Source of the DNA: Synechococcus sp. CC9902
GTDB taxonomy: Bacteria; Cyanobacteriota; Cyanobacteriia; PCC-6307; Cyanobiaceae
DNA: 64,000 nucleotides
Reading direction: 5' to 3'
NCBI RefSeq assembly: GCF_000012505.1
Contig: NC_007513.1
Location: forward strand, 62,001-126,000
The translations under genes and the position numbers were made by a program. How positions within the stretch are numbered: position 1 is the stretch's first letter; each line of letters opens with the position of its first letter. The notes beneath the pieces are model-generated. The model did not search any database and was not told the DNA's origin. It saw only the letters and a program-made list of their open reading frames with translations. Positions 1-64,000 of the stretch are shown in pieces.

Positions 1-145
1 GCAGCAAACCAGCTTAAGAAACTGCCGCTCCAGCCTCTGCCCGGTATGGTGAAGGAGTGATGAATTGATGCACCGCCCTCTCTACAAATCGGCGGTAGCG
101 ATCAGTTGAGCCAACAGTTTTCAGTTCAGACGTTCGCATTACCGC

Positions 146-1168
146 TTGAAAGCAACTCTCCCTAATCGTCCGCTCAATGTTGCTGTCCTTGGCGCCAGTG
201 GGGCTGTTGGACAGGAGCTGTTGCTCTTGCTTGAAGAGCGACAATTCCCAGTTGGCGAGTTGAAGTTGTTGGCTTCAGCCCGTTCCGCTGGGCAACAGCA
301 AACTTGGAATGGCCGCCACCTTGTCGTGGAGGAAGTCACGGCCGAAGCCTTTCAAGGCGTGGATCTTGTTCTCGCTTCAGCGGGGGGTTCGGTGTCACGT
401 CAATGGCGTGAAGCGATCACCAGTGCGGGAGCTCTGATGGTGGATAACTCCAGCGCCTTTCGTATGGAGGCGGAAGTTCCCCTCGTGGTTCCGGAGGTCA
501 ATCCCCAGGCGGCCCATGGGCACCAAGGGGTGATTGCTAACCCCAACTGCACGACGATTCTGCTCACGTTGGCGTTGGCTCCCCTCGCGGCGAAGCGAGC
601 GTTGCGGCGCGTTTTGGTGAGCACCTACCAATCGGCGAGTGGTGCGGGTGCCCGCGCCATGGACGAACTCAAAGACTTATCCCGTGTGGTGCTGGATGGT
701 GGTGTCCCCAACAGCAAGGTGCTTCCTTATTCCCTTGCTTTTAATTTGTTTCTCCACAACTCCCCTTTGCAGGACAACAGCTATTGCGAAGAGGAAATGA
801 AAATGGTGAATGAGACACGCAAAATCATGGATCTGCCTGATTTGCGTTTTTCAGCCACATGTGTCCGGGTTCCCGTTCTCCGTGCCCATTCTGAGGCGGT
901 GAACATTGAATTTGAACAGCCCTTTCCTGTGGATGAAGCCCGGCAACTGTTGGCTGCGGCCCCTGGCGTGGAACTGATCGAGGATCAGGCTGTTAATCGT
1001 TTTCCGATGCCCACGGATGTGACGGGAAGGGATCCCGTTGCCATCGGTCGAATTCGTCAAGACATCAGCGACCCCAATGCACTTGAACTTTGGCTTTGTG
1101 GTGACCAGATCCGAAAAGGAGCTGCTCTGAATGCCATCCAGATCGCCGAACTGTTGATTCAGAATTGA
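146..1168 (+). CDS. asd: Aspartate-semialdehyde dehydrogenase
   Basis: Reduces aspartyl-4-phosphate to aspartate semialdehyde with NADPH, the branch point to lysine, threonine and methionine; cytoplasmic. The protein (340 aa, normal family length) has the NADP-binding GASGAVG loop at residues 16-22, the catalytic cysteine C135 in NPNCTT, and the [10 protein letters not shown] segment at about 241-250 that supplies the active-site histidine. The start is a TTG: an in-frame stop lies at 107-109 and no ATG or GTG occurs between it and the conserved N-terminus. The stop overlaps the dapA start codon, so the two are translationally coupled. The substrate-supplying aspartokinase gene lies 4 kb away on the other strand. 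Identification is firm; only the exact start is less certain. Confidence 0.95.
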
Positions 1169-2076
1169 TGACTCTTTCCGCCTCCTTGTCCCCTCAACCA
1201 TTTGGCCGCATCGTGACGGCGATGGTGACTCCATTTGATTCCAGTGGAGCGGTTGATTTTCAGCTGGCGGCACGTCTAGCCCGTCATCTCGTGGAGCAAG
1301 GATCTGATGGTCTGTTGGTGTGCGGAACTACGGGTGAATCCCCCACCCTCAGTTGGGATGAACAGCTGAAGTTGCTGGAAGCCGTCCGAGAGGCTGTTGG
1401 TTCGAGTGCTCAGGTTTTGGCGGGTACTGGCAGCAATTCCACCTCTGAGGCCGTGAAAGCCACGCGAGAAGCGGCAGCCGTTGGTGCCGACGGCGCTTTG
1501 GTGGTGGTTCCGTATTACAACAAGCCTCCCCAGGAGGGCTTGGAAGTTCATTTCCGCGCCATTGCTGAGGCGGCACCCACGTTGCCTTTGATGCTTTACA
1601 ACATTCCTGGACGAACGGGATGTCACATCGAGGCTGAAACGGTGGCCTGCTTGATGGATTGCCCCAACATCGTCAGCTTCAAGGCAGCGAGTGGCACGAC
1701 CGAGGAAGTCACAGCCCTGCGCTTGGCCTGCGGCTCACGGCTCGCGATCTACAGCGGTGACGATGGACTCACCTTGCCGATGCTGTCGGTTGGTGCCGTA
1801 GGTGTGGTCAGTGTGGCCAGCCATGTGGCCGGTCCGCAGATTCGGGCCATGATTGATGCCTATGTCGAAGGCGAAGTCGGCGCTGCCCTCGCCCAGCACG
1901 AGCAACTAATTCCTCTGTTCAAGGCCTTGTTTGCCACAACGAATCCCATCCCTGTCAAAGCTGCCCTCGAGATCAATGGGTGGTCTGTCGGTGCTCCTCG
2001 TCCTCCTTTGTCCTCCTTACCTGAAGCCATGAGAACCACGTTGTCCAACACCCTGTCTGCCCTTCGTCAGACCTGA
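1168..2076 (+). CDS. dapA: 4-hydroxy-tetrahydrodipicolinate synthase
   Basis: Condenses pyruvate with aspartate semialdehyde, the first committed step of diaminopimelate and lysine synthesis, directly using the product of the upstream gene. The 302-residue TIM-barrel protein shows the GTTGES motif at about 53-58, the catalytic tyrosine Y144 in LYNIPGRTG and the Schiff-base lysine K172 in FKAASG. I chose ATG at 1168 rather than the TTG three bases earlier; ATG overlaps the asd stop by one base (TGATG), a typical coupled junction. The gene is followed after about 50 bases by the RNase J gene, an order common in marine picocyanobacteria. Confidence 0.95.
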
Positions 2077-2128
2077 CGGGTCCGGCTTAACGGCTTACGC
2101 AAACAGTTTTCCCTTACGTCTTTTTTTC

Positions 2129-4201
2129 ATGGCTTACAACGCAAGATCCGGCAAAGAACAAGAGCCCTGCCTACGGGTGATCCCCCTGGGTGGTCTGCAT
2201 GAGATCGGCAAGAACACCTGCGTGTTCGAGTACGGCGACGACCTGATGCTGGTGGATGCCGGATTGGCGTTTCCCAGTGACGGAATGCATGGTGTGAACG
2301 TGGTTTTGCCCGACACCAGCTTTCTGCGTGAGAACCAGAAACGCATTCGCGGGATGATCGTGACCCATGGCCATGAAGACCACATCGGTGGGATTGCCCA
2401 TCACCTGAAGCACTTCAACATCCCCGTGATTCACGGGCCTCGACTGGCTCTGTCGATGCTCACCGGAAAGATGGATGAGGCGGGCGTCACCGACCGCACC
2501 ACGTTGAAAACGGTGGCTCCGCGCGATGTGGTGAAGGTGGGACAGCATTTCTCTGTGGAGTTCATCCGCAACACCCACTCGATGGCCGACAGCTTTTCGC
2601 TGGCGATCACCACACCGGTGGGCACTGTGATCTTCACCGGTGATTTCAAGTTCGACCACACGCCGGTGGATGGTGAGCACTTTGATATGGCTCGCCTCGC
2701 CCATTACGGCGAAAAGGGTGTTCTCTGCTTGTTCAGTGATTCAACGAATGCCGAGGTGCCTGGCTTCTGTCCTCCAGAGCGCTCGGTGTTTCCCAACCTC
2801 GACCGCCACATCGCCAATGCCCAGGGTCGGGTGATCGTTACCACCTTCGCGAGCTCAATTCATCGCGTGTCGATGATTCTTGAGCTGGCCATGAAAAATG
2901 GCCGGAAGGTCGGACTGTTGGGCCGTTCCATGCTCAACGTGATCGCTAAGGCCCGTGAATTGGGTTACATGCGGGCGCCCGATGAGCTGTTTGTACCGAT
3001 CAAGCAAATCAATGATGTGCCTGATCGTGAAACGTTGTTGCTGATGACCGGTAGCCAGGGTGAGCCCCTTGCTGCTCTAAGCCGGATCTCCCGCGGAGAC
3101 CATCCGCAAGTGAAGGTGAAAACCACCGACACGATCATTTTCTCTGCCAGCCCGATCCCGGGTAACACCATTTCTGTGGTGAACACGATCGACAAGCTGA
3201 TGATGCTTGGCGCCAAAGTTGTCTATGGCAAGGGCGAAGGCATCCACGTGTCTGGCCACGGCTTCCAAGAAGACCAAAAGCTGATGCTGGCTCTCACCAA
3301 GCCCAAGTTCTTTGTTCCCGTCCATGGGGAGCACCGGATGCTTGTGCAGCATTCCAAAACGGGCCATTCCATGGGAGTGCCCGTCAACAACACCTTGATT
3401 ATTGAGAACGGCGATGTGGTGGAACTCACCCCCGACTCATTGAGAAAGGGAGATCCGGTGAAAGCTGGTATCGAACTGCTCGACCAATCCCGAAACGGCA
3501 TCGTCGATGCCCGCGTTCTGAAGGAACGTCAGCAGTTGGCGGAAGACGGCGTGGTCACGATTCTTTCTGCGATCAGCACCGATGGCGCGATGGTGGCACC
3601 GCCTCGGGTGAACCTGCGTGGTGTGGTCACAACGGCGGATGCCCGCAAGATGTCGCTTTGGACTGAGCGAGAAATCACTTGGGTGTTGGAAAATCGCTGG
3701 AAGCAGCTTTCTCGCAATACCGGCGGTAATGCCCCTGAAGTGGATTGGATGGGTGTTCAGCGTGAGGTCGAGGTGGGCCTCGGCCGTCGCATGCGTCGTG
3801 AACTGCAGGTGGAGCCACTGATTCTTTGCTTGGTCCAGCCAGCCCCCGGTGGAACCCCCACTTACAAAGGCCGAGCCGATGCAGAGCCGGATGATCGCCC
3901 TGCCTCCCGTAATCGTGGTGGTGGTGCAGGCCGTGGTGTTGTCCGTCGCAATGGCGCTCCACCAGCGCCGGTGCGTACGAACGGCAGTTCGGTGGCCGCT
4001 CCTTCCAAAACTGCTTCCGTTGTGATTTCTTCGGATGTCGCAACGTCCACGGCTGTTGCAACACCTGCTGTGGCGGTTGCTGCGCCTGCAGCCACAACAG
4101 CTGTGGCCACCAAGGTGATATCAAAGGCTGAGAAAACTGCTGAGCCCGAGCAGGACATGCCAGCCGGCCGCACTCGCCGCCGTCGTTCAGCTGCGGTTTA
4201 G
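2129..4201 (+). CDS. rnj: Ribonuclease J
   Basis: Metallo-beta-lactamase/beta-CASP nuclease combining 5'-3' exonuclease and endonuclease activity in RNA decay and maturation. The catalytic zinc motif HGHEDH is at residues 80-85, with the second metal histidine in RNTHSMADS and aspartate in TGDFKFD further on; beta-CASP motifs such as TGSQGEP follow. The body matches the family up to about residue 560. After that comes a low-complexity tail of roughly 110 residues rich in Ala, Val, Thr and Arg, ending in a basic RTRRRRSAAV stretch, a tail common in cyanobacterial RNase J. The 52-base gap after dapA contains a T-run just before the ATG and no obvious Shine-Dalgarno. Confidence 0.93.
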   Translation: MAYNARSGKEQEPCLRVIPLGGLHEIGKNTCVFEYGDDLMLVDAGLAFPSDGMHGVNVVLPDTSFLRENQKRIRGMIVTHGHEDHIGGIAHHLKHFNIPVIHGPRLALSMLTGKMDEAGVTDRTTLKTVAPRDVVKVGQHFSVEFIRNTHSMADSFSLAITTPVGTVIFTGDFKFDHTPVDGEHFDMARLAHYGEKGVLCLFSDSTNAEVPGFCPPERSVFPNLDRHIANAQGRVIVTTFASSIHRVSMILELAMKNGRKVGLLGRSMLNVIAKARELGYMRAPDELFVPIKQINDVPDRETLLLMTGSQGEPLAALSRISRGDHPQVKVKTTDTIIFSASPIPGNTISVVNTIDKLMMLGAKVVYGKGEGIHVSGHGFQEDQKLMLALTKPKFFVPVHGEHRMLVQHSKTGHSMGVPVNNTLIIENGDVVELTPDSLRKGDPVKAGIELLDQSRNGIVDARVLKERQQLAEDGVVTILSAISTDGAMVAPPRVNLRGVVTTADARKMSLWTEREITWVLENRWKQLSRNTGGNAPEVDWMGVQREVEVGLGRRMRRELQVEPLILCLVQPAPGGTPTYKGRADAEPDDRPASRNRGGGAGRGVVRRNGAPPAPVRTNGSSVAAPSKTASVVISSDVATSTAVATPAVAVAAPAATTAVATKVISKAEKTAEPEQDMPAGRTRRRRSAAV

Positions 4202-4228
4202 GCCCTGCCACAGTCGCTTCAATCGTGA

Positions 4229-4963
4229 TTAGGGTTTGGCTCGATCCATGGGGATTGAGTCAGACCTTGTTCTGTTTGGAGTGATCGAAACCCTTAACCA
4301 GGCTCTTTCAAGGCTTTCCTCGGGGATGAGCAGAGGTAAGGGTTGCTCTTTGTGCGATGGCTCTTCATGTGCAGAGATCACCGGTTCTGAAGTGTCTGGG
4401 TTCGAACGAACCGATGGATCGGTTTGTTTTGGCTCAGGTGCTGGTGTCTCCCTGACTTGTGGAGGGGAGTTGACTTTTGTGAGCCATGGCATGGCCGTGG
4501 ATTGGCTTGGGGCAGACGTAGATACAGGCGGAGTGTTGGTGAGGAAGGGATCTTGCAGCATCGATGGCAACGATCCAGTGGAGGATTCGCCATCGGATGA
4601 GGGTGGAGTTGTGGGCTCGTCAACGTTGGCGTTGAACGTTTCTTTTCGAGCGCTTTTGCTGCGTTTGAGGCCTTGTCTTGCCAATTCCGCCAGAGTGTCC
4701 TTGGGCTGGCAGTCCAGGGTTAGTTGGTAGTAGTTCGCTGCCTGATCGGGCCGCTGTCGGCCATGCAGTTCGATGTGTCCGAGCAAGAGGGCTACGAAGG
4801 CGCGCCAACCGAGAACGGCATCACGCAGTTGATCGTCATCGGCTCTCTCTTCAGTTTCCAGTTGTTTGAGAAGTCCGCTGGCCAGGTGGTGCGCCGTTTT
4901 GTAATCCCCTCCGCCATAGGCGTGCTCTGCCGCTTGGTAGGTCTGCTGGAAATCGGCGTCCAA
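4229..4963 (-). CDS. Conserved hypothetical protein, TPR-like N-terminus and disordered tail
   Basis: Not a named family. The first 110 residues or so are helical and resemble a tetratricopeptide-type repeat (alternating small and aromatic residues, AAEHAYGGGDYKTAHHLAS and then a second helix pair). The remainder is Pro/Ser/Thr/Glu-rich and probably disordered. It lies convergent to rnj with a 27-base gap and directly downstream of lysC on the same strand (36 bases between lysC stop and this ATG), so it may be cotranscribed with lysC. GC and codon use match the core genome. A 164-codon open frame on the opposite strand across this gene is judged a shadow. Function unknown; a protein-interaction role is only a guess. 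Confidence 0.75.
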   Translation of the reverse strand: MDADFQQTYQAAEHAYGGGDYKTAHHLASGLLKQLETEERADDDQLRDAVLGWRAFVALLLGHIELHGRQRPDQAANYYQLTLDCQPKDTLAELARQGLKRSKSARKETFNANVDEPTTPPSSDGESSTGSLPSMLQDPFLTNTPPVSTSAPSQSTAMPWLTKVNSPPQVRETPAPEPKQTDPSVRSNPDTSEPVISAHEEPSHKEQPLPLLIPEESLERAWLRVSITPNRTRSDSIPMDRAKP

Positions 4964-4999
4964 GTCAGAACGTTGATGGTTCTCCTTTGTAATCGGGCC

Positions 5000-6805
5000 T
5001 TAGGTCTTTTCAAGCGGTGAGGCACTGCCTTGGGCTTGATGCCGTTCGTCGCCACCCAGTCCGAAGCAGGCATGCACCACCTGCAGGGCTTGAACACCGT
5101 TTTCCTCCGCCACCACACAGCTCGTACGGATCTCACTGGTGGCAATGAGGCCAATGTTGATTTGAGCGTCGGCGAGGGCCCGAAACATACGTCCCGCTGT
5201 GCCAGCGGTGGCTCGCATTCCGGCACCCACGGCACTCACCCGTGCAATGGCATCGCCGTCTTCCAAAGCTGCGCCTGGCCATTGGGCGAGTAGGGGGGCG
5301 AGAGCAACGTCAGCCCGGGCACGGTCTTCTTTGCGCAGGATGAAGCTGATGTCGCGGGAGTCATCGGCGTGTTGACGTTCCGATTGGACAATTGCGTCGA
5401 TGCTGATGCTGTTGTCGGCCAACGAGGAGCAGAGGGCAGCAGCGGTGCCAGGGCGGTCGGGGACGTGACGCACGGACAATTGCACTTGATCGCGATCGAG
5501 GGCAACACCGCGAACTTCGGGTTCGTTTTCGCCGCTCAATGGGGGATTGATGGCGACCTGTGAGTCCGCCACTTCAAAGGCCTCACGGACGGCTTGCAAA
5601 GCCTTGCGTCCAGAGCTGGCTGCAATCACGCAGCTCACCTTCACTTCACTTGTGGCTATGAGGCGCAGGTTGATCCCTTGCTGGCAAAGGCAATTGAACA
5701 GACTCGCCGCAATGCCGGGTCGACCCATGATGCCGGCGCCGCTAATGCTCAGTTTGGTGAGGCCGCCCTCTGAGGAAAGTTCACCCCCCAGGCTGTTGAG
5801 GACGCGTTGTGTCACCTCACGGGCCTGGTCTAGGTCTGGTTCGTTCACGGTGAAGGTGATGTCGTTGCTGGTGCCTTCATGGGTGGCCTGAATGATTAGG
5901 TCAACATTGATCCCAGCATCTGAAAGGGTTTCAAACAGGCGGGCGGCAATGCCGGGTTGATCAGGTATCCGCGATAGCGCCAATATCGCCTGACCATCCA
6001 CCTGCTCAACCCCGTCCACGGGGCTCCCGAGTTCCAGGCCGCCATGGCCAATTGGGCGAGCCGTGCGGCTGGTGAGTTTTGTGCCAGCAGCATCACTCCA
6101 ACTGGATCGCACCACGAGATTCACCCCGTAATTACGAGCGATCTCCACGGCGCGTGGGTGCAACACCGAGGCGCCCAGACTGGCCAGCTCGAGCATTTCA
6201 TCGCAGCTGATGCTGTCCATCAGTTGGGCATCCGCCACCTTGCGCGGATCTGTGCTCAGCACTCCAGGCACATCGGTGAAGATCTCGCAGGCATCGGCAC
6301 CCAGGGCTGCGGCTAAAGCCACAGCCGATGTGTCGGATCCGCCTCGGCCCAGCGTGGTGATTTCATGGATGCCATCACTGCTGGTGCTGGTGCCTTGAAA
6401 GCCAGCCACCACGATGACTTTGCCCTCGCTGAGGCGGGTGCGGATCCGATCAGTACGGATTTCAAGAATTCGGGCTCGGCCATGGGTGGATTCCGTGGCG
6501 ATGCCCACCTGGGGCCCCGTCATCGACACGGCAGCGACGCCTTCGCTGTGGAGAGCCATGGCGAGCAAAGCGCTGGACACCTGCTCACCGCTAGCCAGCA
6601 ACATGTCCATTTCCCGTTGGGCGGGGGAGTCGTTCAAGGCGTTCGCCAGTCCGGTGAGTTCATCGGTGGTGTGCCCCATGGCGGACACCACCACCACGAC
6701 GTCGTCTCCGTTTTCGCGGCAACGGGCAATGCGCTGAGCCACAGCCTGAATGCGTTCGACACTGCCGACGGAGGTGCCGCCAAATTTCTGCACCAGCAGG
6801 GCCAT
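5000..6805 (-). CDS. lysC: Aspartate kinase, four-ACT cyanobacterial type
   Basis: Phosphorylates aspartate, the first step of the aspartate amino-acid family. The 601-residue protein begins with the kinase signature KFGGTS at residues 7-12 and carries a kinase domain to about residue 250. Two tandem ACT pairs follow (roughly 270-420 and 440-590), recognisable by PDQPGIAARLF, GRPGIAASLF, PDRPGTAAAL and the final MRATAGTAGRMF. These are the allosteric lysine/threonine feedback sites; the four-ACT layout is typical of cyanobacteria. Its first 54 codons and upstream flank are duplicated at 9096-9258 by the 318-bp repeat. This copy is complete, so activity should be intact, but its original promoter context upstream (towards holA) has been displaced by about 2.4 kb of inserted DNA. 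Confidence 0.96.
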   Translation of the reverse strand: MALLVQKFGGTSVGSVERIQAVAQRIARCRENGDDVVVVVSAMGHTTDELTGLANALNDSPAQREMDMLLASGEQVSSALLAMALHSEGVAAVSMTGPQVGIATESTHGRARILEIRTDRIRTRLSEGKVIVVAGFQGTSTSSDGIHEITTLGRGGSDTSAVALAAALGADACEIFTDVPGVLSTDPRKVADAQLMDSISCDEMLELASLGASVLHPRAVEIARNYGVNLVVRSSWSDAAGTKLTSRTARPIGHGGLELGSPVDGVEQVDGQAILALSRIPDQPGIAARLFETLSDAGINVDLIIQATHEGTSNDITFTVNEPDLDQAREVTQRVLNSLGGELSSEGGLTKLSISGAGIMGRPGIAASLFNCLCQQGINLRLIATSEVKVSCVIAASSGRKALQAVREAFEVADSQVAINPPLSGENEPEVRGVALDRDQVQLSVRHVPDRPGTAAALCSSLADNSISIDAIVQSERQHADDSRDISFILRKEDRARADVALAPLLAQWPGAALEDGDAIARVSAVGAGMRATAGTAGRMFRALADAQINIGLIATSEIRTSCVVAEENGVQALQVVHACFGLGGDERHQAQGSASPLEKT

Positions 6806-6960
6806 TTCAGCAGTCTCTAACAGCAGGGGATTGTCTCACTGTGACGGCTAGCCCAGCAGTCCGTCTCGAAAGGCATTGCCTGGAAGGGCACCCCGCTTGA
6901 GCAGCGCCTCCACCTCTAAAAGTCGTCCCAGCAGCGATAAAAACCGTTTTGGTTGGCGGC
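6643..6960. repeat. 318-bp direct repeat, left copy (lysC start + holA end)
   Basis: This segment is repeated in the same orientation at 9096-9413, offset 2453 bases. By reading I find two mismatches (A at 6920 and 6941 here, C at 9373 and 9394 there), both in the non-functional holA remnant. The left copy belongs to the intact lysC; the right copy belongs to the intact holA. The repeat therefore duplicates the original holA-lysC junction and brackets the inserted DNA. Confidence 0.95.
6848..6960 (-). pseudogene. holA 3'-terminal remnant
   Basis: The last 37 codons of holA, including its TAG stop, are present here as part of the 318-bp repeat. The reading frame is cut at 6960, where the sequence switches abruptly to a mutS-like segment, so this is a dead fragment. 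Two substitutions relative to the intact gene at 9301 fall in this fragment and both change C to A on the plus strand. Confidence 0.9.
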
Positions 6961-7128
6961 TTTGAGCTTCATGTAGTGGCGCAGCATCGGCGTGAGCTGC
7001 AGGGGTTTAGCTGGCTGTGGTGGGCCCAGGCCGGCTCGTCGCTCTTGGGTTCGGTATCGCTCGCAGCTGGGGATTCGCTGGTGGTCTCGCTTGGCGCGGC
7101 CGGCACTGGCGGGGTCGGACCGCGGCAT
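6961..7128 (-). pseudogene. mutS N-terminal fragment fused to the holA remnant
   Basis: The minus-strand reading contains LTPMLRHYMKLKAANQ preceded by a Gly/Pro segment, corresponding to about residues 92-122 of the MutS encoded at 17456-20197 ([19 protein letters not shown]). DNA similarity to the intact mutS is evident over about 80 bases (6961-7040) and then fades in the variable N-terminal linker. Unlike the 318-bp repeat it is clearly diverged from the resident gene, so it is an older or foreign piece. It joins the holA remnant exactly at 6960/6961 and has no downstream mutS sequence. Confidence 0.7.
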
Positions 7129-7166
7129 CGGCTGCCTTACCTAGCTTTTGGGGTTGCTCCCTGCCT

Positions 7167-7480
7167 CAGCGGCGCAGCACCATCAACTGCTGGGGATTCG
7201 CATCTTGGAAACGCAGTTGCTGGTAACGGCCGGTGATTTTTGGTGGTTATCAGATAAACCCTTTCAACTCCAACCACGGGTGGGGTATGCAGGAGTTCTT
7301 CGATCACCCGGAGGCCAAATATGGCCCTGGAGATCGCCGGCCATTACTAAGTGCTTCGGCACGGCTGAAGCCATCGGAAGTTGCCCGGTCGAAGCCCTAG
7401 CCATTTGCCGCGCCAGAGTCTTACCACGGCGTCGTTGCCGACCGGCAACGGCCTCAACTAACAAAAGCTGCGGCTGCGGG
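7167..7480 (-). pseudogene. GNAT acetyltransferase 3' fragment, copy 1
   Basis: On the minus strand this resembles the C-terminal two-thirds of the GNAT gene at 16049-16504: VMAGDLQGH here against VVAGDLQGHG there, and the end of the gene (plus-strand CAGCGGCGCAGCACCATCAA against CAGCGGCGTAGCACCATCAA). Frameshifts and stops interrupt it, including loss of the GRRVLEELLHAP region's frame, so it is a decayed remnant. It lies just downstream (on the minus strand) of the methyltransferase gene. Confidence 0.7.
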
Positions 7481-7542
7481 CACAAAGCCATAGCGAACTT
7501 ACAGTCTTTGCAGCTTCAGAATCGTACCCCAAAAGTTGAAAA

Positions 7543-8748
7543 TCAACTGAACAAATTATTGATCATAAACCCTTCTGCAGGGGGAATTCCATTATACTTT
7601 TTCCAAATTTCATGGTACATATTTATCCTTTGTTTGTAAAAGTCCTGAAATCTTTCTGTATCTGAATTAATTTTTTTGAGAACAAAGTCATGATGCCATG
7701 CCATTATTACATGGGGGTACGAATATTCAAATTGCCAAAAATCTGATAAAGGGTAGTCCACCAAATTGGAAATTTTAGTATACCTATTTGTAGCTATAAA
7801 GTAAGAATTAATTGGCATTTGATTGATAAAGTTAAAGTATTTATTTAATTCGCTAGGAGGCATTTCCATCATTGATTTGAAGTTGAGTACAGCATCTACC
7901 TCCGTGTGGATATTTTGTATTTCAGTGCTATGAAAAAGGTTGGACGGGACAATTCTAACCCTTTTTAAAGTAGGTTCTGATTTCTCGTTCAGAGGGAATT
8001 TTATCCACTTTTCTTCTTCAAGAAGAACTTCAATGTCACAGCCCAGAATGTCTTGAATGCTTAGTAGTACAAAAAGTTGTATGCAAGATGCTTCAGGTAA
8101 ATCGACCAATACATATTCAATTTCCTTGTTGTGGAGGAGGTTTAAGCAACATAGGCCGCCATAACCGCCACCGATTTCGACGATAGAGCGCTTTTTGTCA
8201 TTATACTCTAATGTTTTGTTAAGTGTAAAATGACATAACGCAAAAGAGTAGAAGTTGTGCACATCTCTATTTCCAAACATTGTCGTTACTATCCGTTTAT
8301 CTTTGAATCTCTGGTGCATTTTTATCCTTGTGTCATCATAATAAACCGGGTACTGTGGATCTCCCGGAAATATTAAAGGAAAATTGCTATTGAGCGCAGA
8401 AAATAAATCAAGTAACATTGGGCAGGCCTCAAAATTGTTTTTGAAAAAGCCCGAGAGTATTGTTTGCGTTAAAATGGAAATCGTTCTAAACAGATTAATT
8501 TGAGCTTGGTAATTCCCTTTTGAATATTTAATATAAAAAGGATTGTTGTGGTCACAAAATTCTTTGACATTCCATCTTTCATGGTCAAAAAATGATAAAT
8601 AGAATTCAGGATCGCAAAATATTTCTTTGTTATTATTCCAGTATCTTCCCCAAAATTCTCCATATTCCATGTTGTTAGAATTAATCGCTTGCTTGGCCCA
8701 ATCTTTATAGATTGAAGCAGCAATTTTAGACTCCCTTTGAAATAGCAT
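7543..8748 (-). CDS. Putative sugar O-methyltransferase
   Basis: The 401-residue protein has a SAM-binding glycine motif IVEIGGGYGGLCCL at about 190-203, followed by a VLVDLPE acidic loop, the layout of the putative sugar O-methyltransferase family found in O-antigen and capsule loci. It probably methylates a sugar hydroxyl in the cytoplasm. The gene is AT-rich (many TTT, AAA and ATT codons) and lies within GC-rich housekeeping DNA, so it is an insertion. It is alone, with remnants of the same GNAT gene on both sides, and bounded further out by the 318-bp direct repeat. It probably acts with the glycan island at 20.9-64 kb. No signal peptide is seen. Its natural substrate cannot be told from sequence. 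Confidence 0.75.
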   Translation of the reverse strand: MLFQRESKIAASIYKDWAKQAINSNNMEYGEFWGRYWNNNKEIFCDPEFYLSFFDHERWNVKEFCDHNNPFYIKYSKGNYQAQINLFRTISILTQTILSGFFKNNFEACPMLLDLFSALNSNFPLIFPGDPQYPVYYDDTRIKMHQRFKDKRIVTTMFGNRDVHNFYSFALCHFTLNKTLEYNDKKRSIVEIGGGYGGLCCLNLLHNKEIEYVLVDLPEASCIQLFVLLSIQDILGCDIEVLLEEEKWIKFPLNEKSEPTLKRVRIVPSNLFHSTEIQNIHTEVDAVLNFKSMMEMPPSELNKYFNFINQMPINSYFIATNRYTKISNLVDYPLSDFWQFEYSYPHVIMAWHHDFVLKKINSDTERFQDFYKQRINMYHEIWKKYNGIPPAEGFMINNLFS

Positions 8749-8945
8749 TGTGATTGATAATGTTGTATTTGCTGATATTTGTTATTCTTAAAGAAGTAAT
8801 CTCTTTTGCGTAAGTTTCGGTTTATTGAATTGCCATAATACTTGGCAGGCCTTTGTTGATCGGCCTGAGACGCTGACCGCTGCATCGATTGATCTGACGA
8901 ATTTGGTTCCGCTGGGCCCTACAGGATTGAGGTAACTCATTTCCG
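8749..8945. other. Insertion flank without an intact gene
   Basis: The first half is AT-rich upstream DNA of the methyltransferase gene and may hold its promoter. From about 8850 the sequence becomes GC-rich again, and the plus strand shows a short open tail reading FVDRPETLTAASIDLTN and ending at a TAA near 8935. It could be the 3' scrap of an unidentified gene, but it is too short to assign. Confidence 0.35.
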
Positions 8946-9060
8946 CTGCACCATTAATTGCTGGGGATCGGCGTCCGGAGAGATCGTTGGTGGTAATGGG
9001 TAGGATTTCAGACTGTTTTAGTTAGACCCGTTCAACGCCGTCAAAGGTATCCGACTAATT
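8946..9060 (-). pseudogene. GNAT acetyltransferase 3' fragment, copy 2
   Basis: The sequence GCACCATTAATTGCTGGGGA and the bases after it align with copy 1 at 7175 and with the end of the intact GNAT gene at 16055, but with many substitutions and small gaps. It is in the same orientation as copy 1. The two copies thus bracket the methyltransferase gene. Only the very C-terminal part is recognisable. Confidence 0.55.
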
Positions 9061-9095
9061 GTTTCAGGTCGCCCATCGGCCATAGCAACTTGCGA

Positions 9096-9258
9096 TCGCC
9101 AGTCCGGTGAGTTCATCGGTGGTGTGCCCCATGGCGGACACCACCACCACGACGTCGTCTCCGTTTTCGCGGCAACGGGCAATGCGCTGAGCCACAGCCT
9201 GAATGCGTTCGACACTGCCGACGGAGGTGCCGCCAAATTTCTGCACCAGCAGGGCCAT
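9096..9258 (-). pseudogene. lysC 5' remnant (first 54 codons)
   Basis: Identical to the start of lysC ([16 protein letters not shown] and on to TDELTGLA), then the frame runs into unrelated sequence and stops after about ten more codons. It keeps the natural lysC start region next to holA and may still be transcribed and translated into a useless 64-residue peptide. It lacks the kinase core and all ACT domains. Confidence 0.9.
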
Positions 9259-9413
9259 TTCAGCAGTCTCTAACAGCAGGGGATTGTCTCACTGTGACGG
9301 CTAGCCCAGCAGTCCGTCTCGAAAGGCATTGCCTGGAAGGGCACCCCGCTTGAGCAGCGCCTCCACCTCTAACAGTCGTCCCAGCAGCGATAACAACCGT
9401 TTTGGTTGGCGGC
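9096..9413. repeat. 318-bp direct repeat, right copy (lysC start + holA end)
   Basis: Matches 6643-6960 in the same orientation with two mismatches seen. It begins inside a truncated lysC and ends inside the intact holA. Repeat boundaries are sharp on both sides: flanking bases diverge immediately. Confidence 0.95.
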
Positions 9414-10266
9414 CTTGCAGCTGTTTCCGCATCACATAGATCCGTTTGGGATTGCCGATGCCGGCGGCTTTGGCAATGACGGCCACATCGCGTTCTCCTT
9501 GTTGTTCGAGCAGGCTCACCCAAAGCCAGCCTCGGAGTTGCCCGGTGAGGGTGGCAACGATGCGTAAGGCCGGTTCGCCCGCATCGATCAGCGCATCCCA
9601 GCGGGCGATCGCTTCCCCAGCATTGCCATCCAGTAGGGCATCACCCACCGCAAGGGCATTGGTGGCTCGTCCGCCCACTAGCTCTTTGACGAGGGCGGCA
9701 GTGATCGTTGTGGTGCGCAGGGAGAGTTTGCGAAGCTCTGATTCCAATCGGGCGCTGTCGGTTCCAATCGCTTCCACCAGAGCATCAATCGCATCTGGTT
9801 CCACCGTGAGCGATAAAGCGTCCGCTGTGCGCTGCACCAGCTGGCGTTGGCCAGCGCCATCCCAAGCCGTTGGTAACGGGAAGCTTTGCTCCAGATCCAG
9901 CCCTTGTTTGATCCGCTTTTGCAGCGTTTTGGTGGTCCTCAGCCGTCCATCTGGCTTGCTGGGATTCACCAGCACGAGATGACTGCTGTTGGGAATCAGC
10001 TCAAGGGCGGCTTCGAAGCGGTCGGCGAGTTCGCTTGGGCAGCCATTGCAGAAGGGGCTGCGCTGTAGCAGCACCAAGCGTTCACCCGTGGCGAACGGTG
10101 GGGTTCTTGCCTCTTCAAGCGCTTGGATGGCCTGGCCCGTTTCGGCGCCATCGAGGCGGCTGAGGTTGAGGCTGCTCCAGCTGGGATCCACGCAGCTTTG
10201 GATCAAGCCATCGATGGCTCGATCCCGCGCTGCAGCGTCATCTCCCCAGATCAAATGGATCGGCAT
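9301..10266 (-). CDS. holA: DNA polymerase III delta subunit
   Basis: Clamp-loader subunit that opens the beta sliding clamp during replication. The protein (about 321 aa) begins MPIHLIWGDD, the usual HolA opening, and shows the family pattern of a RecA-like N-terminal domain and helical C-terminal domain (LTGQLRGWLW, then GNPKRIYVMRKQL). The open frame extends 69 codons further upstream, but this would run through the divergent cobH start, and the family begins at MPIHL. The start lies only 6 bases from the cobH ATG on the other strand, so the two genes share one very short divergent control region. The 3' end lies in the duplicated 318 bp. Confidence 0.88.
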   Translation of the reverse strand: MPIHLIWGDDAAARDRAIDGLIQSCVDPSWSSLNLSRLDGAETGQAIQALEEARTPPFATGERLVLLQRSPFCNGCPSELADRFEAALELIPNSSHLVLVNPSKPDGRLRTTKTLQKRIKQGLDLEQSFPLPTAWDGAGQRQLVQRTADALSLTVEPDAIDALVEAIGTDSARLESELRKLSLRTTTITAALVKELVGGRATNALAVGDALLDGNAGEAIARWDALIDAGEPALRIVATLTGQLRGWLWVSLLEQQGERDVAVIAKAAGIGNPKRIYVMRKQLQGRQPKRLLSLLGRLLEVEALLKRGALPGNAFRDGLLG

Positions 10267-10272
10267 GGGTTG

Positions 10273-10923
10273 ATGATGGCCGGGATGGCCCAAGACCACC
10301 CGATTTTTACCGAAAGCATCCGCAGGATTCGCGCGTTGCTGGGGGACACCGGGCTGCAGCCGTTGGAGCAGGAGGTGTTGGAGCGCCTCGTCCACAGCAG
10401 TGGTGACCCTTCCATTGCTGAGTTGCTCCGCTTTAGTCAGGGCGCCTGTGAGGCTGGCTTGTCTGCTTTGCAATCTGGCGCGGTGATCCTCACGGATACG
10501 GAGATGGCGGCCGCGGCGATTCGACCGATGGCGCAGCGAACGTTGGGCGTTCCCGTGCGAACGGTGCTCGAGTGGGCCCCAACTTTGGCTCCGTCAGGGT
10601 CGACGCGAACAGCGGCAGGGCTGTTGTTGGCTTGGCAAGAGCTCGCTGCTGAGCGACCTGCCCCTCTGGTGCTGATTGGCAGTGCTCCCACTGCGTTGGA
10701 GGTGTTGCTCACGCAGGTGGAGGCCGATGCACCGAAGCCCAGCCTGGTGATTGGCATGCCCGTGGGCTTTGTTGGTGTGCCCGAGAGCAAACGCCATCTA
10801 GAGCACAGTGGCTTGGCGCAGATTCGGCTGGAGGGCACCCGAGGCGGTGCAGGACTCGTCGCTGCGGCCGTTAACGCTCTGCTGCGGGCGGCTGCAAGAT
10901 CAGATCAGAGCCCTGCCAGCTAA
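10273..10923 (+). CDS. cobH: Precorrin-8X methylmutase
   Basis: Moves the C-11 methyl group to C-12 to give hydrogenobyrinate (or the cobalt equivalent, CbiC) in cobalamin synthesis. About 216 aa, normal for the family. Recognisable are the opening HPIFTESIRRIRALLG, the LLRFSQGACEAG and GAVILTDTEM segments, and the conserved PVGFVGVPESK near the C-terminus. Three ATG codons at 10273, 10276 and 10285 are possible starts; none has a clear ribosome site. The 3' end overlaps the convergent tilS by 53 bases. Whether this is the CobH or CbiC form cannot be told from sequence alone. Confidence 0.88.
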   Translation: MMAGMAQDHPIFTESIRRIRALLGDTGLQPLEQEVLERLVHSSGDPSIAELLRFSQGACEAGLSALQSGAVILTDTEMAAAAIRPMAQRTLGVPVRTVLEWAPTLAPSGSTRTAAGLLLAWQELAAERPAPLVLIGSAPTALEVLLTQVEADAPKPSLVIGMPVGFVGVPESKRHLEHSGLAQIRLEGTRGGAGLVAAAVNALLRAAARSDQSPAS

Positions 10924-11884
10924 CAATCCAGCCTTGGGGAAGGTGGGCTTCGCCGGCTGGGGCAGCTTGACGAAGCCGATGGCCTAGCTGTTCCAGGGTT
11001 GGCGCATCCAGGCCAGGAACGCCTTGCTGATTCAGCCATTGGGCCAACAGTTGCCGGCGCGTCGGCTGGGGCAATCGCCCGAGGGCTTTGCGATCCAGTC
11101 CTGCCTTGTTTTGCAGCGTTGTGAGGGCTAACGCCGCCAGGTTGTGTTGTGTGTCCCGCAGTTGGGACATTCGTTCCGCAAAGTCGGCGAGGCGACGGCT
11201 GCAGCCGGGGTTGAGCTCCTCCAGCACAGGCATCACCTCGTGGCGGATTCGATTGCGGGCGAAATCCGGGGATTGGTTGCCCGGGTCATTCCAAATGGGC
11301 AGCTGCAGATCGCTGCAAATTTGGGCTGTTTCTTTGCGTCTGAAACCCAAGAGTGGCCGACGCAGCTGGGGTCCTTCCGGAGCATGGGCTTGAAGCGGTC
11401 GCACCGCGCGCAGGCTGCCGAGACCGGCCAAATCACTGCCTCGGCTCATTTGCATCAGCAAGGTTTCCGCTCGATCGCTGGCGGTGTGTCCGGTCACCGC
11501 ATCAGCTCGGTGGGTGTGGGTCAACTGAGTGAGGCAGCGGTAGCGCCAGCTGCGTGCATCCGCTTCCGTTTGGGGTACATCTTCTGGGGCCGTATCGATC
11601 TGCAATGGGAGGGTCTGGCCGTCACACCACTGATTCAGCTCTGAGGCGATTTGGCTGGAGTGTGGATGCCAATGGTGGTCGCCATGCCACAGCACCAACC
11701 TCCACTGATGCACGGGCATTAGATCCCGCAGCAGGCCCAATAACGCCATCGAATCTTGGCCACCCGATACCGCTACCACCAGTGTTTTGCCCTGGGGGAG
11801 CAGGTCTGGGGTGGTGAGCAGCTGCTGGTGCAGCCGGTGATGCCAGGGAGTCCAGGACAACGATTGAAGGTGACTTTCCTCCAC
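10871..11884 (-). CDS. tilS: tRNA(Ile)-lysidine synthetase
   Basis: Modifies C34 of the AUA-reading isoleucine tRNA to lysidine using ATP and lysine. The PP-loop ATPase motif SGGQDS follows VVAV near the N-terminus, then LWHGDHHWH and the conserved GHTASDRAETLLMQMSRGS block; ARNRIRHEVMPVL marks the end of the catalytic core. The frame is open upstream to 11935, but that overlaps the ycf23 start. I used the GTG at 11884; a TTG at 11860 giving the N-terminus LSWTPWH is also plausible. The gene is divergent from ycf23 and overlaps cobH at its 3' end. Confidence 0.88.
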   Translation of the reverse strand: MEESHLQSLSWTPWHHRLHQQLLTTPDLLPQGKTLVVAVSGGQDSMALLGLLRDLMPVHQWRLVLWHGDHHWHPHSSQIASELNQWCDGQTLPLQIDTAPEDVPQTEADARSWRYRCLTQLTHTHRADAVTGHTASDRAETLLMQMSRGSDLAGLGSLRAVRPLQAHAPEGPQLRRPLLGFRRKETAQICSDLQLPIWNDPGNQSPDFARNRIRHEVMPVLEELNPGCSRRLADFAERMSQLRDTQHNLAALALTTLQNKAGLDRKALGRLPQPTRRQLLAQWLNQQGVPGLDAPTLEQLGHRLRQAAPAGEAHLPQGWIVSWQGSDLILQPPAAER

Positions 11885-11917
11885 GGTGTGAGAATTAGGG
11901 CATCGCTGTCCAGTCCC

Positions 11918-12676
11918 ATGTCCCGTCTTCAGCAACTGCCCGTCGCTCTACAGCGCAGCCTCGAGCAGCGATCGACCCTCAAGGTGATCGCCGGCCTGAT
12001 GAATTTTGATCCCGCCAGCGTCGGTCGTGTCGCTCGTGCCGCAGGCCACGGCGGGGCCGACCTCATCGATGTGGCTTGTGATCCTGCCTTGGTTGCCCTG
12101 GCCATCGAGGCGTCCGGTGGCGTGCCGGTTTGTGTGTCATCGGTGGAGCCTGAGCTTTTCCCCGCAGCGGTTGCAGCTGGAGCCGCAATGGTGGAGATCG
12201 GTAATTTCGATGCGTTTTATCCCGAGGGCCGCATCTTTGGTGCAGCTGAGGTGATCGAACTCACTCGCCGCACCCGTTCCCTCCTCCCCGAGGTGGTTCT
12301 GAGTGTCACCGTGCCTCACGTGTTGCCGATGGACCAGCAAGAGCAGCTGGCGATTGATTTGGTGGCGGCTGGTGCGGATCTGATTCAGACCGAAGGCGGC
12401 ACCAGCGCCAAGCCGTTCAGTGCCGGCAGCCTTGGCCTGATCGAAAAGGCGGCCCCCACCTTGGCCGCAGCCCACAGCATCAGTCGTGTGTCGACAGTGC
12501 CGGTGTTGTGTGCCTCAGGGCTCTCCGCCATCACAGTGCCGATGGCGATCGCTGCCGGCGCCGCCGGTGTTGGTGTTGGATCTGCGGTGAACCGCCTCAA
12601 CGATGAGCTGGCCATGGTGGCCGTGGTGCGGGGCTTGCGGGAAGCCCTCAGGTCCTCTGTGCGGGTCAGCGTCTAA
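11918..12676 (+). CDS. ycf23: Ycf23 (DUF561) family protein
   Basis: A TIM-barrel-like protein conserved in cyanobacteria and red-algal plastids, of uncertain function. Diagnostic stretches are LKVIAGLMNFD near residue 27, GGADLIDVACDP, and the C-terminal phosphate-binding-like AAGAAGVGVGSAVN. The start at MSRLQQLP fits the family; the open frame upstream crosses the divergent tilS promoter region and is ignored. It is followed after 38 bases by a small membrane protein gene and uvrB on the same strand. GC-rich, core codon use. Confidence 0.85.
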   Translation: MSRLQQLPVALQRSLEQRSTLKVIAGLMNFDPASVGRVARAAGHGGADLIDVACDPALVALAIEASGGVPVCVSSVEPELFPAAVAAGAAMVEIGNFDAFYPEGRIFGAAEVIELTRRTRSLLPEVVLSVTVPHVLPMDQQEQLAIDLVAAGADLIQTEGGTSAKPFSAGSLGLIEKAAPTLAAAHSISRVSTVPVLCASGLSAITVPMAIAAGAAGVGVGSAVNRLNDELAMVAVVRGLREALRSSVRVSV

Positions 12677-12714
12677 ACCACGCCTAGCCTGGCTTTAACG
12701 CTGTTAGGAGCTCC

Positions 12715-13125
12715 ATGGGTCCGATTGGCTGGCTGTTTCAGTGGCCGGTTCGGGCTTTGGTGCTCCTTCTGGTGGCGGCGATGCCGTTGGGGGTGGAGTT
12801 TTCAGGCTTTTCAACGGCCCTCGGTTCTGCAGCGCTGATTGGTTTGTTGGGGACGCTGCTGATTGTTCCGTTAAAGCTTTTGTTGGCGTTGCCCTGGGCT
12901 GTGGCCAGCCTGGGTGGATTGCTGGCTCCGGTGAGCTGGCTGTTCAATTGGCTGATCACAGTGATCCTGTTCAGCTTGGCGGCGGTGTTGATTGACGGGT
13001 TCCGGCTTAAAAATGGCCTGTCCAGCGCTGTATTGGGGGCTGTGGCTTACAGCGTGTTGAGCACCGTGTTCATTCGTTTGCTTGGTTTGGGCGATGTGAA
13101 CCTGATCCGAGCAGCGCTGGCCTGA
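12715..13125 (+). CDS. Small four-helix membrane protein (PF04020-like)
   Basis: The 136-residue protein is almost entirely hydrophobic, with four predicted transmembrane segments at about 10-28, 35-60, 68-92 and 105-128. The short polar connector DGFRLKNGLSSAVLGA between the third and fourth helices is typical of the 'phage holin superfamily IV / YvlD' family, which are ordinary bacterial membrane proteins of unknown function. There is no phage context here. It stands 72 bases before uvrB on the same strand. Confidence 0.7.
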   Translation: MGPIGWLFQWPVRALVLLLVAAMPLGVEFSGFSTALGSAALIGLLGTLLIVPLKLLLALPWAVASLGGLLAPVSWLFNWLITVILFSLAAVLIDGFRLKNGLSSAVLGAVAYSVLSTVFIRLLGLGDVNLIRAALA

Positions 13126-13196
13126 GTGTTTTTTGAACCCCGATGCCGCTGTTGGTGGCTTTAACCTGACCAGCCGGCATTAAGGCTCGCCCGTTC

Positions 13197-15236
13197 ATGC
13201 CCGCCTTCGATCTCACGGCGCCCTATTCCCCAAAAGGGGACCAACCCACGGCAATCACCCAACTCGTGGATGGGGTGAATGGTGGCGAGCGTTATCAGAC
13301 CCTCCTTGGTGCGACGGGGACAGGCAAAACCTTCACGATGGCCAATGTGATTGCCCAGACCGGGCGACCGGCGTTGGTGTTGGCCCATAACAAGACGTTG
13401 GCGGCTCAGCTGTGCAACGAGCTGCGGGAGTTTTTTCCCGAGAATGCCGTTGAGTACTTCATTTCGTACTACGACTACTACCAACCGGAGGCCTACGTTC
13501 CGGTGAGCGATACCTATATCGCCAAGACCGCGTCGATCAACGAAGAGATCGACATGCTGCGCCACTCCGCCACCCGCTCCTTGTTTGAGCGGCGCGATGT
13601 GATCGTGGTCGCGTCGATCAGCTGCATTTATGGCCTGGGGATTCCGAGTGAATACCTCAAGGCGGCGGTGAAGTTTGAAGTGGGAGCCACCCTCAACATT
13701 CGCGGGCAGTTGCGGGAGTTGGTCAACAACCAGTACAGCCGAAACGACACCGAAATCGCTCGGGGCCGTTTTCGGATGAAGGGTGATGTTCTGGAAATTG
13801 GTCCGGCCTACGACGACCGGTTGGTGCGCATTGAGTTGTTTGGCGATGAGGTGGAAGCGATCCGCTACGTCGACCCCACCACCGGGGAGATTTTGCAGAG
13901 CCTGGAGGACATCAACATTTATCCGGCGAAGCACTTCGTCACTCCGAAAGACCGTTTAGACGACGCGATTAAGGCGATCCGCATGGAACTCAGAGATCGT
14001 CTTGAGTTTTTGAATGGCGAAGGCAAATTGTTGGAGGCGCAGCGGCTGGAGCAGCGCACCAAGTACGACTTGGAGATGCTCGACCAAGTTGGGTATTGCA
14101 ATGGCGTGGAGAATTACGCCCGGCATCTGGCCGGTCGAGAGGCGGGCACACCGCCTGAATGCCTGATTGATTACTTTCCGGACGATTGGCTGCTGATCGT
14201 GGATGAAAGCCACGTCACCTGCTCGCAATTGCAGGCGATGTACAACGGCGATCAAGCCCGTAAAAAGGTGTTGGTAGACCACGGCTTTCGGCTGCCCAGT
14301 GCCGCCGATAACCGGCCGTTGAAGGGCTCAGAATTTTGGGAGAAGGCCCGTCAAACAGTGTTCGTGAGTGCCACGCCGGGCAATTGGGAATTGGAGGTGA
14401 GCACTGGTCAGGTGGCGCAACAGGTCATTCGTCCCACTGGGGTGTTGGATCCACTAATTGAGGTGCGGCCCACCACCGGCCAGGTGGACGATTTATTGGG
14501 CGAAATTCGGGATCGTGCTGCGAAGAATCAGCGGGTCTTGGTGACCACCCTCACCAAGCGGATGGCAGAAGATCTCACCGATTATTTGGCCGAAAACGGC
14601 ACACGGGTGCGTTATCTCCACTCGGAGATCCATTCGATTGAGCGGATCGAGATCATTCAAGATTTACGGCTCGGTGAATACGACGTTCTGGTGGGAGTGA
14701 ACCTGCTGCGGGAGGGTTTGGATCTCCCCGAGGTGTCGCTTGTGGCGATTTTGGATGCCGATAAGGAGGGTTTCCTGCGGGCTGAGCGTTCCTTAATTCA
14801 GACGATCGGTCGGGCGGCGCGCCATGTGGAGGGCAAGGCGCTGCTTTACGCCGAGAACATGACCGATTCGATGCTCAAGGCGATTGATGTCACCGAGAAA
14901 CGGCGCAAGATCCAGCACACCTACAACGAGGAGCACGGCATCGTTCCGACGGCTGCGGGCAAGAAGGCGAGCAATTCGATTTTGAGCTTCCTGGAGTTGT
15001 CCAGGAAGCTGAAGCAAGACGGCCCTGATGCCGACCTGGTGGAGGTGGCGGGTAAAGCGGTTCGGGCCTTAGAAAAAGATGCCGATGCGGGATTGGCACT
15101 CGAGGCCTTGCCCGAATTGATCGATCAGCTCGAAAGCAAGATGAAGGATGCCGCCAAGAAGCTCGACTTTGAAGAGGCGGCCAACTTGCGTGATCGGGTG
15201 AAGCAACTGCGCCAAAAGATGGCCGGCAGCCGCTGA
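13197..15236 (+). CDS. uvrB: Excinuclease ABC subunit B
   Basis: DNA-damage recognition and strand-opening helicase of nucleotide excision repair, partner of UvrA and UvrC. Walker A GATGTGKT is at residues 38-45, the DNA-inserting beta-hairpin [10 protein letters not shown] at 91-100, the DEXX-box equivalent VDESH near 338, and helicase motifs [14 protein letters not shown] and QTIGRAARH follow. A C-terminal UVR domain ([18 protein letters not shown]) binds UvrC. Full length (679 aa). The ATG at 13197 gives the expected N-terminus. Confidence 0.97.
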
Positions 15237-15369
15237 TAAATAGGTAGAGGTTTAAAATTTTATGCTTTTATGAGATTAATTTCTTTCGGATTGTCCCTTG
15301 CAAAATGTTGTCAGTTCTTTGTTTTGCCTTTAATTCAAATCAAGGCCATTTTGGTAAGTCAGGCATATC

Positions 15370-15918
15370 ATGATTCGTAGTTTTTGGCCTCTATTGATTC
15401 CATTCAGTGTCGCTTTGATCGGCAGTTGGAGGCTTTCTGCTGAATCAACGATTCCGACAGGAGGGCAGCAACAAGTCTTTTCCCGTCGCGATAAGCAAAG
15501 TTTCCCTAATTACACATTCCCGCCTTCTGGCAATCTCACAACATGCCAGCAAGATCCATCGCTGGATGAAGCGCTACTACGACAAGGGAAACGGCTTGGA
15601 GTTCGTGTGCTCGCTGGCCAGCCTGAATTAGTTAGCAAAGATGCAACCTATCGGGCAGAGCATGGCCGTCTCGGAACGATTACCTTGAAGCAGCGATCGA
15701 TGAGTGCTGCCGTTCGCTGTATGTTAATTAGTCATGAATTTATTCATGTACTTCAGCATTTGCATGGCAATCTGAAGGGTGTGGACTCCTTGGAGTGGCA
15801 AATAGCCCCAGAGGATATACAGCGTTTCGGATCGATCCAGGAGGCGGAGGCTTATCGCTATCAGAATCGCGCTGGTCATGTGATTCACCTCTTGCGGCAA
15901 ACGCCGATCCCGCAGTGA
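15370..15918 (+). CDS. Secreted protein with HEXXH metallopeptidase motif
   Basis: An N-terminal hydrophobic segment (residues 5-24, FWPLLIPFSVALIGSW) looks like a signal peptide or anchor. The body has a canonical zinc motif HEFIH at residues 122-126 inside SHEFIHVLQHL, and glutamates E158 and E160 in SIQEAEAYRYQ that could be the third zinc ligand. It is therefore a candidate small gluzincin-type metallopeptidase, acting outside the cytoplasm. Family name not recognised. It lies alone between AT-rich intergenic stretches (15237-15369 and 15919-16048), downstream of uvrB but probably separately expressed. Confidence 0.65.
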   Translation: MIRSFWPLLIPFSVALIGSWRLSAESTIPTGGQQQVFSRRDKQSFPNYTFPPSGNLTTCQQDPSLDEALLRQGKRLGVRVLAGQPELVSKDATYRAEHGRLGTITLKQRSMSAAVRCMLISHEFIHVLQHLHGNLKGVDSLEWQIAPEDIQRFGSIQEAEAYRYQNRAGHVIHLLRQTPIPQ

Positions 15919-16048
15919 TCAAACTTTTACAATTGAAAATGTTTGCTCATTTTAGATTTTATTCTGGGAAATTGTTAATTTTTCTCATTATGCTGTTTTC
16001 GCGAATAAGATTCAACTGCAAAATTAGTTTGCCCAACTCTCGTTTTGT

Positions 16049-16504
16049 TCAGCGGCGTAGCACCATCAACTGTTGAGGTTCAGCAGTCTGAAAGCCCAGT
16101 TGACTATAAAAACCTGCACTATTTGTCGTCATTAAATAAACACGTTCCACCCCTATTACGGCGGGCGCATGCAGCAGTTCTTCCAGCACGCGTCGACCCA
16201 AGCCATGGCCTTGTAAGTCGCCTGCCACCACGATGTCCCAGAGGACGGCTCGGCTGAATCCATCGGAGGTGGCTCGCCCGAAACCCACCAGACGCTTGCC
16301 GCGCCAAACACTCACGACTGCGTCACTTCCTGATAAAAGCCGCCGCAACTGCTCGAAGCTCCGGCCTCGGGCCCAGAAGGCATGGCGATCTAATAGCCGC
16401 TGCAGTTTGAGCAGTGCGCGGGATGGGATGAAATTCGGTCCTAGTCCAAAAAAACGGAGCCCGGGGGCACCTGGCGCGTGGTGAACCAACCGGATTGGAG
16501 CCAT
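16049..16504 (-). CDS. GNAT-family N-acetyltransferase
   Basis: Acetyl-CoA-dependent acetyltransferase. The central DIVVAGDLQGHGLGRRVLEEL contains the acetyl-CoA pyrophosphate-binding Q/R-x-x-G-x-G/A pattern, followed by VYLMTTNSAGFYSQLGF, the usual GNAT beta6-beta7 ending. I chose ATG at 16504 (MAPIRLVHHAPG); the frame extends 13 codons upstream. Overall it resembles the plastid-type GNAT group (ycf52/NSI-like). Fragments of a related gene occur twice at 7167-7480 and 8946-9060. It sits 42 bases downstream of a glycosyltransferase gene, and both follow mutS on this strand. Confidence 0.8.
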   Translation of the reverse strand: MAPIRLVHHAPGAPGLRFFGLGPNFIPSRALLKLQRLLDRHAFWARGRSFEQLRRLLSGSDAVVSVWRGKRLVGFGRATSDGFSRAVLWDIVVAGDLQGHGLGRRVLEELLHAPAVIGVERVYLMTTNSAGFYSQLGFQTAEPQQLMVLRR

Positions 16505-16546
16505 GGGTTTGGTGGATGGATGTTTGATTGCGTTCCTCTCCAAATC

Positions 16547-17449
16547 TCAAGGGGCTAGTGCCTGTTTCAAAAGGTTTGTTAGTGGCAAATTGCTAGGGGA
16601 AGCGACTGGGATGCTCAGGAGTGCCTCAGGGTTAGCAAAAAGATGTTGAACGAGAGCTTCTAGTTCGTCCAGTGAGTTGGCCCAGAACACATCAGGACGA
16701 TCAGCAAGTTGGTGTAGGTCTCCCATCAGATTGCGGTCCCCGACAATCACCTGAGCGACTCCTGCGGCCATCACCTCAAAAAAGCGATGGTTGAGGTCGT
16801 TGTTGAGGGGCACATTCAGGACAAGAGCATGTTGGGCATAGAGGGTTGCTGCCTCTTCTGCACTGCGTGTTGTGGCATGTCTGAAGGGCACAGACTTCCT
16901 GTCGATTAAGGCTTCTACAAGCTCGCGACGATGGGGGTGATGGGGGCCAAGACTTCCCACATGCAGCAATTCCAAGCGACGTTGGCTGATCGGGGTGGGG
17001 GTGGCTGTCGGGTAACGAAAAAAGGTTGGAGCGAGGCAGCGCACCGGAACCTTGAGGCGTTGTTGAACGCCGTCGACCGATGACGGATTGAATGTGAGGA
17101 GTACGGCGTCGTGGGGTTCTTTCCTCAGATAACCCTCAAGGGTCTCGATCGGTGCTGGTCCGTGATGGAGATCTCCACATGCCAGCAACGTTGGCCCAGG
17201 CCAGGCGCGTACATCGCGCAATGGAGCGCTTCGCATAAGGAACGGGTCGCTGTAATGCAGCAACACGCCACGACTGTCCCAGCGCCGTCGAGCGAGAGCT
17301 TCGAGGAGTCTTGGCACTGTCGGCTCGTTCAGGTGGAGTGACTCAGGCCCATCAGGAATCCGGGGGCCGGCCTGCAGTAGTGATGCCTGCTGCCATAGCG
17401 GCTGGAACGTGCCGTAATGAAACAGCACGGTGGTGATGGGGTGTTTCAA
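16547..17449 (-). CDS. Putative glycosyltransferase (CgeB-like, GT-B)
   Basis: 300 residues. The C-terminal half has the pattern LLHVGSLGPHHPHRREL and then NHRFFEVMAAGVAQVIVGD, matching the nucleotide-sugar-binding end of CgeB/GT1-like glycosyltransferases (a glutamate in FFEVMAAG where the family keeps it). The N-terminal half is less conserved. Core-like GC content. Its ATG lies 6 bases after the mutS stop, so it is probably cotranscribed with mutS. Acceptor unknown. Confidence 0.6.
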   Translation of the reverse strand: MKHPITTVLFHYGTFQPLWQQASLLQAGPRIPDGPESLHLNEPTVPRLLEALARRRWDSRGVLLHYSDPFLMRSAPLRDVRAWPGPTLLACGDLHHGPAPIETLEGYLRKEPHDAVLLTFNPSSVDGVQQRLKVPVRCLAPTFFRYPTATPTPISQRRLELLHVGSLGPHHPHRRELVEALIDRKSVPFRHATTRSAEEAATLYAQHALVLNVPLNNDLNHRFFEVMAAGVAQVIVGDRNLMGDLHQLADRPDVFWANSLDELEALVQHLFANPEALLSIPVASPSNLPLTNLLKQALAP

Positions 17450-17455
17450 GACGGC

Positions 17456-20197
17456 TCAATCTCCCAGTTGATCCAGCACTTGCTGAGCGCGCTGCACCAC
17501 CGCCATTGGAACACCAGCGAGACGTGCGGCTTCGATGCCGTAGCTTCGGCTGGCTCCGCCTGGCCTCACCTGGTGCAAGAAGAGCAGATTGTCACCCGTT
17601 TCTTCCACCATCACCTGAAAGTTGGCCACGTTGTCGCGTTCGCCAGCCAAGGCGTTGAGCTCGTGATAATGCGTAGCGAACACGGTGCGGGCCTTGAGGT
17701 CGCCGGCCAGATGTTCACTCACAGCCCAGGCGATCGAGAGGCCATCGAAGGTGGCGGTGCCTCGCCCAATCTCGTCGAGCAACACCAGAGAGCGTGATGT
17801 GGCGTGATGCAGGATGTTGGCTGTTTCGGCCATTTCCACCATGAAGGTGGATTGGCCAGCGGCGAGATCATCGACGGCACCAACGCGGGTGAAAATCCGA
17901 TCGGCAATGCCGATTTTCGCCTCTTTGGCGGGCACCCAGCTGCCGACTTGAGCGAGCAGTTGGATCAGACCGATTTGGCGCAAATAACAGCTTTTGCCAC
18001 TGGCGTTGGGTCCAGTCAGCACGACTAAATCTCTGCCGTTGCCGAGGGCTACATCGTTCGGTGTGAAGGGAGTTTCCACCAGCAGCTGTTCCACCACGGG
18101 GTGCCGCGCTGCCGAGAGAGTCAGCTCACGGTTGTTGGTCAGTTCAGGCGCACAAAAGTTGCTGGTGGCGGCCACGTCCGCCAGGCCAGTCAGAGCATCG
18201 AGCCCGGCCACCGCCCGAGCGGCTTCGCGGATTGATGTGGCCATCAGTCCCACCTGCTCCCGCAACTGCACGAACAGCTCGTACTCGCGCTGGCAGGCAC
18301 GGGCACGCAACTGGAAAATGTGTCCTTCCCGCTCCTTGAGCTCGGGGGTGATGAAGCGTTCTTCATTGGCGAGCGTTTGGCGTCGGATCCAGTGGTCCGG
18401 CACGCTTGATGTTTTGGCTTTGCTCACCGCGAGGAAGTAGCCGAAGGTGCGGTGGTGTTGAAGCCTCAGGGTGCTGATCCCGCTCCCCTGCCGCTCCTGT
18501 CGTTCTTGCTGCGCGAGCCAGGCGTCTTGATCATCGAGTTGGTTGCGCAGACCGTCGAGAAGAGGGTCGACTCCATCGTGGATGAACCCCCCTTCGCTGA
18601 GGGACAGTGGCGGCGCTTCCTTCAGTGTGTTGCTGACGGTTGTTGCCAGCTCCTGTAGCTGTGGTTGTGGATCAAACAGTGCCTGGAGCCATGCAGGCCC
18701 ATCTGTGAGCTGGCCGTTGAGTTGAGCGGCGAGTTGCGGCAGTCGTTCCAGCCCGTCGGCGATGGCCACTAAATCTCTAGCACCGGCATGGCCGGCTCCG
18801 GCGCGTCCTGCCAACCGTTCGAGATCGCCCATGGGTCGCAGCAGTCGGCGCAGCGTTTGGCGCAAGGGCCGCTTCTCCACAAGGCGGCTCACCACGGTTT
18901 GGCGTTGCTGGATCGCAGAACGATCCATAAGCGGGGCTTCAATCCAGCGGCGTAGGCAACGCCCTCCCATGGCGGTGAGGGTGCGATCGATGGCCCATAG
19001 CAACGATCCCTGCAGTAGCCCATCCCGCTGGGTGGCGGTGAGTTCCAAGTTGCGGCGGGTTTGGGCATCTAGAACGAGGCTGTCGCCGTTGTGAACGATT
19101 GCGGGCACGTCCAGGGGAACTCGAGCGTTGTCTTCGAGCGGTTGGGTGTCGCCGACGTACTGCAGTAAACCGCCGATGGCCTGCAGGGCGAGCGGTACTT
19201 CCGGTAGACCGATGCCATCGAGACTGGCCAGGTTGTAGTGCTCCAGCAGCACAGCCTCCGCTTCAGGGCGGCTGAAGGGGGTGCTGCTCATTGGCGTGAG
19301 TCCGACGCGATCTGGGCACCAGGCCGGAGCAGGATCGTCGCCACTCCAAAGCAGTTCGGAGGCCTGAAGCCGCGCCAGGTGTTGATGTAAGCCATCACTG
19401 CCTTCCCGCTGCAACACCTGCACATCACCGGTGCTCACATCCGCTTGGGCCAATCCCCAGCGAAATGGCTGGTGTTGGGTGGCTGGCTCCACCACCACCG
19501 CGGCAAGCCAGTTGTTGCGTCGGGCCGTGAGCATGCCTTCCTCAAGCACCGTGCCGGGGGTGAGCACGCGGGTGATGTCCCGCTTCAGCAGGGCGCCTTT
19601 GGTGGGGGTGGTTTCGAGTTGATCACAGAGCGCTACGGAATACCCGAGGCGAATCAAATCGCTGCAATGCCGTTCGGCGGCGTGATGGGGAATGCCCGCC
19701 ATCGGCACCCGCCCGATCGCTTTTCCGGCATCTTTTCCCGTAAGGGTGAGCTCTAGCTCACGCGACAAGGTGATGGCATCTTCAAAAAAGCATTCAAAAA
19801 AGTCGCCTAACCGGTAGAGCAGCACCCGCTCCGGGTGCGCCATTTTGAGTTCCACGTAATGGCGCAGCACCGGTGTGAGCTGCTCAGGTTTGAGTTGGCT
19901 GTGGTGGCCCCATGCCGGCTCGTCGGTGGACGTGGTGTCGTCACGGGTTTCATCTGCTCGGTCGTCTGGATCAACTCCGGCCGTTGGTGTTGATCCGCTG
20001 GTTTCGTTGCGTCGGCGCGGTCGAGCCAAGGCGTCTTTGCTTAGGTCTGCATCGCTGAGGTTGTGATCGGAGTTGAACGGGTTCGGCAGATCGCCAGTTG
20101 ATGGTCTTGTGTTTGGGGCATTGACCGTTGGCTCAGGCGCGCCAAAGAGGCTGCCTTGCAGGGATAGTTCCATGGAGCTGTCGATGGATCTCGGCAC
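17456..20197 (-). CDS. mutS: DNA mismatch repair protein MutS
   Basis: Recognises mismatches and insertion/deletion loops and starts repair with MutL. The mismatch-reading motif F-x-E is in [10 protein letters not shown] at about 131-140, the Walker A GPNASGKS at 729-736 and the DEIGRGT signature at about 808-814; THYHEL follows. Roughly the first 100 residues are an acidic, Pro/Ser/Thr/Asp-rich linker not found in enterobacterial MutS but usual in marine picocyanobacteria. A second ATG nine codons in (20173) could be the start. Full length, 913 aa. A diverged fragment of the linker and motif region lies at 6961-7128. Confidence 0.96.
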
Positions 20198-20311
20198 AGG
20201 CTCCTGATCGAGGCTTCAAATCGTAGGGGCCACAGCGTGTGAAGACATCATCACTTCCTCGTCCACTCAGCAGTGCTGTTGTGTGAGAATTGCGGCCAGA
20301 CTTACAGAATC

Positions 20312-20500
20312 ATGCAGTTTCTAAACACTCTCACTGTATTAGCCCTGGTGGTGACGTCATTCGCGTTAATTGTTGCTGTACCTGTCCTTTACGCCTCTAC
20401 TGAAGACAGTGGGCGCTCTAATCGTCTTATTCTTTTAGGGGGTGGTGTGTGGGTAGCGCTGGTATTACTTAATTGGGGCATGAGCTTTTTTGTCGTTTAA
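20312..20500 (+). CDS. psbZ: Photosystem II protein Z
   Basis: Small thylakoid membrane protein that stabilises photosystem II-antenna contacts. The 62-residue chain has two transmembrane helices (about 5-25 and 38-58) and the conserved connector PVLYASTEDSGRSNRL. The start is the ATG giving MQFLNTLTV; the frame is open 13 codons further upstream but those do not belong to the family. Divergent from mutS. In many marine Synechococcus the next core gene is ribH; here about 20 kb of glycan genes intervene. Identity is firm and shows the host is an oxygenic phototroph. Confidence 0.93.
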   Translation: MQFLNTLTVLALVVTSFALIVAVPVLYASTEDSGRSNRLILLGGGVWVALVLLNWGMSFFVV

Positions 20501-20789
20501 TTCAGCGGAACTAGTACTTGGCCGCAAGCGTCATCGATCTCTTTGAAATGCTGCCTGCCTGTAGTTTTGTCTTGATTATACCACTTAACTTAGTGCAATA
20601 ATAGCTGGTTCGACATGCAAATATTTTAAAAAAATTTTATTTATCACTGCATCCGCGCTGTTTGTTTTCATAAGAAAACGACATTAAAAAAATTTTTTGT
20701 TAAGATAATTCATTGGGATAATATAAGCCTCTTTGATATTGAGAGTTAAGAGGAATCCCTCAAAAAAAAATTTGAGACTCAGACAAATA

Positions 20790-20861
20790 AGCGGATGAAG
20801 AGATTCGAACTCTCGACCCTCTCCTTGGCAAGGAGATGCTCTACCACTGAGCTACATCCGC
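20790..20861 (-). tRNA. trnG: tRNA-Gly (GCC)
   Basis: The minus strand folds as a standard cloverleaf: acceptor GCGGATG pairing with CATCCGC, D-arm GCTC-AGTGGTA-GAGC, anticodon stem TCTCC/GGAGA with loop TTGCCAA (anticodon GCC), T-arm GAGAG-TTCGAAT-CTCTT. The discriminator is U, as expected for tRNA-Gly. No CCA is encoded. It marks the last core feature before the AT-rich glycan island, whose first gene ends 84 bases from the tRNA 5' end. Confidence 0.95.
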
Positions 20862-20944
20862 AAGGAATGGAATCAACCATTCACAGTTCTCATAATGCAC
20901 CATGAGAGGCCTTTTGGTCAAGGCAACCGCTGCAGAGAAAACAA

Positions 20945-21631
20945 TTACTTCACCTTGCAAAAATTTATCAGTGTAAATCTAGTAAAAAAGAAATAAAAGA
21001 AGACTCTACTCAAGATCAAGCATAGTTTAACCTCAGAATGAAAAGATGATCCGAAATGACTTGTTCCAACCAATCGCGGCCTAACTACGATATTTACATT
21101 GGAAATCTTATATTGCATGAGTGATGCTAAAATTGAAATAGAAGTTCCCAGACTATCGAAATTAGGTGATAGTCTGAGTAATTGTTCGATATCTTTGGAA
21201 TAACATTTCATTCCAGATGTAAGGTCGTTGATACCAAGGAGATAATGAGATAGAAATGAAAAGAATAATTCTGAATTTCGCGGAAAAGACTTCCTACACC
21301 CAATTACCATGTCAAAGTTATTATCTTTCAGACGAGAAGCAAGAATTGGAATAAAGTCAACTATGTGTTGACCATCTGCATCTAGAGTTATCACAAGATC
21401 CGCAGAGTAAATATCAAATGCATATCGAATTCCCTTCATTATTGAATAATGATATCCAATATTTTTTGAATTTGAAATCACAACTGCTCCCGCTGTCTCT
21501 GAAATAAATGCGGTTTTGTCCTCACTGAAATCGTCGACTACAATTACATGATCGACATGACACAGTGCCTGGGAGACAACTGAATAGATAGTCTTTGCTT
21601 CGTTAAAAGCTGGAATTACAGCAACTTTCAT
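20945..21631 (-). CDS. Glycosyltransferase family 2 (DPM-like)
   Basis: A 228-residue GT-A enzyme. Opening AVIPAFNEAKTIYSVV and the first aspartates VVDDFSEDKT are the nucleotide-sugar site; TLDADGQH at about residues 82-89 is the metal-binding DxD and is nearly identical to the dolichyl/undecaprenyl-phosphate mannose or glucose synthase type. The C-terminus has a hydrophobic stretch (LILSRVFFYFFFTRF) that may associate with the membrane. It would charge a lipid carrier or add a sugar at the cytoplasmic face. Last gene of a three-gene minus-strand run (RmlD-like, NeuB-like, this), 3 bases after the NeuB-like stop. Confidence 0.8.
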   Translation of the reverse strand: MKVAVIPAFNEAKTIYSVVSQALCHVDHVIVVDDFSEDKTAFISETAGAVVISNSKNIGYHYSIMKGIRYAFDIYSADLVITLDADGQHIVDFIPILASRLKDNNFDMVIGCRKSFPRNSELFFSFLSHYLLGINDLTSGMKCYSKDIEQLLRLSPNFDSLGTSISILASLMQYKISNVNIVVRPRLVGTSHFGSSFHSEVKLCLILSRVFFYFFFTRFTLINFCKVK

Positions 21632-21634
21632 AAA

Positions 21635-22693
21635 TTAAAAAATATATTCTAATTTAATTGTCTCTCCTTTTGGAATAAATATAGATGTACGGTGGCCTAC
21701 AACCAAAGACGATGAACTCGGTGCAAGAGCATCTTTAGGACAAGGACGAAGAAATTCAACCATTGATTCTTGAATTATCGAATTAGCTTCAATATCACAA
21801 TTTGCTCTTATGGCCCGTCGTTGAACAATAGAAGGATTAATTTCGTTATCTTCTATACGTTTAACGCCATCTCCAATTGAACGATGGAGTAAATAAGAAG
21901 CTTCCACCATGCTTTCCCACGCAGAAGGAGACATTGAGAAGGAATGATCAGGACCTTTGCGGTTGTTATCATCAGTAAAGTGTTTTTCTATAACCTGAGC
22001 ACCAAGTGTAATAGCTCCAAGCACTGAAATATGACCAGGTGTATGGTCAGAAATCCCAAGAGTAATTCCTGGAAAAGAATTTTTATATGTTGTCAATACT
22101 GAAAGGTTTAAGTAATCAAAGTTACTTAAACATCCTGTATAATTAGTATTGCATTGCATTAATATAATTTTTTTAGTATGTTGAAGTACGGTATTAACTG
22201 CTTGACAAACCTCCGTAAAGTTTGATGCTCCAGTAGCTATAGCTATTGGTTTACCTAGCTGTGACACCTTTGATATTAAATCAAGCCAAGTAATATCTCC
22301 GGAACCAATTTTCCAGCAAGCAACATATTGATTCAGAAATTCTAAAATTGATATATCATATGGAGTTGTCATATAGCTGATACCGCATTCCTTACAGTAA
22401 GAATGAAGTTCTTCAGTCCATTCGAGAGACAAAGATGCTTTGTCATATACGTCAAAAACAGACTCTGTCCATTCAGCTTGATGAGATAAAATGCTATTTG
22501 GTAGTTGTTTGAATCCTAAATCGGAAACAATAGAATGCGCAAAGAAATTTTGAAATTTTGCAGCATCTGCACCTGACTCAGCAGCAGTTTTGATTAATGC
22601 TTTTGCTCTTTTGAGAGAAGAATCATGGTTGGCACCAATGTCAGCTATGAAATATAAAGGATTATCAGAATCAAATAAATACATATTATTCAA
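21635..22693 (-). CDS. NeuB-family sialic/nonulosonic acid synthase
   Basis: Condenses phosphoenolpyruvate with a six-carbon amino sugar to make a nine-carbon nonulosonic acid. Motifs: IADIGANHD at about 16-24, AAKFQNF 44-50, KIGSGDI 128-134, CNTNYTG 181-187, LGISDHTPG 212-220 and VIEKHFT 234-240. A SAF (antifreeze-like) domain follows from about 285, ending PKGETIKLEYIF. 352 aa, normal for NeuB, PseI, LegI or SpsE, which cannot be told apart safely here; the pseB gene at 39 kb favours a pseudaminic-type product. The ATG overlaps the stop of the RmlD-like gene by 4 bases (ATGA), so they are coupled. Confidence 0.88.
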   Translation of the reverse strand: MNNMYLFDSDNPLYFIADIGANHDSSLKRAKALIKTAAESGADAAKFQNFFAHSIVSDLGFKQLPNSILSHQAEWTESVFDVYDKASLSLEWTEELHSYCKECGISYMTTPYDISILEFLNQYVACWKIGSGDITWLDLISKVSQLGKPIAIATGASNFTEVCQAVNTVLQHTKKIILMQCNTNYTGCLSNFDYLNLSVLTTYKNSFPGITLGISDHTPGHISVLGAITLGAQVIEKHFTDDNNRKGPDHSFSMSPSAWESMVEASYLLHRSIGDGVKRIEDNEINPSIVQRRAIRANCDIEANSIIQESMVEFLRPCPKDALAPSSSSLVVGHRTSIFIPKGETIKLEYIF

Positions 22694-23556
22694 TCAGGAG
22701 AAATATTTGAAAAGGTAAGCGATTTTAACACATCGATAGTGTCTGGCATATTCTTTTTGAGAATACTTTCAATAAATGAACAGTCTAGGCCCAAACTATT
22801 TGATCTTCGTGGCAATAGCTTTACAACTGATCCAATAGAGACATTAGTGAAGTCAAGATTTAGGAAATTCGAAAGCTCAAGACCAAATTCGTATTTGGAA
22901 ATACATTGATTGCTTGATAAGTTCAATAAACCTCTGAATTCACACTCTAACAAAAGAAGAGAGTTATGTACAAAGCAATCTGCATCAATGGTGGAGGTAA
23001 AGAAATCATCAAACAGTATAATTGGCTCATTATTCATCAGTGAAAATAGCAACCATTCAATAAATGTTGATGATGAACCGTTTCGATAGCCTGTTACGTT
23101 AGTTCTTAATACTATTGTGTTAGGAAATTTAAGAGCATTAAGTTCACCTAAGTGTTTTGAGTAAGCGTAGTTGTTATTAATTACAATTGGATGATCTTCA
23201 GGATGAAGATAATTACCGTCACCTGAAAAAAAATGATCTGTAGAAATATGCATTAGAATAGATCCTACTTTTTCACATATAGAAGCCAAACATAACACCA
23301 GATCTGAATTTACTCGCATAGCCAGAGATGGAAATCTTTCACAATAATCTAGAGAGACGATTGCTGCACAATTAATTACAGCACTATATTTATTGTCTAT
23401 TATAAGTTTCTCTATCTCAGCAAAACTATGAAGCAAGTCAATGCAGTAAGACGATCCAATGTTGCGAGATATTGTATGGTAAGGTATATTATTTAAAGAG
23501 AGATGCCTAACATAAGAACTTCCTAGCATTCCCGTAGATCCTATTACAAGTATCAT
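22690..23556 (-). CDS. RmlD-like sugar-nucleotide reductase (extended SDR)
   Basis: NAD(P)-binding Rossmann enzyme of 288 aa. Glycine motif GSTGMLGSS at 6-14, conserved ISTDHFFSGDG at about 104-114, and the catalytic Y130-x-x-x-K134 pair in YAYSKHLGE. This matches dTDP-4-dehydrorhamnose reductase-like proteins that reduce a 4-keto sugar. It is the first gene of the minus-strand run at the island edge. No other rhamnose genes (RmlA, B or C) are seen in the window, so the substrate may be another 4-keto sugar, possibly one used by the nonulosonic acid pathway. Divergent from the FkbM gene with about 66 bases between. Confidence 0.8.
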   Translation of the reverse strand: MILVIGSTGMLGSSYVRHLSLNNIPYHTISRNIGSSYCIDLLHSFAEIEKLIIDNKYSAVINCAAIVSLDYCERFPSLAMRVNSDLVLCLASICEKVGSILMHISTDHFFSGDGNYLHPEDHPIVINNNYAYSKHLGELNALKFPNTIVLRTNVTGYRNGSSSTFIEWLLFSLMNNEPIILFDDFFTSTIDADCFVHNSLLLLECEFRGLLNLSSNQCISKYEFGLELSNFLNLDFTNVSIGSVVKLLPRRSNSLGLDCSFIESILKKNMPDTIDVLKSLTFSNISPD

Positions 23557-23622
23557 AATTAAAATAGGTACATGCTATAAAAGGCGTTATGCTATCATAA
23601 TAAAACCAACTTATAGAATGTT

Positions 23623-24480
23623 GTGAGAGTTTTGCATATTGGTGCGGGGACTATTGATGATGAGATAAGAGATTATCAAAGATGTGGCGTAACCGATATT
23701 ACTTATGTAGAATGTGAAGAAGAGCTAATTAATAAGTGCTTAGTGCAGTTTCAATTACTAAGAGACGAGTGTCTAAATATTGAAGGACGTGTCATTCCTT
23801 ATGCATGTTCAGAATACTCATGGGAAAAAAAAATTTTCTACACTAATGGATTTGGACAATCGTCGTGTAAAAAACCAACTGATCTCACAAAAAGTTGGGC
23901 AAAAAGCAAAGATTTTCAAATCAAGGAAGTATATACTATTAATATAGCAAAATTAAAGTCAAAAGATCCATATGATTTTCTATCGATTGATATTCAAGGC
24001 GGTGAGCTTGATCTTTTGAGAGGCTTGAAAGATTTCGAACTCAAAACTCTTTCGCAGATAGTAGATATAGAAATACAAACGACCAACATGCAATATGATG
24101 TCACAGAAAAAGCATCGAAAGAAATCGAAACTATTCTTGAAAATCAGGGTTTTATACCATTAATTCATGGCTGCGGGTTGACGGAGTCATTTATTTTTGT
24201 GCATAAATCACTATTATTAAATAACTATATAAAATTTAGGAATATAGTCAAGCACGCAATAAGTGAAAATAATTTATTGGTATTACACCCTAATATTGGC
24301 AGATTAGGTTCAATACATGAAGATAACGCAGAGAATATTTTAAAAAATCGAGAAAATTTTCTGATTTCAAATTTTACTCCTGGATTAATCAAAGGTTCAC
24401 ATTATCCAAGAATAAGAGACAAGTTAATTCAGTTAATCTTAAAAGATATTAGCAGGAGTCAAAATGAAAATAAAAAATAA
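23623..24480 (+). CDS. FkbM-family methyltransferase
   Basis: 285 residues. Opens LHIGAGTIDDEI, a SAM-binding glycine loop, followed by VECEEEL; the FkbM signature is FLSIDIQGGELDLLRGL at about 119-135. Such enzymes O-methylate sugars or other small groups. The start is a GTG. The ~100 residues after the core (from about 200) are Asn/Ile/Lys-rich and not assignable. The 3' end overlaps the next gene by 17 bases. First gene of a plus-strand operon running to 35 kb in which genes mostly overlap or abut. Confidence 0.75.
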   Translation: MRVLHIGAGTIDDEIRDYQRCGVTDITYVECEEELINKCLVQFQLLRDECLNIEGRVIPYACSEYSWEKKIFYTNGFGQSSCKKPTDLTKSWAKSKDFQIKEVYTINIAKLKSKDPYDFLSIDIQGGELDLLRGLKDFELKTLSQIVDIEIQTTNMQYDVTEKASKEIETILENQGFIPLIHGCGLTESFIFVHKSLLLNNYIKFRNIVKHAISENNLLVLHPNIGRLGSIHEDNAENILKNRENFLISNFTPGLIKGSHYPRIRDKLIQLILKDISRSQNENKK

Positions 24481-25384
24481 TTCAATGCAGAGGATAACTT
24501 CACCATTAATGCATGAAAATGTTCAGTTGATAACTGATATAAATTTAGCTAATCGACAAAAAACTCAAAAAATAAATATTGTAGGCAACGGACCTTCACT
24601 TTTAAGTAGTTTTGATCTACTAGATCAAAGCAACGATACTTTGGGCTTTAGTGCTTTGATCTATAGTAAAATAAAGTTGCGATACTTTATATTTGAGCCA
24701 TTATTTGCCCTTAATAATGATGATAAAGAGAGTTCAGAGTTCAAGAGGGTCAATAATTTATTGGATACTATATTCTGTTCACAAATAGGATCAATAATTG
24801 ACAAGCATGAGGCTACAGACGTGACATACTTCGTAAATAATCAGGTCATTACTAATCAATATGGATATATATCCTTCCCAAAGAAGAAAAAACTGTATCT
24901 CCCTACGTATTTTTATATTAATGAATCTACTGATTCGGCAATGCTTTATTGTCTTAAAAAGTATATCGAAAGTAAAACTTCAGACCCATTAAATTTCCGA
25001 GGCAGCATGAATAGAGCTATCTCAATTGCCTATTTAATGAATTATCAATGCATAAATATTTTTGGTCTAGACCCAAGTACACCCCTTTCTTGGTATCACG
25101 AAGACGAAAGAGACAAAATCTTACAAAAGGAGATTGTAGTAACCGACTATTTTAATGCTTGGCGAGACATGCGCATTAAAAATCTAAAAGAGTTTGATGT
25201 TAGAAAATCCGAATTTAGTCTAATTAAAAGCTTATTTTATACAATATATGTAATGAATAAGCTATTCAAAGCAAAAGGTTTAAATATTCCAAAGATTAAC
25301 ATTGTAACCTCTGATCCTATCGTTATAAATTGCTGTTCCTTCTTTTGCGGTGATATTAGTAATGTGTCGATTAACCGTTTGTAG
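24464..25384 (+). CDS. Sialyltransferase-like protein (GT42/DUF115-like)
   Basis: 306 residues. Near the N-terminus INIVGNGPSLL (about 38-47) matches the nucleotide-binding opening of GT42 sialyltransferases (AGNGPSL in Campylobacter Cst proteins) and of DUF115/Maf-type motility glycosylation proteins. About 155 residues later RGSMNRAISIAYLMNYQCI and then IFGLDPS resembles the SG-x(n)-A-x-x-x-G-x-x-x-I-x-x-x-G-x-D segment of the same families. Position beside nonulosonic-acid genes fits a transferase that uses CMP-activated sugar, but the similarity is partial and the call is tentative. It overlaps the FkbM gene and ends 4 bases before the GT25 gene. Confidence 0.5.
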   Translation: MKIKNNSMQRITSPLMHENVQLITDINLANRQKTQKINIVGNGPSLLSSFDLLDQSNDTLGFSALIYSKIKLRYFIFEPLFALNNDDKESSEFKRVNNLLDTIFCSQIGSIIDKHEATDVTYFVNNQVITNQYGYISFPKKKKLYLPTYFYINESTDSAMLYCLKKYIESKTSDPLNFRGSMNRAISIAYLMNYQCINIFGLDPSTPLSWYHEDERDKILQKEIVVTDYFNAWRDMRIKNLKEFDVRKSEFSLIKSLFYTIYVMNKLFKAKGLNIPKINIVTSDPIVINCCSFFCGDISNVSINRL

Positions 25385-25388
25385 AAAA

Positions 25389-26222
25389 ATGTTAAATCCT
25401 ATATTAGATGACATGTTTTTAGGGATAGTACATTATACAAAATTATTGAGTCGAAAGAAAAACATATCTATTCTTGCTGAAAGCCTACTCTATAAAGACT
25501 ATATGATCTCTATTGAACAGGAAGTTGACAATAAATCGGCTTTGAATTTAGATAATTTAAAAAAACAGACCCTCTCGCAAACAAATGATATCAGAGATTT
25601 ACTATATAAAAATCTTGCGACAATCAATTTCTTTGAATGTACGTATATCGAGCAATTATACCAACAAGATTGGAAACTCGAATTGATAAAAAAACATCTA
25701 AATGGTATAGATTGGGGGAAAATAGCACTAAATAGTTTGTCGCATAAGAATATTGATCTAACACATCAGCATTATGCTATATTTGAAGCCTTTTTAAGAA
25801 GCAATTGTAATTACTGTTTGGTTTTAGAAGATGATTCTTATATAAACACAGGAATATCACATATCAACGAAAGTCTTTATCAGGTAGTTGAACATGCTGA
25901 AAATAATTTATATAATGAACCATTCTTTATTGATCTCAGTCAATCACTTGGTATTAAGCCACTCAATAAACCACCAGATACTTATATTTGGCAAGCTACA
26001 CCGGGATTTTCGCAATGCACATCTGCATACATGATAAATAGAAATTGCTCACAAAAATTCCTAAAAGAATCAAAAACAAAGGTTTTACCAATTGACTGGC
26101 ATATAAGCAGAATAATGAAGAAAAATAATATTTTGTGTTATAGTGTATGGGAATCTCTGTTTTTGCAAGGATCTATGACAGAAGTTTATCGAAGCAATTC
26201 ACAATATAGGGCTAATGATTAG
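25389..26222 (+). CDS. Glycosyltransferase family 25-like
   Basis: 277 residues from the ATG at 25389; the frame is open further up, but that would overlap the preceding gene. The centre has HQHYAIFEAFLRSNCNYCL and then VLEDDSYI at about 145-152, the metal-binding acidic motif and layout of GT25 lipooligosaccharide galactosyltransferases; later QCTSAYMINR and PIDWHISR also fit. Cytoplasmic sugar transfer is likely. Overlaps the following gene by 8 bases. Confidence 0.65.
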   Translation: MLNPILDDMFLGIVHYTKLLSRKKNISILAESLLYKDYMISIEQEVDNKSALNLDNLKKQTLSQTNDIRDLLYKNLATINFFECTYIEQLYQQDWKLELIKKHLNGIDWGKIALNSLSHKNIDLTHQHYAIFEAFLRSNCNYCLVLEDDSYINTGISHINESLYQVVEHAENNLYNEPFFIDLSQSLGIKPLNKPPDTYIWQATPGFSQCTSAYMINRNCSQKFLKESKTKVLPIDWHISRIMKKNNILCYSVWESLFLQGSMTEVYRSNSQYRAND

Positions 26223-27054
26223 ATCTAATATTATAAAACCTGGTGTTGATCCAAGTGGACGTCTCGGACATCAATTTTTTAATATCTTGCCAGCAATAAT
26301 TTTAGCCGAAATAACCAATTCACATTTTAATGCATCTTTTCTAGGTGTTTGCACCCATTGGAACAATATTTTTAGTTTTCAACGCCTTAAGAATTTTTCA
26401 GAGATTGATAAGAAATATAATACTGTAAGTCTTCAAAAATTTGATCCTTTCGACATAAAAAAACTAAAAACATTGCTTGATAACTTTATATTTTTACCAC
26501 CTCAGAAAATATATGAATTGCAATTAAATCAAGACCCAGGCAAATTATTAGCATTAGTCCCGTCGTTTCATGATGAAATTAAGAAATGCCTCAAAATTAG
26601 GATACCAAATAGTCAAGATGTTGTTGTACATATGCGAAGGGGGGATGTAACTCTTGATTATGCCAATAGCCTGTATTTAGACGATAAATTTTATCTTAAG
26701 ATTATTACTACTTTGATTAATCAGGGCGAAAAAGTGACAGTTTTTAGTCAGGGTGAAAGAATAAGGTTTAATTTCTTGGACAAGCTAATAGAGACTGGAA
26801 AAGTTAAACTCGAACTTACAGAGAGTTTAATTATTGATAATAGAGATATTGACACCTTCATACGCTTTCTTGGTGCAAAGACATTTATTGGTTCGTATAG
26901 TTGCTTTTCAATACTTGCTATGATTCTCAGAGACCAATCAAAAAGGTCAATATTTCTAGAGGATGAAAGAAGTCTGTCTTCTCACCATTTTATTGAGATG
27001 CGTAGAATGCTAAGATTGATTGGTGTTAGTTTTTTAAAATATGATTTCGCATAA
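26215..27054 (+). CDS. Fucosyltransferase-like protein (GT11/GT23-like, HxRRGD)
   Basis: 279 residues. The N-terminal SGRLGHQFFNILPA resembles the GGLGNQMFQ opening of GT11 alpha-1,2-fucosyltransferases, and VVHMRRGDV at about 137-145 is the GDP-fucose-binding motif I (HxRRGD). The C-terminal TFIGSYSCFSILAMIL matches the third fucosyltransferase motif region. Donor not proven. The island has a second HxRRGD protein at 40108-40827. Overlaps the sulfotransferase-like gene by 14 bases. Confidence 0.65.
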   Translation: MIRSNIIKPGVDPSGRLGHQFFNILPAIILAEITNSHFNASFLGVCTHWNNIFSFQRLKNFSEIDKKYNTVSLQKFDPFDIKKLKTLLDNFIFLPPQKIYELQLNQDPGKLLALVPSFHDEIKKCLKIRIPNSQDVVVHMRRGDVTLDYANSLYLDDKFYLKIITTLINQGEKVTVFSQGERIRFNFLDKLIETGKVKLELTESLIIDNRDIDTFIRFLGAKTFIGSYSCFSILAMILRDQSKRSIFLEDERSLSSHHFIEMRRMLRLIGVSFLKYDFA

Positions 27055-27652
27055 ATATAAATGCATATTTTTGCATATACCTGGAACAGCTGGAACTCTC
27101 ATTGAACGGTTAATTGTCGGACAGGATTGGTATAATATAGATCCCAATTCTAAACATCTAAACTATAAACAAAGTAAGCAACTATATCGTGATTATTGGG
27201 ATCATTATTTTAAATTTACCTGGATTAGGAATCCTTCTGATAGACTTTTAAGTCTGACTAGATTTCCCAACGCATATTTTAATATTCAAAAATTTGATGC
27301 AGACTACCTATCAGAAGAGAATATTTATCAGTACTATAACTATTGCAGATCACATATGAACATTTCCTCTGAATATCCTCTAAGAGAATTAAGAGAAATA
27401 TCTGTATATGAAGACTTTCTTGGTGAAGACTTCGATTTTGTTGGAAGATTTGACAAGTTGAATCTTGATATAAAAGTACTTCTTAACTTGCTTAATATCT
27501 CCACCTGCGGAATTAGTCAAATTATTCATTCAATATCAATTTCAACGCCTAAGAGTCGCAATAAGAGATTATTGCGATATAACAAATCTTCGCTACAGTT
27601 ATTTCGATCCCTTTTCTTGCCTGATTATCTTTTATTTGAGTCATTCAAATAA
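27041..27652 (+). CDS. Sulfotransferase-like protein with altered PAPS loop
   Basis: 203 residues. The opening CIFLHIPGTAGTLIERL is the 5'-phosphosulfate-binding loop of carbohydrate sulfotransferases, and FTWIRNPSDRLLSL at about 59-72 is the 3'-phosphate loop (R-N-P-x-x-R). In the first loop the usual lysine (HIPKTAGT) is glycine here, so catalysis may be weak or altered. Would transfer sulfate from PAPS to a glycan in the cytoplasm. Overlaps its upstream neighbour and ends 3 bases before the aldo/keto reductase gene. Confidence 0.6.
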   Translation: MISHKYKCIFLHIPGTAGTLIERLIVGQDWYNIDPNSKHLNYKQSKQLYRDYWDHYFKFTWIRNPSDRLLSLTRFPNAYFNIQKFDADYLSEENIYQYYNYCRSHMNISSEYPLRELREISVYEDFLGEDFDFVGRFDKLNLDIKVLLNLLNISTCGISQIIHSISISTPKSRNKRLLRYNKSSLQLFRSLFLPDYLLFESFK

Positions 27653-27655
27653 CCT

Positions 27656-28540
27656 ATGAAATTATCTATCGGAACAGCTCAATTTGGAATGGATTACGGG
27701 ATAACTAGTACTATCGGCCCTGTAAACATTAAAGAAATAAAAGAAGTTTTCTCGTTTGCACTAGAACATAAAATTATATCTTTGGATACTGCTTATTCAT
27801 ATGGAGATTCTGAGTACAAGATTGGTCAATGCATCGGTAAAGATAAGAGGATTAGGATAACCACAAAGCTCCCTTCTTTGCCAGCTATCGATCCAGTTCA
27901 CTCAGCAACCATATATTTTCAAGAAAGTTTGGATAGGCTTGCAACCTCATCAGTCGATACATTATTGGTCCATAATCCGTCAAATCTTAAGGGCAAACAC
28001 CCATCATCAATTCTAGATTGGATGAAAAACCTCAGATCAAATGGTATTATAAATAATATTGGTATATCAATCTATGATCACTCTGACTTGTCAGGCATTA
28101 ATTTAGATGATATTGATATTATTCAACTGCCATTATCTCTTTACGATCAAAGGAATTACAAGGATATGCTTATTAGCAATCTTAAAAGCGAAGGCAAATA
28201 TATTGTGACTCGAAGTTCTTTTCTGCAAGGCCTAATTCTTACTGAAGCAGAGAAATGGCCCACATTTCTTAGCCGAAGCTTTATCACACATCACCATAAT
28301 TTTTTAAATTTAATTCAAAAAATGACAATTCAAAATCCTCTTTTCTATGCTTTAGACTTCATTTCTCGCATCAATGAAGTCGATCAAATTGTTGTGGGAA
28401 TTCATTCATTAGACCATCTAAGAGAAATTTATAATTATTATTCAATGATCGAAAAATCTTGTGCTAGCAGGATAGATTATTCAACATTAGCATGGGATAA
28501 TATGTATGATATAGACCCAAGATTCTGGAGATCAACATGA
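27656..28540 (+). CDS. Aldo/keto reductase
   Basis: 294-residue TIM-barrel NADPH oxidoreductase. The catalytic aspartate and tyrosine are in LDTAYSYGDSE (about 42-52), the lysine in TTKLP, and the histidine in LLVHNP; the C-terminal VVGIHSLDHLREI is the usual cofactor-binding region. In polysaccharide loci such enzymes occur beside cytidylyltransferases and aminotransferases of unusual sugars, as here. Overlaps the next gene by 4 bases (ATGA), so they are coupled. Confidence 0.8.
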   Translation: MKLSIGTAQFGMDYGITSTIGPVNIKEIKEVFSFALEHKIISLDTAYSYGDSEYKIGQCIGKDKRIRITTKLPSLPAIDPVHSATIYFQESLDRLATSSVDTLLVHNPSNLKGKHPSSILDWMKNLRSNGIINNIGISIYDHSDLSGINLDDIDIIQLPLSLYDQRNYKDMLISNLKSEGKYIVTRSSFLQGLILTEAEKWPTFLSRSFITHHHNFLNLIQKMTIQNPLFYALDFISRINEVDQIVVGIHSLDHLREIYNYYSMIEKSCASRIDYSTLAWDNMYDIDPRFWRST

Positions 28541-30585
28541 GCTCTGCATCTTATAAATTAACCGTATGTGCAATTGTACAGGCTCGCAGCAAATCAACTC
28601 GATTCCCAAATAAAGTCCTAAAAAATATCGGAAATGGAAACAATGTTATTGAATTTCTTGTACACAGATTAAAACTTGCCCAGTTAGTTGATGAAATAAT
28701 CATCGCCATTCCAGATTCTGAAGAAGAAACTTTCTTGACTCAAATTCAATCAATAATGGGCATAAGTATTGTACTTGGTAGTGAGGATGATGTACTTGAG
28801 CGTTATTATCAATGCTTAGATGCAACAAATGCGGATATAATAGTACGTATAACTGCCGATTGCCCTTTAATCGATCCTGAAATACTTGACAACTGTATCA
28901 ATCAACATATAACTACTCACTCTGAATTTACTTGTAATACGCATCCTCCCACCTATCCTGATGGTATGGACGTTGAGGTTTTTAATAGATCTTTACTCTC
29001 AGATGCATATAAAAATGCAGAAGGAAGGCATGAGAGAGAACATGTGACGCCTTGGATGAAAGCCAACGCTAAGATTTTAAATGTTACGCATTCTACTGAC
29101 CTTAGCGATTTCAGGTTGACTATAGACGAGAAAGAAGATCTTTTACTTATTAATAAGCTTCTTGAGCATCTTCAATATAATATTCATGCAGATTTGATCT
29201 CTATTATTGATATTTTTGATAAATATCCCGAATTAAAATCTATTAATAGCATGCATAGTCGTAATGAAGGTAGCATATTGCCTAAGAGTTTGAAATTATG
29301 GAGACGCGCATTAAAGGTTATTGGTAAAGGTAACTCATTATTATCTAAAAATCCTGATATGTTTTTGCCGCAAGGATGGCCAACTTATTTTAGCAAGACT
29401 GAGGGTAAGTATGTATGGGGTATCGATAATCATAAGTATAAAGACATGGCATTAATGGGTGTTGGCACAAATCTGCTGGGATATTCTGATCCTTACGTTG
29501 ATGAATCGGTATACGAAATAATTTCAGAGGGTAATATGTCCTCTTTAAATTGCCCCGAAGAGGTTTATTTAGCAGAAAAAATGGTTAATCTACATTCGTG
29601 GAGTGATAAAGTAAAATTTGCTCGTTCTGGTGCAGAGGCAAATGCAATAGCTGTTCGATTAGCGAGAGCGTGTACTGGAAAGGAAAAAATACTGTTTTGT
29701 GGTTATCATGGATGGCACGATTGGTACCTTGCGACAAATCTTACCTCTACAGATAATCTTGCCGGACATTTATTGCCTGGCCTAAATCCAACTGGCGTTC
29801 CTAAATCATTATTAGGATCCATTGATTCATTTCAATATAACGATATCGAAGAATTTAGAAAACTAGTCTCCCTTAATTCATACGCAGCTGTTATAATGGA
29901 AGTTGAGCGTAATTTCAAGCCTACTAATAATTTTCTTGAGACTATTGCATTCGAGTGTAAAAAGTTTGGAATAATTCTAATATTTGATGAATGCTCTTCT
30001 GGTTTTCGTGAAACATTTGGTGGTCTTCATAAAAAGTATCAAGTAGAGCCAGATATGGCTATGTTTGGCAAAGCATTAGGCAATGGTTATGCGATCACGT
30101 GCGTTATTGGAAGAGATTATGTTATGGAGTACTGTCAGGAAAGTTTCATAAGTAGTACCTTTTGGACAGAACGCATAGGTTTTACTGCTGCTTTGGCTTG
30201 TCTGGAACGAATGGAAATGCTTCGTAGTTGGGAAGTTGTTACTCAACTTGGTGAATATTTTAGGAGCAGACTTAACGATATTTCTACAAATAGTAATCTT
30301 CATATAACTAGTTCAGGGATTTCCGCACTCTCAAGTTATTCAATCATTTCTGATGATTGGTTGAAGTATAAAACATATATTACACAAGAATTTCTAAAGC
30401 AAGATATCCTCGCAACAAATTCCATCTATTTTTGTACTAAACATTCTATGTCAGATATTGATCAGTATATCGAAATTCTTGATAATTTATTTTCAGTAAT
30501 TTCCGAGTGTGAATATGATCAAAGAGATATTTCATGTCTATTGGAGTTCCCTATTTGTTCAGCAGGTTTTCAGCGTACTAATTAA
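28537..30585 (+). CDS. Fusion: SpsF-type cytidylyltransferase + class III aminotransferase
   Basis: Two enzymes in one 682-residue chain. Residues 1-235 are an SpsF/NeuA-like nucleotidyltransferase: IVQARSKSTRFPNKVL at about 13-28, ITADCPLIDPE 105-115, YPDGMDVEV 140-148. Residues 255-660 are a PLP aminotransferase or aminomutase of the HemL-like class III fold: GAEAN 365-369, YHGWHDW 390-396, FDECSSGFR 483-491, and the PLP lysine K512 in FGKALGNGYA. The fusion suggests coupled amination and CMP activation of an amino-keto sugar, but the order of reactions is unknown. A stand-alone paralogue of the first domain follows immediately. Confidence 0.82.
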   Translation: MSSASYKLTVCAIVQARSKSTRFPNKVLKNIGNGNNVIEFLVHRLKLAQLVDEIIIAIPDSEEETFLTQIQSIMGISIVLGSEDDVLERYYQCLDATNADIIVRITADCPLIDPEILDNCINQHITTHSEFTCNTHPPTYPDGMDVEVFNRSLLSDAYKNAEGRHEREHVTPWMKANAKILNVTHSTDLSDFRLTIDEKEDLLLINKLLEHLQYNIHADLISIIDIFDKYPELKSINSMHSRNEGSILPKSLKLWRRALKVIGKGNSLLSKNPDMFLPQGWPTYFSKTEGKYVWGIDNHKYKDMALMGVGTNLLGYSDPYVDESVYEIISEGNMSSLNCPEEVYLAEKMVNLHSWSDKVKFARSGAEANAIAVRLARACTGKEKILFCGYHGWHDWYLATNLTSTDNLAGHLLPGLNPTGVPKSLLGSIDSFQYNDIEEFRKLVSLNSYAAVIMEVERNFKPTNNFLETIAFECKKFGIILIFDECSSGFRETFGGLHKKYQVEPDMAMFGKALGNGYAITCVIGRDYVMEYCQESFISSTFWTERIGFTAALACLERMEMLRSWEVVTQLGEYFRSRLNDISTNSNLHITSSGISALSSYSIISDDWLKYKTYITQEFLKQDILATNSIYFCTKHSMSDIDQYIEILDNLFSVISECEYDQRDISCLLEFPICSAGFQRTN

Positions 30586-31320
30586 ATGAAAATCGGCGCC
30601 ATTATTGAGGCTAGAATGGCTTCCACAAGATTACCTGGCAAAGTTCTTATTCCAATCGAAAAGAAACTTGTCATTGAGCACCTATTTGATAGATTGCGCC
30701 ATGTATCTCTTTTGGATGATATTATTGTCGCAACAACTACAAATAAACTTGACGATCAGATTGAAGATGTTTGTAGATGCAATGATGTCAACTTCTATCG
30801 CGGCAGTGAAGAAGATGTTATGTCCCGTGTATACGAAGCGTCAAAACATTTTCATGTCGATATAATCGTTTCTATAACTGCTGATTGTCCGTTGCTAGAT
30901 CCTGAGATTGTATCTCAATGCATAAGCTTATTTGTGAATAATATTTGTGATTATGCAAGTAATACTGATGTTAGGTCTTTTCCTGATGGAATGGATGTGC
31001 AAGTATATTATCGTACAACTTTAGAGAACTCCCTTCGTCTTACAGACGATATACTTGATCATGAACATGTAACACTACATATTCGTAAACATCCTGAGTT
31101 ATTTTCTATAATTCACTTCGTTGCTCCGCCTTCTTTGACATGGCCAGAATTAGCTGTTACTTTAGACGAAATACCCGATTTACAACTTATTGAAATATTG
31201 ATAAAAAGACTTGGGACTTGTAATTCAATATTTGGATGCAGAGAAATTATTGAGCTGATTAGGAGTGATATGCAGCTCTATGAACTTAATTCAGATGTTA
31301 AGAGAAAGGGTGATACATAA
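30586..31320 (+). CDS. SpsF-type cytidylyltransferase
   Basis: 244 residues, paralogous to the N-terminal domain of the preceding fusion protein: IIEARMASTRLPGKVL at about 6-21, YRGSEEDVMSRVYEA, ITADCPLLDPE, FPDGMDVQVY. These match the spore-coat SpsF family of CMP-sugar (nonulosonate-like) cytidylyltransferases. The start ATG follows the fusion gene's stop with no gap, and its own stop overlaps the next ATG. Two different cytidylyltransferases side by side suggest two activated sugars, or a heteromeric enzyme. Confidence 0.8.
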   Translation: MKIGAIIEARMASTRLPGKVLIPIEKKLVIEHLFDRLRHVSLLDDIIVATTTNKLDDQIEDVCRCNDVNFYRGSEEDVMSRVYEASKHFHVDIIVSITADCPLLDPEIVSQCISLFVNNICDYASNTDVRSFPDGMDVQVYYRTTLENSLRLTDDILDHEHVTLHIRKHPELFSIIHFVAPPSLTWPELAVTLDEIPDLQLIEILIKRLGTCNSIFGCREIIELIRSDMQLYELNSDVKRKGDT

Positions 31321-32198
31321 TGCGGACCGTTGGTATAGTTTGTCACGATGCTGGGGGAGCAAATGTTATTAATTCTTGGCTAATACGTCAATTAAACGCT
31401 ATTTATCCGGTTTTTTTCCTTAGTGGACCAGCTAAAGATATTTTTTTTACAGATTCTTATCCTTCTGTGGATACAATTGAAGAACTTATTGCATCTACCG
31501 ACTTTATTTTGACAGGAACCGGTTGGCAAACAAAATTCGAAATCGAGGCAATATCAAGATGTATTCAATGTGATCATTATGTTATATCTTTTTTAGATCA
31601 TTGGATCGATTATCAATCAAGATTTATGATTAACGGTAGGATGGTTCTTCCTGATGAACTTTGGGTTGTTGATGATTATGCTTTTAAGCTTTGTCAACTC
31701 AATTTTAGTCATGATGTAAAGATCAAACAGATCGAGAATTACTATCTTCTTGATTGCACAAAAAATCTAATTATTGTTGATTCTTGTCCTGAACAAAAGA
31801 ATGATATCGATCTTTTATTTTTACTTGAAAATCTTCAATCATACCTTTCTTCTAGGTCGATTAGTAATTCAATGTCTGAGATCGATGTGCTTCTCTGTTG
31901 GATATCACATTTAGAAAGCTCGGGCTATCATATTTCAAATATTCTTGTGCGTCCACACCCTTCTTCTCCATGCTTTTTATTATCTAAACAAGATAGCGAT
32001 AAACTTGCCAATTATAGTGTTTCTGTCTCAAAAGCAACTTCATTAGTAAATGATATTAATAGCTGTGATTTCATTGGAGGTATAAATACAATCGCCTTGA
32101 TTATAGCTGCTGAATCAAATAAGCCGGTTTATTCAATATTGCCTTCAGAATTAAATTCATTACTGCCGCGTGATAAGCTAAAAATGCTTTATTTGTAA
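31320..32198 (+). CDS. Hypothetical protein, GT-B-like, in nonulosonate cluster
   Basis: 292 residues, not recognised. It opens VGIVCHDAGGANVINSWLI, and the C-terminal half has ILVRPHPSS and then CDFIGGINTIALIIAAES followed by KPVYSILP, which recalls the C-terminal nucleotide-sugar-binding half of GT-B enzymes such as UDP-sugar hydrolases (PseG/SpsG) or CDP-glycerol-type transferases. Since no clear PseG or NeuC is otherwise present, this is a candidate for that step, but this is inference. Sits tightly between the SpsF gene and a Gfo/Idh/MocA gene. Confidence 0.5.
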   Translation: MRTVGIVCHDAGGANVINSWLIRQLNAIYPVFFLSGPAKDIFFTDSYPSVDTIEELIASTDFILTGTGWQTKFEIEAISRCIQCDHYVISFLDHWIDYQSRFMINGRMVLPDELWVVDDYAFKLCQLNFSHDVKIKQIENYYLLDCTKNLIIVDSCPEQKNDIDLLFLLENLQSYLSSRSISNSMSEIDVLLCWISHLESSGYHISNILVRPHPSSPCFLLSKQDSDKLANYSVSVSKATSLVNDINSCDFIGGINTIALIIAAESNKPVYSILPSELNSLLPRDKLKMLYL

Positions 32199-32206
32199 TA
32201 CATTCA

Positions 32207-33187
32207 GTGTCCAGAAAAATCGGGATTGTTGTTATTGGATTGGGCTCCATAGGTATGTCTTACGACTACGATAATCATTCTAAACACATCATATTATCTC
32301 ATTCTAAAGCAATATTCAACAGTTCCTCTTTTGAGCTACTGGGCGGTGTTGATCCATCTGAGCTCCTACGAAATAAATTTGAAGCTGCCTATGGTTCGCG
32401 TGCATTTGCTTGCACTGAGGATCTCTTGAATTCTATGCATCCGGATGTGGTGACGATTGCAACTCCATCAAATGTAAGAAGTGAAATTTTTAAAATAATT
32501 GTCAATATAAAATCTGTAAAGATAATCTTATGCGAAAAGCCAATATCCTTAAGTCTAGAAGAAGGGCAAGAAATTCTGGATATCTGCCATTCTCATAATA
32601 TTCTATTGTTCATCAATTATATGAGGAGAGCTGATCCAGCTATATTTTCTATTAAGAATTTATTAGATTTTCACACAACAAAATTTGCTTTCGCAAATTG
32701 TTATTTCACGGGGGGACTTCTTAATAATGGCTCCCATCTCATTGATCTTAATTCCTACTTATTTGGACCAATAGAGAAAATCACTTCTATTCAACCTTCT
32801 TCCAGCATGCAAGGTAGTAGTCATTTTATATGTCAACATAAATCAGCAAGCATCTCTTATTGTGAACTCAAGCAAGAGCATTATTCTCACTTCACACTTG
32901 AAATACATTCTGATTTAGGCATGATTTATTATGGCTCCGAAGGTCATGATGTCAGTCATTATATCCCTATAGTCGACTCTTTGTATCCTAAATATTATGT
33001 ACTTAGCCCTACAAAGACCGAAATTCCTAATCAAATGACATCTGTATTACTTCTTGTTTATGATGATATATATAAAAGTTTTTGTAACCGTTACTATGAA
33101 TCCCCTCTCTGTACTGGTAAAGAGGCTTTTGCAACCCTCAAGGCTGTTAAAATAATTCAAAGTAAAATTTCTTCAATTCGTGAATAA
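32207..33187 (+). CDS. Gfo/Idh/MocA-family oxidoreductase
   Basis: 326 residues. Rossmann motif VIGLGSIGMSYD near residues 9-20, TIATPSNVRSEI at about 83-94, and the family hallmark CEKPISLSLEEG (EKP, about 110-121). Then FINYMRRADPAI and GGLLNNGSHLIDLNSYLFG, the catalytic His-Asp region. Such enzymes oxidise or reduce sugar nucleotides before transamination. The start is GTG. It overlaps the aminotransferase gene by 8 bases, and the two probably form an oxidation-amination pair. Confidence 0.8.
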   Translation: MSRKIGIVVIGLGSIGMSYDYDNHSKHIILSHSKAIFNSSSFELLGGVDPSELLRNKFEAAYGSRAFACTEDLLNSMHPDVVTIATPSNVRSEIFKIIVNIKSVKIILCEKPISLSLEEGQEILDICHSHNILLFINYMRRADPAIFSIKNLLDFHTTKFAFANCYFTGGLLNNGSHLIDLNSYLFGPIEKITSIQPSSSMQGSSHFICQHKSASISYCELKQEHYSHFTLEIHSDLGMIYYGSEGHDVSHYIPIVDSLYPKYYVLSPTKTEIPNQMTSVLLLVYDDIYKSFCNRYYESPLCTGKEAFATLKAVKIIQSKISSIRE

Positions 33188-34463
33188 TTCTTCAGAACTT
33201 GCTATTAATGGCGGATCACCAATTATAACTCCCTCGCATAGTTTTTTGCCTTATAATACTATTGGGCATGAAGAGAAATGTGCAGTAAATGATGTCTTGA
33301 AAAGTGGAAATCTTTCAGGGTTTGTTGCATCGTCGGGCAAACAATTTTTCGGAGGTCCCCAGGTTCAACTTTTTGAGAACGATCTTCGAACCTTTTTTAA
33401 TGTTAAACATGCAATTACAGTCAATTCTTGGACCTCTGGCCTAATTGTCATGCTCGGAGCTCTTGGTCTTGAGCCTGGTGACGAAGTTATCACTACACCT
33501 TGGACCATGTGTGCTACTGCTACAGCAATACTGCACTGGAATGCAATCCCTATATTTGCAGATATTAATTCTAAAACATTTTTGCTGGATCTAGATCTAG
33601 TAGAGTCTTTAATTAGTACTCGTACTAAGGCAATTTTAGCTGTTGATATATTCGGTCAATCTTGCGATATGGATAAATTGAAGTATTTACAGGATAAATA
33701 TAATGTTTTTATTGTTTCTGACTCTGCACAAGCACCATATGCTCAGCAAAATCAAAGATTTGCTGGCACTCTTGGTGATTGTGGTGGTTTCAGTTTTAAT
33801 TATCATAAGCATATCCATACCGGTGAAGGGGGTGCAATAGTAACTAATAATTCAGAGATTGCTCTTAGATGTCAGCTTATTCGCAACCATGCTGAAGCTG
33901 CTGTTGAATCGATGAATATACACAATCTCTCTAATATGATTGGCTACAATTTTAGACTTGGTGAGATGGAGTCTGCCATTGGCATTCAGCAACTTAAGAA
34001 ATTACCTTCCCTTGTTAAAAATCGTCAATTAATAGCCTCACGATTAATAGATGGTCTTCGTAATTTAAAGGGTTTGATCCTACCAGAACTTCTTGATTCT
34101 AATACGCATGTCTTTTATATATTACCGCTCTCTCTTGAATTATCGATGTTGTCCTGTACTAGATCCGATTTGGTTGAGGCTTTGAGGTTTGAGGGTGTTC
34201 CAGGGCTGGAAGAAGGCTACTGTAATATTCATCTCTTACCTTTATTTCAGCAACGAATCGCTTATGGCTCTAAAGGATTTCCTTGGTCTTCACCTGATAT
34301 CTGTTCCCATGTTCCAAATTATGAGAAAGGTTTATGTCCTGTTGCAGAATACCTTCATGATTCAAGCTTTTTCATGATTGAGCTTTGTCTCTATTCTTTT
34401 ACAGATTATGATGTAGATTTAATTATAGAAGCTTTTCATAAGGTTTGGTCTAATTTGACATAA
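33180..34463 (+). CDS. DegT/DnrJ/EryC1/StrS sugar aminotransferase
   Basis: 427-residue PLP enzyme that aminates a keto sugar nucleotide. VNSWTSGLIVMLGALGLEPGDEVITTPWT (cofactor phosphate-binding region, from about 81) and VSDSAQAPYA (PLP-binding aspartate) are present, and the Schiff-base lysine K210 lies in FNYHKHIHTGEGG, with NFRLGEMESAIG further on. In a pseudaminic-type pathway this could be the PseC step after PseB. GTG start overlapping the oxidoreductase gene. Confidence 0.85.
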   Translation: MNNSSELAINGGSPIITPSHSFLPYNTIGHEEKCAVNDVLKSGNLSGFVASSGKQFFGGPQVQLFENDLRTFFNVKHAITVNSWTSGLIVMLGALGLEPGDEVITTPWTMCATATAILHWNAIPIFADINSKTFLLDLDLVESLISTRTKAILAVDIFGQSCDMDKLKYLQDKYNVFIVSDSAQAPYAQQNQRFAGTLGDCGGFSFNYHKHIHTGEGGAIVTNNSEIALRCQLIRNHAEAAVESMNIHNLSNMIGYNFRLGEMESAIGIQQLKKLPSLVKNRQLIASRLIDGLRNLKGLILPELLDSNTHVFYILPLSLELSMLSCTRSDLVEALRFEGVPGLEEGYCNIHLLPLFQQRIAYGSKGFPWSSPDICSHVPNYEKGLCPVAEYLHDSSFFMIELCLYSFTDYDVDLIIEAFHKVWSNLT

Positions 34464-34503
34464 CCGTATCGATTATCTGCTTCTCTAAGTTTTTATTTTA
34501 ACT

Positions 34504-35061
34504 GTGGCCTTCATTCCATCCTCACTAAATCTAAAATTAACTTCGAACAGGGTATGTATAACCCCTTTTCGTTTATATAATATCAATCTAAAATATCTTT
34601 CTTGGCTGAATGATCCCAAGCTCATGTGTTATAGCAATCAGCAATTCACAACTCATAACATTTTTACTACACTTAAATATTTCTTTCGAATGCGCATGGA
34701 ACGAAATCTCTTCTTGTCTATATATGACATAGATTCTACGACAATGATTGGTACTGCTACTATTTATTTTGATTTTAATCATCGTATTTCCGATATTGGT
34801 ATTCTTATTGGTCATAGTAGATTCCTCGCTCGGGGTTACGGGACTGAAGCTTGGAATCTGCTAATCCAATATCTACTCTCTGATTCTTTCACTAGAAAGA
34901 TTACTGCTGGTTGTGTTGAGTCTAATCTTGCTATGGTTCGAATTATTGAACAATCTGGCCTTTTGTTTGAGGCTAGACGTCATGATCATTTTTTAATATC
35001 GAACAAGCCAGCTTCTATCTGTTACTATGGTTTACTTACTCATCAGAGTCATCTCCACTAG
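34504..35061 (+). CDS. GNAT acetyltransferase (PseH/RimJ-like)
   Basis: 185 residues. The core IGTATIYFD, then SDIGILIGHSRFLARGYGTEAW (acetyl-CoA loop R-G-Y-G-T) and NLAMVRIIEQSGLLFEARRHDH matches GNAT enzymes of the RimJ/RimL and PseH/SpsD kind that acetylate amino sugars. GTG start. In this context it is the likely N-acetylation step of the nonulosonic acid precursor. Its TAG stop and the stop of the convergent gene overlap on the palindrome CTAG. Last gene of the plus-strand operon that began at 23.6 kb. Confidence 0.75.
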   Translation: MAFIPSSLNLKLTSNRVCITPFRLYNINLKYLSWLNDPKLMCYSNQQFTTHNIFTTLKYFFRMRMERNLFLSIYDIDSTTMIGTATIYFDFNHRISDIGILIGHSRFLARGYGTEAWNLLIQYLLSDSFTRKITAGCVESNLAMVRIIEQSGLLFEARRHDHFLISNKPASICYYGLLTHQSHLH

Positions 35062-36605
35062 TTATACCAATATAACTCTTTTCTAAGCATATACCTATAA
35101 TTACTTGAAAGCTTTATTCGATTCAAGTATTTAACTCTAATGTGGTTGTTGAGCATAAAAGCATATTCAGCTGCAAGCTGTTGATGATTCTTACTTGGTG
35201 TTGTTTCAAAAATTTCCTTATTTCCTTTTCTAATTTGACTCGATAGCTCATGATTTTTTGTTAAACAAAAGTCTGGTATAAATGCTGAATAAAGCGATGG
35301 CGTCGTCGTAATTACTTTTTTTCCAATATGTATCGCTTCTATTAGTGCTAGGCTAAATCCTGAAACCACTATTTTACTATCCCTTATTAGGTTATACGTA
35401 TTAGTTGTTGATGCTGGCTCATATATTTTTATGGAAGGAATCAGTTCGGTAAGTTTCGAACATAACTTTTGAATATATTCTTCATCTCGATTGCTACTGT
35501 TAGGATGTAGTCTAACTGCATAGCTTGCGTTAGGAAATTTTTCTGCAATTTCCATATATGCATCTAATTGTGTTCCAAGTGGACCTTTTGAGATCTTATC
35601 AAAACCTGCATACTCAAATTCCGACGTTGGCAATATCAGGAAGTCATACTTTTCATTCACTTTAGCTTTTGTATTATCTGATTTTTCAAATCTGCCACTA
35701 AACTGCGGATAGCTTCCTACCTGTTTTAAGGAATACACTCTATTATCTAGCCATTTACTAGCCCATTCTCTCGCAAATTTTTTCTTATCATCTGTAAAGC
35801 TGTTAAATTCATCTCTATATATTGCACTTCTTTCATCCAAATCCTGAATCATCGTATTCACCGCAAATGAATAACTTTGACTCTCTAAACCCCATTCCTC
35901 AGAGCATTCATATGTGTATACTTTCGAATTATTTTGAAGAAGTATATTCATTGGTATGTGAACGTTATGCATCCTTCCATTGAAGATAAATCCGGATGAA
36001 ATATTTTCGATTTTGATTAGTTCTTTGTACTTCAGAAGTAGATTTATTGCGTCTTTCAGTATTATTGCTAGCTCTCTTTTATGTTTCGCTGGTGAGAACA
36101 CATCGTAGTACGTTGTTATTATTGATGATTTTGATGCAGCAATACAGTATTCTACTTCATTTGAATTTATTTCACCAAAGTTATTCTTCTTGTGATTATT
36201 TCTATTCCACTTTTCATTTACTATTAATTCAACTAACTTATCGATCCACACATGACTCTGCATAATTTTGCTGGTGACATTTGCTATGACTATATTTACT
36301 TTTATTTCCTTAAGAAGATAATATAATGCAATCTGATTTTTATTACAAATTTTGCATGGATCTATAAATTTTGATATGTTTGCACTAGCCACTTCCTTTG
36401 AATGATGTAGACCTTTTCCTGTCAAAGGACGCTCTCCATATATATTTTCATAAAGACGATTGTATACAAAGCAGTATTCTAACTGGCCGCTACAAATCGC
36501 GTATACAAATCTATCATTAGCAATATCTGTATTTTCGATTATCAGCTCCGCACATCCTTTGTTTATATGCTCATATTGTGAACCAATTATTAGATGTGTT
36601 TTCAT
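35058..36605 (-). CDS. Putative GT-B glycosyltransferase (surface polysaccharide type)
   Basis: 515 residues, rich in Lys, Asn and Ile. No exact family recognised. The C-terminal half contains ASYAVRLHPNSSNRDEEYI and then SKIVVSGFSLALIEAIHIGKKVITT, the pattern of capsule-type or surface-carbohydrate GT-B transferases (a histidine in RLHPN and a Ser/Glu in GFSLALIEA). The N-terminal half is unassigned. It overlaps the following GT61 gene by 4 bases (ATGA-type), so the minus-strand genes from 40 kb down to here are one tight unit. Confidence 0.5.
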   Translation of the reverse strand: MKTHLIIGSQYEHINKGCAELIIENTDIANDRFVYAICSGQLEYCFVYNRLYENIYGERPLTGKGLHHSKEVASANISKFIDPCKICNKNQIALYYLLKEIKVNIVIANVTSKIMQSHVWIDKLVELIVNEKWNRNNHKKNNFGEINSNEVEYCIAASKSSIITTYYDVFSPAKHKRELAIILKDAINLLLKYKELIKIENISSGFIFNGRMHNVHIPMNILLQNNSKVYTYECSEEWGLESQSYSFAVNTMIQDLDERSAIYRDEFNSFTDDKKKFAREWASKWLDNRVYSLKQVGSYPQFSGRFEKSDNTKAKVNEKYDFLILPTSEFEYAGFDKISKGPLGTQLDAYMEIAEKFPNASYAVRLHPNSSNRDEEYIQKLCSKLTELIPSIKIYEPASTTNTYNLIRDSKIVVSGFSLALIEAIHIGKKVITTTPSLYSAFIPDFCLTKNHELSSQIRKGNKEIFETTPSKNHQQLAAEYAFMLNNHIRVKYLNRIKLSSNYRYMLRKELYWYN

Positions 36606-37657
36606 AGTAGATTCTCCAATTTTTTCAAATCAATTCTATTATTTACGTCGGATTCAATTATTTTGTAATCCAATGAACAATGTTTCGCTAAAGCAAATTC
36701 ATGCAGTGGACAATATTCTTTTGTAAAAAGCTCAATCACTGAACCACTTTTCATATAAAGCATATTTACAAATGCTGAACCGTGTACTCCTACGACTTTT
36801 GTGCTTTTTCTAAATACCTCTATTTGTTCGAGTAGACTCATTTCTCCAGGATCAATTACACTATATCCTTTATCAATACATAGTAATTTTACTTCTTCGA
36901 TATTATCAATTGTACGATTATTCTTTGCATTTCCTCGTTTAATGAATAACTTTTCTCCGACTTTTCCATTTTGTACTTTTTCTATATTGGACAACCCTGA
37001 TAATCCCAATTGTTGATCTAACGCTGACTTAACAAGTTTTATTACTTCCTTTGAATTACTTATCGGCGATGGCAGAGAGATATTTAGTAATTTTTTGAAT
37101 TTAACCTTTCTATTGCTAAATATAACCTGAGATCTTTTGATTCCGATTAAATCTAGACCGTCCCACTGAAAATTTTTCAATTCCGTATAACCTATCACAT
37201 ATAATCTTAGTTTGCTTATTTTTACTATTCCTAATTTTTTTGCAATTATTAGCTTTGTTAGACAATCAAAAGTCCAGTGCCAGTAATTAAAATGATCCAC
37301 ATGATTCATTAAAATTATATTATGACAATCATCATCAATCTCCATGATTTCCTTATTTGTAATTTCACGAATACACTTCTTATGCTTATTAATCTTTTGA
37401 TTTTTAATTCTGATTCCTCTATTAGGGTATGAGAATCTATTTAATGAACCATCTTTGTTGAAGTAGCCATGCGTATCTTTATCAACAATAACTTCATGTA
37501 TATAGCAACTATATAGTGATGTTGGTTCATATATTAACTCATCTGGTTTGCTTTGGATTATGTTTTTATCTAGGATATATCTTTCCAAGTAAAATTTAAA
37601 ATCTCTTGCCCTACCATTTATATGTATTTGTAGATCCGAAAAATTTCTGTTACTCAT
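36602..37657 (-). CDS. Glycosyltransferase family 61
   Basis: 351 residues. NHVDHFNYWHWTFDCLTKL at about 117-135, then KLFIKRGNAKNNRTI, then EMSLLEQIEVFRKSTKVVGVHGSAFVNMLYM: this is the GT61 (DUF563) signature, in which the H-G-S/A-x-x-x-N-x-x-x-M motif is diagnostic. Related enzymes add xylose, GlcNAc or arabinose. Overlaps the NeuA-HAD gene by 8 bases. Confidence 0.8.
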   Translation of the reverse strand: MSNRNFSDLQIHINGRARDFKFYLERYILDKNIIQSKPDELIYEPTSLYSCYIHEVIVDKDTHGYFNKDGSLNRFSYPNRGIRIKNQKINKHKKCIREITNKEIMEIDDDCHNIILMNHVDHFNYWHWTFDCLTKLIIAKKLGIVKISKLRLYVIGYTELKNFQWDGLDLIGIKRSQVIFSNRKVKFKKLLNISLPSPISNSKEVIKLVKSALDQQLGLSGLSNIEKVQNGKVGEKLFIKRGNAKNNRTIDNIEEVKLLCIDKGYSVIDPGEMSLLEQIEVFRKSTKVVGVHGSAFVNMLYMKSGSVIELFTKEYCPLHEFALAKHCSLDYKIIESDVNNRIDLKKLENLL

Positions 37658-39011
37658 CGATCAAGAGGGTGTCAAGGTCTTTAATGGACTCTAACCATAT
37701 TGACTTTTCCCTAATATTGTCTCTCCCATATCCCCATTCTGCATGTATAAATGCAGTATGTGCTCTCTTAGCGCATTCATGATCGTAATCTGTGTCACCT
37801 ATATAGATTGTCTGCGATGGGTCTACTTTTAAGTTAGTACAACACTCTAATAGAAAGTCTGGTGCTGGTTTTGGTCTAAGTTTATTTTCTTTTTCTGTTG
37901 CAGAAATATAGTCAAAATACTGAATCAAGTTATTCCTTCTAAGTACCTCAATAGTACGTTTTCGTGATTTGGATGTACATATACTTAATCCGAAGCCTGC
38001 ATTTTTTAATCTTTTTAATACCTCTCTTGTGTTATTATAGACTTTAATTTTATATGAATTATTTAGAGATACCTCATTATAAAGTTTATAGATATCATCA
38101 TGCAAATTTTTTTTAATTTCAATTTTTTTCAAAATTTCAAAAAATTCGATTCCTAAATGTGTGAAATATTCTTCGAATGTTTGTTCCAATTCAAATATTC
38201 TCATACACTCCTCCCATGCTATCTTCATCACAATCTTTGAATCTATCAAAACACCATCTAAATCAAAGCATATATGACTAATGCTTTCTTTCAAATTTGA
38301 TTCTGGACTTATTCTTTTGATTAGATCAACAAAGTATTTCGAAGTCAGCTCATTTTCTGTTATATTATTATCATATTGCAACTTTGTCGCTAGCTCAAAG
38401 TCTTCAGGATTGTCAATATCTACTGCTTCTGATATGGGTATCTCTACTTTGAATGCAGGTTCAGTAGTCCTTGTATTACTTTCCAAAAAATCTCTTTTCC
38501 TAAAAACATAAAATCCTGATGTTTCATACAATACTGGTGATATTTTTTGAGTTTGTTCAAGCTTAGAAGGTGTAAAATTGACTGGTTTTCCATCACACCA
38601 CGAATACTTTTGTATTTTATGTACACTATATGCCGATCTATATTCCCCTGAGATTACTGCTTGTAATCCTCTTTCTATTGATTCTGAATGTATCAATGGC
38701 GATGTAGCATGTGTAATTATCACAATATCCGTATCTATTGATTCTATTGCGTATCTAAATAGTTCAGTTGCCTCTATATTATCCCCATCTAGGTACGAAG
38801 GTCTCTGAAGGTACTTGACTGATTTTGGTAAAAAATTTAGTGGGAGACTTGAACTTGCATAACAATAAATGTTATGAATTCCTTCGACTTGTGTTAATGT
38901 TTGAAATATATATGAGCATAGTGGCCTTCCATTAAGATTCAGGAAATTTTTGTTCGGAAGTCTTCTCGAATTAAACTTAATCGGGACAATCGCTGAGATT
39001 TTCTTGTACAT
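37650..39011 (-). CDS. Fusion: CMP-nonulosonate synthetase (NeuA-like) + HAD phosphatase
   Basis: 453 residues from the ATG at 39011 (a longer frame to 39056 would overlap pseB; the short start gives the usual MYKKISAIVPIKFNS). Residues 1-215 are an acylneuraminate cytidylyltransferase with SRRLPNKNF, ATSPL and the AVDIDNPEDFELA end. From about residue 245 a HAD phosphatase follows: CFDLDGVLIDSK (nucleophile and acid Asp), ICTSKSRKRT, RPKPAPD and YIGDTDYDHECA. The fusion would dephosphorylate the 9-phosphate product and activate the acid with CTP. This is strong evidence for a complete nonulosonic acid route. Confidence 0.85.
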   Translation of the reverse strand: MYKKISAIVPIKFNSRRLPNKNFLNLNGRPLCSYIFQTLTQVEGIHNIYCYASSSLPLNFLPKSVKYLQRPSYLDGDNIEATELFRYAIESIDTDIVIITHATSPLIHSESIERGLQAVISGEYRSAYSVHKIQKYSWCDGKPVNFTPSKLEQTQKISPVLYETSGFYVFRKRDFLESNTRTTEPAFKVEIPISEAVDIDNPEDFELATKLQYDNNITENELTSKYFVDLIKRISPESNLKESISHICFDLDGVLIDSKIVMKIAWEECMRIFELEQTFEEYFTHLGIEFFEILKKIEIKKNLHDDIYKLYNEVSLNNSYKIKVYNNTREVLKRLKNAGFGLSICTSKSRKRTIEVLRRNNLIQYFDYISATEKENKLRPKPAPDFLLECCTNLKVDPSQTIYIGDTDYDHECAKRAHTAFIHAEWGYGRDNIREKSIWLESIKDLDTLLIDE

Positions 39012-39030
39012 TATTTCTTTGTCAGTATTT

Positions 39031-40050
39031 TTATATTGGTGTGAAATCATGATCAATATTACTTCTGATTAGGGCTCTTATTTCACTTATATTGAGATAT
39101 TGTTTATTATCTAATGAATTGTATGTAAATCCTTCTTTTACTCTTTCATAAGGCCTATCTTCTTTTTTATATTTTTCAATTACTCCACCTCCAGCAGGCG
39201 TAATTGCATAATATTTACCTAAGTCAAGTGTCGTTGTGCTGTCTGATGTTGTTATCATTTCTTCGTGAATTTTCTCTCCTGGACGTATTCCTATTACTTC
39301 GTGGTTCAACGAAGGTGCAATAGCTTCAGCAACATCAACAATACGATAACTTGGTATCTTAGGCACAAATATTTCCCCACCCATGCTTTGCTTTATTGCC
39401 CAATGTACCATCTCTACGCCTTCCTTTAGCACTATGTTGAACCTGGTCATCCTGGTGTCAGTTATGTTTAGTTTTCCTGAATTTTTGGCTTCTTTTAAAA
39501 AATATGGTATCACCGAACCTCTTGACCCCATTACGTTCCCATATCTTACTACTGAGAATTTTGTATTTTTTCCGCCTCTGACATTGTTTGCTGCGATGAA
39601 TAACTTGTCTGAGCACAGTTTTGTGGCTCCATATAAGTTAATTGGTGCAGCAGCCTTGTCAGTGCTTAGGGCTACAATGTTTGATACTTCAGTATCTAGA
39701 CATGCTTGAATTAAGTTGTTTGCACCAATTATGTTAGTTTTCACAAATTCGAAAGGATTATATTCTGCTGCTGGCACTTGCTTTAATGCTGCTGCATGAA
39801 CTACAGTATCTATCCCTTCTAGTGCTCTTCGTAATCTGTTTTCGTCTCTGACATCTCCCAAAAAAAATCTAATTTGTGGATATTGTTTCTCTGGATAGAT
39901 TTGCTGTAGTTCCCATTGTTTCAGTTCATCTCTACTATAAATGACTAATCTTTCTACATCTTGATATTTTGTTATTGTTTCTTTAATAAAAGCTTTCCCA
40001 AAACTTCCGGTTCCGCCAGTTAAAAGGATTTTTTTCATACCTATGTTCAT
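39031..40050 (-). CDS. pseB: UDP-GlcNAc 4,6-dehydratase (inverting)
   Basis: First enzyme of pseudaminic-type pathways; dehydrates and C5-epimerises UDP-GlcNAc. The 339-residue extended SDR has ILLTGGTGSFGKAF near the start, VIYSRDELKQWELQ, FLGDVRDENRL, VVHAAALKQVPAAEYNPFE, ALSTDKAAAPINLYGATK (catalytic Tyr-Lys) and RYGNVMGSRGSVIPYF, then the family tail RPGEKIHEEMI. A second ATG at 40038 (MKKILLTGG) is an equally likely start. Upstream gene of the minus-strand unit that contains the NeuA-HAD fusion 19 bases downstream. Confidence 0.92.
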   Translation of the reverse strand: MNIGMKKILLTGGTGSFGKAFIKETITKYQDVERLVIYSRDELKQWELQQIYPEKQYPQIRFFLGDVRDENRLRRALEGIDTVVHAAALKQVPAAEYNPFEFVKTNIIGANNLIQACLDTEVSNIVALSTDKAAAPINLYGATKLCSDKLFIAANNVRGGKNTKFSVVRYGNVMGSRGSVIPYFLKEAKNSGKLNITDTRMTRFNIVLKEGVEMVHWAIKQSMGGEIFVPKIPSYRIVDVAEAIAPSLNHEVIGIRPGEKIHEEMITTSDSTTTLDLGKYYAITPAGGGVIEKYKKEDRPYERVKEGFTYNSLDNKQYLNISEIRALIRSNIDHDFTPI

Positions 40051-40107
40051 CTAGTCTTATTCTACATTATTAGTTCTCTTAGGCATGCTTACGGCAATGC
40101 CCACCGC

Positions 40108-40827
40108 TTATTTTATTCTTCTCCAATGGTCTAGCTTGCTATGCCAGAAATCAGGGTATAGCACCAATCCCCTCGATAATATTCCAGTGCAGTATGAAAA
40201 TGAACTTCTTGACAGCACTAATATATTAGACTCGACTAATGTATGAAATGATTTAAGTACATCCTCATTTAGCAAATAGTCTATATTATTATACCCTTGA
40301 AATTGCTTGAAATCCTCTTTGTTCCCTTCACTTACAATGCAAATATTTAATTTTTCACATCCTTTGCTTATATTGTCCAAAATTTTCTTGTAAAACTCGT
40401 TTGGTACATATCTAAACTTTTCTTCTGTCATGTTTTCATTCACATCTCCTCGTCGAATATGAATTGCAACATCATAATTTTTAACACCTGGTTTTTCTGT
40501 GCTGTAATACATTTTTCTTATCTCTTTTATTACTGCTTCAGTATAGTATATTGATGGCCTTTTTGACCACTGTACTTCTTTTATCATATTGTATGAGCTT
40601 AATTCAATGTTATTCGCCTCTTTGTGCCATTCGTCGGATTTTAGTCCAGTAAAAGCATTCATTTTATTTGGACATAATCCGTGTTGTATTTTCGAGAATG
40701 GTGTATGAATGTATTTTATTCCAATATTTCTTGCATATGAAAATCCACTTAAACACGATTGATACTGTGCACCAAATCCATCCTCCTTTCCAGCGATTGT
40801 TAACCCTTTTAATTGCGTTTCTTTCAT
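40108..40827 (-). CDS. Fucosyltransferase-like protein (HxRRGD)
   Basis: 239 residues. VAIHIRRGDVNENM at about 120-133 is the GDP-sugar-binding motif shared by GT11, GT23 and protein O-fucosyltransferases, and LVLSRSSFSYCTGILSRG is the downstream conserved region. Short relative to GT11 enzymes; the N-terminus (DGFGAQYQSCLSGFSYA) replaces the usual GGLGNQ. Lys/Ile/Asn-rich composition. Lies between pseB and ribH on the minus strand. Confidence 0.6.
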   Translation of the reverse strand: MKETQLKGLTIAGKEDGFGAQYQSCLSGFSYARNIGIKYIHTPFSKIQHGLCPNKMNAFTGLKSDEWHKEANNIELSSYNMIKEVQWSKRPSIYYTEAVIKEIRKMYYSTEKPGVKNYDVAIHIRRGDVNENMTEEKFRYVPNEFYKKILDNISKGCEKLNICIVSEGNKEDFKQFQGYNNIDYLLNEDVLKSFHTLVESNILVLSRSSFSYCTGILSRGLVLYPDFWHSKLDHWRRIK

Positions 40828-40872
40828 TCTTTTTTTTAATAACTTAGCATATTTAAGAAGCCTATACTTCTT

Positions 40873-41361
40873 TTATACCTTGCTTATTTTCATGGCATTC
40901 ACTAACGAACCCATTTCTAATGCTTGTAGAGCATAACCCCATCCAAGATTATTTTTAATTCCAGCCCTTTCCAATGCTTGCTGCATTGTATCTGTTGTCA
41001 GCACACCAAATATAATTGGGATTGATGTGTCCCTTGTAACCGACGCAATCCCCTTACTGGCTTCTGAGATTACTACATCAAAATGTGGCGTGTCTCCTCT
41101 GATCACTGCTCCTAGTGTAATAATTACATCGTATTTTTTCGTACGTGCCATCAGTTGAGTAATCAACGGCAGTTCATATGCTCCTGGTACCCAAGCTATA
41201 TCCACTTTATTTTCATTCGTTTCTACATTCACACCATGTCTCTTCAGACAGTCAATACAGCCACTTAGCAGTTTATTTGTTATTAAATCATTAAACCGTG
41301 ATACTACAATACCTATATTCAGGTCTTTACTATTTTCAAAATTTCCTTCGAAGACAGTCAT
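40873..41361 (-). CDS. ribH: 6,7-dimethyl-8-ribityllumazine synthase
   Basis: Penultimate step of riboflavin synthesis, forming an icosahedral or pentameric enzyme. The 162-residue protein has [18 protein letters not shown] at about 16-33, [10 protein letters not shown], the catalytic-loop stretch [14 protein letters not shown] and [18 protein letters not shown] chose the ATG giving [10 protein letters not shown]; an open frame 18 codons longer is not family-like. It is a core gene normally close to psbZ, but here it is embedded in glycan genes and shares their low GC (clearly below the asd-mutS region by eye). It should still be functional: all key residues are present. Confidence 0.93.
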
Positions 41362-41561
41362 GATGTTTCGAGCCAGCAACTTTATATATTGTACACCTTT
41401 TGATGCTAGGGTCACCCGTAGTGATTGTTGCTTGTTTTATATTCGTTCTTATTATGCTTTTTAAATACTACTTGTTAGCGTCTTCTCGCCTTTGCTTTCT
41501 TACTGCCATTATCTTTATTGTTATCATTTGTTTAGGGCAATTATGTCTTCTCTATCTGTAT

Positions 41562-42782
41562 TCATGAATGGTTGTCTACTAATCTTTTCAAGTCTTCTTT
41601 CATTGTTTGTATAACATCTTCCCAATTTCCCCTTCTGTTTTGCCTATATAACTTCATATCCTCATACCACTCTGTTTTTTCATTTTCCAATCCCCAACGC
41701 CATTCAGGAACATAGTTCAATGCTAACCACACTTTTGTACCTATCGCTCCTGCTAGATGTACTACGCTGCTGTCCGCACTTATTAATAGGTCACAGTTTT
41801 TTAGTACAGCTCCCGTATCCATGAAGTTGTATGTTTGATCAAATTCCTTTTGTCCTTCGACCATTTTCAGCTTATTATTTTGCTCCAATTGTTCACTACC
41901 ATAACCCTTCTGTATTGATATATATTCTACATTATCGATCTCTGCAAGATTGTTGAGTAGCTTGAATTTCATTGATCTTTCTTTTGTATATAATTTTTTT
42001 TCGAAGTTCGGATTTCCCTGCCAATGTATTGCTACTAATTTGTGCCCCGTTTTTCTTTTTAGAATTTTTTTCCATTTTTCTACGTCTTTCCCATTTATAT
42101 TTATATATCTTTTCCTTTTTAATTTTCTTTTTTCCTCAATAGCCAACATATGTGGCAGACTCATGAGCGGACACCATCTCATATTTTTACTACTCGACGC
42201 TATTGATGATGTTACTTCTCCGATGCTATTAGATTCTCGAAGTAAATGCTTCAATTCTTCTTGGCAAAATAACGTTGTCGAATATCCTTTGTCTTTTAGA
42301 TCTTGTACAAACCTACAGAATTGAAGTGTATCTCCGTAACCTTGTTCTGCCACTATTATTAATTTTTCACATATTCTAGTATCCTTTTCGCCTCTCCATC
42401 GTTCTCCATATAGCTTATTATATTGTTGGGACATTTTTTGAGATCTCCTTAATCTCTCCTCATAAATTTCAAATCCTTCTTTCCATTCTCCAGCCAGCAG
42501 CAAATCTTGTCCGAGATTATTTATTGCATCATCAAACGGTTCTTTGCTTAACTCTATAGCTTTTCTGTACGCTTTTATAGCACTTCTGATTTTTCTTTGC
42601 TGATGTAGTGCTATCCCTAAATTAAACCATGCTATTTTTTCTTCTGGAATATATTTAATGGCCTCTTTGATTATTGTCTCTGCTACATCTGGGTTTTTCT
42701 CTATTTCTTCTGACCCTTTATTTAATAAATTTCTTTTTTGACTATCTTTTATCATTTGCCTAATTGTGATCCCTGCTATCAT
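41562..42782 (-). CDS. TPR protein with GT9-like glycosyltransferase domain
   Basis: 406 residues. Residues 25-130 contain TPR units (AWFNLGIALHQQRKIRSAIKAYRKAIELS). The rest has LIIVAEQGYGDTLQFCRFV at about 143-161, VAIHWQGNPNFEK, and the C-terminal DLLISADSSVVHLAGAIGTKVWLAL, which is the ADP-heptose:LPS transferase-like (GT9) donor-site pattern. Such TPR-GT9 proteins are common near surface-protein genes of marine picocyanobacteria. Lys/Glu/Arg-rich; its plus-strand counterpart at 57210-58949 has the same architecture but a quite different amino-acid composition. Confidence 0.7.
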   Translation of the reverse strand: MIAGITIRQMIKDSQKRNLLNKGSEEIEKNPDVAETIIKEAIKYIPEEKIAWFNLGIALHQQRKIRSAIKAYRKAIELSKEPFDDAINNLGQDLLLAGEWKEGFEIYEERLRRSQKMSQQYNKLYGERWRGEKDTRICEKLIIVAEQGYGDTLQFCRFVQDLKDKGYSTTLFCQEELKHLLRESNSIGEVTSSIASSSKNMRWCPLMSLPHMLAIEEKRKLKRKRYININGKDVEKWKKILKRKTGHKLVAIHWQGNPNFEKKLYTKERSMKFKLLNNLAEIDNVEYISIQKGYGSEQLEQNNKLKMVEGQKEFDQTYNFMDTGAVLKNCDLLISADSSVVHLAGAIGTKVWLALNYVPEWRWGLENEKTEWYEDMKLYRQNRRGNWEDVIQTMKEDLKRLVDNHS

Positions 42783-43023
42783 CGCATTCGATCTAGCTTT
42801 AATTCTGCAATTTAGTTTTTATTTAATTATCTGTTTTTTGTTTATTAATTTTTCCGCTGTTGTGTTGGTTTTTATTTTTACTTCTATTTGGCTTAATTTC
42901 TCTTTTTTTATCCATTTTTTTTGAATGGTATTCTGTTGTGGTTTTCGTATTATTCTTGGTCGTTCATGACCTATAATTTCCGCTTCTTCCTTTTTTTCGT
43001 AATTTCCTCTTTAATTCCGTGTT
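42783..43023. other. Divergent intergenic region, T-rich
   Basis: 241 bases between the minus-strand TPR-GT9 gene and the plus-strand GT4 gene. The plus strand is dominated by T-runs interspersed with single purines. It must contain the promoters of both flanking genes, but I see no consensus -35/-10 pair, operator repeat or terminator-like hairpin that I could defend. Confidence 0.4.
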
Positions 43024-44232
43024 ATGTCTCTAAAGATTCTTGTTATTACTAATCTTTATCCTCCACAGGAATTAGGTGGTTATGGTCGTTGTATTTCTGA
43101 TTTTGTTTCTGGCCTTTTAAAGCTTGGTCATTTTGTCCAGATCCTCTCAGCTGATGCGCCTTATCTCCATAATCATACTTGTTCCACTTTTGGACTTCAT
43201 GGTGAGCCCATTTCCCGTATTTTAGAATTAAAGGGTAGTTATAAATCTGGTGTTTCTTTAATTAAGAATAGATCTACTTGTTCACATATTGACTTCTTTA
43301 ATATAGATTCTCTCCGTAATCATTTAAATTGTGGATGGGATGCTGTTCTTTTGGGCAATATTGATTTAATTGGTACAGAGATTCTGCCTTTTTTATTAAA
43401 ATATCAAATTCCAATTTTGCATCATATAGGTTTTATTGATCCACCTTATCCTGTTACAGAGTTTCCCTTTTCCCCCTTCTATCAAATTCTTCCTGCAAGT
43501 TGCGCTGTTCGAAAAAGTTTGGTCTCAGCTGGATTTCCTGTCTCTTCAGCCCCCGTAATATATCCTGGTGCTAGATGTGACCTTTTTAGACCTGCCTACG
43601 GAAACGTTTCACCTTCTCTACTGTCAGCAATTTCAACTCACAACAGTGGTTTTAGTCTTGGCTCCTTTGAAAACCCCCTTAAGGTGGGTTTTGCAGGTCT
43701 CCTTATGGGGTCTAAGGGTGTTCATACAATAGTTCTTGCACTTCTTCTGCTTTTTAAAAACGGTATATATTTCAATGTTTCTTTCGCAGGCTCTGAATAT
43801 CAAGATTCCTATCGGTCTAGACTCGAAAATCTATTTGTTAATGCAGGTCTTTCTGATTCGTATTCTTTTGTTGGTCAATTAGATCGTCATCAGCTGTCCA
43901 CCTTTTGGAGTCATCATCATGTTGGTATTTTCCCTTCTATTTATCCTGAGGCCTTTGGCATCTCTGCAGTCGAAATTATGGCAAGTGGGGTTGTACTTGT
44001 ATCTTCCTGCGTTGGTGGTTCTGCTGAATTGTTTCAGCCAGGTTTGAATGGTCTACCGTTTACGCCTGATGATCCCGTTTCTTTAGCCAATGCCTTAATG
44101 GGACTAGTTCGTAATCCATCATTTATGTTTTCCTTGGCCTCTTCTGGTTCTGATCGAGCTTTTAGTAGTTTTTCAGTGGACTCGTCCTCTGCACGTATTG
44201 CTTCTCTGATCTACAATTTTAACATCAACTAG
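43024..44232 (+). CDS. Glycosyltransferase family 4
   Basis: 402-residue retaining GT-B enzyme. Starts ILVITNLYPPQELGGYGR, a classic GT4 opening with the glycine loop. The C-terminal half has VGFAGLLMGSKGVH, SFVGQLDRHQLSTFW and then PSIYPEAFGISAVEIMASG, the E-x7-E donor-site motif, followed by GSAELF and NGLPF. Cytoplasmic sugar transfer to a carrier lipid or protein is expected. Ser/Leu/Phe-rich, as are all plus-strand proteins of this half. First gene of a plus-strand trio. Confidence 0.85.
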   Translation: MSLKILVITNLYPPQELGGYGRCISDFVSGLLKLGHFVQILSADAPYLHNHTCSTFGLHGEPISRILELKGSYKSGVSLIKNRSTCSHIDFFNIDSLRNHLNCGWDAVLLGNIDLIGTEILPFLLKYQIPILHHIGFIDPPYPVTEFPFSPFYQILPASCAVRKSLVSAGFPVSSAPVIYPGARCDLFRPAYGNVSPSLLSAISTHNSGFSLGSFENPLKVGFAGLLMGSKGVHTIVLALLLLFKNGIYFNVSFAGSEYQDSYRSRLENLFVNAGLSDSYSFVGQLDRHQLSTFWSHHHVGIFPSIYPEAFGISAVEIMASGVVLVSSCVGGSAELFQPGLNGLPFTPDDPVSLANALMGLVRNPSFMFSLASSGSDRAFSSFSVDSSSARIASLIYNFNIN

Positions 44233-44239
44233 TATTTTT

Positions 44240-45097
44240 ATGAATATCCTTATCGCTATTGTTCATTATTGGAATCCTGATGGAGGCGGTAGGCATCAAT
44301 CTTTGCGTTCGGATCCTCAACCTCGCATTGATGCACTTCAACATCAATTAATGAATATTCTTCGAATTGGATCTAATCAGTCTGTTTTACATCTAGCGGA
44401 CCGAGCAGTTTACCGTGCTAATGATTCATACCGAAATAACGTAGATATCAAAATTATTACTGATGGTACACATCATGTGCTGGATTATCTCGATCCTAGT
44501 TTTATGCATGCTTTTGAGGAAATACCAACTACACCATCTAACCCAAAGTTTTTAGGATTTGAAGTTCACAAAGTTCTTGCCGACCATCTTAACTCAAATT
44601 ATGATTTATATTGTTATCTAGAGGATGACTTATTGATTCACGATCCAACCTTTTTTTCTAAGATTGCGTGGTTTAGTGGTTTCATGGGTTATCACTCCAT
44701 TCTTTTGCCTCAAAGATTTGAATTCTCACCGTTGCCCCACGCTGTTGATCGTTTTTATATAGATGGTCCTTTGCCAGAAGATGAACTTCGAAAACTAGTC
44801 TCCTCCTCTCCGGTTCGTCTTGTCCAGTCTCTAGGCTTTAATATTCCCTTTGCTCCACCAGATAATCCTCATGCCGGATGCTTTTTTCTTTCACACCAGC
44901 AGTTGTCCTATTGGGTATCTCAAGACTATTGGTTAGATCATGATGTCAGTTTTATATCGCCCCTTGAAAGTGCTGCAACACTAGGCATAGCAAAGTGTTT
45001 TAGTATTTTTAAACCCTGTTTTTCTCATGCCTCCTGGCTCGAAATTCAACATCATGGAACCGTTTTTCATGAGTTAATCGGTGATAGTTTTGCCTAA
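44240..45097 (+). CDS. Putative GT-A glycosyltransferase
   Basis: 285 residues, family not recognised. IAIVHYWNPDGGGRHQSL opens the chain, and CYLEDDLLIHDPTFFSKIAWF at about 130-150 contains an acidic LEDDLLIH motif like the metal-binding DxD of GT-A enzymes; an HAGCFFLSHQQL segment follows where GT25/GT31-like proteins have their acceptor loop. Seven bases after the GT4 stop; overlaps the exostosin-like gene by 17 bases. A transferase role is inferred from motif and context. Confidence 0.5.
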   Translation: MNILIAIVHYWNPDGGGRHQSLRSDPQPRIDALQHQLMNILRIGSNQSVLHLADRAVYRANDSYRNNVDIKIITDGTHHVLDYLDPSFMHAFEEIPTTPSNPKFLGFEVHKVLADHLNSNYDLYCYLEDDLLIHDPTFFSKIAWFSGFMGYHSILLPQRFEFSPLPHAVDRFYIDGPLPEDELRKLVSSSPVRLVQSLGFNIPFAPPDNPHAGCFFLSHQQLSYWVSQDYWLDHDVSFISPLESAATLGIAKCFSIFKPCFSHASWLEIQHHGTVFHELIGDSFA

Positions 45098-46031
45098 TTC
45101 CTCTCTTCAGCTTCTTTGGGGTTGTAACCCAGCTCTACAGTTCGAGAAAGCTTGGTTGCTTCACTTGCTTCGACACAATGTAAGCAGTCAGCTCGAGTGT
45201 TGGAGTCAACCTTCTCAGATTTTACTTCGCAATAAGTCCCTCTTTCCTGTACTTGTTGAGTCTGGTCTCTTGCGATTACATCGTACTCCTAGTGCTTCTG
45301 CTCTTGCCGCAGAGCAATCCAGCAGGATCTTTAGGATTAGTGCTCTTAAAGAATATGGTGAATTTGGTGTCATACACCTCTCTGACGAGGAAGGTTTGGA
45401 TGCACTTACTTGGTATCATCTATGTCCTCATGGCACATCTATATGGCGTAATTTTACCCACCACTACTTTTCTGCTTCTAGTTATATCCATTCCTTTCCT
45501 ATCGGACCACGTGATATTTTTCTATCTTCCGAATCTCCCTTGTTAAATAGTTCACTTTCTTCTACTAGACCTTATCCATGGACTTTTATGGGTACTCTTT
45601 GGTCATCAGGTTCTAGATGTCTTGCAGCATCTTTGTTCTTGCGTGCTCTTCCAAATGGATTTTTTTTCTCAGCATCATCTTTTAGCTGCGGTTTACCTCT
45701 TGATAAGTACCGAGATTATCTCTCTCACAGCGTTTTTTCACTTTGTCCTGATGGTGATCGTCATTTTGACACATTTCGTCTTTGGGAAAGTTTATCAACC
45801 GGCACTATTCCTTTAGTTATAGATAATCGTCATTCTCTTTCACTTATTTTTCCAGATGGACATCCCATCCCGACTTTCTCGTCTTGGAAGGATGCACTTT
45901 TTTTTGCTTCTTCTTATCTTGCTCGTCCCACGGCTCTTAATGCTCTTCAGTTTTCTATCTCATCCTGGTGGACTTCATCTCAACATACCCTTAGTCGTTC
46001 CCTGTCGTCATCTTTTTCTTTTAAGAGTTAA
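45081..46031 (+). CDS. Exostosin-like glycosyltransferase (GT47-type)
   Basis: 316 residues. The diagnostic block is KYRDYLSHSVFSLCPDGD, then RHFDTFRLWESLSTGTIPLVI at about 225-255: the C-terminal exostosin motif with the conserved glutamate after the R-x-x-E/W pattern. The N-terminal part is unassigned. GTG start inside the preceding gene, so coupled. Extremely Ser-rich near the end (SLSSSFSFKS). Its 3' end overlaps the convergent minus-strand gene by 11 bases. Confidence 0.65.
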   Translation: MIVLPNSSLQLLWGCNPALQFEKAWLLHLLRHNVSSQLECWSQPSQILLRNKSLFPVLVESGLLRLHRTPSASALAAEQSSRIFRISALKEYGEFGVIHLSDEEGLDALTWYHLCPHGTSIWRNFTHHYFSASSYIHSFPIGPRDIFLSSESPLLNSSLSSTRPYPWTFMGTLWSSGSRCLAASLFLRALPNGFFFSASSFSCGLPLDKYRDYLSHSVFSLCPDGDRHFDTFRLWESLSTGTIPLVIDNRHSLSLIFPDGHPIPTFSSWKDALFFASSYLARPTALNALQFSISSWWTSSQHTLSRSLSSSFSFKS

Positions 46032-47064
46032 TCTTTAATATTTCGCTTAATTTATCTATTGGTTCTTTCCAGTCACCATATCTTACCTGCTTTATTACTC
46101 TACAGTTTTTTCTGTATGATGAATTTGTTGTTAGCAAAACTTCCCATCTTTCATCATGATACTTATTTAACATTAGATTTGTTTGTACATCCATTGTTGC
46201 GCTCAAGTGAGCCAAAGCTGTGTCTATTGTAATAATATTTTGCGACTTAGTTATTAAATCGTACATATCCTTGATGTCACCTATCATGGGATTATACGTT
46301 TTTATTCCTTGTTTGCTTAAGTACTCTTTTTCCCAGTCCTTCCAAGCACTAATGTCTAGTATTTCTTCCCCTTTTATTCCATTTCTAAGGCATTTTTTAT
46401 AGATCTCTATTGCATAGCTGAATTCTATTGATCTGCACCACCCTGATAGTTTATCTCCTTCTCCTTTCGCTGTCCAGCAGCACATAAGATTGTATTTCTT
46501 CCTGTCTTTCATTTCTCTCTTTTTAATTATTGATTTCGCGTATGGCAGCTCTTGCCCAAGCGCTCCTAAGAGTAAGTGGCTCGGTACAGATCTTTCGTTA
46601 TGTCTTATTTTCATTATTGATTTAATGTTTAATTCATTCTCTTCTGCAAAACGCCTTAGTTGTGCATATCTTTCTCTCTCTACTATATATACCCCATTGT
46701 GTCCCTCGCGAGAGAACCATGGCTTTATTGTTGATATAATCTCAAGGCAATCTCCTATTCCTCCCGTTATGTATACGCCTTTGCTTAGTGCATCTTTTTT
46801 GTAACGTTCCTTTTTTATTTCTGACAGCTTTAATATTTTCTCGTATGGGTTTATATTCCTCATTTTCCTTGCCATTCGAAATCTTAATCCATTAATTAAT
46901 TCGCCTTCTAGATTCGTCAATTCGCTCGAATTTAATGCTTCCGAGACTCGTGTATAATCTCCTAAGCTCATTGACCAATGCAAATAGGTCTTTTCTTTTT
47001 TCACTATTTCCCTAACCATAACCCTTGCCATTTCAAGGTCATAGGTAAATAGGCTTGCAATCAT
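46021..47064 (-). CDS. GT9-like protein
   Basis: About 347 residues, Lys/Glu/Arg/Ile-rich. GVYITGGIGDCLEIISTIKPWF near residue 100 resembles the GGLGD donor loop of ADP-heptose-type GT9 enzymes, and the C-terminal NIITIDTALAHLSATMDVQT matches the D-T/S-x-x-x-H-x-A conserved end. An N-terminal helical region may be a degenerate repeat. I used ATG at 47064; a GTG at 47079 would nearly reach the divergent gene. Separated by only 27 bases from the divergent GT4 gene. Confidence 0.6.
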   Translation of the reverse strand: MIASLFTYDLEMARVMVREIVKKEKTYLHWSMSLGDYTRVSEALNSSELTNLEGELINGLRFRMARKMRNINPYEKILKLSEIKKERYKKDALSKGVYITGGIGDCLEIISTIKPWFSREGHNGVYIVERERYAQLRRFAEENELNIKSIMKIRHNERSVPSHLLLGALGQELPYAKSIIKKREMKDRKKYNLMCCWTAKGEGDKLSGWCRSIEFSYAIEIYKKCLRNGIKGEEILDISAWKDWEKEYLSKQGIKTYNPMIGDIKDMYDLITKSQNIITIDTALAHLSATMDVQTNLMLNKYHDERWEVLLTTNSSYRKNCRVIKQVRYGDWKEPIDKLSEILKINS

Positions 47065-47091
47065 TTTTTGATTCTTCACTTATTGCTTTCC

Positions 47092-48297
47092 ATGCGAATT
47101 CTGCTCATACACCAAAACTTCCCCGGTCAGTTTAAGCATCTTGTTCCATATTTATCTTCTTTTGGCCATGATATTATGTGTATATGTTCTCATGATAGGC
47201 CTTTTGCACATTGGATTCAAGGTTGGCGTTATAAACCACCCGAACCTCCTAAGGAACCAATGCCTCTTAGTCAGCATCTTTGGTTCGAGAGTCTTCAGAG
47301 AGCTGCTTCTGTCGCTGACATCTGTCATAAATTAAATACTCAGGGATGGGTGCCCGATCGTATTCTTGCTCATTCAGGATGGGGCGAGACTTTAGGTATC
47401 GCTGAGACATGGCCAAACATACCCCAAATAGTTTGGCCGGAGTTATGGACCCTACCTCAGCACGGTGGGTATGGATTTGACCCTACTTTGCCTGAAGTGT
47501 CTTTTTCCCAAACTATTGAGCAACTCGGTCGTAACTTAATGACTCGTTTAGCTCTAAATCAAGCAGCTGCCTGGGTTATGCCTACTCATCACCAAGCTGA
47601 TAGTCTTCCAGCTTGTTTTCAAGATTCACGTCTCAATATTATTCATGAAGGGATTAATACCTCAATCGCTTCTCCCAATAAAAATGTTTCTTTCTATGTC
47701 AGAGGTCGGCATGTAGATGCTTCAGTACCGTCAATTACTTTTGTTAATCGTAATTTAGAACGTTTACGAGGCTTTGATTTATTTATGCAATCCCTACCTG
47801 AATTACAGAGAAATTGGCCAGATTTGTGCGTCTTCATCGTTGGTGATAATGGACCTGGCTATGGGAACGGACATCCAAGTGGTAAGACACTGCGCGAAGT
47901 CATGATTAATGAATTAGCCTCTGAACTTGATTTTAACCGGATTTTCTTTTTAGGTAGAGTACCTTATAATCAACTCATTACATTATTTCAAATTTCCTGG
48001 GTACATGTTTATCTAAGTTACCCTTTTGTGCTCAGTTGGAGCTTATTAGAGGCTATGTCCTGTGGCTGTTCTATTGTTGCTAGTGAAGGTATGCCTGTTG
48101 AAGAGGTGATCACTGATAATGTGAACGGCTTGCTTACTTCTATGGATAATCCTAAATTATTATCTGCACGTATTTCTCAGCTCCTTAGTGATCCTGAGTC
48201 TCGCACACGTCTTAGTAAAGCAGCACGTATTTCTGCGCTCTCCTATGATACTTCAATCACACTTCCCAAGCTTTACAAACTTATTATCGATTTATGA
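47092..48297 (+). CDS. Glycosyltransferase family 4
   Basis: 401 residues from MRILLIHQNFPGQFKHL. The donor-binding half carries TFVNRNLERLRGFDLFMQSLP, FIVGDNGPGYG, FLGRVPYNQLITLF and then YPFVLSWSLLEAMSCGCSIVAS, with the E-x7-E-type glutamates in SLLEAMSCG and VEEVI. It is a clear paralogue of the GT4 at 49478-50683 (shared LIHQNFPGQF/VNYPAQFRRL openings and VPFILSWSLLESMAVGCSIVAS). The subfamily that opens 'HQNFPGQF' is frequent in marine picocyanobacteria. Overlaps the small membrane-protein gene by 4 bases. Confidence 0.85.
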   Translation: MRILLIHQNFPGQFKHLVPYLSSFGHDIMCICSHDRPFAHWIQGWRYKPPEPPKEPMPLSQHLWFESLQRAASVADICHKLNTQGWVPDRILAHSGWGETLGIAETWPNIPQIVWPELWTLPQHGGYGFDPTLPEVSFSQTIEQLGRNLMTRLALNQAAAWVMPTHHQADSLPACFQDSRLNIIHEGINTSIASPNKNVSFYVRGRHVDASVPSITFVNRNLERLRGFDLFMQSLPELQRNWPDLCVFIVGDNGPGYGNGHPSGKTLREVMINELASELDFNRIFFLGRVPYNQLITLFQISWVHVYLSYPFVLSWSLLEAMSCGCSIVASEGMPVEEVITDNVNGLLTSMDNPKLLSARISQLLSDPESRTRLSKAARISALSYDTSITLPKLYKLIIDL

Positions 48298-48521
48298 TTA
48301 AGTATTCTTATTTGTCTCAATTTCGTCACTTTGTTGTTCTTAGTCATTGGAAAAGATGGCTCCTTCCTTTTGTGTGTTCGCTCCCGTACTTTTTATCCTT
48401 AATTTGGCTCTGCTCACAGAATGAACTTTGGATTGCTCAAATAATGTTAGCGCCAATATTTATGTCTCTTTCATTAGCCTTCCTTACTTTTCTTCTCGCT
48501 CGCTTTGAGTTCCGTCGTTAG
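48294..48521 (+). CDS. Small two-helix membrane protein
   Basis: 75 residues with two hydrophobic segments (about 22-40 and 46-68) and basic ends (SHWKRW before the first, ARFEFRR at the C-terminus). It starts on an ATGA overlap with the upstream GT4, which supports real translation. No family recognised. A membrane partner for the neighbouring transferases is possible but unproven. Confidence 0.55.
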   Translation: MIKYSYLSQFRHFVVLSHWKRWLLPFVCSLPYFLSLIWLCSQNELWIAQIMLAPIFMSLSLAFLTFLLARFEFRR

Positions 48522-48533
48522 CCCTTTTGACAT

Positions 48534-49478
48534 TTGAACCCTTCTGGTTTATTTTTGTCATACAGCTTTAATTCCATGGTTCCTACGTCTTCCTGGTCAC
48601 TGTCGGTTATCAATTCATCTTCAAGAGATTCTTTAGTCAACTTTTGGTTGTTTGCGCCTGAGGATCAGTTAGAAACTTTGTGGAACTCTGGATATGGCGA
48701 AGCAACATCACAGTTAGTTCGAGATTTGTCCACTGATTTTGTTTTTACCTCTCATCAAATCGAAGTTCGAACTTCAATAGGTAACTTCTTTAACATCCAT
48801 GGTCTTTCTCATTCACTTAGTCCACAACTTATGATTGCAAATTTCTTGCTGTCTCCACCTGGACTTTTAGAAATCAACAATGTTGACTCCTTCTTTGATA
48901 CTTGGTTGGTTAGTGTATATCATAAACTTTATTCTTCAACATCCGCTGCGTCTTCCACTAACGACGATTCTATAGGTGTTATGTCACCTCCTTCCCTTGA
49001 TACTTTGGACTTTGGTCCTTTTCCTAATTCGCTACACGATTTAGTTAACAATCGTATTCATCTAAACCGCCTTTTAGGACTAGCAAATCTTTATTACATT
49101 GATCCCGACGATAGAGAAATCTTTTCAGAGTTGTCGGAAATTCGCTCCGCACTCTCTCAACTTATCCTAAATACTAATGAATCAGATTTACAGCAACTTT
49201 GGGCTTCTGACTTTGGAGAACGCTATTGGGCATTAGTCCGTTCCGGTATTCAAGCAGAGTCTTTGTCTGAATCTGATCAACATCTTAAAAGCTCTGTCGT
49301 CGAACATTTGTCTCCAACAAATGGTGGTTTTGGATCACCTCGTTCAACTAATGCATTTTTAGTTGCAATGCTATTTTTCCTTCCCGGCTCAATGAAAGTT
49401 GATGATGCTCAGTCTAAGATACCTTCCTGGCTGTATTCTAATTATTCTCAAATTTTTGCAAGTACGCAGCCTGGATAG
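48534..49478 (+). CDS. Hypothetical protein with two repeated domains
   Basis: 314 residues from a TTG; an ATG at 48576 is an alternative. Internal duplication is visible: residues 37-130 (PEDQLETLWNSGYGEATSQL ... LLSPPGLLEINNVDSFFDTWL) and residues 195-305 (ESDLQQLWASDFGERYWALV ... FFLPGSMKVDDAQSKIPSWL) follow the same order of motifs. Each unit has an L-x-x-L-W-x-S-x-[FY]-G-E core and a later F-L-x-A/N-x-x-L-P/F-P-G-x-[ML] segment. No signal peptide or catalytic motif seen. Located between two paralogous GT4 genes; its stop overlaps the next start codon, so it is probably part of their complex or pathway. Confidence 0.6.
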   Translation: MNPSGLFLSYSFNSMVPTSSWSLSVINSSSRDSLVNFWLFAPEDQLETLWNSGYGEATSQLVRDLSTDFVFTSHQIEVRTSIGNFFNIHGLSHSLSPQLMIANFLLSPPGLLEINNVDSFFDTWLVSVYHKLYSSTSAASSTNDDSIGVMSPPSLDTLDFGPFPNSLHDLVNNRIHLNRLLGLANLYYIDPDDREIFSELSEIRSALSQLILNTNESDLQQLWASDFGERYWALVRSGIQAESLSESDQHLKSSVVEHLSPTNGGFGSPRSTNAFLVAMLFFLPGSMKVDDAQSKIPSWLYSNYSQIFASTQPG

Positions 49479-50683
49479 TGCGCATACTCGTTTCTCACGT
49501 TAATTATCCAGCTCAATTTCGCCGGCTTATTTTTCACTGGTCACAATCTGGTCATGATGTAGTTTTTATTGCTCGTCAATCTGAATGGCATTCCCCTTCG
49601 CCGAAAGGATTCCGCGTTTATTTTTATGAGAATACCAGAAGTTCCAATACGATATCCTTACATCCTTACTTGAATAGATTTGAGTCCGCTATTCTTGAAG
49701 GCCAGTCTGTCTTTAGAATTGCACGTCAGCTTCGCGATAGCAATTGGATTCCTGATATTGTAATTTCTCATTTAGGTTTTGGTAATGGTCTTTTTTTAAG
49801 TGATTGTTTCCCGCATGCAAGGCGCATTGGTTACGCGGAATGGTTTTATAATTCTTACAATTCTGATGTTGACTTCTTATCCTCTGAGGTTGTTTCTGAT
49901 GATCATAGGCTAAAACTTCGTTGTTGGAATTCGGAGATACTTTTAGAAATGTCTACGCTTGATTACTTGATTGTTCCCACCTGTTGGCAAAAATCTCAGT
50001 TTCCTTCAATTTATCATAATCAAATTTCCGTTATAAATGATGGTTTGAATTTGCCTTTGCTTTCAAATATTAAACATGCTAATTCTGTGGATTTTAATTT
50101 CCTTCCAAATGATCCTAATTTGGAAGTCTTGACCTTCGTTAGTCGTTGTTTTGAGGAGTACAGGGGCTTTCCTCAAGCCATCAGAACTATTTCTGCGTTG
50201 CAGAAGTTGAGACCTAATTTACATGTCATTATCGTTGGAGAAGACGGAGCAGCATATGGTCATCCCAGGTCTGATGGTGTCCCATGGTCTGTATGGGCTA
50301 TTAAAACTTTGAACTTAGATCCTTTAAGAACCCACTGGCTTGGTCTTGTGCAAGAAAATGTTTATTTACAAGTGTTATCAGTGAGCGACGTTCACTTTTA
50401 CCTTACTGTTCCTTTCATTCTCAGTTGGAGTCTACTTGAGTCAATGGCGGTAGGTTGCTCCATTGTGGCAAGTTCTACACCTCCAGTTATGGAGTTTTTA
50501 GAGGACGGGCTATCTGCACTTCTTGTCGATTTCTTCGATGTGGACGCTCAAGTTCAAGCTATTAATACGCTGCTTTCAAATCGAAAACTCGCATCCCGCT
50601 ATGCTGATGCTGCTATGAACCGTGCCGAAGCACTATCCTTCGACAAGGCGACCGAATCGTGGGATACCCTGTTGAACGCTTGA
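49478..50683 (+). CDS. Glycosyltransferase family 4
   Basis: 401 residues, GTG start overlapping the preceding TAG by one base. Begins RILVSHVNYPAQFRRL; later EVLTFVSRCFEEYRGFPQAI, HVIIVGEDGAAYG, HWLGLVQENVYLQVL and PFILSWSLLESMAVGCSIVA mark the donor site, with PPVMEFLEDGLSALLV following. Paralogue of the GT4 at 47092-48297. It is the last gene before the surface repeat protein, separated from it by a 157-base region with a possible promoter. Confidence 0.85.
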   Translation: MRILVSHVNYPAQFRRLIFHWSQSGHDVVFIARQSEWHSPSPKGFRVYFYENTRSSNTISLHPYLNRFESAILEGQSVFRIARQLRDSNWIPDIVISHLGFGNGLFLSDCFPHARRIGYAEWFYNSYNSDVDFLSSEVVSDDHRLKLRCWNSEILLEMSTLDYLIVPTCWQKSQFPSIYHNQISVINDGLNLPLLSNIKHANSVDFNFLPNDPNLEVLTFVSRCFEEYRGFPQAIRTISALQKLRPNLHVIIVGEDGAAYGHPRSDGVPWSVWAIKTLNLDPLRTHWLGLVQENVYLQVLSVSDVHFYLTVPFILSWSLLESMAVGCSIVASSTPPVMEFLEDGLSALLVDFFDVDAQVQAINTLLSNRKLASRYADAAMNRAEALSFDKATESWDTLLNA

Positions 50684-50748
50684 CTTGTTCCAGTTCCGAT
50701 ATCAGCATAAATCGGCACAACCCCCTATCCTGCAACCTTTCTTTCTGC

Positions 50749-50754
50749 TATAAG
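50749..50754 (+). promoter_or_regulatory. Possible -10 element for the repeat-protein gene
   Basis: TATAAG within GCTATAAGT lies 87 bases before the ATG of the repeat protein and after the stop of the GT4 gene, in the only sizeable gap of this operon. I see no good -35, which is common in cyanobacterial promoters. A promoter here would explain separate, strong expression of the repeat protein. Weak evidence. Confidence 0.25.
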
Positions 50755-50780
50755 TTGTCTGCAGGGCTTTCTCTGCGCAC

Positions 50781-50803
50781 ACCGCCCCCTTGGTGGGTGC
50801 GGT
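50781..50803 (+). promoter_or_regulatory. 5'-leader hairpin upstream of the repeat-protein gene
   Basis: ACCGC pairs with GCGGT and, after one mismatch, CCC with GGG around a TTGGT loop, in the leader about 38 bases before the ATG. It could stabilise the transcript or influence initiation; it is not followed by a T-run, so it is not a terminator. The start codon itself has no clear Shine-Dalgarno. Confidence 0.35.
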
Positions 50804-50840
50804 AGTGAGGAACATCCACACCCACCACTCTCTTCCCTTA

Positions 50841-52874
50841 ATGGCTGACTACAACGTAATCCTTGGAACTAGTACTGCCGATTCAGTTCTAGTAGGAAAT
50901 ACAACCGGTAATGATTCTCTCGCGTTACTCGCTGGTAACGACATTGTTACCGGTTCAGGCTTGAATGACGTCATCGATTTCGGTGCTGGTAACGATCTAC
51001 TAACTAAGCCTGGTGATTACACTGCCGCAACCGTTTTGGGCGGCACGGGTAATGACTCCATCTTTACAGGAAGCAAAGTTTCGACATCTCTTTTAGATGG
51101 TGGAGGAAACAATGACTCCATTACTCTCGCTAAGAGTGCTACTTACACTTCCGTCACTATTAGTGGTGGTCTGTCTAACGACACTATCAGTCTGAACGGT
51201 TCGTCGAGTCTTGTCTCTTCGTCTGTTTACGGCGGATCTTCATCAGTTTCTTCTACTGACTCTCAGGACAGCATTGCTCTTGGAAGCCTCAGTGCAAGTT
51301 ACATCCAGGGTAATGCTGGTTCAGATACCATCTCAGTTGCTGGAACTGTTTCTGACTCATCTGACGTAAAAGGTGGTCGCGGTTCTGACAGTATCTCCAT
51401 CACCAAATCTGTATCTGCTTCAAATGTCACTGGTGGTCTTAATTCTGACACCATCAATTTAGTTGCAACCGCAGCTTCAGGTACCTCAGTTTATGGCGGT
51501 AGTCTACGAGACACTTCATCTGATTCTGCCGATAACATCCGTTTAGCTGGCGGTACAGCCGGGGCTTTCGTCCAAGGTAATGGCGGGAATGACACTCTCG
51601 ATCTCGTTCTAACTACAGCTAACGAGTCAACTGTCAAAGGTGGTAAAGGTAACGATTACATCACTGCTGGTGGAATTGTTTCTCAATCAATCATCTCTGG
51701 TGACTTGGGTAACGACACCATCACCGTTCTGAGCGCTTCAAGCCAATCTTCAATCTATGGAGGTAATCTTCGCGATACTTCCACTGATGGTTCCGACTCC
51801 ATCTTATTTTCAGGTGGTGCTACCCAGGGATACATCCAAGCCAATGCTGGCGCTGACACCATCGTCGTCTCAGTAGCTTCTAAGCAGTCAACCATTCTTG
51901 GTGGTGGTGGTGCTGACTCCATCGTTGTCACAGGTGGTACTCAGTACACTGTTAACTCCAATAAAGGTGCTGACACACTTAACTGGGCTGCTGCAACTGA
52001 TAACTCATCATTCAATACTGGTGAAGACAACGACTACATCATTGGTACCGCAGCACTGACTTCAGGTTCTGTGTTTGGTGGTGCTGGTAATGACAGTCTT
52101 GGCATTACTACAAACGCTGGTAAGTATTACGGTGACGCTGGTAATGACAGCTTCACTGTTGTTATGTCTTCCACTTCATCAACTGTTTACGGTGGTTCTT
52201 CTGCTGGTGACACCGCCGCTGGCAACGACACACTTTCACTTACAAGCATGGCCGCTGGTCGTGTAGATATGGGTGGCGGCGCTAACAGAATGATTGCAGC
52301 TGGTGCAATCTCTGCTGGCACGATTGTTTCTGGAGCGGGTACCGATACCTTCTCTACTACCAGCGATATCTCCGCTGCTCGTCTTAATACTGGTGCTGGC
52401 AACGACAGCCTTAACTTCGGCGGTATGGTTTCTGCCACTACCATCATTAGTGCTGGTGCTGGTAACGACACCCTGACCTTCTCTAATGTTGTCTCTAGCG
52501 CCTCCATCGTTGGTGGTGCTGGCAACGACTCGTTGGCCTTCACAATGGGCGCTTCGATGCAGGGCTTTGTTGGAGCAGGTAGTCAAATGTTGGCTAACCA
52601 GTACTTCTACGAAGGTGGTTCTGATACCTTGTTCTTCAAGGGCACAACGACGCACACTGGCTTGTTGTTGAACATCAACGTTGCCACTGGCTCCTTCGAT
52701 AGTCTCTCAGCAACTGCTGTAAGCGGTGGTCAGAACATCATCGGTTCGACAACCTCTGGCGGTACGACTACATCCACTACACTCGCTTATGTACTGGGTG
52801 CCACCAATACCGCCAACATCACTTCTGGATTTGTCAACCAGTCTGTGATTGATGGCGTCACCGCTATCGGCTGA
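50841..52874 (+). CDS. RTX-like calcium-binding surface repeat protein
   Basis: 677 residues from MADYNVILGT; an upstream frame extension is not counted. The chain is built of GGxGxD/GNDT-type calcium-binding motifs: about 20 are seen, for example AGNDIV, FGAGNDLLT, GGTGNDSI, GGKGNDYIT, GDLGNDTITV, GGAGNDSLAF. Most lie 20-21 residues apart rather than 9. Three 88-residue super-repeats occupy residues 128-215, 216-303 and 304-389, starting SVYGG, SVYGG and SIYGG. No cysteine, almost no Pro or His, and very many Ser, Thr, Asn, Gly and Asp. No N-terminal signal peptide, so type I secretion (ABC transporter, 59.7 kb) is expected. Its codons are visibly more GC-rich than neighbouring genes, suggesting selection for high expression. 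Probable major cell-surface glycoprotein; SwmA of Synechococcus WH8102 is a conceptual analogue, not a proven orthologue. Confidence 0.85.
   Translation: MADYNVILGTSTADSVLVGNTTGNDSLALLAGNDIVTGSGLNDVIDFGAGNDLLTKPGDYTAATVLGGTGNDSIFTGSKVSTSLLDGGGNNDSITLAKSATYTSVTISGGLSNDTISLNGSSSLVSSSVYGGSSSVSSTDSQDSIALGSLSASYIQGNAGSDTISVAGTVSDSSDVKGGRGSDSISITKSVSASNVTGGLNSDTINLVATAASGTSVYGGSLRDTSSDSADNIRLAGGTAGAFVQGNGGNDTLDLVLTTANESTVKGGKGNDYITAGGIVSQSIISGDLGNDTITVLSASSQSSIYGGNLRDTSTDGSDSILFSGGATQGYIQANAGADTIVVSVASKQSTILGGGGADSIVVTGGTQYTVNSNKGADTLNWAAATDNSSFNTGEDNDYIIGTAALTSGSVFGGAGNDSLGITTNAGKYYGDAGNDSFTVVMSSTSSTVYGGSSAGDTAAGNDTLSLTSMAAGRVDMGGGANRMIAAGAISAGTIVSGAGTDTFSTTSDISAARLNTGAGNDSLNFGGMVSATTIISAGAGNDTLTFSNVVSSASIVGGAGNDSLAFTMGASMQGFVGAGSQMLANQYFYEGGSDTLFFKGTTTHTGLLLNINVATGSFDSLSATAVSGGQNIIGSTTSGGTTTSTTLAYVLGATNTANITSGFVNQSVIDGVTAIG
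51222..52007 (+). repeat. Tandem 264-bp super-repeats in the surface-protein gene
   Basis: Three tandem units, 51222-51485, 51486-51749 and 51750-52007, encode 88, 88 and about 86 residues. Each starts S-[VI]-Y-G-G, continues with an R/S-D-T-S-containing stretch in units 2 and 3 (LRDTSSD, LRDTSTD), and has GxD motifs at corresponding positions about 31-36, 51-57 and 71-77. DNA similarity between units is moderate, so the duplication is not recent. Confidence 0.8.
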
Positions 52875-52904
52875 TCAGTCAAGGTTCATTACAAATAACC
52901 GGTG

Positions 52905-52934
52905 GGAGAGAAGCTTAGCTTCTCTCCTTTTTTT
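52905..52934 (+). terminator. Rho-independent terminator after the surface-protein gene
   Basis: A perfect 10-bp stem GGAGAGAAGC / GCTTCTCTCC with a TTA loop, followed directly by seven T. It lies 31 bases after the repeat-protein stop. The ATG of the GT41 gene follows the last T without any gap. Confidence 0.9.
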
Positions 52935-55082
52935 ATGTACGAAATTCTTTTTGATTGGCCCGACCGTCTTATTAACTATGAGTACAAGGACAGTTTATAT
53001 ATCGCAGCTCGTCACTTGCGTCTTCAACAATTCTTAGAAGCTGAATCTATATTGTTGGCAAGACTCTCTCTTGATTTCGACAACCAGGATATCCATTTTT
53101 TGCTTTCATATTTATATTTACGACTATCTCGCTACGAGTCTTTTTTATATTCACTTTCTGAATTGAAGAGGCTTGATAAACCCGACGGAGCTTATTATTG
53201 TTTTATGTACTCTCAGTATCTTTTGCAGATAGGTGATATCTCTAAATTAGGTGAAAATCTTTCTTGGTTAATTTTAAGATCTAGTCAATTTTGGCCACTG
53301 CAGCTCATCGAAATTTCATATTATCTTAAAATTAATGATTTATCGAATGCTTATAAATTAGTATGCTCTTTATCGCAGCATCCCGCAACAGTTCTTGAAT
53401 CGGTTCGTCTCAAAAGTAGTATCTTGGTCTTGAATGGCCAGTTTAATGATGCACTAGCTCTTCTATCAAATGCATCACTTCGTTTCCCCTCACATCTTCC
53501 TCTTCGAATTCAACTCCTGGATTGTGCTGTACTAGGCCGCTCTCAATTACATACTCTTCCTATATTAAATCAACTTCTGCAAGATTTTTCCTTAACGAAG
53601 GAGTCTCTTGCATCTGTTAGTCAGGTTCGTCTTATCCAGAATAGATCTGCAGAGTCACGCCAACTAATCCTCAAAAATCGTGTATGGAATACAATTACCC
53701 CTAATACTGAATATTATTCAACGAATCTCTATAATTGCTACGATCGCCTGGGTTTAGGTGACTGGCTGCTTCATAGCCCATTCTTTACTGATCCTTCTTC
53801 TTTTACGCAAATACTTGCTGTTAAAGAGAATTTGTGTATGTCAGCAGCAAGTCTTGAACACTATGATTATTCGTCTTCGGTCTCATCTGTTATGCAGGAA
53901 TATTCTAATCGAATCGAGGCTTCTCCTATTAATAAATCTCCAGATTTTGTCAAAGTTAAATCGGTTTGCCGTATTCAAGAACCATTAACTATATTATGGC
54001 TTAGTTCTGATTTTTCGTATCACCCAGTTGGTAGATTTCTTTATGGATATTTTAGTGCACTCTCCTCCCCGATCCATAAGCATATTATTGTTGATTTAAA
54101 TGATCATGGTGTTGAGTCTACTCGTTATTTGTTCGAGCCACTTACTTCTGTTGAATCTATATGTATACCTCGTTTAGATTTGCCTGATCGTGTTTCAGAT
54201 ATTCGAAATTTAAATGCTGATATTGCAGTTGATTTGTCCGGTTGGACATCGGGACACTTTATGCCGGGCTTCCTTTCCAATTTATCTCCTATCCAGGTTA
54301 CCTACTTAGGTTATTTTGCATCTACTTTTAATCCATCAATTGATTATTGGTTAGGGGATTCCCAACTTTTTCCGGATACTATGCAGGAATCCCACACCGA
54401 ATCAATCTGGCGTCTTGGTCGTTGTTTCTTGGCTTGGCAGCCGCCTTCTGCTTTGGTTGAATCATCTTTAGATGTGCCATCATCTCCATTTACTTCATCC
54501 ACTGGCATTCGTTTCGGCAGTTTCAACCACCATCGTAAGTTATCAAATGAAACTCTCCAATTATGGGGAAAAATTATAAATTCAGTACCAGGATCCTCCT
54601 TAGTCTTAAAAATGGGTGAATCTGATGATCCAGGAACCTTTACTTTGTTATCAAAACGTATGCGTCGTGCTGGTCTTGACCCTGAGCGTATCACTTGGAT
54701 TCCACGACCACGCGATACTGTTCAGCATCTAAATCAATACTCTTTGGTTGATGTTGCTCTAGATTGTTTCCCTAATGGTGGTTGTACCACAACTTGTGAG
54801 GCTTTATGGATGGGAGTACCAGTCATCACTTCTACTGGGAACTCGTACGTGAGCCGTATGAGTTCCGCTGTTCTACATGGTGCAAATCTCCCCAACTGGT
54901 GCTTGTCCTCAAAATCCCAGTATTTTGACTTTGCTGTTCTTCAAGCCGAAAATTTAAGCTGGTTACGTGCCAATCGGCATTATTGGAGACAGAAGCTGAT
55001 TAACAGTCCACTTGGTAATGCTTCAGATCTCATGACTCATATCGAATTAGCCTTTTCAAAAATGGTCAAGGCTTCTAGATAA
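52935..55082 (+). CDS. TPR-GT41 (O-GlcNAc-transferase/SPINDLY-like) glycosyltransferase
   Basis: 715 residues from MYEILFDWPDRL. The first 300 or so are helical repeats of TPR type. The catalytic GT41 part has LWLSSDFSYHPVGRFLYG at about 357-374, IAVDLSGWTSGHFMPGF, QVTYLGYFASTFNPSIDYWL, IRFGSFNHHRKLS, then VDVALDCFPNGGCTTTCEALWMGVPVIT, all hallmarks of OGT-like enzymes that attach a sugar to Ser/Thr (or Asn) of proteins in the cytoplasm. It is the obvious candidate to glycosylate the Ser/Thr-rich repeat protein immediately upstream. A GTG at 52902 inside the terminator stem is an alternative start. The 3' end overlaps the convergent paralogue by 46 bases. Confidence 0.85.
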   Translation: MYEILFDWPDRLINYEYKDSLYIAARHLRLQQFLEAESILLARLSLDFDNQDIHFLLSYLYLRLSRYESFLYSLSELKRLDKPDGAYYCFMYSQYLLQIGDISKLGENLSWLILRSSQFWPLQLIEISYYLKINDLSNAYKLVCSLSQHPATVLESVRLKSSILVLNGQFNDALALLSNASLRFPSHLPLRIQLLDCAVLGRSQLHTLPILNQLLQDFSLTKESLASVSQVRLIQNRSAESRQLILKNRVWNTITPNTEYYSTNLYNCYDRLGLGDWLLHSPFFTDPSSFTQILAVKENLCMSAASLEHYDYSSSVSSVMQEYSNRIEASPINKSPDFVKVKSVCRIQEPLTILWLSSDFSYHPVGRFLYGYFSALSSPIHKHIIVDLNDHGVESTRYLFEPLTSVESICIPRLDLPDRVSDIRNLNADIAVDLSGWTSGHFMPGFLSNLSPIQVTYLGYFASTFNPSIDYWLGDSQLFPDTMQESHTESIWRLGRCFLAWQPPSALVESSLDVPSSPFTSSTGIRFGSFNHHRKLSNETLQLWGKIINSVPGSSLVLKMGESDDPGTFTLLSKRMRRAGLDPERITWIPRPRDTVQHLNQYSLVDVALDCFPNGGCTTTCEALWMGVPVITSTGNSYVSRMSSAVLHGANLPNWCLSSKSQYFDFAVLQAENLSWLRANRHYWRQKLINSPLGNASDLMTHIELAFSKMVKASR

Positions 55083-57211
55083 GCCTCCTCAAGTTGTTTT
55101 GATAGTCTTTTCTGGTTTGTTAGATCTGTTTTACTAAGTTTGGCTTTTAGTTGAATCCTTTTTTTCTCATCTCTTTTACCCTCTTTTCTTAATTTTACGC
55201 TTATATTTATATATTCTGTTTCGTTATTCCCAATCCACTCTTCACAACGTCCGTATTTTAAAATACTCGAACTTAGTCTTCCAACCATCCCTTCACCTTT
55301 CAAAGTTATTACCGGAACTCCCATCTCCAGTGCTTCACATGTGGTGGTTGCACCTCCATAAGGTATAGGATCTAGTGCTACATCTATTTCGTTATACTTT
55401 TCTTGATGCTTTATTTTGTCTGTTATATAAGGCATTAGTATAACTCTTTTTTTTGATATTCCATTTTTATTTAGCAAATTTATGATTCTTTCTTGTTCTT
55501 CTGTTTCACTGAAACTTATGCTTTTTAGTGCAATCTCAGATTCTGGATTTTCTTTCATCACCTTCGCGAATAGCCTGATTGTTTCGTATGTTAGTTTTCT
55601 CGAGTGATTGAAGCATCCAAATCTAAATTTCCTATTTAATGGCGTGTTTTTGATTACCGCCTCTGTCTTTAGTTCCATTGCCATATATCCATCTCTTATT
55701 TTGTATAGCTTGTGCACATCTCTTTGTGTCTTGTTTAACGATTCAAAAAGTATATCGTCACCTATCCAACCATCGATAGATTTTAGATACGTAGGTGCAA
55801 AATAGCCTAAATAACTCAATTGAATTTTTCCTGGTTTCTCTATTAATATCCCTAATCTGTTTTCTGCAGTGTATCCTCCTAATTCAATTAAAACATCTAT
55901 TCCATGATTTGCAATTTTCCTTGCTGCTTCTTGGTCTGATAAATTGTTGACATCTATCCATCCATTGCACATTTCTTTTATTTCTCTATTATTTGCATCT
56001 TTTCTTGAACCACAGTCTATACCAATTACTTTTACTCTTTTTCTATCATGTTCTTTTATTATTGGTTTTATGAATCTTCCTACAGGATGATCGCAGAAAT
56101 CTGCTGACATATATCCTACATTTATCCTTTCTTTATCTTTATCCTCTATCCTGTCACCCCACAAGGGTCCTATTCTCTTTTTGATTTTTATACTTTCCCA
56201 ATCTTCTGCCATACACTTGAGTTTTTCGCTGTCAATTATTTGATACCCTTCTCCTATAAACTGTAAGTTATACAAATTTTGCTCCGATATCTTTTTTTCT
56301 CCTTCTATTTCTTCTCGCATTACTTTAATTGCTAACTCTGGGTTCCCTGTTTCTGCTAAACATTGACTCATTGCATGTCTTAGATTGTCATTAGATGGAT
56401 TAATCGACAATCCTTTCTTTGATATCTGTAATGCTTCTATATTTCGCTTTAACTTTCTTTTGCAAGCGCACCAATTTAGCCAGTATATTGGTTGAAGTGG
56501 ATCAATTCTGCATAATTCTGCATAGTCTATTGCTGCTTCGTATATTTTTTCTTCTTTTAGTTTTAAATATGCTATTGCTCCCTTTATTGCTAATTCCTCC
56601 TTTAGATTACATTCCGTTTTTTCTACTTCCTTATTTGCCTCCTTAAATCTTCCTTTCTCGCTTAGTATTGTAATTATATTTGCGGTTGGTCTTGGGTCCT
56701 TGTTATTTATTTCTTTTGCTGTTCTAAAACTAACTAATGCTTCATCTATTTCACCATTGCTGTTATAGGCTCTACCTAGTTCAATCCATGTATTTGCTTT
56801 TGCATCCTTTTGTGATGTGAGTTCTTTTAGTAATTCTATTGCTTCAACTTTTTTCTCCATTGCTTGGTATAGCCTTGCCTTAGCTTCTGTTAACCTGATA
56901 TCATTGCTATATATCTCTGAAGTCTCTATTAGCCATTTATTTGCTTCTTTCAAACTATTAATTTCTATTGCTGCATTTACTGCATTTAAGCAGATATTAG
57001 GTGTTATCTCGACTCTTCCCCACCATGTCTTATACAACTTCATCGCTTCTTTTATTCTCCCTTGACTTCTTAGTAATGCCCCAAGATTTGCTATATCTTC
57101 CTCCTGAGCTCTCTCTTCTATAAGTTCCAAATAAATTTTTTCTGCCTTTATTAATTCGTTTTTCCTATGGTGCGTCCATCCCCTCTCTCTCTTTTGAATT
57201 CTATCTTCCAT
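55037..57211 (-). CDS. TPR-GT41 (O-GlcNAc-transferase-like) glycosyltransferase
   Basis: 724 residues. TPR repeats to about residue 340 (WIELGRAYNSNGEIDEALVSF and similar). GT41 motifs: VGYMSADFCDHPVGRFIK, DVLIELGGYTAENRLGI, QLSYLGYFAPTYLKSIDGWI, FRFGCFNHSRKLTYETI and EIDVALDPIPYGGATTTCEALEMGVPVIT. Same family as the convergent gene, yet Lys/Glu/Ile/Asn-rich instead of Ser/Leu-rich. Its ATG (minus strand, 57211) and the ATG of the divergent gene (57210) share two bases. A second protein O-glycosyltransferase with different acceptor or donor choice is the likeliest role. Confidence 0.85.
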   Translation of the reverse strand: MEDRIQKRERGWTHHRKNELIKAEKIYLELIEERAQEEDIANLGALLRSQGRIKEAMKLYKTWWGRVEITPNICLNAVNAAIEINSLKEANKWLIETSEIYSNDIRLTEAKARLYQAMEKKVEAIELLKELTSQKDAKANTWIELGRAYNSNGEIDEALVSFRTAKEINNKDPRPTANIITILSEKGRFKEANKEVEKTECNLKEELAIKGAIAYLKLKEEKIYEAAIDYAELCRIDPLQPIYWLNWCACKRKLKRNIEALQISKKGLSINPSNDNLRHAMSQCLAETGNPELAIKVMREEIEGEKKISEQNLYNLQFIGEGYQIIDSEKLKCMAEDWESIKIKKRIGPLWGDRIEDKDKERINVGYMSADFCDHPVGRFIKPIIKEHDRKRVKVIGIDCGSRKDANNREIKEMCNGWIDVNNLSDQEAARKIANHGIDVLIELGGYTAENRLGILIEKPGKIQLSYLGYFAPTYLKSIDGWIGDDILFESLNKTQRDVHKLYKIRDGYMAMELKTEAVIKNTPLNRKFRFGCFNHSRKLTYETIRLFAKVMKENPESEIALKSISFSETEEQERIINLLNKNGISKKRVILMPYITDKIKHQEKYNEIDVALDPIPYGGATTTCEALEMGVPVITLKGEGMVGRLSSSILKYGRCEEWIGNNETEYINISVKLRKEGKRDEKKRIQLKAKLSKTDLTNQKRLSKQLEEAYLEALTIFEKANSI

Positions 57212-58949
57212 GACCTTTTCTAATTTTCAAAATTCTAAGACCAATGTGCGCCCTTTGATCTTTGAAGCCGAAAAAACTACAGATCCTGAACGTTTAGTTT
57301 CTTTGTTATCTCAGGTCTCTCTTAAATCAGAGCCAGTATACCGTTTTGTAGAAGCCCTTTTACTTTGGAAGCTGAATTATCTTGACGAATTATGTAATCT
57401 TTTGTCAACACTCCCTACATCCTTCCACTCAGATCCTCAGTACTGGATTTTTCTTGGTATGTACGAAAATGCGCAATCTAAAGGTTCTTCTAGATCTCTC
57501 TTTGCATATCAGAAAGCACTTTTACTTTCCCCTGGTAGAGCAGATATACATTTCAACTTAGCTAACTCATATTCGAGCTTTGAATCTTCTAAAGCACTTC
57601 ATCACTATCTAGTTAGTTTGTCTATTGATTCACTTCAGAGCAATGTTTGGCATAATCTTGGTAATCTTCTTCGTGACGCTAAGTTCTTTTCTTGTTCGCT
57701 TACAGCTTTCAAGAATGCTCACTTCCTTTCCCCCTATGATGTAGATATTCTTTGTAATTTTGCGCTTTCACTTATTTTGAATGGTTCCTATAAGTCTGCT
57801 GAACTCACGTTAGTGCATTGCCTTACCCTTAATCCAAATCACTTTCAAAGTCATTTAAATCTTGGCTTTTTGTTTATTAAGCTTCGTCGCATTAATGAAG
57901 CAATTATAAATCTTCAAGAAGCTCTTCGCTTAGAGGGTTGTTCTCTTTGTGCTGATTTAAAATTTAATTTATCGCTATGTCATCTTCTTCTTTGTAATTA
58001 TGTTATCGGTTGGGATCTTTATGAGAATCGTTTATATACCTCCATGGTGCCTTTATCATTACACCCAAGTCATGGACCGTTGATTGAATCACTAGATCAA
58101 CTGTCAACTAATTCTTCTCCACCACTTCTTATTTGGTCCGAACAAGGCCTCGGTGATTGTATCCAGTTTTGTAGATACCTTTTGCTACTTGATGCGTTGT
58201 TTATTGATTATGACTTCTTGTGCCCACTTCCTTTAATAGCACTTATCAAAAACTGGCTTAACCCCAAAGGTAATGTTCTTGAGTTGGAAACATTCATGTT
58301 TTCATCTGATCGTTTACATTGCCCTCTTCTTTCTCTGCCTAGTCTCTTTTCTACAACACTTGATTCTATACCTTCCACATTGCCTTATTTCAGTACGCCT
58401 AAGAACATCCCTGGCCATTTAATTGCAGGAGATTCATTAGGGGGCTTGTCTGTTGGTATCGTCTGGTCAACAAGTCCTTCGAATCCAATTATGTATAAGA
58501 ATAAAAGCATTCCGCTTAAACTTCTTATGCCACATTTAGTTAAGTTGATGGATCTTGATCTTGTTAATTTGCATACTCTTCAGGTTGGTCCCGATGCGTC
58601 ACAGGTTAATCCATGGCTTCATCACCCCCGTCTGATAGATTGGTCCTCTAAACTTTCAAATTTCTCTGACACAGCGTTTGTGATTAGTCAATTCGATCTC
58701 GTCATATCAGTTGATACAGCTGTTGCTCACCTTTCAGCTGCTCTTAATATACCTACTTGGTGTTTGCTTTCTCATGACGCTGATTTTCGTTGGCTTATCG
58801 ATCGATCTGATTCTCCTTGGTATCCAGGTGTTATGAGATTATTTCGTCAAGACACCCTTGATGATTGGTCTAGTGTTGTTAAATCTGTTAATACTGTTTT
58901 TGATGATTTATTCTTGCTTGATATTAGTTCTGTTTCCTCATCTATTTGA
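57210..58949 (+). CDS. TPR protein with GT9-like glycosyltransferase domain
   Basis: 579 residues. TPR-like repeats fill about residues 60-270 (DIHFNLANSYSSFESSKALHHYL; VWHNLGNLLRDAKFFSCSLTAFKNAH; SHLNLGFLFIKLRRINEAI). The C-terminal half has PPLLIWSEQGLGDCIQFCRYL at about 309-329, VGIVWSTSPSNPIMYKNK and VISQFDLVISVDTAVAHLSAALNIPTWCLLS, the GT9-like donor-site pattern. Same architecture as the minus-strand protein at 41562-42782. The start is the ATG overlapping the divergent GT41 start; a GTG at 57246 is possible. Followed after about 20 bases by the secretion operon. Confidence 0.72.
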   Translation: MTFSNFQNSKTNVRPLIFEAEKTTDPERLVSLLSQVSLKSEPVYRFVEALLLWKLNYLDELCNLLSTLPTSFHSDPQYWIFLGMYENAQSKGSSRSLFAYQKALLLSPGRADIHFNLANSYSSFESSKALHHYLVSLSIDSLQSNVWHNLGNLLRDAKFFSCSLTAFKNAHFLSPYDVDILCNFALSLILNGSYKSAELTLVHCLTLNPNHFQSHLNLGFLFIKLRRINEAIINLQEALRLEGCSLCADLKFNLSLCHLLLCNYVIGWDLYENRLYTSMVPLSLHPSHGPLIESLDQLSTNSSPPLLIWSEQGLGDCIQFCRYLLLLDALFIDYDFLCPLPLIALIKNWLNPKGNVLELETFMFSSDRLHCPLLSLPSLFSTTLDSIPSTLPYFSTPKNIPGHLIAGDSLGGLSVGIVWSTSPSNPIMYKNKSIPLKLLMPHLVKLMDLDLVNLHTLQVGPDASQVNPWLHHPRLIDWSSKLSNFSDTAFVISQFDLVISVDTAVAHLSAALNIPTWCLLSHDADFRWLIDRSDSPWYPGVMRLFRQDTLDDWSSVVKSVNTVFDDLFLLDISSVSSSI

Positions 58950-58970
58950 TACCTTCTTGTCTTGACTTTT

Positions 58971-59711
58971 ATGCATTCCAATCAAGTACATTTGTTTTCT
59001 GACGGTATTGATTCTGCCATTGAGTGTCAGAATCTTGTCCGCCGTATGCAAATTTTTCCCAAGCTTGTTCGGTTTCAGCAAGAAGAGTTAATTGCTTCGC
59101 AAATGAATATTGGTAGAGACTTTCTTGATCAAGAGCGACAAAAACGCCTTAACAACTTGTCCTTAGATGATTTCTTGCGAAGTAGTCATCTGAAGGAAGA
59201 TGACCTGGATATTTGTTTCGCGCGGGAAGAGGCCTTGCTTCGTTTTGCCGAGAAACAGTTCGGTCCAGGTCTTGAGGAAGTCTTTCTGTCTTCCAAGGGC
59301 GCTCACGATCAAGTTATTTATTCCATTTTGAGGGTACGTGATGCCGGCTTGGCTCAGGAACTTTGGATCCGTCTCGAAGAGAATGAAGGCCCTTTTACGG
59401 AACTTGCCGCCTCTTTTGGTGAGGGTCCTGAGGCTTCGCATAAAGGTTTAATGGGTCCTACTGCCATGGGCAGTATTTATCCACAAGAGCTTGCTCAATT
59501 GCTTAGATCTTTACGTCCTGGTGAGATTCATCCGCCTCGTCAACTTGGTGAGTGGCTAATCCTTATTCGGTTAGAAGTGCTTACCCCTGCTAGATTCGAC
59601 AAACAAATGCGTACATTTTTACTTCATAAGCAACTCGACACCTTTTTAGATGCCAGGGTAAAGCGTATTATGTCCGGTGAGACTGTCGACGAGCTCAATT
59701 TCGATTTTTAG
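58971..59711 (+). CDS. PpiC-type (parvulin) peptidyl-prolyl isomerase
   Basis: 246 residues. A helical N-terminal region (about 1-95, LSLDDFLRSSHLKEDDLD) is of the SurA/PrsA-like chaperone kind, and residues 95-205 are the parvulin domain: YSILRVRDAGLAQELWIRLEE, FTELAASFGEGPEASHKGLMGP and LRPGEIHPPRQLGEWLILIRLE. No signal peptide, so it is cytoplasmic and could keep the secretion substrate unfolded or assist its delivery. It precedes the ABC transporter by 2 bases and belongs to the same operon, an arrangement repeatedly seen in cyanobacterial type I secretion loci. I used the ATG at 58971 rather than the TTG at 58962. Confidence 0.82.
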   Translation: MHSNQVHLFSDGIDSAIECQNLVRRMQIFPKLVRFQQEELIASQMNIGRDFLDQERQKRLNNLSLDDFLRSSHLKEDDLDICFAREEALLRFAEKQFGPGLEEVFLSSKGAHDQVIYSILRVRDAGLAQELWIRLEENEGPFTELAASFGEGPEASHKGLMGPTAMGSIYPQELAQLLRSLRPGEIHPPRQLGEWLILIRLEVLTPARFDKQMRTFLLHKQLDTFLDARVKRIMSGETVDELNFDF

Positions 59712-59713
59712 TT

Positions 59714-62700
59714 ATGTCTAGTACCTCAGAAACACTCTCCGCTCTTCTTTCGCGCTTTTCTGCCTTCCAAGATATTGATGATGCAGACTTACAGTGGTTA
59801 GCAACTCATTCTAAGCCCTTTCATTGCAGTGTTGGTCAAGCTCTTTTATTCAGTGATCGCTTGCCAGAATATTGTTATTGCATCCTTGAGGGGCGTGGAC
59901 GTGTTCTACATCATGATCCTGCTTTACGTCGTCCCGTTACTCTTGCCTATGCACAACCTGGCGATCTTATCGGGTGGGCAGGTTTAGTTCGACGCAGCCC
60001 TTGTGAATGGATAACAGCCGCTATGCCACTTAAGCTTGTCGGTTTTCCTGCTGATATTTTTTATCAACTAGAGCTGCGTAGTGAACCTTTCAGAAATTGG
60101 TTAGATACTAATAATTCTCCTGCAGAGTTGATGACTGTCCTGTCTCATTCTCTCCGTTCGAGACCTTTGGCAGAACCTAACGAACGAGAGGTTTTACGTA
60201 GACTTCTTCCTTCTATGAAGTTGCATCCTGCAAGATCTTTGCGCTCCATAGCAGATTTTTCTGCTGAAGATACCTTATTACTGTGGAACTCAAAGCCACC
60301 CGGTTTCACCGTTCCTGTCGGACAACCTATAGATTCCGAAATATTAGATTCTATCCCTTCTGGTTTTCCTCTTCGTTTAATATCAGTTGATAAATCTTGT
60401 TGGTCACGTGAACTCTACCCTCCTTTAAAAGCTCCTCCTGATTCCGATATATCCCCCGCTAGTGACTTGTGGGGTAATGATCGTTATTCTGAGCTGCTGG
60501 TTCCAGACCCTCAAGGTAGCAAAGAATCACTTCCTGAAATAAACGCTACTCCATTATCAAATAAAAGTTCAAAATTCTTCTGGCGCGGACGCCAAATACC
60601 AGTTGTTACTGGTGTTGGTCCTATTGAGCAGACCATGGCATGTCTCGAGATGTTGTCTTTATTTCACAATGTTCCCTTCCGTCGGGATGTCATTGAGCGT
60701 GCTTGTAAGGGTTCCTTGAAAGGTGATAAGCCATCACTGGAGCTTACTGGTGATCTCTCTACCGTAATGGGTTTTGTCGGGACGATTAGTGATATTCCCA
60801 CTGCTCAACTTCCTCGTCTTTCTTTTCCATGTTTTGCATTGCTTGATAAGCAATTAATTATGATTCATGATATCTCTCGTGATATCGTCCAAGCTGTAAT
60901 TCCTGAGTATGGCCGTGTTGTTTTTCCATTAATTGAGTTATTGGAAAATAATCCTGGAGTTAGAGTATTGTCTTTGTCTCCAGGTCGCGATTCACAGCAA
61001 AAAAAGCTTACTTTCAAATGGTTTGTCCCTCAACTTAAGAAGTACCGTCGCAGTTTGCTTGAGGTATTAGCAGCTTCTCTTGTTTTACAACTCCTCAATC
61101 TTGCTCAGCCTCTTGTTATGCAACAGATTTTCGACAAAGTAATTGTTCAGCAGAATCTTGATACTCTTTATACTTTAGGCTTTGTTTTACTTGGCGTAAG
61201 TCTTTTCCAAGGCCTCATTGGTGCTGTGCGTACTTATCTTTTTGCTGACACTACTAATCGCATAGATATAGCACTTGGTGCTCAAGTTATACAGCATTTA
61301 CTTCGTTTGCCATTGCGATATTTCGATAAGCGTCCTGTTGGTGAGTTGCAGACCCGTATTGCAGAATTAGGTAATATTCGCGGTTTCCTAACTGGTAGTT
61401 TGCTAACACTTGCCTTGGATTCAGTTTTTTCTGTTATCTATATTGCCGTAATGATCGTGTACTCCGGAGTTTTAACTGCTGTAACTCTAGGTGTTGTTCC
61501 TTTATTTCTTGGCCTCACCATTGTTGCTTCGCCCATTATTCGTGGTCAACTTAGAAAAGCAGCAGAAAAAAATGCTGTTACTCAAAGTTATCTCATCGAG
61601 TCCTTGAATGGTGTTCAGACCATTAAAGCTCAGAATGCAGAGAATAACGTTAGATGGCAGTGGCAACGACGGTATTCCGGTTATATGAGTGAATCCTTTC
61701 GAACTTTAATGATCGGTGTCTCCACTGGCACAATCGGAAGTTTTCTTAATCAGTTGACTGGTCTTCTTACATTGTGGGTTGGTGCCTATCTTGTCATTAA
61801 GGGTCAATTAACTATTGGTCAGTTAATTGCTTTCCGCATTATTTCCGGATACGTTGTTGGACCTCTTCTCAATCTCGCTACAAGTTGGCAAAGTTTCCAG
61901 GGAGTCGCACTTTCCATGGAGCGCTTGAGCGATGTTATTGATACTGAATCTGAGGGTGGCGAAGTTGACTTGGATTTACTTCCACTACCTCCTGTTGCTG
62001 GTGAAGTGGTTTTTCAAGACGTGGACTTTAGGTTTAATGATCTCGCACCATTAGTTATTAATCGGGTATCTTTCTCCGTAACTGCTGGCTCTTTTGTCGG
62101 AATCGTTGGTCGAAGTGGTAGTGGTAAAAGTACGATCATGAAATTATTACCCCGCTTATATGAAACTGTTAGTGGTAGAATTTTAATAGATGGTTATGAT
62201 ATCTCGAAACTTCAGCTTGGTTCTATTCGTCGACAGATTGGAATTGTTCCTCAGGAAAGTCTATTATTTGAGGGATCTATTCGTGACAACATAGCACTCA
62301 CTACGCCTGAGGCGACTCCTGAAGAGATTGTTGCAGCTGCCAAAATTGCATGTGCACATGACTTCATTATGGAACAGCCTGATGGGTATGCTTCTCGTGT
62401 AGGTGAACGAGGCGCTGGCTTATCTGGAGGTCAAAGACAACGCATTGCTATCGCCCGTGCAGTCTTACAAGCTCCCTCTTTACTAATACTTGATGAAGCC
62501 ACAAGTGCTCTTGATTATTTAACCGAACGTCAGGTTTGCGTTAACCTTAAAAGGCATTTTGAAGGTTCTACTGTTTTCTTTATCACTCATCGTCTTTCTA
62601 CCATTCGCTCATCAGATGTTATTATTATGCTCGAATCGGGTCGTTTAGTTGAGCGTGGTACTCATGATGAGTTAATTAAGATGGAAGGTCGTTATTTCGC

Positions 62701-62734
62701 GCTTTATTCACAACAGGAGTCTGATCTTGACTGA
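59714..62734 (+). CDS. Type I secretion ABC transporter with cNMP-like and C39-like domains
   Basis: 1006 residues. Residues 15-130 form a cyclic-nucleotide-binding-type domain (FHCSVGQALLFSDRLPEYCYCILEGRGRV; YAQPGDLIGWAGL). Residues 290-430 are a C39-like peptidase domain without the catalytic cysteine (GVGPIEQTMACLEML, with Gln/Thr at the D-C-G position), so it probably binds rather than cleaves the substrate, as in HlyB. Six transmembrane helices follow (about 445-740). The ATPase has Walker A GRSGSGKST 799-807, LSGGQ 903-907, DEATSALD 927-934 and H-loop near 959. Cargo is probably the RTX-like protein. The architecture resembles HetC-type transporters. Confidence 0.92.
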   Translation: MSSTSETLSALLSRFSAFQDIDDADLQWLATHSKPFHCSVGQALLFSDRLPEYCYCILEGRGRVLHHDPALRRPVTLAYAQPGDLIGWAGLVRRSPCEWITAAMPLKLVGFPADIFYQLELRSEPFRNWLDTNNSPAELMTVLSHSLRSRPLAEPNEREVLRRLLPSMKLHPARSLRSIADFSAEDTLLLWNSKPPGFTVPVGQPIDSEILDSIPSGFPLRLISVDKSCWSRELYPPLKAPPDSDISPASDLWGNDRYSELLVPDPQGSKESLPEINATPLSNKSSKFFWRGRQIPVVTGVGPIEQTMACLEMLSLFHNVPFRRDVIERACKGSLKGDKPSLELTGDLSTVMGFVGTISDIPTAQLPRLSFPCFALLDKQLIMIHDISRDIVQAVIPEYGRVVFPLIELLENNPGVRVLSLSPGRDSQQKKLTFKWFVPQLKKYRRSLLEVLAASLVLQLLNLAQPLVMQQIFDKVIVQQNLDTLYTLGFVLLGVSLFQGLIGAVRTYLFADTTNRIDIALGAQVIQHLLRLPLRYFDKRPVGELQTRIAELGNIRGFLTGSLLTLALDSVFSVIYIAVMIVYSGVLTAVTLGVVPLFLGLTIVASPIIRGQLRKAAEKNAVTQSYLIESLNGVQTIKAQNAENNVRWQWQRRYSGYMSESFRTLMIGVSTGTIGSFLNQLTGLLTLWVGAYLVIKGQLTIGQLIAFRIISGYVVGPLLNLATSWQSFQGVALSMERLSDVIDTESEGGEVDLDLLPLPPVAGEVVFQDVDFRFNDLAPLVINRVSFSVTAGSFVGIVGRSGSGKSTIMKLLPRLYETVSGRILIDGYDISKLQLGSIRRQIGIVPQESLLFEGSIRDNIALTTPEATPEEIVAAAKIACAHDFIMEQPDGYASRVGERGAGLSGGQRQRIAIARAVLQAPSLLILDEATSALDYLTERQVCVNLKRHFEGSTVFFITHRLSTIRSSDVIIMLESGRLVERGTHDELIKMEGRYFALYSQQESDLD

Positions 62735-63980
62735 TAAAAAGTTACCGTCTGCTGATTCAAATAAGTTCAAAGTTTGGGAAGGTAGTTCTGTTTTTGTTTC
62801 GCAGGGTCGTCACTGGTCATCCGCATTTATCTGGCTATCTGCCGGTTTGTTAGGTGTAACTGTGATTTTTGCCTTCAGTTCAAAGATTGACCAAACTGTT
62901 AGCGTTCGCGGTAAACTATCTCCATCAGGAAGTGTTCAGGATATTGAATCTCCTTCTAGTGGCGTAGTACTTGATGTTTTTGCATCTGATGGTGACTTTG
63001 TTGAAGCTGGTGACATATTACTAACTGTAGAATCCAAGTCTCTATCTAGTCGTCTATCAGAGATTAATGAAAAAATTCAGCTTCTCTCTCTTGAAATTTC
63101 TGGCCTCAAGGACATTATAGAAAGCGGTGGAAAACCAAGTCTCTTTAAACCTTTGCCTCCTCTTCCGACAGGTATAGATGATGCACAGTTGGTTTCTCGA
63201 ATGCTTACTGCACGTAATCAGGTCAATCAGATAAGGTCTGAACTCATTAAGGTTGATATTCGTCTTCAAAGTAAGAGTTCTTCACTCAACTACCAAACAC
63301 AAATTACTAACGATTTGAAGCCTTTGTATGACAATGGTGCTATGGCCCGTAACGCTTATTTAGATCAAATAAATCGCCTTCAGGAAAATAAAGCAGAGTT
63401 TTCTACTCTGGTTACTGAACGTTCGCGCATAGTTGGATCTGTATCTTCCCGTGTCAATTCACTTAATCAGCAGCTTTTGTCTTTGCGCACCCAATTAACC
63501 TCTGTTAATGAACAAATTGGCTATCGCAATGTTAAGGCTCCTGTCTCTGGTAGGGTTTTTAACTTGATGGCTTCCCCTTATTCCGTTGTTTCCAGTTCGG
63601 AGAAACTACTCACAATTGTTCCTTCTAATAATCTTCAAGCTCTAGTTGAAATTCCCAACTCTGATATTGGTTTTATAAAAGTCGGTCAAGCTGTTAGTGT
63701 GTCGGTCGACTCTTTCCCTTCCGGTGAGTTTGGTTATATCCGTGGTTCACTCATCAGTATTGGTTCTGATGCTCTACCTCCTGATCAAGATTCACCTCAG
63801 CGCTATTTTCCAGGAACTGTTAAATTAGTACAGCAGTCTGTTGTTTCTGGTGATACTAGTCTCAACTTACAAAGTGGTATGAGTATTACTGCCAATATCA
63901 AGCTTAGGTCAAGACCAACTATTTCTATTTTGACTGACATCTTTACTCGTCAATTGGATGGTGTTAAGCGTTTTCGATAG
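62727..63980 (+). CDS. HlyD-family membrane fusion protein
   Basis: 417-residue periplasmic adaptor linking the ABC transporter to an outer-membrane channel. One transmembrane helix near 33-52 (FIWLSAGLLGVTVIFAFSS), the biotinyl-like half IESPSSGVVLDVFASDGDFVEAGDILL at about 74-100, a long coiled-coil region 105-275 (Leu/Gln-rich) and the second half VKAPVSGRVFNL. The TTG start is preceded by AGGAG at 62715-62719 (spacing 7) and lies within the transporter gene, overlapping it by 8 bases. The TolC-type outer-membrane partner is not in the window. Confidence 0.9.
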   Translation: MTDKKLPSADSNKFKVWEGSSVFVSQGRHWSSAFIWLSAGLLGVTVIFAFSSKIDQTVSVRGKLSPSGSVQDIESPSSGVVLDVFASDGDFVEAGDILLTVESKSLSSRLSEINEKIQLLSLEISGLKDIIESGGKPSLFKPLPPLPTGIDDAQLVSRMLTARNQVNQIRSELIKVDIRLQSKSSSLNYQTQITNDLKPLYDNGAMARNAYLDQINRLQENKAEFSTLVTERSRIVGSVSSRVNSLNQQLLSLRTQLTSVNEQIGYRNVKAPVSGRVFNLMASPYSVVSSSEKLLTIVPSNNLQALVEIPNSDIGFIKVGQAVSVSVDSFPSGEFGYIRGSLISIGSDALPPDQDSPQRYFPGTVKLVQQSVVSGDTSLNLQSGMSITANIKLRSRPTISILTDIFTRQLDGVKRFR

Positions 63981-64000
63981 CCTTTATGTAGATTTTTTCT

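Follow-up and report, generated by a model that had tools for sequence, protein, structure and literature searches.

A terminator-like hairpin adjoining the start codon of a GT41 glycosyltransferase gene behind an RTX gene in Synechococcus and its relatives

We describe a site in Synechococcus sp. CC9902 that has every sequence feature of an intrinsic terminator (52904-52934) and that separates the gene of an RTX repeat protein from the gene of a GT41 glycosyltransferase, GT41a, whose start codon follows the U tract without an intervening base. Comparison with related loci indicates that the layout of this putative terminator and GT41a is conserved while the stem sequences turn over. Taken together, the evidence favors, with some confidence, a true intrinsic terminator that ends the RTX unit and also gates GT41a through read-through. 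Placing an intrinsic terminator between two genes is in itself commonplace; what is unusual here is how tightly the parts adjoin and how well the layout is conserved. All coordinates refer to the 64 kb stretch of DNA analyzed here (the window), which belongs to a genome consisting of one complete 2.23 Mb contig; the relatives are genomes of the same genus and family.

Structure of the locus and the junction

The locus is densely packed, with adjacent genes that touch or overlap. GT41a and a second glycosyltransferase gene, GT41b, face each other and share 46 bp at their 3′ ends (55037-55082). Beyond GT41b lie a TPR protein, whose Glyco_transf_9 match is weak and falls just under the cut-off, an unassigned ORF and a 1006-aa ABC transporter. 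Among the matches listed, relatives have both the convergent GT41b neighbor and an identical gene order.

50841..52874, + strand: RTX repeat protein (the cargo), 677 aa; ORF with Pfam HemolysinCabind match, E 1.3e-6
52904..52928, + strand: putative terminator hairpin with TTA in the loop and a stem of 10 Watson-Crick pairs and a G-U pair
52928..52934, + strand: U tract of the terminator, 7 T, adjoining the start codon; read from the sequence
52935..55082, + strand: GT41a, TPR-type GT41 glycosyltransferase, 715 aa; a Pfam Glyco_transf_41 (PF13844) match of 71.2 bits (cut-off 25, E 7e-20) places it in the GT41 family; start backed by aligned N-termini
52956..52964, + strand: codons of the WPD motif, GT41a residues 8-10; from aligned N-termini
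55037..57211, − strand: GT41b, second GT41 glycosyltransferase, convergent; Glyco_transf_41, E 2.8e-35

The available portions of three papers dealing with RTX or secreted-protein content (PMC5839243, PMC4949626, PMC4949707) did not identify the RTX protein. In two relatives the RTX frame is divided among two or more overlapping ORFs (G008, L037 5736-8730; G287, L069 4571-9429), through either genuine interruption or sequence errors; G008 is also the locus in which GT41a starts farthest from the terminator.

The hairpin spans 52905-52927 and reads GGAGAGAAGC-TTA-GCTTCTCTCC, with arms at 52905-52914 and 52918-52927 that form ten Watson-Crick pairs around a loop that is UUA in RNA; an optional extra G-U pair joins G52904 to T52928. 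Immediately 3′ of the stem, seven T (52928-52934) run into the ATG (52935-52937) with zero bases between. The predicted RNA fold of -17.8 kcal/mol (z -3.98) was equaled in stability by none of 200 shuffles. This contiguity of stem, T7 and start codon, together with the stability of the fold, confirms the claim of a first-pass annotation that a terminator abuts the GT41 ATG. The same annotation had placed an alternative GTG inside the stem: an in-frame GTG does exist (52902-52904), but it sits at the stem foot and only its last base belongs to the stem.

Sites of this quality are rare. A lenient terminator pattern yielded 14 sites between 46000 and 62000 against a shuffle mean of 12.6 (sd 4.1), that is, no enrichment, and the longest stem among the 14 was that of the 52905-52927 hairpin. 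Under a stricter pattern (stem of at least 7 bp, 5 G-C pairs, 5 T of 7) this hairpin was the single site on both strands of the entire window, and under the strongest pattern (stem of at least 10 bp, 6 G-C pairs, 6 T of 7) the window held one site against none in 30 dinucleotide shuffles of 64 kb. A search for second copies across the genome found none, the only exact copy being the site itself.

The position of the GT41a start was assessed on aligned N-termini. The residues WP lie shortly past the start in 14 of the 18 GT41a proteins compared (see below), and WPD in 11. Because WPD occupies residues 8-10 in the window and the next in-frame start, a TTG 81 nt past the ATG, lies 3′ of the motif, the GT41a start should be either the ATG at 52935 or the GTG at 52902, which is not conserved. 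This GTG was rejected as a conserved alternative start, since in-frame starts ahead of the hairpin are found in only 4/18 loci (the window, G287, G068 and G070). A Shine-Dalgarno-like tetramer at -20 to -5 is absent in 15/18 loci. An independent promoter combined with another start codon downstream, which the first-pass annotation had named as the arrangement that would count against it, was not found, the next TTG being past the WPD motif. A weak promoter-like site (53024-53053, 9 of 12) lies within the GT41a coding region and could therefore serve a shortened protein only; such sites are rarer than in shuffles (29 vs 37.8).

Conservation of the junction and control comparisons

GT41a was used to search 400 family genomes, 90 of which matched at E 1e-30 or better. 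We retained the 18 places, one of them in the window, whose match reached E 1e-90 or better and left out all weaker ones, which included the convergent paralogues (GT41b) and further GT41 proteins; a more distant locus, G032, was treated separately. A related-locus search in the genome contigs returned no relative. The GT41a proteins of relatives are 36-49% identical to that of the window.

All 18 RTX-GT41a loci carry a terminator in the gap ahead of GT41a, with G-C-containing stems of -12.0 to -19.4 kcal/mol, and in 15 of them no more than 14 nt separate the T run from the start codon, which at times lies partly inside the run. The distance from the end of the T run to the start codon is zero in five loci (G000, G108, G091, G066, G293), -2 in G135 and G031, where a TTG borrows two T of the run, +1 in G076 and G225, and +6 to +14 in six more (G070, G068, G097, G096, G287, G113). 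The exceptions are G061 (34 nt), G020 (48 nt) and G008 (134 nt), the last with two terminators in its gap. At the more distant G032 locus, RTX gene, terminator and GT41 gene recur; there the T run is joined to an in-frame TTG, and an ATG follows 25 nt beyond. Most stem sequences bear no relation to one another, examples being GGAGAGAAGC (window), GGCCCCC (G108), GGGCGGC (G113 and G076) and GGGGAAGG (G068 and G096, which are related loci). This free turnover of stem sequences, with hairpin pairing judged from the folds, lends no support to the earlier proposal that the hairpin acts as a switch.

For comparison, we compiled a control set of 80 stretches of 20 kb from eight of the same genomes, none overlapping the RTX-GT41a loci. 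Among 231 tandem ORF pairs with gaps of 25-150 nt, a terminator was present in four and lay within 14 nt of the start in one. In a terminator-centered control, the most lenient rule placed some in-frame start within 14 nt of 8 of 37 terminators between tandem genes, in no case an ATG at distance 0. The difference in start proximity (15/18 vs 8/37) gives a Fisher p of 2e-5, but the 18 loci share ancestry, so that p values overstate independence, and the control figures are to be taken as guides, since their gene calls are ORF-based and their start rule is similar, not identical, to that applied to the 18 loci.

A conserved RNA element ahead of the RTX gene

Two further features lie upstream of the RTX gene.

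50749..50754, + strand: TATAAG, -10-like box of the RTX promoter; from the sequence, with TATAAA-like boxes similarly placed in most relatives
50779..50828, + strand: conserved structured RTX leader element, a hairpin of an UUGGUGGGU-type arm with an ACCCACCA-type arm and GCGGUnGUGAGGA in the loop; from an 18-sequence alignment

The element, of approximately 52 nt, is found about 60 nt ahead of the RTX start in all 18 loci, with 15 of 59 alignment columns invariant. Near it, no -10-like boxes of the searched forms were listed for G108, G113, G225 and G287. The hairpin pairs are kept in 94.4% of cells, compared with a maximum of 59.6% after sliding one arm, and at two pairs both sides have changed. 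The loop contains GUGAGGA. A covariance model located the element in 20 of the 400 family genomes, each time ahead of the same RTX gene; these are the 18 loci from which the model was built and two more, both near a contig end. Across 292 genomes of the phylum the model returned four matches, all from RTX-GT41a loci, and both large searches used strict filters, under which weak matches may be lost. No Rfam family matched the leader above its gathering score (the window's sole Rfam match is a tRNA elsewhere), the best weak match being CRISPR-DR57, at 15.5 bits against the 39 needed. The leader is a candidate for a new cis-regulatory RNA with a possible part in controlling RTX expression; that it also acts at the terminator is conceivable but lacks support.

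A second helix within the element (50779-50803), pairing CCGCCCCC with GGGTGCGG, would exclude the first and is paired in 95.9% of cells; its covariation does not exceed that of shuffles (61/500 as high). We rejected the reading of the element as a conserved N-terminal extension of the RTX protein, its distance to the ATG being 0 modulo 3 in 10/18 loci and 1 or 2 in 8/18. The G032 locus (L039 4240-4480) has a different leader, with a possible hairpin of GAGGCTTG and CAAGCCTC, which the leader model does not match.

A proposed read-through gate and its alternatives

Under the proposed model, polymerase starting at the RTX promoter would produce mainly RTX mRNA ending in the U tract, at the GT41a start codon or immediately upstream of it, and GT41a would be carried by the read-through fraction alone. 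The GT41a mRNA should be read-through RNA, because upstream promoters feed the terminator, the tight junction leaves no space for a promoter 3′ of the hairpin, and no -10-like box is seen in 13 of the 15 loci with an adjacent start. The genes are co-directional and -10-like boxes fall in the hairpin stretch in only 2/15 of these loci, as expected of a partial terminator within an operon that has no promoter behind it. Translation of the read-through RNA should be modest, given the absence of a Shine-Dalgarno-like tetramer (15/18) and the hairpin in the ribosome footprint: with GT41a starting right after the U tract and a stable hairpin within that footprint, the yield per transcript would be low. 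The outcome would be much secreted cargo and little glycosyltransferase from one promoter. We infer the termination efficiency, the read-through and the low translation; gene order suggests that such a ratio could be useful and that the RTX protein could be the substrate of GT41a.

The spacing between RTX stop codon and stem is compatible with efficient termination. It measures 29 nt in the window and 19-57 nt in 17/18 loci; according to the accessible part of PMC4824070, an Escherichia coli terminator 28 bp past the stop codon is about 90% efficient and one 5 bp past it less than 10%, so that the spacing here is in a range where the last ribosome no longer represses an E. coli terminator. The accessible part of PMC13289151 states that Rho is absent from cyanobacteria and that, in Synechococcus elongatus, terminators with longer U tracts show less read-through. 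Three observations weigh against a gate: the starts 34, 48 and 134 nt off in G061, G020 and G008, the dense packing throughout, from which small spacing could also result, and the single -10-like TAGCTT in the window's own hairpin.

Compaction alone could account for some of these data. The terminator would then end the RTX mRNA and protect its 3′ end, streamlining would have pushed GT41a close to it, and GT41a would live on leak transcription, with spacing and ratio unselected. Adjoining genes do overlap or touch, 8/37 sampled tandem terminators have some start codon within 14 nt, and stems vary freely among genomes; however, terminators between close tandem genes are rare (4/231 sampled, against 18/18 here), and if normal GT41a expression were needed, loss of the terminator or gain of a promoter would be expected somewhere. 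We consider this explanation unlikely, though it keeps appreciable weight. A promoter of GT41a's own, overlapping the hairpin and giving a leaderless or very short-leader mRNA, would draw on TAGCTT at 52916-52921 in the window and TATCCT in G068, and leaderless mRNAs are suggested for cyanobacteria in the accessible part of PMC5397173. No TANNNT occurs between stem foot and start in 13/15 adjacent loci, where stems are G-C rich and unrelated, and we rejected this very improbable alternative on the ground that the weak box is confined to the window and G068 among the 15. That the hairpin is a functionless product of chance would agree with the lack of overall enrichment in the lenient scan, but is hardly credible given that no hairpin of such strength arose in 30 window shuffles and that 18/18 relatives have a terminator.

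Read-through might instead be switched by regulated antitermination, the RTX leader RNA either loading a factor on RNA polymerase or folding conditionally. The leader is strongly conserved and structured (helix 94.4% paired vs at most 59.6% slid), and it stands only ahead of the RTX gene (20/20) and accompanies the terminator-GT41a junction wherever the contig reaches (18/18). We nevertheless assign this reading a small probability: the genome has a single NusG gene and thus no paralogue of the RfaH or LoaP type, an ops-like GCGGTAG occurs in 5/18 leaders while the others differ, no sequence links leader and terminator, and the leader may equally govern RTX translation or stability. We give little credence to a more elaborate proposal, a stop-or-start junction in which the U tract would be the ribosome landing site and partly the start codon, so that release and initiation compete, and in which the leader, as a processive antitermination element free of any NusG paralogue, would set passage.

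Intra-operon partial terminators set unequal expression in known cases such as the E. coli rplL-rpoB attenuator. The proposed gate resembles these in its intrinsic terminator, its co-directional genes with no promoter behind, and its abundant upstream and scarce downstream product, both predicted here. It differs in that the U tract adjoins the start codon or supplies part of it, that no Shine-Dalgarno sequence is present, and that read-through is predicted from sequence. In the E. coli hlyCABD operon, a terminator lies between hlyA and hlyB. That operon, with its RfaH/ops control, shares with the present locus the order of RTX cargo gene, terminator and cargo-handling gene and the conserved leader element, whereas the downstream gene here encodes a GT41 enzyme rather than an exporter, no NusG paralogue exists and ops is absent in 13/18 leaders. 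We rejected RfaH-like control, since the genome has one NusG gene (a single PF02357 match), hence no specialized paralogue, and most leaders are free of GCGGTAG. The ops element, GGCGGTAG in the accessible part of PMC6775461, was not found in the leaders, the window having TGCGGTAG and 5/18 leaders GCGGTAG. The stop- and start-proximal E. coli terminators in the accessible part of PMC4824070 likewise have an efficiency set by position relative to ribosomes, with the spacing here in their working range; they are synthetic plasmid constructs with tR2, and none described there is joined to the natural start codon of a following gene. GT41a and GT41b both match the GT41/TPR-OGT-like protein glycosyltransferases (PF13844), from which they differ in their link to an RTX/type I secretion locus. 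A literature search in the open PMC library returned no title on the terminator-start arrangement or the RTX leader, which is weak evidence of absence, and the accessible part of PMC3034196 contains nothing on terminators.

The proposed gate would constitute a compact design, independent of any particular sequence, by which one promoter could supply a large amount of secreted repeat protein but only a little of the modifying enzyme. Its hosts, which lack Rho, are among the most common phototrophs in the ocean, and according to the accessible part of PMC13289151 their termination is poorly understood. With their differing hairpins and a spacing range of -2 to +134 nt, the 18 natural variants are a ready set for testing the interplay of U tract, start codon and read-through.
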